Below, piece after piece: positions 1 through 20,585 of a stretch of DNA of 20,585 nucleotides (the first letter of the stretch is position 1; each line of letters starts with the position of its first letter). Made by a program: the position numbers and the translations under genes. The notes under the pieces were generated by a model, which was given only the letters and a program-made list of their open reading frames with translations, ran no database searches and was not told the origin of the DNA. The DNA lies in NCBI GenBank assembly GCA_002348825.1, contig DEBN01000032.1, positions 1 through 20,585 of the forward strand, written 5' to 3'. This stretch comes from Gammaproteobacteria bacterium UBA2955. Lineage in GTDB: Bacteria; Pseudomonadota; Gammaproteobacteria; Pseudomonadales; Azotimanducaceae.

Positions 1-8
1 CTCTTAGT

Positions 9-1193
9 CTAATCCGGCAATCCCAAAACACGTTTGGCGAGGATATTCAATTGCACTTCGGACGTGCCGCCTTCGATTGAATTGGCTTTTGATCTAAGCC
101 ACGCACGGGTGGTGCCAAGTTCATCTTCTTCGAAGGAGTCGCCCTGCCACCCCAGGGACTGGGTGCCTAGCACGTTGAGCAACAGTTCATATTTGCCTTT
201 GTTTTGCTCAGTGCCGTAATACTTAAACATCGAGGACACCGCCCCGGGCGCATTGCCAGTGGCAGATTCCTCGACGCTGCGTCGCATAGTGAGCCCAAAG
301 GCTTTGTCGCTCATGCGATGGGCGAGAATTTGATTCCGTAAAACCGGATCTGCAACTTTACCGCTGGCGTCTGTGCCAACGTATTGCAGGGCGTATTCTT
401 CGATTGAGGTGGTCTTTTGACCGCCACCAATGCCGCCGATCATTGAGCGTTCGTGCTGCAACAGGCGTTTGCCCACGGTCCAGCCCTTGTTCAACTCATG
501 CACTAGGTTGCTCTTGGGCACACGGACGTTGTCAAAAAAAGTTTCGCAGAACGGCGAGTAGCCGCTGATCAACAGGATAGGTTTGACGGTGATGCCCGGG
601 GTGGTCATATCGAATAACACAAAGGAAATGCCGTCGTGTTTGGGAGCGTCGAAATCGGTGCGCACAAGACAGAACATCCAGTCGGCGTTGTCGGCACCCG
701 ACGTCCAGATTTTCTGGCCGTTTATGATGAAATCGTCGCCGTCCTCTACCGCCGAGGTGCGCAAACTCGCGAGATCCGAACCCGAACCCGGTTCACTGTA
801 GCCCTGACACCACCAAATGTCGCCGCGGGCGATTTTCGGCAAATGCTCTTGTTTTTGCACATCGGTGCCATATTCCAGCAATGCAGGGCCGATCATACTC
901 AGGCCCATACCCACCAGCGCCGGACGTGCGTTTATACGCTGCATTTCTTGCTGCAGTACGACCACTTCGTCCTTGTTGAGACCTGCGCCGCCATACTCCT
1001 TTGGCCAGCTTGGCACGGTGAAGCCTCGCTCTGCACAGCGGTCCATCCAGAGTTTAGTGTCTGCATTCTTGTATCTGGCTCTGCGACCTCCACCTGGGTG
1101 TTCGTCTGCAACCATCGGGGTACGCATTGACGCTGGGCAGTTGTCTTCTAACCAGCCACGGACTTCTTCACGGAACGCATTGATCGAGGTCAT
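9..1193 (-). CDS. Acyl-CoA dehydrogenase (FadE-like)
   Basis: Flavoenzyme predicted to introduce the alpha-beta double bond into an acyl-CoA, passing electrons to ETF; cytoplasmic. The 394-residue length fits the family. Visible are the flavin/substrate segment EPGSGSDLASLRT (about 134-146), WTSGADNADW (about 163-172) and the C-terminal IEGGTSEVQ (about 373-381). The Glu of the classical medium-chain motif YEGT is Gly here. The Glu in the HERSMIGG segment (E248) lies where isovaleryl- and long-chain acyl-CoA dehydrogenases carry their catalytic base, so it is the likely base (inference). ATG at 1193 was chosen because GAGAG lies 8 nt upstream; an in-frame GTG at 1208 has no ribosome binding site. 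The substrate cannot be told from sequence. The downstream neighbour lies outside the window; the upstream gene on the same strand is 152 bp away. Confidence 0.93.
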   Translation of the reverse strand: MTSINAFREEVRGWLEDNCPASMRTPMVADEHPGGGRRARYKNADTKLWMDRCAERGFTVPSWPKEYGGAGLNKDEVVVLQQEMQRINARPALVGMGLSMIGPALLEYGTDVQKQEHLPKIARGDIWWCQGYSEPGSGSDLASLRTSAVEDGDDFIINGQKIWTSGADNADWMFCLVRTDFDAPKHDGISFVLFDMTTPGITVKPILLISGYSPFCETFFDNVRVPKSNLVHELNKGWTVGKRLLQHERSMIGGIGGGQKTTSIEEYALQYVGTDASGKVADPVLRNQILAHRMSDKAFGLTMRRSVEESATGNAPGAVSSMFKYYGTEQNKGKYELLLNVLGTQSLGWQGDSFEEDELGTTRAWLRSKANSIEGGTSEVQLNILAKRVLGLPD

Positions 1194-1345
1194 ATCGTCT
1201 GCTCTCACTTAAGTAGTCAGAGTATAGCGTCTAGACGCGCCTATGCCACTGGTTGGCAGCGGCCTGATGGTTGCAAGGTTAGGCTTTGTCCGCTTATGTA
1301 CTTCATAAAATTCGGCACTGCCGGCTATGTCTTTGTGCCAGCGCC

Positions 1346-3049
1346 TTAGAGTTCTCGGACCAGTCGAATGCCGCGGTCGCCATTGCCGCCATGGGCGGCT
1401 TTGCGAAAGCTATTGGCGACCTCTTCCGGCCCTGAGTCCCATGACCCGCCGCGATGACCGTGGCTGCTGCAGCCCTGGCCTTGCCCTGTTTGAGTACCGT
1501 CGCGACTGCCGTTGGAATACTGGGGCAATCCGCAGTCCGCCACCCATTCCGACACGTTGCCATGGGTGTCGTACAACCCGAAGGCATTGGGTGCGTACTG
1601 TCCGCGCTTGCGCGGTATGCCTTGACCGTCATTGCAGTCTATTACTGTCCATGCGCGGTAGCGTCGTTTTACGGTTTGATCGGCAACATTCGCATACTCG
1701 CATAAGCGCTCTGGTGCATCGCCAAAAAAGTAGGCGGTTTGACTGCCTGCGCGGGCAACGTATTCCCATTCGGCCTCGGTAGGGAGCCGGTATCGCTCGC
1801 CGGTTTGGGCGCTCAACCAAGCCGCGTACTTTATGGCCTGCGGATGCGAAACGTGGACTACTGGACTGTCTTTGATCAGCTCCTCTGCGGTCAGGGCCGC
1901 AGCTAACTTTTTGGGCACCTTCGCACGCGTGGCTTTAGCGTACCGCAAAAACTCGGCAACACTGATCTCATACTTGCTGACTGCGAAGGGCTGAGTGAGT
2001 TGCACGGTACGGGTTGGCCGCTCCTGCCGGGCGCCGTTCGCGTTGCCCATAGTAAATTCGCCGGCGGGAACTATGACCATTGGTGGCGCGGTGCCGCCGA
2101 TCGCCAAGTCATCGATCAGTTCGGCACCGACTGCGGCTTCCAGCTTTTCCAGCTTGAAGGTCACAGAGCGGCCCGCCGGGGTTAAATTAAACGTTTGCGT
2201 CTGGGTTCGGTATCCCATGGCCCTTGCCGTTACCGATACGCTGCCGGCTGGCAGGGCCTTGGCAGCAGAGTAAATTCGTGTTTCGCCGCCGGCGGGGGTA
2301 ATGTCGATCAGACCATTTGCCGGCAGTACTTTGACGTTCAGCTTACCGTAACCCCGTGCCAGTGTGATTTGCTCAGTATTATCGCCATAGTCAATGTTGA
2401 TCCTTTTGCTCTGGGTAACATAGCCTGCACGACTCACCTGCAGTGAATATTCACCCATAGGCAACCGCACCCCGGGTTTGTATTTAATGTCGGTGCCGAT
2501 GATTTCCACCTCGGCGTTGGCTGGCCGCAGCCTAATCGTAAGACTGCCATGTGGGTCCATACTTAAATTCAGATTGACTTGCTGGGTGACCCCGGAGTTG
2601 AGCACCACGTCTGTTTTCGCGTCGCGCCGCTCGGCTTTGCCCATACGGATTCGATGCTTGCCTGAAGTCAGTGCCATCTGGGTGGGCGTGACCGCGGACA
2701 GACGTTCCCCGTTTACTTCGACCCATGCGCCTTTGGGGTTAGACATAAATTCGATGACGCCCTGCCCCAATTGCAGTTGGTAGTCTCGCTGCGGGTGGTC
2801 GCCAAGGCTAATGTCCAGTTGCTCGATCTTCGGTTGGTAGTGGCTGTGGGTCACCTCTACCTTGTAGCGACCGGGACTTAAGCGATGATCTTCGATGGGT
2901 GTCGTACCAATGAGCTGGCCATTAACCGACACGCGGGCATCGCCGGGCTGGCTGGTTATGCTGATGCTCGCCGTAAAGAATGTAAAATAGAGTGCGGCCG
3001 TTACCACCAGCAACAGCAGTCCGAGTATTACTTTTACTTTACGGCTCAA
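1346..3049 (-). CDS. PEGA-repeat protein with SUMF1/FGE-like domain
   Basis: A 567-residue predicted membrane-anchored extracytoplasmic protein. Basic residues (LSRKVKV) are followed by one hydrophobic helix (about 7-27), with no cleavage site evident. Four PEGA-like beta repeats follow at about 28-94, 98-165, 169-232 and 235-302; the first has the typical PGDARVSVNGQLIGTTP. A formylglycine-generating-enzyme/SUMF1-like domain fills about 322-567, with VPAGEFTMG, RLPTEAEWEYVARAG, FGLYDTHGNVSEWV and HRGGSW. Genuine FGEs carry paired cysteines just after GGSW; here that stretch is GGSWDSGPEEVANSFRK, so sulfatase-activating chemistry is unlikely and a binding or structural role is more plausible. 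A TTG start at 3049 is preferred because AAGGAG lies 6 nt upstream; the longer GTG start at 3094 has no such site. It is divergent from the CoA-binding gene. Function is unknown; PEGA domains are associated with surface-layer and envelope proteins. Confidence 0.88.
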   Translation of the reverse strand: MSRKVKVILGLLLLVVTAALYFTFFTASISITSQPGDARVSVNGQLIGTTPIEDHRLSPGRYKVEVTHSHYQPKIEQLDISLGDHPQRDYQLQLGQGVIEFMSNPKGAWVEVNGERLSAVTPTQMALTSGKHRIRMGKAERRDAKTDVVLNSGVTQQVNLNLSMDPHGSLTIRLRPANAEVEIIGTDIKYKPGVRLPMGEYSLQVSRAGYVTQSKRINIDYGDNTEQITLARGYGKLNVKVLPANGLIDITPAGGETRIYSAAKALPAGSVSVTARAMGYRTQTQTFNLTPAGRSVTFKLEKLEAAVGAELIDDLAIGGTAPPMVIVPAGEFTMGNANGARQERPTRTVQLTQPFAVSKYEISVAEFLRYAKATRAKVPKKLAAALTAEELIKDSPVVHVSHPQAIKYAAWLSAQTGERYRLPTEAEWEYVARAGSQTAYFFGDAPERLCEYANVADQTVKRRYRAWTVIDCNDGQGIPRKRGQYAPNAFGLYDTHGNVSEWVADCGLPQYSNGSRDGTQTGQGQGCSSHGHRGGSWDSGPEEVANSFRKAAHGGNGDRGIRLVREL

Positions 3050-3055
3050 TTTGAA

Positions 3056-3061
3056 CTCCTT
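3056..3061 (-). promoter_or_regulatory. Shine-Dalgarno site fixing a TTG start
   Basis: On the minus strand AAGGAG is followed by six bases (TTCAAA) and then TTG at 3049-3047, opening LSRKVKVILG. Spacing and strength are close to ideal, which argues for the TTG rather than the GTG 45 nt further upstream as the start of the PEGA/SUMF1 protein. It also gives a normal short basic N-terminus before the membrane anchor. Confidence 0.7.
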
Positions 3062-3129
3062 GCATGCAGGCCTTAGTGTGCATTGCCCAAACACGTTGAT
3101 GCAAAGTGCATTTGCACGAGAAAAAGCCT

Positions 3130-3555
3130 ATGACTCTAAGCCCATGGCAATCCGACCCAGACATTAAAGCGGCATTGAGCGAGAAGACAATCGCTGTGGT
3201 GGGCTTGTCTGGAAATCCGGCTCGCCCCAGCCATGATGTTGCAAAGGTAATGCTGCAACACGGGTATACGATCGTGCCGGTTAATCCGCGCGAGAAACGG
3301 GTTTTAGGCGTCGATTGCTACCCAGATCTGCCCACAGCCGCGGCTGAGGCCGGCCCTCTTGCTTTGGTGAATGTGTTCAGAGAATCCAGTGCGGTACCGG
3401 CCATTGCTAAAGAGGCCGTGAGCATTGGCGCACGATTTTTGTGGTTGCAGCTTGGCGTCTTCAGTCCATGTGGTATTCGAATCGCCGAGGCCGAGGGGCT
3501 AACGTGTATTGTGGATCGTTGTTTGAAGATCGAATATCGGCGGCTGTTCGGCTGA
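3130..3555 (+). CDS. CoA-binding domain protein (YccU-like)
   Basis: A 141-residue Rossmann-type CoA-binding protein of the small stand-alone family that includes E. coli YccU. Visible family marks are IAVVGLSGNPARPSHDVAKVM (about 21-41), GYTIVPVNP (45-53), NVFRESSAVP (81-90), ARFLWLQLGV (101-110) and the C-terminal CIVDRCLKIEY (126-136). The domain is related to the nucleotide-binding part of succinyl-CoA synthetase alpha, but there is no catalytic or ATP-grasp domain, so it probably binds a CoA ligand rather than catalysing a reaction; the physiological role of the family is unclear. ATG at 3130 is preferred over an in-frame GTG at 3106 because the family starts near here, though its ribosome binding site (GAG, about 9 nt upstream) is weak. 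It is divergent from the PEGA gene and convergent with the aminotransferase. Confidence 0.9.
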   Translation: MTLSPWQSDPDIKAALSEKTIAVVGLSGNPARPSHDVAKVMLQHGYTIVPVNPREKRVLGVDCYPDLPTAAAEAGPLALVNVFRESSAVPAIAKEAVSIGARFLWLQLGVFSPCGIRIAEAEGLTCIVDRCLKIEYRRLFG

Positions 3556-3682
3556 ATACCCTCCACTCACCGTAAAGCCAAGTCAGCCAAGAGAGCAAGG
3601 GCGGCGTTTGTGCACGCGATGTCGCTGCGTAATGCATAGATCTACAAGCGCTTTTTCTTGTGTCGCGAACAGGCTTCGATTC

Positions 3683-3699
3683 AGCATCGCTGAGATGCT
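3683..3699. terminator. Hairpin between convergent genes (weak)
   Basis: AGCATC and GATGCT form a perfect 6-bp stem with a 5-nt loop, in the 160-bp space between the convergent CoA-binding and aminotransferase genes. It starts 17 nt after the aminotransferase stop on the minus strand. No T-tract follows on either strand, so an intrinsic terminator is only a possibility. A separate 9-bp inverted pair (TAGATCTAC at 3637-3645, GTAGATCTA at 3710-3718) flanks it and overlaps the aminotransferase stop. Nothing else is recognisable in 3556-3715. Confidence 0.2.
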
Positions 3700-3715
3700 C
3701 CAGTTACCCGTAGAT

Positions 3716-5134
3716 CTAGGACACCTCGGCGAGACGCTTTGCTGCGGCACAAAAGGCTTCTACCGCTTCGCGCATGTCGGCGCGTCGCGCATCGCCCTGG
3801 CTTTCGCTGAAACAAAAACTCAGCCGTAACTGATTCATGCCAGCTCCGGGATCGCGTTGCCGTGCGTCTGCCGGGTAAAAGTCATACATGGGAATGACGA
3901 CAATACCGTGTTCTTTGACCAATCGCTCTATGAGCGCGTCGTCGGTTTGTATTGCTGGCTTTCCTGCAACACGTTTGAACGTGAACACGGAGAAAAAGCC
4001 ACCGTCCGGCACAGTCCATTCGAAATATTCTTTGTGGTCCTTTAACTCTGCCTCTAGCGTGTCTAGCAGTATTTCTCTGTTTTCTCGGTACACGCCGAGC
4101 TTGTCTTCTGCCAAGGGCCACATGCTGTCGCGCTTGGTGTATTGGCCATCGTCTTCGCGCTTGTGCAATAGGGCTTCAAAGCCACGCAGCGCCGCGGGAT
4201 TTTGGAACAACAAATCTGCGCTAGATTCGGTTAAAGCAAGCGTGGTTAACGCTACCTCATCTCCGCCTTCGATCTTAATGGTTGCATCGCTGTACAAGTA
4301 GCCGACTCTGGGGCCAGGAAAACCAATTTTCGAGCCCGTGAATAGATGAATCGTCTGCTCGGGATCGATGCTTAAAAACGTTTGCGCACGATCTGCCGGC
4401 GCTGCGTAGTTGATGTACAGGTATGGCGCGTCTTCGAGCACCAGCACCCCTTCCTGGCGCAACACTTCGATGATCTGTTGTCTGCGTCTCTGGCTAAAAG
4501 AAAACCCGGCCGGATTATGTCCGTCTGGAACCGTATAATAAAACGGCACCAGATAGCCCTGCTCGCGCGCGGCGTGTATTTGCTCACGCATCCGCTCGGG
4601 GATCGCGCCTTCGCCATCCATTTCTACGCTGAAAATTGTCGCGTGCTGACACAAGCTGGCGCGCGCGGTGAATCCTGCGTAGGTTGGGGCGTCGGTGATG
4701 TAGGCCAAGGGTTCACCGCTGCGTTCAAACAGCGAGCACGCAAGGCTGATGCCTCCGGAAGCGCCCACCGTAGGTATCAGCCGCTCCGGGTCTATATTTA
4801 GGTTCCAATCTTTCCCATACACATGCGCGAAGGTCTCGCGAGCACTTTTGGGCCCCAGTGTATCGGTGTAGGAGTAGCTCTCTCGCAGGTATTCCGGCAA
4901 CACACCGGGATCATTTTGCCCTTCTTGATCATTTACGTAGTCAAAATAGTCGCTTTGATGCTGCAAGAACCCCCGCGGGTCGGTGACCTCCGGATGCGGG
5001 TATCCGGCCCCCAGATGATGGACCTTGAGTCCTCGCGCCTGCGCGATTTCGCGCAGTCCCGGCAGCGAAGCCGCCATTTTGCGGGTTACCGAAACGGGTT
5101 GCTGTTTCACCTTAGGGGCGATCAAATTCGCCAT
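3716..5134 (-). CDS. PLP-dependent class I/II aminotransferase
   Basis: A 472-residue fold-type I aminotransferase, cytoplasmic. The PLP site is complete: Asn in PDGHNPAGF (N207), Asp and Tyr in LEDAPYLY (D235, Y238), the Schiff-base Lys in FTGSKIGFPGPRVGY (K269, with R276) and the substrate-carboxylate Arg in NQLRLSF (R437). Spacing around the lysine resembles valine-pyruvate and MocR/2-aminoadipate-type enzymes, but there is no DNA-binding domain and the substrate cannot be assigned. The ATG at 5134 is chosen because GAGGAG lies 6 nt upstream; longer in-frame starts would overlap rsgA. It begins 23 nt after the rsgA stop on the same strand, so the two are likely co-transcribed. Residues 310-335 or so (YTKRDSMWPLAEDKL region) sit in a slightly longer than usual large domain. 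Confidence 0.9.
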   Translation of the reverse strand: MANLIAPKVKQQPVSVTRKMAASLPGLREIAQARGLKVHHLGAGYPHPEVTDPRGFLQHQSDYFDYVNDQEGQNDPGVLPEYLRESYSYTDTLGPKSARETFAHVYGKDWNLNIDPERLIPTVGASGGISLACSLFERSGEPLAYITDAPTYAGFTARASLCQHATIFSVEMDGEGAIPERMREQIHAAREQGYLVPFYYTVPDGHNPAGFSFSQRRRQQIIEVLRQEGVLVLEDAPYLYINYAAPADRAQTFLSIDPEQTIHLFTGSKIGFPGPRVGYLYSDATIKIEGGDEVALTTLALTESSADLLFQNPAALRGFEALLHKREDDGQYTKRDSMWPLAEDKLGVYRENREILLDTLEAELKDHKEYFEWTVPDGGFFSVFTFKRVAGKPAIQTDDALIERLVKEHGIVVIPMYDFYPADARQRDPGAGMNQLRLSFCFSESQGDARRADMREAVEAFCAAAKRLAEVS

Positions 5135-5157
5135 AGGGCACTCCTCTAAGGCCGTTT

Positions 5158-6129
5158 TTAGCCTTTTAACTTCTTGTAGCTTGCGAGTCGGCGCTCGTCT
5201 AACTGGCCAAGGGCAAGTGCGGCTTGGACCGCGCAACCCGGCTCTGCATTATGCGCACAATCTCCGAAGCGGCAAGCCTCGGCGAGCGCTTCAATGTCGT
5301 CGAAAAGTTCAGCCACGCCAGCACTGGACTCAGCCATCTGGAACTCGCGCATGCCGGGGCTGTCCAAGATCACCGCACCCTGAGGCAATATATGGGCCGA
5401 CCGGTAGGTGGTGGTGTGGCGACCCTTGCCATCCTCTTCGCGAATGGCTTGAGTGCGCTGTACCTCTCCGCCCATCAGCGTGTTGACTATCGTCGACTTG
5501 CCGACGCCAGAAGAGCCGAGCAACGCAATGGTCTGACCTGCGCCACACCATGGCGCTAAAACGCTCACAGTGTCTGGCTCTAAGGCGTTTAGCGCACAGC
5601 AGGCGACGGTTTGAAAGGCCGAATGCAATTGTGCCAGATACGCGTCGGAATCAGGGGTTTGGTCGATTTTGGTTAAAACGATGACCGGCTCGATTCCTGC
5701 CTCCAAGATCACAGATACGTACCGCTCCAGCCGCGGTACGCTAAAGTCTGCGTTGCAGGAAGTGACGACGAAGGCAGAATCAACGTTCGCGGCGATGAGT
5801 TGCAGGCTGCCGTTGCCAGACGGGCTGAGACGCGTCAGCAGACTGCTACGCGGCAACACCTCAACCAATGTTCCGTCGGTAGGATCCAGCACCACCCAGT
5901 CGCCTACCGTGGGCCGTTCGCGTTCGGAGCGTTGAAACCATTTGCCGCTGATCGGCACATCGGTGCGCTCGTCATCAAAGGATGGCGCAACGATAAGGCC
6001 TGTACGCTGAACCTCTGTTACCCGATGCACGCTACGATTGGGCTCGGCCAGTTGCGCGCTGCGAACATGCCTAAATGAAGACTTCCAGCCCAGCGCTTGC
6101 AGCATTGTTTCGTTATTGTGTTTGCTCAC
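5158..6129 (-). CDS. rsgA: Ribosome small-subunit GTPase RsgA
   Basis: A 323-residue circularly permuted GTPase that acts in late 30S subunit maturation and release of assembly factors. Domains in order: N-terminal OB-fold (about 35-98); a permuted G domain with G4 as TKID (153-156), the P-loop GSSGVGKST (205-213) and G3 DSPGMRE (256-262); and a C-terminal zinc knuckle C-x4-C-x-H-x5-C (C286, C291, H293, C299). The switch-I-like segment around GKGRHTTTYR (235-244) is also present. G4 has Thr instead of the usual Asn (NKxD), a known variation in this family. The start is GTG at 6129 (VSKHNNETM), with a modest upstream GGAAG. The aminotransferase follows at 23 nt; the Nudix gene precedes at 188 bp on the same strand. 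Confidence 0.96.
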   Translation of the reverse strand: MSKHNNETMLQALGWKSSFRHVRSAQLAEPNRSVHRVTEVQRTGLIVAPSFDDERTDVPISGKWFQRSERERPTVGDWVVLDPTDGTLVEVLPRSSLLTRLSPSGNGSLQLIAANVDSAFVVTSCNADFSVPRLERYVSVILEAGIEPVIVLTKIDQTPDSDAYLAQLHSAFQTVACCALNALEPDTVSVLAPWCGAGQTIALLGSSGVGKSTIVNTLMGGEVQRTQAIREEDGKGRHTTTYRSAHILPQGAVILDSPGMREFQMAESSAGVAELFDDIEALAEACRFGDCAHNAEPGCAVQAALALGQLDERRLASYKKLKG

Positions 6130-6317
6130 CCTTTAACTTCCACTACGCCATTGATCACCGACCAGCCCAGTACACAGTTTCACCAAAGCACCGGCAACCT
6201 TGGGTTGCGTCCATGTGGTTTCGCGTCAACCGCCGCTGATGGACAGCAGCTCACTTGGGCATTCGATTTCTTTGATGGCCCCATCCGCCGACTAAAGCAT
6301 GAACGAGATCCCATGTG

Positions 6318-7070
6318 TCAGTCTTTCACCGGCAATATAGGACGCCGCGTAAGAAATGTTTTTTTGGATTCAGACATATCCAGCACGGCCTGTTTGTTCG
6401 CGTACTCCGACAGCCACTCAAGCTGTATACGCGTGACGTTCATGAGCCCGAATTCACCGTCCGCATGACGGGCCAGCGCCTGCTGCGGACTGATCCAAAT
6501 GCTGTCAACGGTTTCCTGCGCGTCGTGGGTGCCACGCTGACTTTCCGGCGCGCTCGCAATAAAAAAGCGCGTGTCGAAACGTCGTGGCCGACCCAACGGG
6601 GTGATAAACCGGTTATAAAAATGCACATGGTCCACGGCCAAACGCAAGGACTCGCGCTGACAGATGTCCAACAACGAAATCTCTCCATCGTGCAATGGCT
6701 CGCGATAGGCCGCAAACCGCGCTTGGGTCTGTTCTGCGTCGAACGAAATCAATGCGCCAGTTTCATCGTAGGCCAGCAGCAAGCCTGCCTCTTCGAAGGT
6801 CTCTCGGATTGCTGCAATCCAAAATCCACGCCATTCGTCTCCGAGCGCTTTGACCTGCGGGGCCTGAACCTCGGTTGGCCCATGACGAAAAGCGTCGTAT
6901 TTGTGCAGATGATCGTCCGAGTCTACGCGGCCGCCCGGAAACACATACATGTCAGAAGCAAAGCTGGCTTTGCTGGTGCGCTTGAGCATGAAGATTTCAT
7001 AACTCGAAGACGCTTCGCGCACCACGATGACCGTCGCCGCCGGCCGAATCGGCTGTACTGGTGTAGACAT
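6318..7070 (-). CDS. Nudix hydrolase, NUDT19/RPP-like
   Basis: A 250-residue predicted Nudix-superfamily pyrophosphohydrolase. The fold starts at RPAATVIVVRE (about 8-18). VFPGGRVD (43-50) corresponds to the start of the Nudix box, and AAIRETFEEAGLLL (86-99) holds the REXXEE metal-binding core. About 35 residues separate the two halves, a long insertion typical of the NUDT19-like and some CoA-diphosphatase-like subfamilies rather than the compact 23-residue box. Substrate is unknown; CoA esters or other nucleoside diphosphate derivatives are possible by family analogy only. The ATG at 7070 is chosen because homologues begin just before RPAATV and GGGGGAG lies close upstream; in-frame starts at 7103 and 7154 are possible. 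Divergent from the DUF4212/symporter pair. Confidence 0.88.
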   Translation of the reverse strand: MSTPVQPIRPAATVIVVREASSSYEIFMLKRTSKASFASDMYVFPGGRVDSDDHLHKYDAFRHGPTEVQAPQVKALGDEWRGFWIAAIRETFEEAGLLLAYDETGALISFDAEQTQARFAAYREPLHDGEISLLDICQRESLRLAVDHVHFYNRFITPLGRPRRFDTRFFIASAPESQRGTHDAQETVDSIWISPQQALARHADGEFGLMNVTRIQLEWLSEYANKQAVLDMSESKKTFLTRRPILPVKD

Positions 7071-7179
7071 GGCTCCCCCAAAAGCCGTTAAGGCTAGCGG
7101 CATTTGCAAGACAGGTCGATCCCCTATGCCCAGAGCTGACCTAGCTAAAACCAAGAGTGTTCCACGCCACCAAGCTTTC

Positions 7180-7194
7180 GGGTACTTTGTACCC
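7180..7194. promoter_or_regulatory. 15-nt palindrome upstream of symporter genes
   Basis: The sequence GGGTACTTTGTACCC is a perfect inverted repeat (6-bp arms, 3-nt centre) located 35 nt upstream of the DUF4212 start, in the 158-bp divergent space with the Nudix gene. Position and symmetry suit a repressor operator or a leader hairpin. No convincing -35/-10 pair could be fitted to it by eye, so the role is a guess. Confidence 0.3.
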
Positions 7195-7228
7195 CGCCGA
7201 TCGAGGGCAATGACTTTAGAGGGGTAGT

Positions 7229-7492
7229 ATGGACAAGCAAGCTTACTGGAAAGCCAACATTCGACTGATGCTGGTGTTGCTGGCTATCTGGTTCACGGTG
7301 TCTTTCGGCTTTGGCATTCTGCTCGTTGAGCAACTTAATGAAATTGCGTTTTTTGGCTTCAAGTTTGGCTTCTGGTGGGCCCAGCAGGGGTCGATCTATG
7401 TGTTCATTGGCTTGATATTTTTCTACACCTACAAGATGAAAAAGATCGACCGCCAATTCGGCGTTTCTGACGACGATGAGGATGATGCCTAA
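7229..7492 (+). CDS. DUF4212 symporter small subunit
   Basis: An 87-residue membrane protein of the DUF4212 family, annotated as the small subunit of sodium/substrate symporters of the VC_2705 type. Two hydrophobic helices are visible (about 12-32 and 47-69), separated by a short loop, with a basic segment (YKMKKIDRQF) and an acidic tail (SDDDEDD). N-terminal YWKANIRLMLVLLAIWF and the FGFWWAQQGSIYVF segment are family marks. GAGGGG ends about 4 nt before the ATG. It is followed by the large symporter subunit with a 1-nt gap, the conserved arrangement for this family, so the two products very probably work together in the inner membrane. Confidence 0.93.
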   Translation: MDKQAYWKANIRLMLVLLAIWFTVSFGFGILLVEQLNEIAFFGFKFGFWWAQQGSIYVFIGLIFFYTYKMKKIDRQFGVSDDDEDDA

Positions 7493-7493
7493 T

Positions 7494-9266
7494 ATGGACG
7501 CCCAACAGTTGACTTATCTGTTCGTTTTTCTGTCGTTTTCGCTCTACATCGGCATTGCGATTTGGTCCCGCGCCGGTTCAACAAAAGAGTTTTATGTGGC
7601 CGGGGGTGGCGTCCATCCCATTGCCAACGGTATGGCGACGGCGGCCGACTGGATGAGTGCGGCGTCGTTTATTTCTATGGCCGGTATCATCGCGTTTATG
7701 GGATACGACGGCGCGGTCTATCTGATGGGCTGGACCGGCGGCTACGTTATTCTGGCTTTACTGCTCGCGCCTTATCTGCGCAAATTTGGCGAATTCACCG
7801 TACCGGACTTTATCGGTTCGCGCTATTACTCCACCGCCGCGCGAGTGGTTGCGGTGATTTGTCTGATTCTTATTTCCTTTACCTATGTTGCCGGGCAAAT
7901 GCGTGGGGTCGGCATTGTGTTCTCGCAGTTTCTCAACATCCCAATCTTTTGGGGTGTAATCGTCGGCATGGCGGTGGTTTTCATGTACGCGGTGTTGGGC
8001 GGCATGAAGGGCATAACGTATACCCAGGTGGCCCAATACTGCGTGTTGATTTTTGCCTACCTTGTACCTGCGATATTTATCTCGATGCTGATTACCGGCA
8101 TTCCGATTCCGCAAATCGGCCTTGGCGCCGAAGTCGCCGACGGCTCTGGTTTATCGGTGCTGCAAAAACTCGATAACACACTGGTCGAGTTAGGTTTCGC
8201 TCCATACACCGAGGGCATGAAGAGCAAGGTCGACGTCTTTGCCATCACTATGGCGTTGATGATTGGCACGGCCGGCCTGCCCCACGTCATTGTTCGTTTC
8301 TTTACCGTACCGAAAGTTTCAGACGCGCGTAAATCCGCGGGTTACGCGCTGCTATTTATCGCACTGCTGTACACCACCGCCCCGGCTGTAGGGGCGTTCG
8401 CGCGCCTGAACTTTGTTGACACCGTCCACAACACACAATACACCGAGGTCGCTGGCTGGTTTAAGAGTTGGGAAGACATCGGTCTTATTGGCTGGCAGGA
8501 CAAAAACAACGATGGGCGTATTCAATACCATCCCGGCGCAGCCTTCGACGGCAAACCGAGCTTCGATGACACACGCCGCATCGACGGCTCGCGCACAGTA
8601 ATCAATTCACCCACCGCGTCGAGCAATGAGGTTTACGTGGACCGCGACATCATGGTTCTGGCGAACCCGGAAATTGCTCGACTGCCGGCCTGGGTGATCG
8701 CGCTGGTGGCTGCCGGTAGTCTGGCCGCTGCGTTGTCTACCGCGGCTGGATTATTGCTCGTCATCTCCACCTCGATCTCTCACGACCTGTTAAAACAAAC
8801 CATGGCGAAGGGTCTTTCCGATCGTCAGGAACTATTTTACGCCCGCGTAGCTGCGGTAACAGCAATTTTAATTGCCGGCTATCTCGGCATCGACCCGCCC
8901 GGTTTTGTGGCGCAGGTGGTGGCATTCGCTTTTGGTCTGGCTGCAGCGTCGCTGTTCCCTGCCATTCTGCTCGGTATTTTTGATCGGCGCATGAACAAAG
9001 AAGGCGCGATCAGCGGTATGCTGGTGGGCTTAATCTTCTGCTTCAGCTACATTGTTTTCTTTAAATTTGTGGCGCCGGACTTGAATTCTGCCGACCACTG
9101 GTGGTTTGGCATTTCGCCCGAAGGCATCGGCTCACTCGGTGCCCTGCTGAATTTTTCGGTGGCGTTTACCGTCTCGCGGCTTACGCCGGATGTACCCGAG
9201 GACGTGCTGCGGCTGGTAGACAACATTCGCATTCCGAAGGGCGTCAGCGACCCAAAATCGCACTGA
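7494..9266 (+). CDS. Sodium:solute symporter, VC_2705 type
   Basis: A 590-residue SSS-family (solute:sodium symporter) protein with about 13 predicted membrane helices. Family signatures include STKEFYVAGGGVHPIANGMATAADWMS written in the first helices (about 29-55), the sodium-site helix region, and AGSLAAALSTAAGLLLVISTSISHDL in the eighth to ninth helix region (about 407-432). Members pair with DUF4212 proteins and are related to the acetate permease ActP, so a small carboxylate is a reasonable substrate guess, not an established one. A non-membrane insertion of about 90 residues (roughly 300-390) contains an EF-hand-like DKNNDGRI loop (336-343). The ATG at 7494, 1 nt after the DUF4212 stop, is preferred because it gives the normal N-terminus; ATGs at 7476 and 7485 are in frame. 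Translational coupling is likely. Confidence 0.92.
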   Translation: MDAQQLTYLFVFLSFSLYIGIAIWSRAGSTKEFYVAGGGVHPIANGMATAADWMSAASFISMAGIIAFMGYDGAVYLMGWTGGYVILALLLAPYLRKFGEFTVPDFIGSRYYSTAARVVAVICLILISFTYVAGQMRGVGIVFSQFLNIPIFWGVIVGMAVVFMYAVLGGMKGITYTQVAQYCVLIFAYLVPAIFISMLITGIPIPQIGLGAEVADGSGLSVLQKLDNTLVELGFAPYTEGMKSKVDVFAITMALMIGTAGLPHVIVRFFTVPKVSDARKSAGYALLFIALLYTTAPAVGAFARLNFVDTVHNTQYTEVAGWFKSWEDIGLIGWQDKNNDGRIQYHPGAAFDGKPSFDDTRRIDGSRTVINSPTASSNEVYVDRDIMVLANPEIARLPAWVIALVAAGSLAAALSTAAGLLLVISTSISHDLLKQTMAKGLSDRQELFYARVAAVTAILIAGYLGIDPPGFVAQVVAFAFGLAAASLFPAILLGIFDRRMNKEGAISGMLVGLIFCFSYIVFFKFVAPDLNSADHWWFGISPEGIGSLGALLNFSVAFTVSRLTPDVPEDVLRLVDNIRIPKGVSDPKSH

Positions 9267-9310
9267 CGACGGAGCCGAAGGGGCTATCGGCGCCGCGGTG
9301 CAAATGAGTC

Positions 9311-10111
9311 TCAGCTGCGTACGCCACCACTGGCCAGCAATACTTCACCAGTGATCCAGTTCGATTCAGGTATGCACAAAAGGTAGATGGCATTGGCCGC
9401 GTCTTCAGGGCTGCCAATGCGCCCTAGCGGCGAGGCCGCCTCTGCCTGCTTAATTTGATCAATGCTCAAGCCTACTTTGCGGGGCTGGCCTTTAACCATG
9501 GAAATATTAGGCTCGCTTTCATAGGGGCTGGTTAAGCGGGTATCAATGGCGCCAAAGGCCACCGCATTTACCGTGACGTTAAAACGCCCCCACTCCTTTG
9601 CCAGAGTCCTGGTTAAACCCACCACCGCGGCCTTACCTGCCGAGTAGGCGAGTTGAGTGGCGCCTCCGTGCAGACCCATGGTGGAGGAGATATTGACGAC
9701 TTTACGCACTGGCGAGGTTCTATCCGCAACGCCTCGTAGCCAACGTCCATAGGCGCGCAGAATGCGAAACTGTGCGCTGGCATGAATATCCAACATTGCA
9801 TCCCACTGCTCGTCAGTCATGTTGTGAATAGCGCTGTGCCAAATGTAGCCAGCATTATTCACTATGATGTCGAGGCCGCCAAAAGCTGACAGGGCAAACT
9901 CAATGAGTTCGTCTGCCGCTGTGGGCTCGGTTAAATCTGCAGGATAAGCCACTGCGCCATCGAGGCGGGCCGCGACTTCCGCCGCCACATCTGCGTCTAG
10001 GTCATTGACCAAGACGCGGGCGCCGGCGGCGGCTAGTTTTGCTGCCGTCGCCGCGCCGATTCCGCGACCGGCTCCGGTTACCAAAGCAAACTGACCACTG
10101 AGACTGCCCAT
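9311..10111 (-). CDS. SDR-family oxidoreductase (FabG-like)
   Basis: A 266-residue classical short-chain dehydrogenase/reductase. The cofactor motif TGAGRGIG (12-19), NNAG (85-88) and the catalytic Ser-Tyr-Lys set S143, Y156, K160 (ISSTMGLHGGATQLAYSAGK) are all intact. The C-terminus has the usual GxxLASGG ending (GEVLLASGGVRS). Residue D37 in LVNDLDAD at the end of beta-2 suggests NAD(H) preference. Substrate is unknown; a hydroxyacyl-CoA or small alcohol is possible. The ATG at 10111 has GGGGA 5 nt upstream and lies 15 nt after the malate synthase stop, so both are likely on one transcript. It converges with the symporter gene across a 44-bp gap that holds only a 5-bp stem (9274-9291). Confidence 0.92.
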   Translation of the reverse strand: MGSLSGQFALVTGAGRGIGAATAAKLAAAGARVLVNDLDADVAAEVAARLDGAVAYPADLTEPTAADELIEFALSAFGGLDIIVNNAGYIWHSAIHNMTDEQWDAMLDIHASAQFRILRAYGRWLRGVADRTSPVRKVVNISSTMGLHGGATQLAYSAGKAAVVGLTRTLAKEWGRFNVTVNAVAFGAIDTRLTSPYESEPNISMVKGQPRKVGLSIDQIKQAEAASPLGRIGSPEDAANAIYLLCIPESNWITGEVLLASGGVRS

Positions 10112-10126
10112 GCTGTTCCCCGCTTT

Positions 10127-12331
10127 TTAAGTACTGGCGTATTTTGCTTTCGCTTCGCGTCGACGGGCATGCAACACCGGCTCGGTATAACCGCTGGGTT
10201 GCTGCAACCCTTTAAATATCAGGTCGCAGGCCGCTTGAAACGCAACACTGTTGTCGAAATCCGGCGCCATTGGATGGTATGCATCATCGCCGGCATTCTG
10301 ATCGTCAACCACGGCGGCCATACGCTGCAAGGTTTCCATCACCTGCGCTTCGGAACAGATCCCATGATGCAACCAGTTACTGATGTGCTGACTGGAAATA
10401 CGTAGCGTGGCACGGTCTTCCATAAGACCCACATCATTAATGTCAGGCACTTTCGAACAACCCACGCCCTGATCAATCCAACGCACCACATAGCCAAGAA
10501 TGCCCTGGGCGTTATTGTCGAGTTCGCTTTGCACCTCGTCGGCCGCGAGGTTCTTACCGCCAAGCAACGGAATCTGCAAAATATCATCAACGCTGGCCGG
10601 CGCGCGAGCTTGCAATTCTTGTTGCACCGAGGCGACGCTGACTTCGTGATAATGCAGTGCGTGCAATGACGCTGCAGTTGGCGACGGCACCCATGCAGTG
10701 CTGGCGCCCGCTTTTGGGTGCATGGCTTTAACCGCTAACATCTCTGCCATCTCGTCAGGCTTGGGCCACATACCTTTACCGATCTGGCCCTTACCCCGGA
10801 AACCAGTGGCCAAACCAACGTCCACGTTGGAGTCTTCGTAGGCCTTGATCCACGTCTGGGCCTTGAGTTCCTCCTTCGCCAACACCGGCCCCGCTTGCAT
10901 GCTGGTATGGATCTCATCACCTGTGCGGTCTAGAAATCCTGTATTGATAAATACAATACGGTCTTTCGCTTCGGCGACACAGGCCTTGAGGTTAATGCTG
11001 GTGCGGCGCTCCTCATCCATAACGCCGATTTTTAAGGTGTTGCGCATTAAGCCCAACGTCTCTTCAATCTGGTCAAACAACGCTACGGCCAACGCAACTT
11101 CATCGGGCCCATGCATCTTCGGCTTTACGATGTAGACGCTGCCAGTGCGTGAGTTACGCAGCGGCCCGTCGCCCTGAATGTCGTGCATTGCCGAAAGAGC
11201 GGTTACAAATCCATCAAGAAAACCTTCTGGGACTTCATTACCTTCGCCATCGAGCACGGCATCTGTGGTCATGAGATGCCCGACGTTGCGTACCAACATT
11301 AGACTGCGGCCATGCATGGTCAGGGACTGGCCCTTGCTGTCGATATATTGGCGATCCGGATTGAGTTTACGCACCAAACGTTGACCGCCTTTCTCCATCA
11401 CTTCTTCTAAATCGCCTTTCATAAGGCCTAGCCAGTTGCCATAGACAATACATTTATCTTCGGCATCCACTGCGGCCACCGAGTCTTCGCAGTCTTGGAT
11501 AGTGGTTATGGCAGACTCAATTTCTACATCCTTGACTCCGGCAGGATGCACCGCTCCAACGGGATGGTTGGGGTCGATCAAAATGTCCAGATGCAGCCCA
11601 TTATGCTCAAGTAGGATACTGGTGGGTTCGGGCTCGCCAACAAACCCTACAAATTGCTCGGGATCAGCCAATGGCGTATTGCCACCGTCTTGCAAAATCG
11701 CACGCAGCTGGCGTGAACCGTCCTCGCCGGCGCCAATGCCATAGGTTACGACGTCACTGTGACTGCCCTGCGCAAGCGGCACCATGGCGTCTAACACCTC
11801 CGCTACTCGAGCGACCACAAGCTCGCCGCGCGCGGGGTTGTAACTGGAGCCTTTCTCCCTGCCCGGCGATTCCGGGATGATGTCGGTGCCGTAGAAGGCA
11901 TCGTACAAACTGCCCCAGCGCGCGTTCGCTGCGTTAAGCGCATAACGCGCGTTCATGACCGGCACTACCAACTGCGGGCCGGCAATTGTGGCGATCTCTG
12001 CGTCTACTTTTGTCGTGGTGATGGTCACCGAATCCGGCTCTGGCAAGAGATAGCCAATGTCCTGTAAAAACGCTTTGTATTCAACCGCGTCTACCGACCG
12101 GCCTTTGCGTTCGAGATGCCAATGGTCAATCTGTTGCTGTAGCTCGTCGCGTACCGCCAACAGCTTCTTGTTCACCGGCCCCAACTCGGCCAGACAGCGT
12201 TCGAAACCGGCCCAAAATTCATCTACGGATACGCCAGTACCTGGTAGTGCTTGATCACAGATCAGCGCGTCGAGCTCTGCAGCCACTTGCAAGCTGCCGC
12301 GTTGCACTCTGGAAACAGACTGTTTTGTCAT
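10127..12331 (-). CDS. glcB: Malate synthase G
   Basis: A 734-residue monomeric malate synthase of the G isoform, condensing glyoxylate with acetyl-CoA to malate in C2 assimilation (glyoxylate or glycolate use). Length matches the G form. Visible motifs: [20 protein letters not shown] (253-272), [18 protein letters not shown] (276-293), [19 protein letters not shown] (393-411, with the active-site Arg), [10 protein letters not shown] (436-445, metal-binding Glu region), [16 protein letters not shown] (461-476, metal Asp), [14 protein letters not shown] (518-531), [10 protein letters not shown] (622-631) and [18 protein letters not shown] (636-653, with the catalytic-base Asp D639). The ATG at 12331 has AGAGG 7 nt upstream. 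The SDR gene follows directly; the halohydrin dehalogenase-like gene diverges from it over 127 bp. No isocitrate lyase or glc oxidase gene is in the window. Confidence 0.97.
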
Positions 12332-12368
12332 CGTATAGCCTCTTTAGGGTGTCAGCAAAAAGCCAAGC

Positions 12369-12374
12369 AGTATA
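12369..12374 (-). promoter_or_regulatory. Possible -10 box of malate synthase
   Basis: On the minus strand TATACT (five of six consensus matches) lies 37 nt upstream of the glcB start codon, leaving a leader of about 30 nt. The hexamer at the expected -35 distance (TGAGGA) is poor, so this would need an activator or is a chance match. It sits in the 127-bp divergent region shared with the halohydrin dehalogenase-like gene. Confidence 0.3.
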
Positions 12375-12458
12375 CACCGGTAAGCTTTGATTCCTCACGC
12401 GTTCGTCGGCAAGAAAACCAACAGCGTGCTAGCCTTGGATTTTTTCCGGAGCACAGCC

Positions 12459-13142
12459 ATGACCCAGCGTTTGCTAAATAAACGCGTTCTCATTACGCAA
12501 GCGGATGACTATATGGGGCCCGCAACAGCGGACCTGTTTACCGCCGAGGGCGCCGTCGTTACGACCGACACATCCGACCTACGCGCACCCGGGCGCTGTC
12601 GAGAGCTGGTTCAGGGCGCCGGGAATATCGACGTGCTGATCGCAAACCTCGCATCCGAGAACTTTAGCGGCATTGCAACCACTGAGCTCAGCGATGACGA
12701 CTGGCATTGCGCTTTCGACATTATGGTGCACCCGCTGCACCGCCTGTGCCGAGCCGTGCTGCCGCAGATGCTCGAGCGCGGCGCAGGTAAAATTGTCGTG
12801 TATGGCAGCGCGGCAGCACTACGCGGGATGCGCACTTTAGCGGCCTACAGCGCAGCGCGAGCGGCTCAAGTCGGCTATGTGCAGGCGCTCGGTGTCGAGG
12901 TCGCTCCAAGCAATGTTCAGGTTAATCTGATCGCGCAAAACTACGTGGAAAACCCCGTTTACTACCCAGAATCACTGCGAGAACAGGAGTCCTTCAAAAA
13001 ATCGCTACGCCGGCAGGTGCCGCTGGGGCGACTGGCCACCGCGAAAGAAGATGCAGAGTTTGCGCTATTTTTGGCGTCGGATAACAGCGACTTTTTTGTT
13101 GGCCAGGCCATCCCTTTTAGTGGCGGATGGGTACAGCGTTAA
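12459..13142 (+). CDS. Halohydrin dehalogenase-like protein (SDR fold)
   Basis: A 227-residue protein of SDR fold predicted to be a halohydrin dehalogenase: cofactor-free, reversibly converting a vicinal halohydrin to an epoxide plus halide, and opening epoxides with small anions. The cofactor motif TGxxxGxG is absent; in its place is T13-QADD-Y18-M-G20, the family signature T-x4-[FY]-x-G. The catalytic set is S117, Y130 and R134, spaced S-x12-Y-x3-R, with Arg replacing the SDR lysine. The segment NYVENPVYYPE (161-171) corresponds to the halide-site loop of HheC (NYLHSEDSPYFYP as I recall it). NNAG is also lost (NLAS, 63-66). Length fits known enzymes; it lacks the longer tail of HheC. The ATG at 12459 has GGAG 7 nt upstream; an earlier in-frame start at 12387 is not supported. 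GloA and GST genes follow. Subtype and real substrate are unknown; a plain degenerate SDR is the alternative. Confidence 0.85.
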   Translation: MTQRLLNKRVLITQADDYMGPATADLFTAEGAVVTTDTSDLRAPGRCRELVQGAGNIDVLIANLASENFSGIATTELSDDDWHCAFDIMVHPLHRLCRAVLPQMLERGAGKIVVYGSAAALRGMRTLAAYSAARAAQVGYVQALGVEVAPSNVQVNLIAQNYVENPVYYPESLREQESFKKSLRRQVPLGRLATAKEDAEFALFLASDNSDFFVGQAIPFSGGWVQR

Positions 13143-13267
13143 ACAGCCGCGGCAACTGGCGGCGTTGCATCGCTTAGCTGCGGCGCCAAGTATGAATCCA
13201 CAGCAGATGGGTAGCGAGGCGGCCGCGCTTACCGCTACACTGCGTGTTTTGTATCGGCAACGACGTT

Positions 13268-13687
13268 ATGCAATATCTGCACACTATGGTTCGAGTGTCC
13301 GATCTCGACGCTTCGCTCAAGTTTTACTGTGACGCGCTGGGACTTGAGGAGTTGCGACGCTTTGACAACGATCAGGGGCGTTTTACGCTGGTGTTTCTAT
13401 GCGCGCCCAACAACGAGAGCGCCCAAGTCGAACTGACCTACAACTGGGACCCTGAATCGTATTCGGGTGGTCGCAACTTCGGGCATCTCGCCTACCGTGT
13501 CGATGACATCTATGCCTGCTGCGAGCGTCTGGCCAGCAACAACGTTGTCATAAATCGACCGCCCCGCGATGGCCGCATGGCGTTTGTGCGATCACCCGAC
13601 GGTATTTCTATTGAGCTACTGCAAACCGGAGAGGCGCTGGCGCCTGCCGAACCATGGCTGAGCATGGAAAACATTGGTGAGTGGTAG
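13268..13687 (+). CDS. gloA: Glyoxalase I (lactoylglutathione lyase)
   Basis: A 139-residue VOC-fold enzyme isomerising the methylglyoxal-glutathione hemithioacetal to S-lactoylglutathione in the cytoplasm. It resembles E. coli GloA along its length: LHTMVRVSDLDASLKFY at the start, VELTYNW, FGHLAYRVDD and SPDGISIELLQ. The four metal ligands are in place: H5, E55, H73 and E116. The compact bacterial (Ni/Co-type) length and lack of the longer loops of the Zn-type enzymes suggest the nickel class (inference). The ATG at 13268 gives the exact GloA N-terminus; its ribosome binding site is poor, and an in-frame ATG at 13244 would add eight residues. It lies 125 bp after the halohydrin dehalogenase-like gene and 55 bp before a GST gene, all on one strand, linking the locus to glutathione-dependent detoxification. 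Confidence 0.9.
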   Translation: MQYLHTMVRVSDLDASLKFYCDALGLEELRRFDNDQGRFTLVFLCAPNNESAQVELTYNWDPESYSGGRNFGHLAYRVDDIYACCERLASNNVVINRPPRDGRMAFVRSPDGISIELLQTGEALAPAEPWLSMENIGEW

Positions 13688-13742
13688 CCTAAAACCGCTC
13701 TTTTGGCTTTAACTTAACTGACTCTAATTTGGGGGACTTTTT

Positions 13743-14357
13743 ATGAAACTGTACAATTCTGTGGGACCTAATCCTCATGTGGTGCGCATGTATGCGGCGG
13801 AATGCGGCGTAGCGCTCGAACTTGAGGCGGTGGACCTGATGGCCGGCGCAAATCGACAGGCGCCGTATCTAGCCTTGAATCCGTCGGGTCAGATGCCGTG
13901 TTTAGAAATGAGTAACGGCGAAATTCTGGCCGAGATCACTGCGATCTGCGAATACCTCGACGAACAGGCAGATGGCGTTACCTTACTGGGCGACTCTGCC
14001 GAAGCGCGAGCCAATTCCCGCATGTGGGCCCGGCGCGTTGACCTGAATATTTGCGAACCGTTGACCAGCGGGTTCCGTTACAGCGAGGGACTGCCGTTGT
14101 TCAAAGACAGAATGATCACCATCCCCGAGGCCGCAGATGGCCTGAAACAGATCGCGCGCGAGAAGACGGCTTGGCTAAACGACCTCATGAATGATGGGCG
14201 GACCTTCATCGCCGGCGAACAAATCAGTTTAGCCGACGTGTTGCTTTACTGTTTCTTCGCATTCGCTGGCACGGTGGGTCAACCTTATGATCAGAACCTG
14301 ACCTATATTCACGCTTGGTATGAAAGGATGGCTGCGCGCCCGAGTGCGTCGGCGTAG
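13743..14357 (+). CDS. Glutathione S-transferase family protein
   Basis: A 204-residue cytosolic GST-like protein. The N-terminal thioredoxin-fold domain (1-80) has LNPSGQMPCLEM, with the cis-Pro P52 that contacts glutathione, and AEITAICEYL (63-72), where the usual glutathione-binding Ser after Glu is Ile-Thr instead (E64-I65-T66). The all-helical C-terminal domain (about 88-200) has the conserved capping-box segment GEQISLADVLLY, with D155. Candidate activators of the thiol near the N-terminus are N5 and S6; there is no Cys there. The family conjugates glutathione to electrophiles, including epoxides, but some members are dehalogenases, isomerases or non-catalytic. GGGGGA lies 6 nt before the ATG. 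It follows gloA by 55 bp on the same strand. Specific class not assigned. Confidence 0.88.
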   Translation: MKLYNSVGPNPHVVRMYAAECGVALELEAVDLMAGANRQAPYLALNPSGQMPCLEMSNGEILAEITAICEYLDEQADGVTLLGDSAEARANSRMWARRVDLNICEPLTSGFRYSEGLPLFKDRMITIPEAADGLKQIAREKTAWLNDLMNDGRTFIAGEQISLADVLLYCFFAFAGTVGQPYDQNLTYIHAWYERMAARPSASA

Positions 14358-14413
14358 TCACTCTATGACGTCTTTGCGCGCGGGCAACCTAGCGCGATGC
14401 TAAAACCGCCAGA

Positions 14414-14441
14414 GGCAAGAGCAGCATTCGCCGCTCTTGCC
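14414..14441. terminator. 9-bp perfect hairpin after GST gene
   Basis: GGCAAGAGC at 14414-14422 pairs perfectly with GCTCTTGCC at 14433-14441 around a 10-nt loop, 57 nt after the GST stop. The stem is strong, but what follows (ATGGCTAACC) is not a T-tract, so it is not a textbook intrinsic terminator. It may stabilise the 3' end of the transcript or be part of a small structured RNA. Confidence 0.4.
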
Positions 14442-14505
14442 ATGGCTAACCTTTCAAAGCACCCGTCTCGATGGACTAATCGGGCCTCGGCGTACAGGGC
14501 TTGGC

Positions 14506-14520
14506 CCCTAGCGGCTAGGG
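14506..14520. repeat. Short palindrome CCCTAGC-G-GCTAGGG
   Basis: A perfect 15-nt inverted repeat (7-bp arms, single central base) in the non-coding stretch before the RND operon. It could be a protein-binding site or simply a small hairpin; there are no other copies that I noticed in the window. Confidence 0.3.
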
Positions 14521-14673
14521 CTGTCTGCAGTCCAACTGACTGAATCAACGCGCAAAAGAACATTTAACTTTCACACTTCGTTGAGCCGCATCGCTATATC
14601 TTTCGTCTTGTCGCACGCTTTTTCTCTTACCAGTAGCACTTTGGTGAACTTTTGGCTATGTTAGTCGCCCTTT

Positions 14674-14701
14674 TGTTACTTTAAGTAACGTAAATTCTAA
14701 T
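14674..14701 (+). promoter_or_regulatory. Candidate promoter of RND operon
   Basis: TTGTTA (14674-14679, four of six matches to the sigma-70 -35) and TCTAAT (14696-14701, five of six to the -10) are separated by 16 bp and lie just before the adaptor gene. Transcription from it would start about 10 nt before the ATG at 14718, an unusually short leader, so the true start point is uncertain. Confidence 0.35.
14675..14689. promoter_or_regulatory. Palindromic operator candidate for RND operon
   Basis: GTTACTTTAAGTAAC is a perfect 15-nt inverted repeat with 7-bp arms and one central base. It overlaps the candidate -35 and spacer of the promoter in front of the pump genes, the usual place for a repressor of TetR or MarR type that controls an RND pump. 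No regulator gene is adjacent, so the cognate protein is unknown. Confidence 0.45.
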
Positions 14702-14717
14702 CAACGCGGATTGATAC

Positions 14718-15845
14718 ATGCGTTCAACCTATATTTGGGCCGTCACGATCGCGATTTTGCTGATCGCTTGGCTGCTGTCAGGCCAGATAAATTCGGCACC
14801 TCCGGTCATTGATCCCTCCATTGCGGAGCAGAATCGGATCAAAGAGGAAATCGGCAATGATGCCATCCCGACGCGGGTGCGTGCGGAGAGAATACGCGCG
14901 GTTGAGAAAATTCGTTACACCAACATTCGCGGCAAGACTCAAAATAAACGCACCGTCAACGCCCGAGCAGAGATCGTTGGCCGAATCGTCGAGCGCCGGG
15001 TCGAGCGCGGTGATGTCGTGGCAGCTAACGACGTGTTATGCGAGTTGTCTATAGAAGATAGGCAGACGGCGCTGGTTGAAGCGCAAGAACTGGTCAGCCA
15101 AGCGCGCATCGACTATCAAGGCGCTCTGCAGCTAGAAGCCCGGGGCTTTAATTCTGACAGCGCGATCGCGGCGACAAAGGCACGCCTAGCCAGCGCCGCT
15201 GCGCAACTGAAACGCCGCCAGCTGGATGTTGAGAAAATATTGGTGCGCGCGCCGTTTGCCGGTGTTGTTGAAGACGTACACGTGGAAATCGGTGATTACG
15301 TTAATCCAGGGCAGGGTTGTGCCACCATCGTCGACCTGAATCCGATGCTGATGGTTGGCCGCGTATCGGAAAAGGACGTGCTCGACCTCAGGCTTGGCGA
15401 ACTGGCGACTGGCGTGTTGGCCGACGGCCGCACAGTGGAAGGCCCCGTGACCTTCGTCGGCCAGCAAAGCAACCCGCAGACTCGAACCTATGCAGTCGAA
15501 ATTCAGCTGGATAACGCCGATGGCGCGCTACGTTCTGGGATCACCGCGGAGATTAAAATCCCCGTGGATCGAGTACTGGCACAGAAAATCAGTCCGGCTC
15601 TGTTTGCCCTAGACGACCTCGGCGCCATTGGCGTTAGAGTGTTGGACAACGACAACATCGTGCACTTCCACAACATAGAGATTATCAGCGAAAGCGCCGA
15701 CGGCGTCTGGGTAACTGGTCTGCCGAACGAAACTACCGTTATAACGGTTGGCCAAGAAATGGTCGTTGCCGGCGAGCGGGTTGATCCCGATTTGCGTCGC
15801 CGATTAACCAGCAGTGTGGCGCAGGCGTCAAACGCCGACACCTAA
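14718..15845 (+). CDS. RND efflux periplasmic adaptor (MFP/HlyD)
   Basis: A 375-residue membrane-fusion protein linking an RND pump to an outer-membrane channel. One N-terminal hydrophobic helix (about 6-22) anchors it; there is no lipobox Cys. Then come the first lipoyl half (about 76-112, with IVGRIVERRVERGDVVAAND), a short alpha-helical hairpin (about 112-172), the second lipoyl half (about 173-206, VRAPFAGVVEDVHVEIGDYV, which is diagnostic), a beta-barrel (about 207-283) and a membrane-proximal domain (about 284-360). The ATG at 14718 lacks a strong ribosome binding site. The permease ATG comes 7 nt after its stop, so the two form an operon. Possible promoter and operator lie immediately upstream. 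The substrate is unknown. Confidence 0.92.
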   Translation: MRSTYIWAVTIAILLIAWLLSGQINSAPPVIDPSIAEQNRIKEEIGNDAIPTRVRAERIRAVEKIRYTNIRGKTQNKRTVNARAEIVGRIVERRVERGDVVAANDVLCELSIEDRQTALVEAQELVSQARIDYQGALQLEARGFNSDSAIAATKARLASAAAQLKRRQLDVEKILVRAPFAGVVEDVHVEIGDYVNPGQGCATIVDLNPMLMVGRVSEKDVLDLRLGELATGVLADGRTVEGPVTFVGQQSNPQTRTYAVEIQLDNADGALRSGITAEIKIPVDRVLAQKISPALFALDDLGAIGVRVLDNDNIVHFHNIEIISESADGVWVTGLPNETTVITVGQEMVVAGERVDPDLRRRLTSSVAQASNADT

Positions 15846-15852
15846 ACCGAAT

Positions 15853-18800
15853 ATGTTTAAATTACTCGAAGCCGCGATCAGCCGGTCCCGAACTACCCTG
15901 CTGCTGCTGTTCATGATCTTATTGAGCGGTGTTCTTGCGCGCTGTTCAATTCCAGTGGAAGGCGATCCGGACATCAGCGTGCCGTTTTTTGTCATCACCG
16001 TGGTTCACGAAGGCATATCACCGGAAGACGCGGAACGGTTGTTGGTGATGCCGTTAGAGATCGAATTACGTCAGGTGGAGGGTGTAGAAGAAATCAACGC
16101 CTATGCCTCGGAAAATGCCGGCACAGTCATGGTGGAATTCGACCCTGACTTCGATCTCGATCAGGCGTTAATGGATACGCGCGAGGCGGTAGACCGTGCC
16201 AAGGTGGAGTTCCCCAGTACCGCAGAAGAACCAATCATCCAAGAACAATCTACGAGCGAGTTCCCGATCATTCAGGTTAACTTGGTCGGCGATGTGCCCG
16301 AGCGTATGTTGTACACCTTGGCGCTGGATTTACGCGACTTGATAGAGGCGCAACCAGATATCCTCTCTGCGAACTTACTGGGGTCGCGGGAAGAACTCTT
16401 AGAGGCGGTTATTAATCCAAAAGAACTCGAAACTTATGGACTGTCTTCTGAGCAAATCATCAATAGCATTGCGCGTAATAACCGACTGATCCCGGCAGGC
16501 AGTTTGGATAATGGGGAGGGCCGATTCGCGGTTAAAGTGCCCAGTGTCATCGAGAACTACAGCGACATCTACGATATCCCGGTGAAATCGGATGGCGATA
16601 CCGTCATAGCCCTCAGCGACGTGGCCGAAGTGCGGCGGACATTCAAGGACCGCAACCAATACTCGCGGGTGGACGGTAAAACCACCATAGCCCTCAACAT
16701 TGTGAAGCGCGCCAACAGCAACGTCATTCAGGCCATCGCCAACACCAAGGAGGTCACCGAAGCGTTCCGGCAAAAATTGCCGGCAAAGGTGGACATCTTC
16801 TATTCCACCGATCAAGCCCCGTACGCCAAGAGCCAAGTCGTGGAACTCGAGGGCAACATTCTTACCGCTCTGTGCCTAGTCATGGTCATCGTTGTCGCTG
16901 CGATGGGCATCCGCAGCGGCCTGATTGTCGGCTTTGGTATCCCAGCGTCTTTCCTGTTCTCTCTGATCTTTATCTACCTGTTGGGCTACTCGTTCAATTT
17001 CATGGTCATGTTCGGCATGCTGCTGGGCTTGGGCATGTTGATCGACGGCGCGATCGTTGTGACCGAATATGCGGATCGCAAAATGACCGAGGGTTTGGCC
17101 AGCAGAGACGCCTATTTGGCGGCCGCCAAACGCATGTTTTGGCCGGTTACCGCGTCGATCGCAACAACCTTGGCCGCGTTCTTGCCGCTGATGTTTTGGC
17201 CCGGCGTGTCGGGCAAATTCATGCGTTTCTTACCCGTTACTGTATTCACAGTACTTAGCGGCTCGCTGCTGTATGCACTGGGATTCGGGCCCGCTATCGG
17301 CGCGCTATTCGGGCGTGCCGGAAGCAAGGGTAAGAAAGCGCAAAGGACGCTGGAACTGTTAGAGCAGGGGGACCCGCGCCAACTGCGTTCGCTGACCGGT
17401 TTATATGCACGCGTACTTGGCTTTGCCGCGCGCTATGGCCTGGTCACTATGGCTGTTACCCTGGTCATTTTATTCACTACATTCTGGGCCTACGGTCAGT
17501 ACGGCAGCGGACTGATTTACTTTTCGCAAGCCGAATCGAAATTTGCCAGCGTGAGTATTCGCGCGCGTGGCAACCTGAGCGTCGACGAGACTAACGCCTT
17601 GGTCAAAGAGGTCGAGGAGCAGGTTTTAGAAATCGAGGGCATTGAGCATCTGAGTGTGCGGACCCAGTTATCTGGGCAGCCGAGCCGCAACGGCGGCAGT
17701 GACCGTATCGGAGGTATGTTTGTAGAGCTCTATGACCAACCCCAACGCCGCAATAGCGCAACAGAGATCCTCGAGGAAATACGTACGCGTTCGGCAAATA
17801 TTTCTGGCATTCAGGTCGAAGCCCGGGCAGAGGATATGGGGCCGCCAGTGGGCAAAGACATCAACATTGAATTGTCCTCCTACAACCGGCGTCTGCTGGA
17901 ACCCGCGGTAGCGAAAATCGTTAACTATATGCGCTCGGAGGTCGACGGTCTGCGCGATATTGACGACACTCGAGCGTTACCCGGTGTCGAGTTCAAGCTC
18001 AACGTCGATCGGGCTCAGGCGGCCATCTATGGCGCCGATGTGAGCCAAGTGGGCGTTGCCGTGCAGTTGGTAACCAACGGCGTAAAGGTCGGCGAATACC
18101 GACCGGACCGGGCCGATGACGGCGTGGATATCAGGGTGCGCTACCCAAGCGCTTCACGCGGCCTGCTGGCCTTGGATCAGCTGCGTATCAATACAGCGAG
18201 CGGCTTGGTACCGCTGTCGAACTTTGTAACTTTGGAACCCATTCCAAATGTGGACACCATTGAGCGGCACAACGGCGTTCCCATCAAAAAAGTATTGGCC
18301 GACGTCGCCCCGGGCATTCTTGCTGACGATAAGGTCAAGGAATTGCAAGCTTGGATTGATACCCAGGACTGGCCGCCTGAACTAAGTATTACGTTTAGGG
18401 GTGCAAATGAGGAGCAAGCCGAGTCTCTGGCTTTCGTTGGGGTCGCGTTTTCACTGTCGCTACTGCTGATGTTTGTGCTGTTGGTGACGCAGTTTAATAG
18501 CTTCTATCAAAGCACGCTGATTCTGTTTGCGGTGATCTTATCCACCGCTGGGGTGCTGCTTGGTTTGTTAATTACGGGTAACCCATTCAGTGCAATTTTA
18601 ACCGGTGTGGGCGTCGTTGCTCTGGCCGGGATCGTGGTCAATAACAACATTGTGCTGATCGACACATATAACAAATTGCGCGCCGAACAGCCGAATCAAG
18701 ACTACATCCAATTAATTGTTCGCACCGGCGCACAGCGGTTGCGACCTGTGATGCTAACCACTGTAACCACAGTTTTTGGGCTTTTGCCTCTGGCCAGCAA

Positions 18801-19014
18801 TCTCAGTATCGACGTAATCAACCGCACCATCGTTCAGGGCGGACAGTTGTCCACTCTTTGGGTGCCTCTGTCTCAGGCCATCGTCTCTGGATTGACCTTT
18901 GCGACATTACTCACACTGGTTACGACTCCGGCCATGCTCGCGATACCGCACCAGCTTAAGTCTGTGTGGGCGCGTTTGCCGCTGCCGACAGCACTACAGC
19001 GCGCCAAGGCTTAG
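15853..19014 (+). CDS. RND efflux permease (AcrB-superfamily)
   Basis: A 1053-residue inner-membrane proton/substrate antiporter of RND type. TM1 is near 13-32, followed by a large periplasmic porter domain, TM2-6 (about 335-490), a second porter domain and TM7-12 (about 860-1035). TM4 carries GMLIDGAIVVTEYADR: the first proton-relay Asp (D398, AcrB D407) is kept, but the second (AcrB D408) is Gly (G399). TM10 reads GIVVNNNIVLID, so AcrB K940 is Asn (N930). These changes are seen in a broad group of RND pumps distinct from AcrB itself; the cargo is unknown. The ATG at 15853, 7 nt after the adaptor stop, gives the normal N-terminus (MFKLLEAAISRSRTTLLLL); a GTG at 15814 would overlap the adaptor. 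No outer-membrane factor or regulator gene is in the window. Its TAG overlaps the stop of the convergent lyase gene. Confidence 0.94.
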   Translation: MFKLLEAAISRSRTTLLLLFMILLSGVLARCSIPVEGDPDISVPFFVITVVHEGISPEDAERLLVMPLEIELRQVEGVEEINAYASENAGTVMVEFDPDFDLDQALMDTREAVDRAKVEFPSTAEEPIIQEQSTSEFPIIQVNLVGDVPERMLYTLALDLRDLIEAQPDILSANLLGSREELLEAVINPKELETYGLSSEQIINSIARNNRLIPAGSLDNGEGRFAVKVPSVIENYSDIYDIPVKSDGDTVIALSDVAEVRRTFKDRNQYSRVDGKTTIALNIVKRANSNVIQAIANTKEVTEAFRQKLPAKVDIFYSTDQAPYAKSQVVELEGNILTALCLVMVIVVAAMGIRSGLIVGFGIPASFLFSLIFIYLLGYSFNFMVMFGMLLGLGMLIDGAIVVTEYADRKMTEGLASRDAYLAAAKRMFWPVTASIATTLAAFLPLMFWPGVSGKFMRFLPVTVFTVLSGSLLYALGFGPAIGALFGRAGSKGKKAQRTLELLEQGDPRQLRSLTGLYARVLGFAARYGLVTMAVTLVILFTTFWAYGQYGSGLIYFSQAESKFASVSIRARGNLSVDETNALVKEVEEQVLEIEGIEHLSVRTQLSGQPSRNGGSDRIGGMFVELYDQPQRRNSATEILEEIRTRSANISGIQVEARAEDMGPPVGKDINIELSSYNRRLLEPAVAKIVNYMRSEVDGLRDIDDTRALPGVEFKLNVDRAQAAIYGADVSQVGVAVQLVTNGVKVGEYRPDRADDGVDIRVRYPSASRGLLALDQLRINTASGLVPLSNFVTLEPIPNVDTIERHNGVPIKKVLADVAPGILADDKVKELQAWIDTQDWPPELSITFRGANEEQAESLAFVGVAFSLSLLLMFVLLVTQFNSFYQSTLILFAVILSTAGVLLGLLITGNPFSAILTGVGVVALAGIVVNNNIVLIDTYNKLRAEQPNQDYIQLIVRTGAQRLRPVMLTTVTTVFGLLPLASNLSIDVINRTIVQGGQLSTLWVPLSQAIVSGLTFATLLTLVTTPAMLAIPHQLKSVWARLPLPTALQRAKA

Positions 19015-19862
19015 CCACTTTGACGCTGTGCTTCAGCATATTCGATGACGCGCTGCGCCTCAGCGGCGTGTAAGTTTTCGATAAGCCGACCGTCAAGTTC
19101 GGCCACACCAAGACCCTGCGCTTGAGCACGTTGCCACGCAGCTATCAGCGCTCGTGCACGGGCCTCTTCAGCAGCGCTATAACCAAACACGCTATTTGCA
19201 GTATCAATCTGATCCGGGTGTATCAATGTCTTGCCATCAAAACCCATTGCTTTCGCGTCTTCACAGACCCGTTGTAGGGTTTTGGTGTTGCGAAAGTCGA
19301 GGTGCACGCCATCGAGAATATCTTTGCCAAAGTGGCGCGCCACTGCGACGCTGCGCTGTAATGCGTAGCCGAGGTTGTGGCGATCGGCGGTATGGGTTGC
19401 ACGTAATTCCTGAACTAGGTCGCTGGTGCCCATGACCAAAACCTGCACACGCGGATGTCCGGCAAACTGCTGCATATCCAACAGCGCGGTGGGCGTTTCA
19501 ATCATGATCCAGATCTGCATATCCGGATTGAGTTGTCGCAACAGTGCATCGATTTCCTCGACATAATCTGCGCTAGACACTTTGGGGAACAGTAGCCCGT
19601 GGAGCGGCAACCGGGCACACGCTTGTACGTCATCGCGACCCCACGGGGTATCTAAGCCGTTAACCCGGACGATAAGTTCGCGCCGCCCGTAGTCGGCGTC
19701 GGAAATCTGGCGCACAACGTTGCTTCGCGCCGTGACTTTGCTCGACACCGCCACCGCGTCTTCGAGGTCAAAGATTATGGCGTCGCAGTCCAGATCACGG
19801 GCCTTATCCATAGCGCGCGTATTTGCTGCTGGCATATACAGCACCGATCGTCTTGGTCGCAT
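19011..19862 (-). CDS. CoA ester lyase, HpcH/HpaI (CitE-like)
   Basis: A 283-residue TIM-barrel lyase of the citrate lyase beta/malyl-CoA lyase family, predicted to cleave (or form) a 3-hydroxyacyl-CoA such as malyl-CoA, citramalyl-CoA or a similar ester with Mg2+. Visible: RSVLYMPA (5-12), FDLEDAV (31-37), VRVNGLDTPWGRDDV (65-79, CoA/substrate Arg), IMIETP (119-124, metal-binding Glu E122), MGTSDLVQELRA (144-155, metal-site Asp D148) and GFDGKTLIHPDQI (207-219). Length fits the stand-alone CitE-like group, not the citrate lyase complex; no citD/citF genes are near. The ATG at 19862 has GGAGG 6 nt upstream, near-ideal. Minus-strand TAGAAT (19892-19897) is a possible -10. It is divergent from the SDR at the right edge and overlaps the RND gene tail by 4 bp. 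Precise substrate not assignable. Confidence 0.92.
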   Translation of the reverse strand: MRPRRSVLYMPAANTRAMDKARDLDCDAIIFDLEDAVAVSSKVTARSNVVRQISDADYGRRELIVRVNGLDTPWGRDDVQACARLPLHGLLFPKVSSADYVEEIDALLRQLNPDMQIWIMIETPTALLDMQQFAGHPRVQVLVMGTSDLVQELRATHTADRHNLGYALQRSVAVARHFGKDILDGVHLDFRNTKTLQRVCEDAKAMGFDGKTLIHPDQIDTANSVFGYSAAEEARARALIAAWQRAQAQGLGVAELDGRLIENLHAAEAQRVIEYAEAQRQSG

Positions 19863-20021
19863 AACTGACCTCCGGGTTGTTGCAAAAGGTCATTCTAATC
19901 CGGATCAGGCTTGCAATGAGCTGTGTTAGCATCGTCACATACCGTGATCTTCCACATTCGCACCGGCCTTCAGTACAAACGCCACAGCGACTCTGGAATG
20001 CTTAATTTTTGGGAGAGGATT

Positions 20022-20585
20022 TTGAGCACGCAAACAACCGCGCAAACCACATTCGACCTCACCGACCGGGTAATAGCGATTACCGGTGCGTCATCCGGAT
20101 TCGGCTACCATTTCGCCGGTGTGCTCGCCGCCCAAGGTGCGAAAGTGGTATTGGGCGCGCGACGCCTAGAGAAACTGCAAGCCTGTGTCGACGAAATCAA
20201 GGACAACGGCGGCGAGGCACTGGCTGTACCGCTCGACGTCCGCAACAAAGACAGTATTGCCGGCTTTCTGGACAGCGCCTACGAACACTATGGTCGCTGT
20301 GATGTGGTTATTAATAACGCCGGTGTTGAGGCCGGCGCAAAGACCTATCACACCATCGACGAAGACGATTGGGACTTTGTCCTCGACACCAACTTAAAGT
20401 CGGCGTGGCTGGTCTCAAAGTTTTATACCGACCGGGTCGTGGCGCACAAACAAGGTGATGGCAACATTATAATGGTGTCATCTATTACCGATTCGCGCAC
20501 GATTAAAGGCCAATTCCCCTACGCTGTGTCAAAGGGCGGCATGACCCGCATGACCGAGGTGATGTCGTTAGAGGCCGCGAAATAC
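20022..20585 (+). CDS. SDR-family oxidoreductase, partial (3' end missing)
   Basis: The first 188 residues of a classical short-chain dehydrogenase; the reading frame is open to the window end. The cofactor motif TGASSGFG, followed by YHFAGVLAAQGAKVV, lies near 22-44, and D-V-R at the end of beta-3 (LDVRN, about 75), NNAG (about 94-97) and the catalytic segment VSSITDSRTIKGQFPYAVSKGG (about 154-175) with Ser, Tyr and Lys are all intact. Arg residues after beta-2 (GARRLEKL) suggest NADP(H) preference (inference). The start is TTG at 20022: GGGAG lies about 7 nt upstream (20011-20015), and no ATG or GTG upstream gives a better N-terminus. Substrate unknown. The divergent CoA lyase is 159 bp away, so a shared acyl-CoA pathway is possible but not shown. 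Contrast with the SDR-fold halohydrin dehalogenase-like protein, which has lost these motifs. Confidence 0.9.
   Translation, partial: MSTQTTAQTTFDLTDRVIAITGASSGFGYHFAGVLAAQGAKVVLGARRLEKLQACVDEIKDNGGEALAVPLDVRNKDSIAGFLDSAYEHYGRCDVVINNAGVEAGAKTYHTIDEDDWDFVLDTNLKSAWLVSKFYTDRVVAHKQGDGNIIMVSSITDSRTIKGQFPYAVSKGGMTRMTEVMSLEAAKY

What the first reader, a model, noticed from the sequence alone, without database searches (positions are those of the whole stretch)
12459..13142. Halohydrin dehalogenase hidden among SDR proteins
Seen directly: the product lacks the SDR cofactor motif and the YxxxK lysine but has T13-x4-Y18-x-G20 and S117-x12-Y130-x3-R134. Both match exactly the two sequence signatures published for halohydrin dehalogenases (HheA-HheG type), a rare enzyme family used in epoxide biocatalysis. 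The NYVENPVYYPE loop corresponds to the halide-site region of HheC. Natural roles and gene neighbourhoods of these enzymes are poorly known, so a new member with context is valuable. Subtype, substrate and anion preference cannot be told from sequence.
Basis: partly seen in the sequence, partly recalled or inferred. Interest (0 to 1): 0.88.

Follow-up and report, generated by a model that had tools for sequence, protein, structure and literature searches.

The report
Core halohydrin dehalogenase near epoxide hydrolase
A gene that generic annotation would call a short-chain dehydrogenase very probably encodes a halohydrin dehalogenase, an enzyme that interconverts halogenated alcohols and epoxides; the closest relatives keep one copy of it, often with an epoxide hydrolase gene nearby, which gives a lead on what these biotechnology enzymes do in nature.

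Summary
The 227-residue product of 12459-13142 (+) carries both published halohydrin dehalogenase (HHDH) signatures and neither SDR signature. Its closest solved relatives are HheB (54.5% identity), HheD8 (51.8%) and HheD2 (49.8%); sequence search, tree and structure search agree. It is a new member of a known kind. Subtype B versus D is open: grouping with HheB has 95/87 support with outgroups but 73/55 without.

The context is the interesting part. The gene gives one match per genome and is found in 35 of 40 genomes of the window's genus; the five misses are at most 75% complete. An epoxide hydrolase (EH) lies within 15 kb downstream on the same strand in 30 of 86 genomes with this HHDH type, against about 0.3% by chance. 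In the window's own genome the EH lies just past the contig end. Glyoxalase I-like and GST genes follow the HHDH here and in 27 and 25 of 58 relatives. Most likely role: turning natural halohydrins into epoxides, which the EH then hydrolyses. Activity, substrate and direction are untested.

The parts
12459..13142 (+). Halohydrin dehalogenase gene, 227 aa; motif 1 T13/Y18/G20, catalytic S117/Y130/R134, loop N161-P170
13268..13687 (+). Glyoxalase I-like VOC protein (start ATG 13268 chosen by eye; the ORF list starts at GTG 13244)
   Evidence: Pfam Glyoxalase; TIGR00068 112.2 bits, just under its cut-off of 120; lactoylglutathione lyase 6bnn E 7.7e-35; within 5 kb downstream of HHDH in 27 of 58 relatives. 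Membership in the HHDH pathway is inferred only
13743..14357 (+). Glutathione S-transferase family protein
   Evidence: within 5.5 kb downstream of HHDH in 25 of 58 relatives. Membership in the pathway is inferred only
14718..15845 (+). RND efflux periplasmic adaptor (conserved neighbour, role not claimed)
   Evidence: TIGR01730 over its cut-off; within 7.9 kb in 29 of 55 relatives
15814..19014 (+). RND efflux pump, AcrB family (conserved neighbour, role not claimed)
   Evidence: Pfam ACR_tran E 1.1e-151
19923..20585 (+). Short-chain dehydrogenase, cut by the contig end; stands next to the epoxide hydrolase in relatives
   Evidence: its missing end is on contig C41 of the same genome
20562..20585 (.). 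24 bases identical to the start of the reversed contig G000:C41, which goes on to the epoxide hydrolase (C41:9710-10849, minus strand; about 7.7 kb after the HHDH by extrapolation)
10127..12331 (-). Malate synthase G, divergent from HHDH with 127 bases between (conserved neighbour, role not claimed)
   Evidence: divergent within 1.5 kb in 22 of 76 relatives

Best explanation
The gene encodes a cofactor-independent halohydrin dehalogenase of the HheB/HheD side of the family. By homology with HheC (inferred), S117 holds the substrate hydroxyl, Y130, its pKa lowered by R134, takes the proton, and the oxygen displaces the neighbouring halide, which leaves into the pocket lined by motif 1 and the N161-Y162 loop; an epoxide results. 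The reverse reaction opens epoxides with halide or another small anion. In the cell it most likely turns natural vicinal halohydrins into epoxides as a standing, vertically inherited function, and an epoxide hydrolase encoded about 7.7 kb downstream hydrolyses the epoxide to a diol; the GST next door may be a second outlet and the SDR beside the hydrolase may oxidise the diol. Shown: family, motifs, fold, one copy per genome, conservation in the genus, linkage to the hydrolase. Inferred: activity, direction, substrate, and the part of GST and SDR. For the enzyme family alone my confidence is about 0.92; the figure below is for the whole statement.
Against: No activity data. Linkage within one genus is partly plain inheritance of gene order; in the single-contig genomes G201 and G202 the EH is about 1.5 Mb from the HHDH, and 51 of 86 genomes have no EH on the HHDH contig in the (capped) lists, many of them in small contigs. 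No common operon is shown: the promoter and terminator scan is at shuffle level and RND, CitE-like and SDR genes lie between. VOC, GST and RND genes stay together when other genes come between them and HHDH, so their tie to HHDH may be incidental. HheB differs at the loop (HW for NY).
Confidence: 0.6

Rival explanations
1. An HHDH-type enzyme whose physiological reaction is not halohydrin dehalogenation: it opens epoxides with an anion (halide, nitrite or other), or runs another cofactor-free reaction on an epoxide or alcohol, and dehalogenation is a side activity.
For: HHDHs are reversible and accept azide, cyanide and nitrite (PMC4989007). The review says other physiological functions cannot be excluded, and the HheC authors say their test substrates probably are not natural ones (PMC11976700 passage). 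Core-gene status in a genus is unusual for a pollutant-degrading enzyme.
Against: Linked epoxide hydrolase fits consumption of an epoxide made by HHDH; two enzymes competing for one epoxide fits less well.
Confidence: 0.25
2. The HHDH identity is right, but the nearby epoxide hydrolase, GST and VOC genes are unrelated in function and stand close only through inherited gene order.
For: Most EH links at 7-26 kb are within one genus, RND and other genes lie between, and the VOC-GST-RND set keeps together apart from HHDH. Single-contig genomes G201 and G202 lack the link.
Against: In other genera (g41, g49, g50) the EH is 59-1817 bases from HHDH, same strand, while the rest of the neighbourhood differs, and these EHs group with the window genus's linked EHs at 98/91. 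Group 2 HHDHs have an EH 5.4-7.4 kb upstream in 5 of 38 genomes.
Confidence: 0.25
3. An NAD(P)-dependent SDR with degenerate motifs, or a cofactor-less SDR relative with no dehalogenase activity.
Against: Both SDR motifs absent, both HHDH motifs conserved across relatives; tree apart from SDRs; 50-55% identity to proteins solved as HHDHs.
Confidence: 0.04

Closest known systems
HheB of Corynebacterium sp. N-1074 (PDB 4zd6), type B halohydrin dehalogenase
   Different: Loop has HW where the window's clade has NY; support for the grouping falls to 73/55 without outgroups; HheB came from a strain enriched on toxic compounds (PMC4989007), this one from a lineage where it is a core gene
HheD2 (PDB 7b73) and HheD8 (PDB 8xxb), type D halohydrin dehalogenases
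   Different: They form their own branch at 100/100 beside the window's clade
HheC of Agrobacterium radiobacter AD1 (PDB 1pwx) with its epoxide hydrolase operon
   Same: Same motifs and inferred mechanism; in both an epoxide hydrolase gene is in the neighbourhood (operon of HheC: PMC11976700 passage)
   Different: Only 24.5% identity; HheC has a C-terminal extension that is absent here; here the hydrolase is about 7.7 kb away, or next door in other genera
Classical SDR oxidoreductases (for example L-2-keto-3-deoxyfuconate 4-dehydrogenase, PDB 8y11)
   Same: Superfamily and fold
   Different: Nucleotide and YxxxK motifs absent in the window's protein; separated in the tree

Membership tests
Halohydrin dehalogenases (HHDH) | Motif 1 T-x4-F/Y-x-G in the N-terminal part | tested here: met
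   T13-QADD-Y18-M-G20
Halohydrin dehalogenases (HHDH) | Motif 2 S-x12-Y-x3-R (catalytic triad) | tested here: met
   S117, Y130, R134; motif in 121 of 121 proteins examined
Halohydrin dehalogenases (HHDH) | Groups with verified HHDHs and apart from SDRs | tested here: met
   100/99 split from eight own-genome SDRs; types A, E, F and G were not in the tree
Halohydrin dehalogenases (HHDH) | Fold closest to solved HHDHs | tested here: met
Halohydrin dehalogenases (HHDH) | Anion pocket in place of the nicotinamide site | tested here: inconclusive
   Loop residues align with those of HheC and the nucleotide motif is missing; the pocket was not measured on the model
Halohydrin dehalogenases (HHDH) | Halide release from halohydrins, epoxide opening with anions | not testable with these tools
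   Needs an assay
HHDH subtype B | Clade with HheB to the exclusion of HheD | tested here: inconclusive
   95/87 with outgroups, 73/55 without; other B sequences not at hand
HHDH subtype D | Clade with HheD2/HheD8; published D members share 57-95% identity with verified D enzymes (PMC4989007) | tested here: inconclusive
   49.8% and 51.8% to the two D enzymes at hand; not nested with them; the other verified D enzymes were not compared
Classical SDR oxidoreductases | Glycine-rich T-G/A-x3-G/A-x-G nucleotide motif | tested here: not met
   Absent
Classical SDR oxidoreductases | S-x10-14-Y-x3-K triad | tested here: not met
   Absent; R134 in place of K

The most novel reading that the evidence does not exclude
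This is an old, vertically inherited HHDH lineage that, with its linked epoxide hydrolase and perhaps the neighbouring glutathione-dependent enzymes, forms a native halohydrin-to-epoxide-to-diol pathway of uncultured, largely marine gammaproteobacteria, working on natural chloro- and bromohydrins (for example from algae or haloperoxidases). HHDHs would then be core enzymes of marine carbon and halogen cycling and not mainly tools of pollutant degraders.
Probability: 0.35. Interest if true: 0.68.

Novelty: new member of a known kind. Interest (0 to 1): 0.5.

Why it matters
[quoted passage not shown] A lineage in which 32 of 32 genus members more than 75% complete carry the gene (counted), repeatedly near an epoxide hydrolase, makes the question testable by assaying the pair together. 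The 62-100% identity group is also a set of candidate biocatalysts; I saw no assay of one.

Tried and rejected
Ordinary SDR: rejected on motifs and tree. Subtype: tried with and without outgroups, left open. The rows that my script labels _D are not type D: they form a clade of their own, called group 2 here (45-56% identical to the window's protein).

VOC-GST-RND as an HHDH operon: not claimed. These genes stay together when HpaB-like and M48 genes come between them and HHDH, and the promoter and terminator scan is at shuffle level (1 promoter-like site against a mean of 1.4, 4 terminator-like against 3.3).

A first neighbour clustering by longest non-overlapping ORFs lost HHDH in 17 of 81 stretches because shadow ORFs won; it was replaced by a tblastn map. 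In that map the query called PQQ overlaps HHDH itself and hid it in four loci (L055, L072, L078, L086), so PQQ hits were disregarded; in the tally HHDH was placed in 80 of 80 loci. An HpaB-like gene within 300 bp downstream (11 of 75 loci) has vinylacetyl-CoA isomerase and 4-hydroxyphenylacetate hydroxylases as closest solved relatives; no substrate hint was drawn from it.

Limits of the counts: the EH places were copied by hand, whose match lists are cut, so the 30 of 86 is a lower bound; the chance figure assumes 3.5 Mb genomes and uniform placement. The EH tree holds 37 rows, mostly chosen for linkage, not all EHs of the family, and is rooted at the midpoint. One search kept 80 of 109 relatives. 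HheC was not among the rows shown; that is no evidence either way.

Literature: nine searches showed me no paper on HHDH gene neighbourhoods in marine genomes. The library is open-access only, and the listing (2 of 3 terms) showed only papers without the HHDH term. Schallmey et al. 2014 and the subtype tables were not read, so earlier description of HHDHs of this clade is not excluded. Seen of papers: PMC4989007 parts 1 and 2 of 6 and passages; PMC11976700 and PMC5892878 passages; all others as search listings.

Full report
What was checked. The ORF at 12459-13142 on the + strand starts with ATG and encodes 227 residues. Motif 1 (T-x4-F/Y-x-G) and motif 2 (S-x12-Y-x3-R), as defined for halohydrin dehalogenases (HHDHs) in PMC11976700 (passages) and PMC4989007 (parts 1-2 of 6), are both present: T13-QADD-Y18-M-G20 and S117-x12-Y130-x3-R134. 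The two SDR motifs are absent; of eight SDR proteins of the same genome seven show the first and seven the second. Pfam says only SDR superfamily, and the 25 NCBIfam families shown of 190 all score under their cut-offs. Relatives bear names such as 2-keto-3-deoxy-L-fuconate dehydrogenase or SDR family oxidoreductase.

Active site. G20, S117, Y130, R134, N161 and Y162 are invariant and T13 at least 90% conserved over 38 rows that are 64% or more identical to the window's protein. HheB has HW where this clade has NY. The pocket of the model was not measured.

Distribution. In the 206 genomes held for the bacterial family 124 have a match at E <= 1e-50, one each, in 27 of 37 genera. Identities fall into two groups: 62-100% (86 genomes, called W) and 45-56% (38 genomes, called group 2) (grouping). 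In the window's genus 35 of 40 genomes have it; the five without are 58-75% complete, and 32 of 32 genomes more than 75% complete have it (counted). In an earlier sample 24 of 25 same-genus genomes and 0 of 13 genomes of other families of the order had a match at E <= 1e-40. Named relatives (80 kept of 109) are mostly titled Gammaproteobacteria or Pseudomonadales MAGs, several with marine names (North Sea, HTCC2089, OM182, ALOHA), a few Acidimicrobiales, Deltaproteobacteria or Poribacteria. That the window's organism is marine is inferred from these. So the gene looks like a core gene of this genus, not a sporadic catabolic acquisition.

Neighbourhood. In the window HHDH is divergent from malate synthase G and followed on the same strand by a glyoxalase I-like VOC protein, a GST and an RND adaptor and pump. 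Over the 80 named relatives, counted only where the flank was long enough: VOC within 5 kb downstream 27 of 58; GST within 5.5 kb 25 of 58; RND adaptor within 7.9 kb 29 of 55; malate synthase G divergent within 1.5 kb 22 of 76; ABC permease divergent within 5 kb 20 of 76; epoxide hydrolase (EH) within 2 kb downstream 10 of 68; HpaB-like protein within 300 bases downstream 11 of 75. The VOC protein lines up with lactoylglutathione lyases at the positions that I recall as metal ligands of glyoxalase I (by eye).

Epoxide hydrolase. The window ends inside an SDR gene. Its last 24 bases are identical to the start of the reversed contig C41 of the same genome, which carries the rest of that SDR and then an EH, with a TauD-type dioxygenase and an MFS-like transporter beyond on the other strand. 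The same order stands on single stretches of five close relatives (L150, L151, L152, L167, L168). The protein is a Pfam EHN epoxide hydrolase, matches a solved bacterial epoxide hydrolase (5f4z, E 1.3e-111) and has a GGDWG stretch, as do 37 of 37 EH rows (that it holds the nucleophile is recalled). Of 86 W-type genomes 81 have an EH in the lists used; it is on the HHDH contig in 35, within 15 kb downstream on the same strand in 30, within 2 kb in 11; chance for the 15 kb figure is about 0.27%. Against: in the single-contig genomes G201 and G202 the EH is about 1.5 Mb away. In group 2, 5 of 38 have an EH 5.4-7.4 kb upstream on the same strand.

EH lineages. In a tree of 37 EH rows the ten EHs adjacent to HHDH (100/98) and a clade of 16 rows (100/99) group together at 98/91. 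The 16 are eleven that I labelled as linked, the window genome's own among them, plus five that I had labelled other: one is a duplicate of a linked row (L146), one is 26 kb from HHDH on the same contig (L149), and three are on stretches with the neighbouring SDR but without HHDH (L159, L162, L164). The remaining eleven rows, nine distinct, lie outside; one of these (L120) is the EH upstream of a group 2 HHDH. So one EH lineage goes with this HHDH in two layouts. Inherited gene order explains part of it; the change of layout with the link kept argues for function.

How it works. By homology, displacement of halide by the neighbouring hydroxyl with Ser-Tyr-Arg and no nucleotide cofactor, reversible and open to other anions (mechanism as given in PMC4989007). 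Direction in the cell is inferred from the linked EH: halohydrin to epoxide to diol, with GST as a possible second outlet. No substrate can be named. Shown here: family, motifs, fold, conservation, linkage. Not shown: activity, substrate, expression, operon.

Comparison with what is known. [quoted passage not shown] The present lineage adds a recurrent HHDH-EH neighbourhood in one gammaproteobacterial family. Nine searches of the held library showed me no paper on it, but that library lacks most subscription journals. The enzyme is a new member of a known family; the question of natural role is what gives it interest.

Noticed in passing
window 20562-20585 and G000:C41 (L160): The window's contig end overlaps another contig of the same genome by 24 identical bases, and relatives show the same gene order across the break, so the two contigs are probably neighbours.
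   Followed up: yes
It may be a published subtype not at hand here.
   Followed up: partly
L019, L022, L023, L028, L031, L033, L038, L041, L049, L051, L052: An HpaB-like flavoprotein gene directly follows HHDH, within 300 bases on the same strand, in 11 of 75 relatives; function unclear.
   Followed up: partly
L057 and L063: Records titled Klebsiella pneumoniae MAG carry an HHDH 70-71% identical to the window's; the titles look wrong.
   Followed up: no
window 1346-3094 (-): Protein with three PEGA stretches and a C-terminal FGE-sulfatase (formylglycine-generating enzyme type) domain.
   Followed up: no
window 7229-9266 (+): DUF4212 small protein followed, with a 17-base overlap, by a VC_2705-type sodium/solute symporter.
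   Followed up: no
L160:1303-2208 (+): A TauD-type dioxygenase gene stands convergent to the EH gene in the window's genome and relatives, and another TauD-type gene lies near HHDH-EH in L074 and L079-L083.
   Followed up: no
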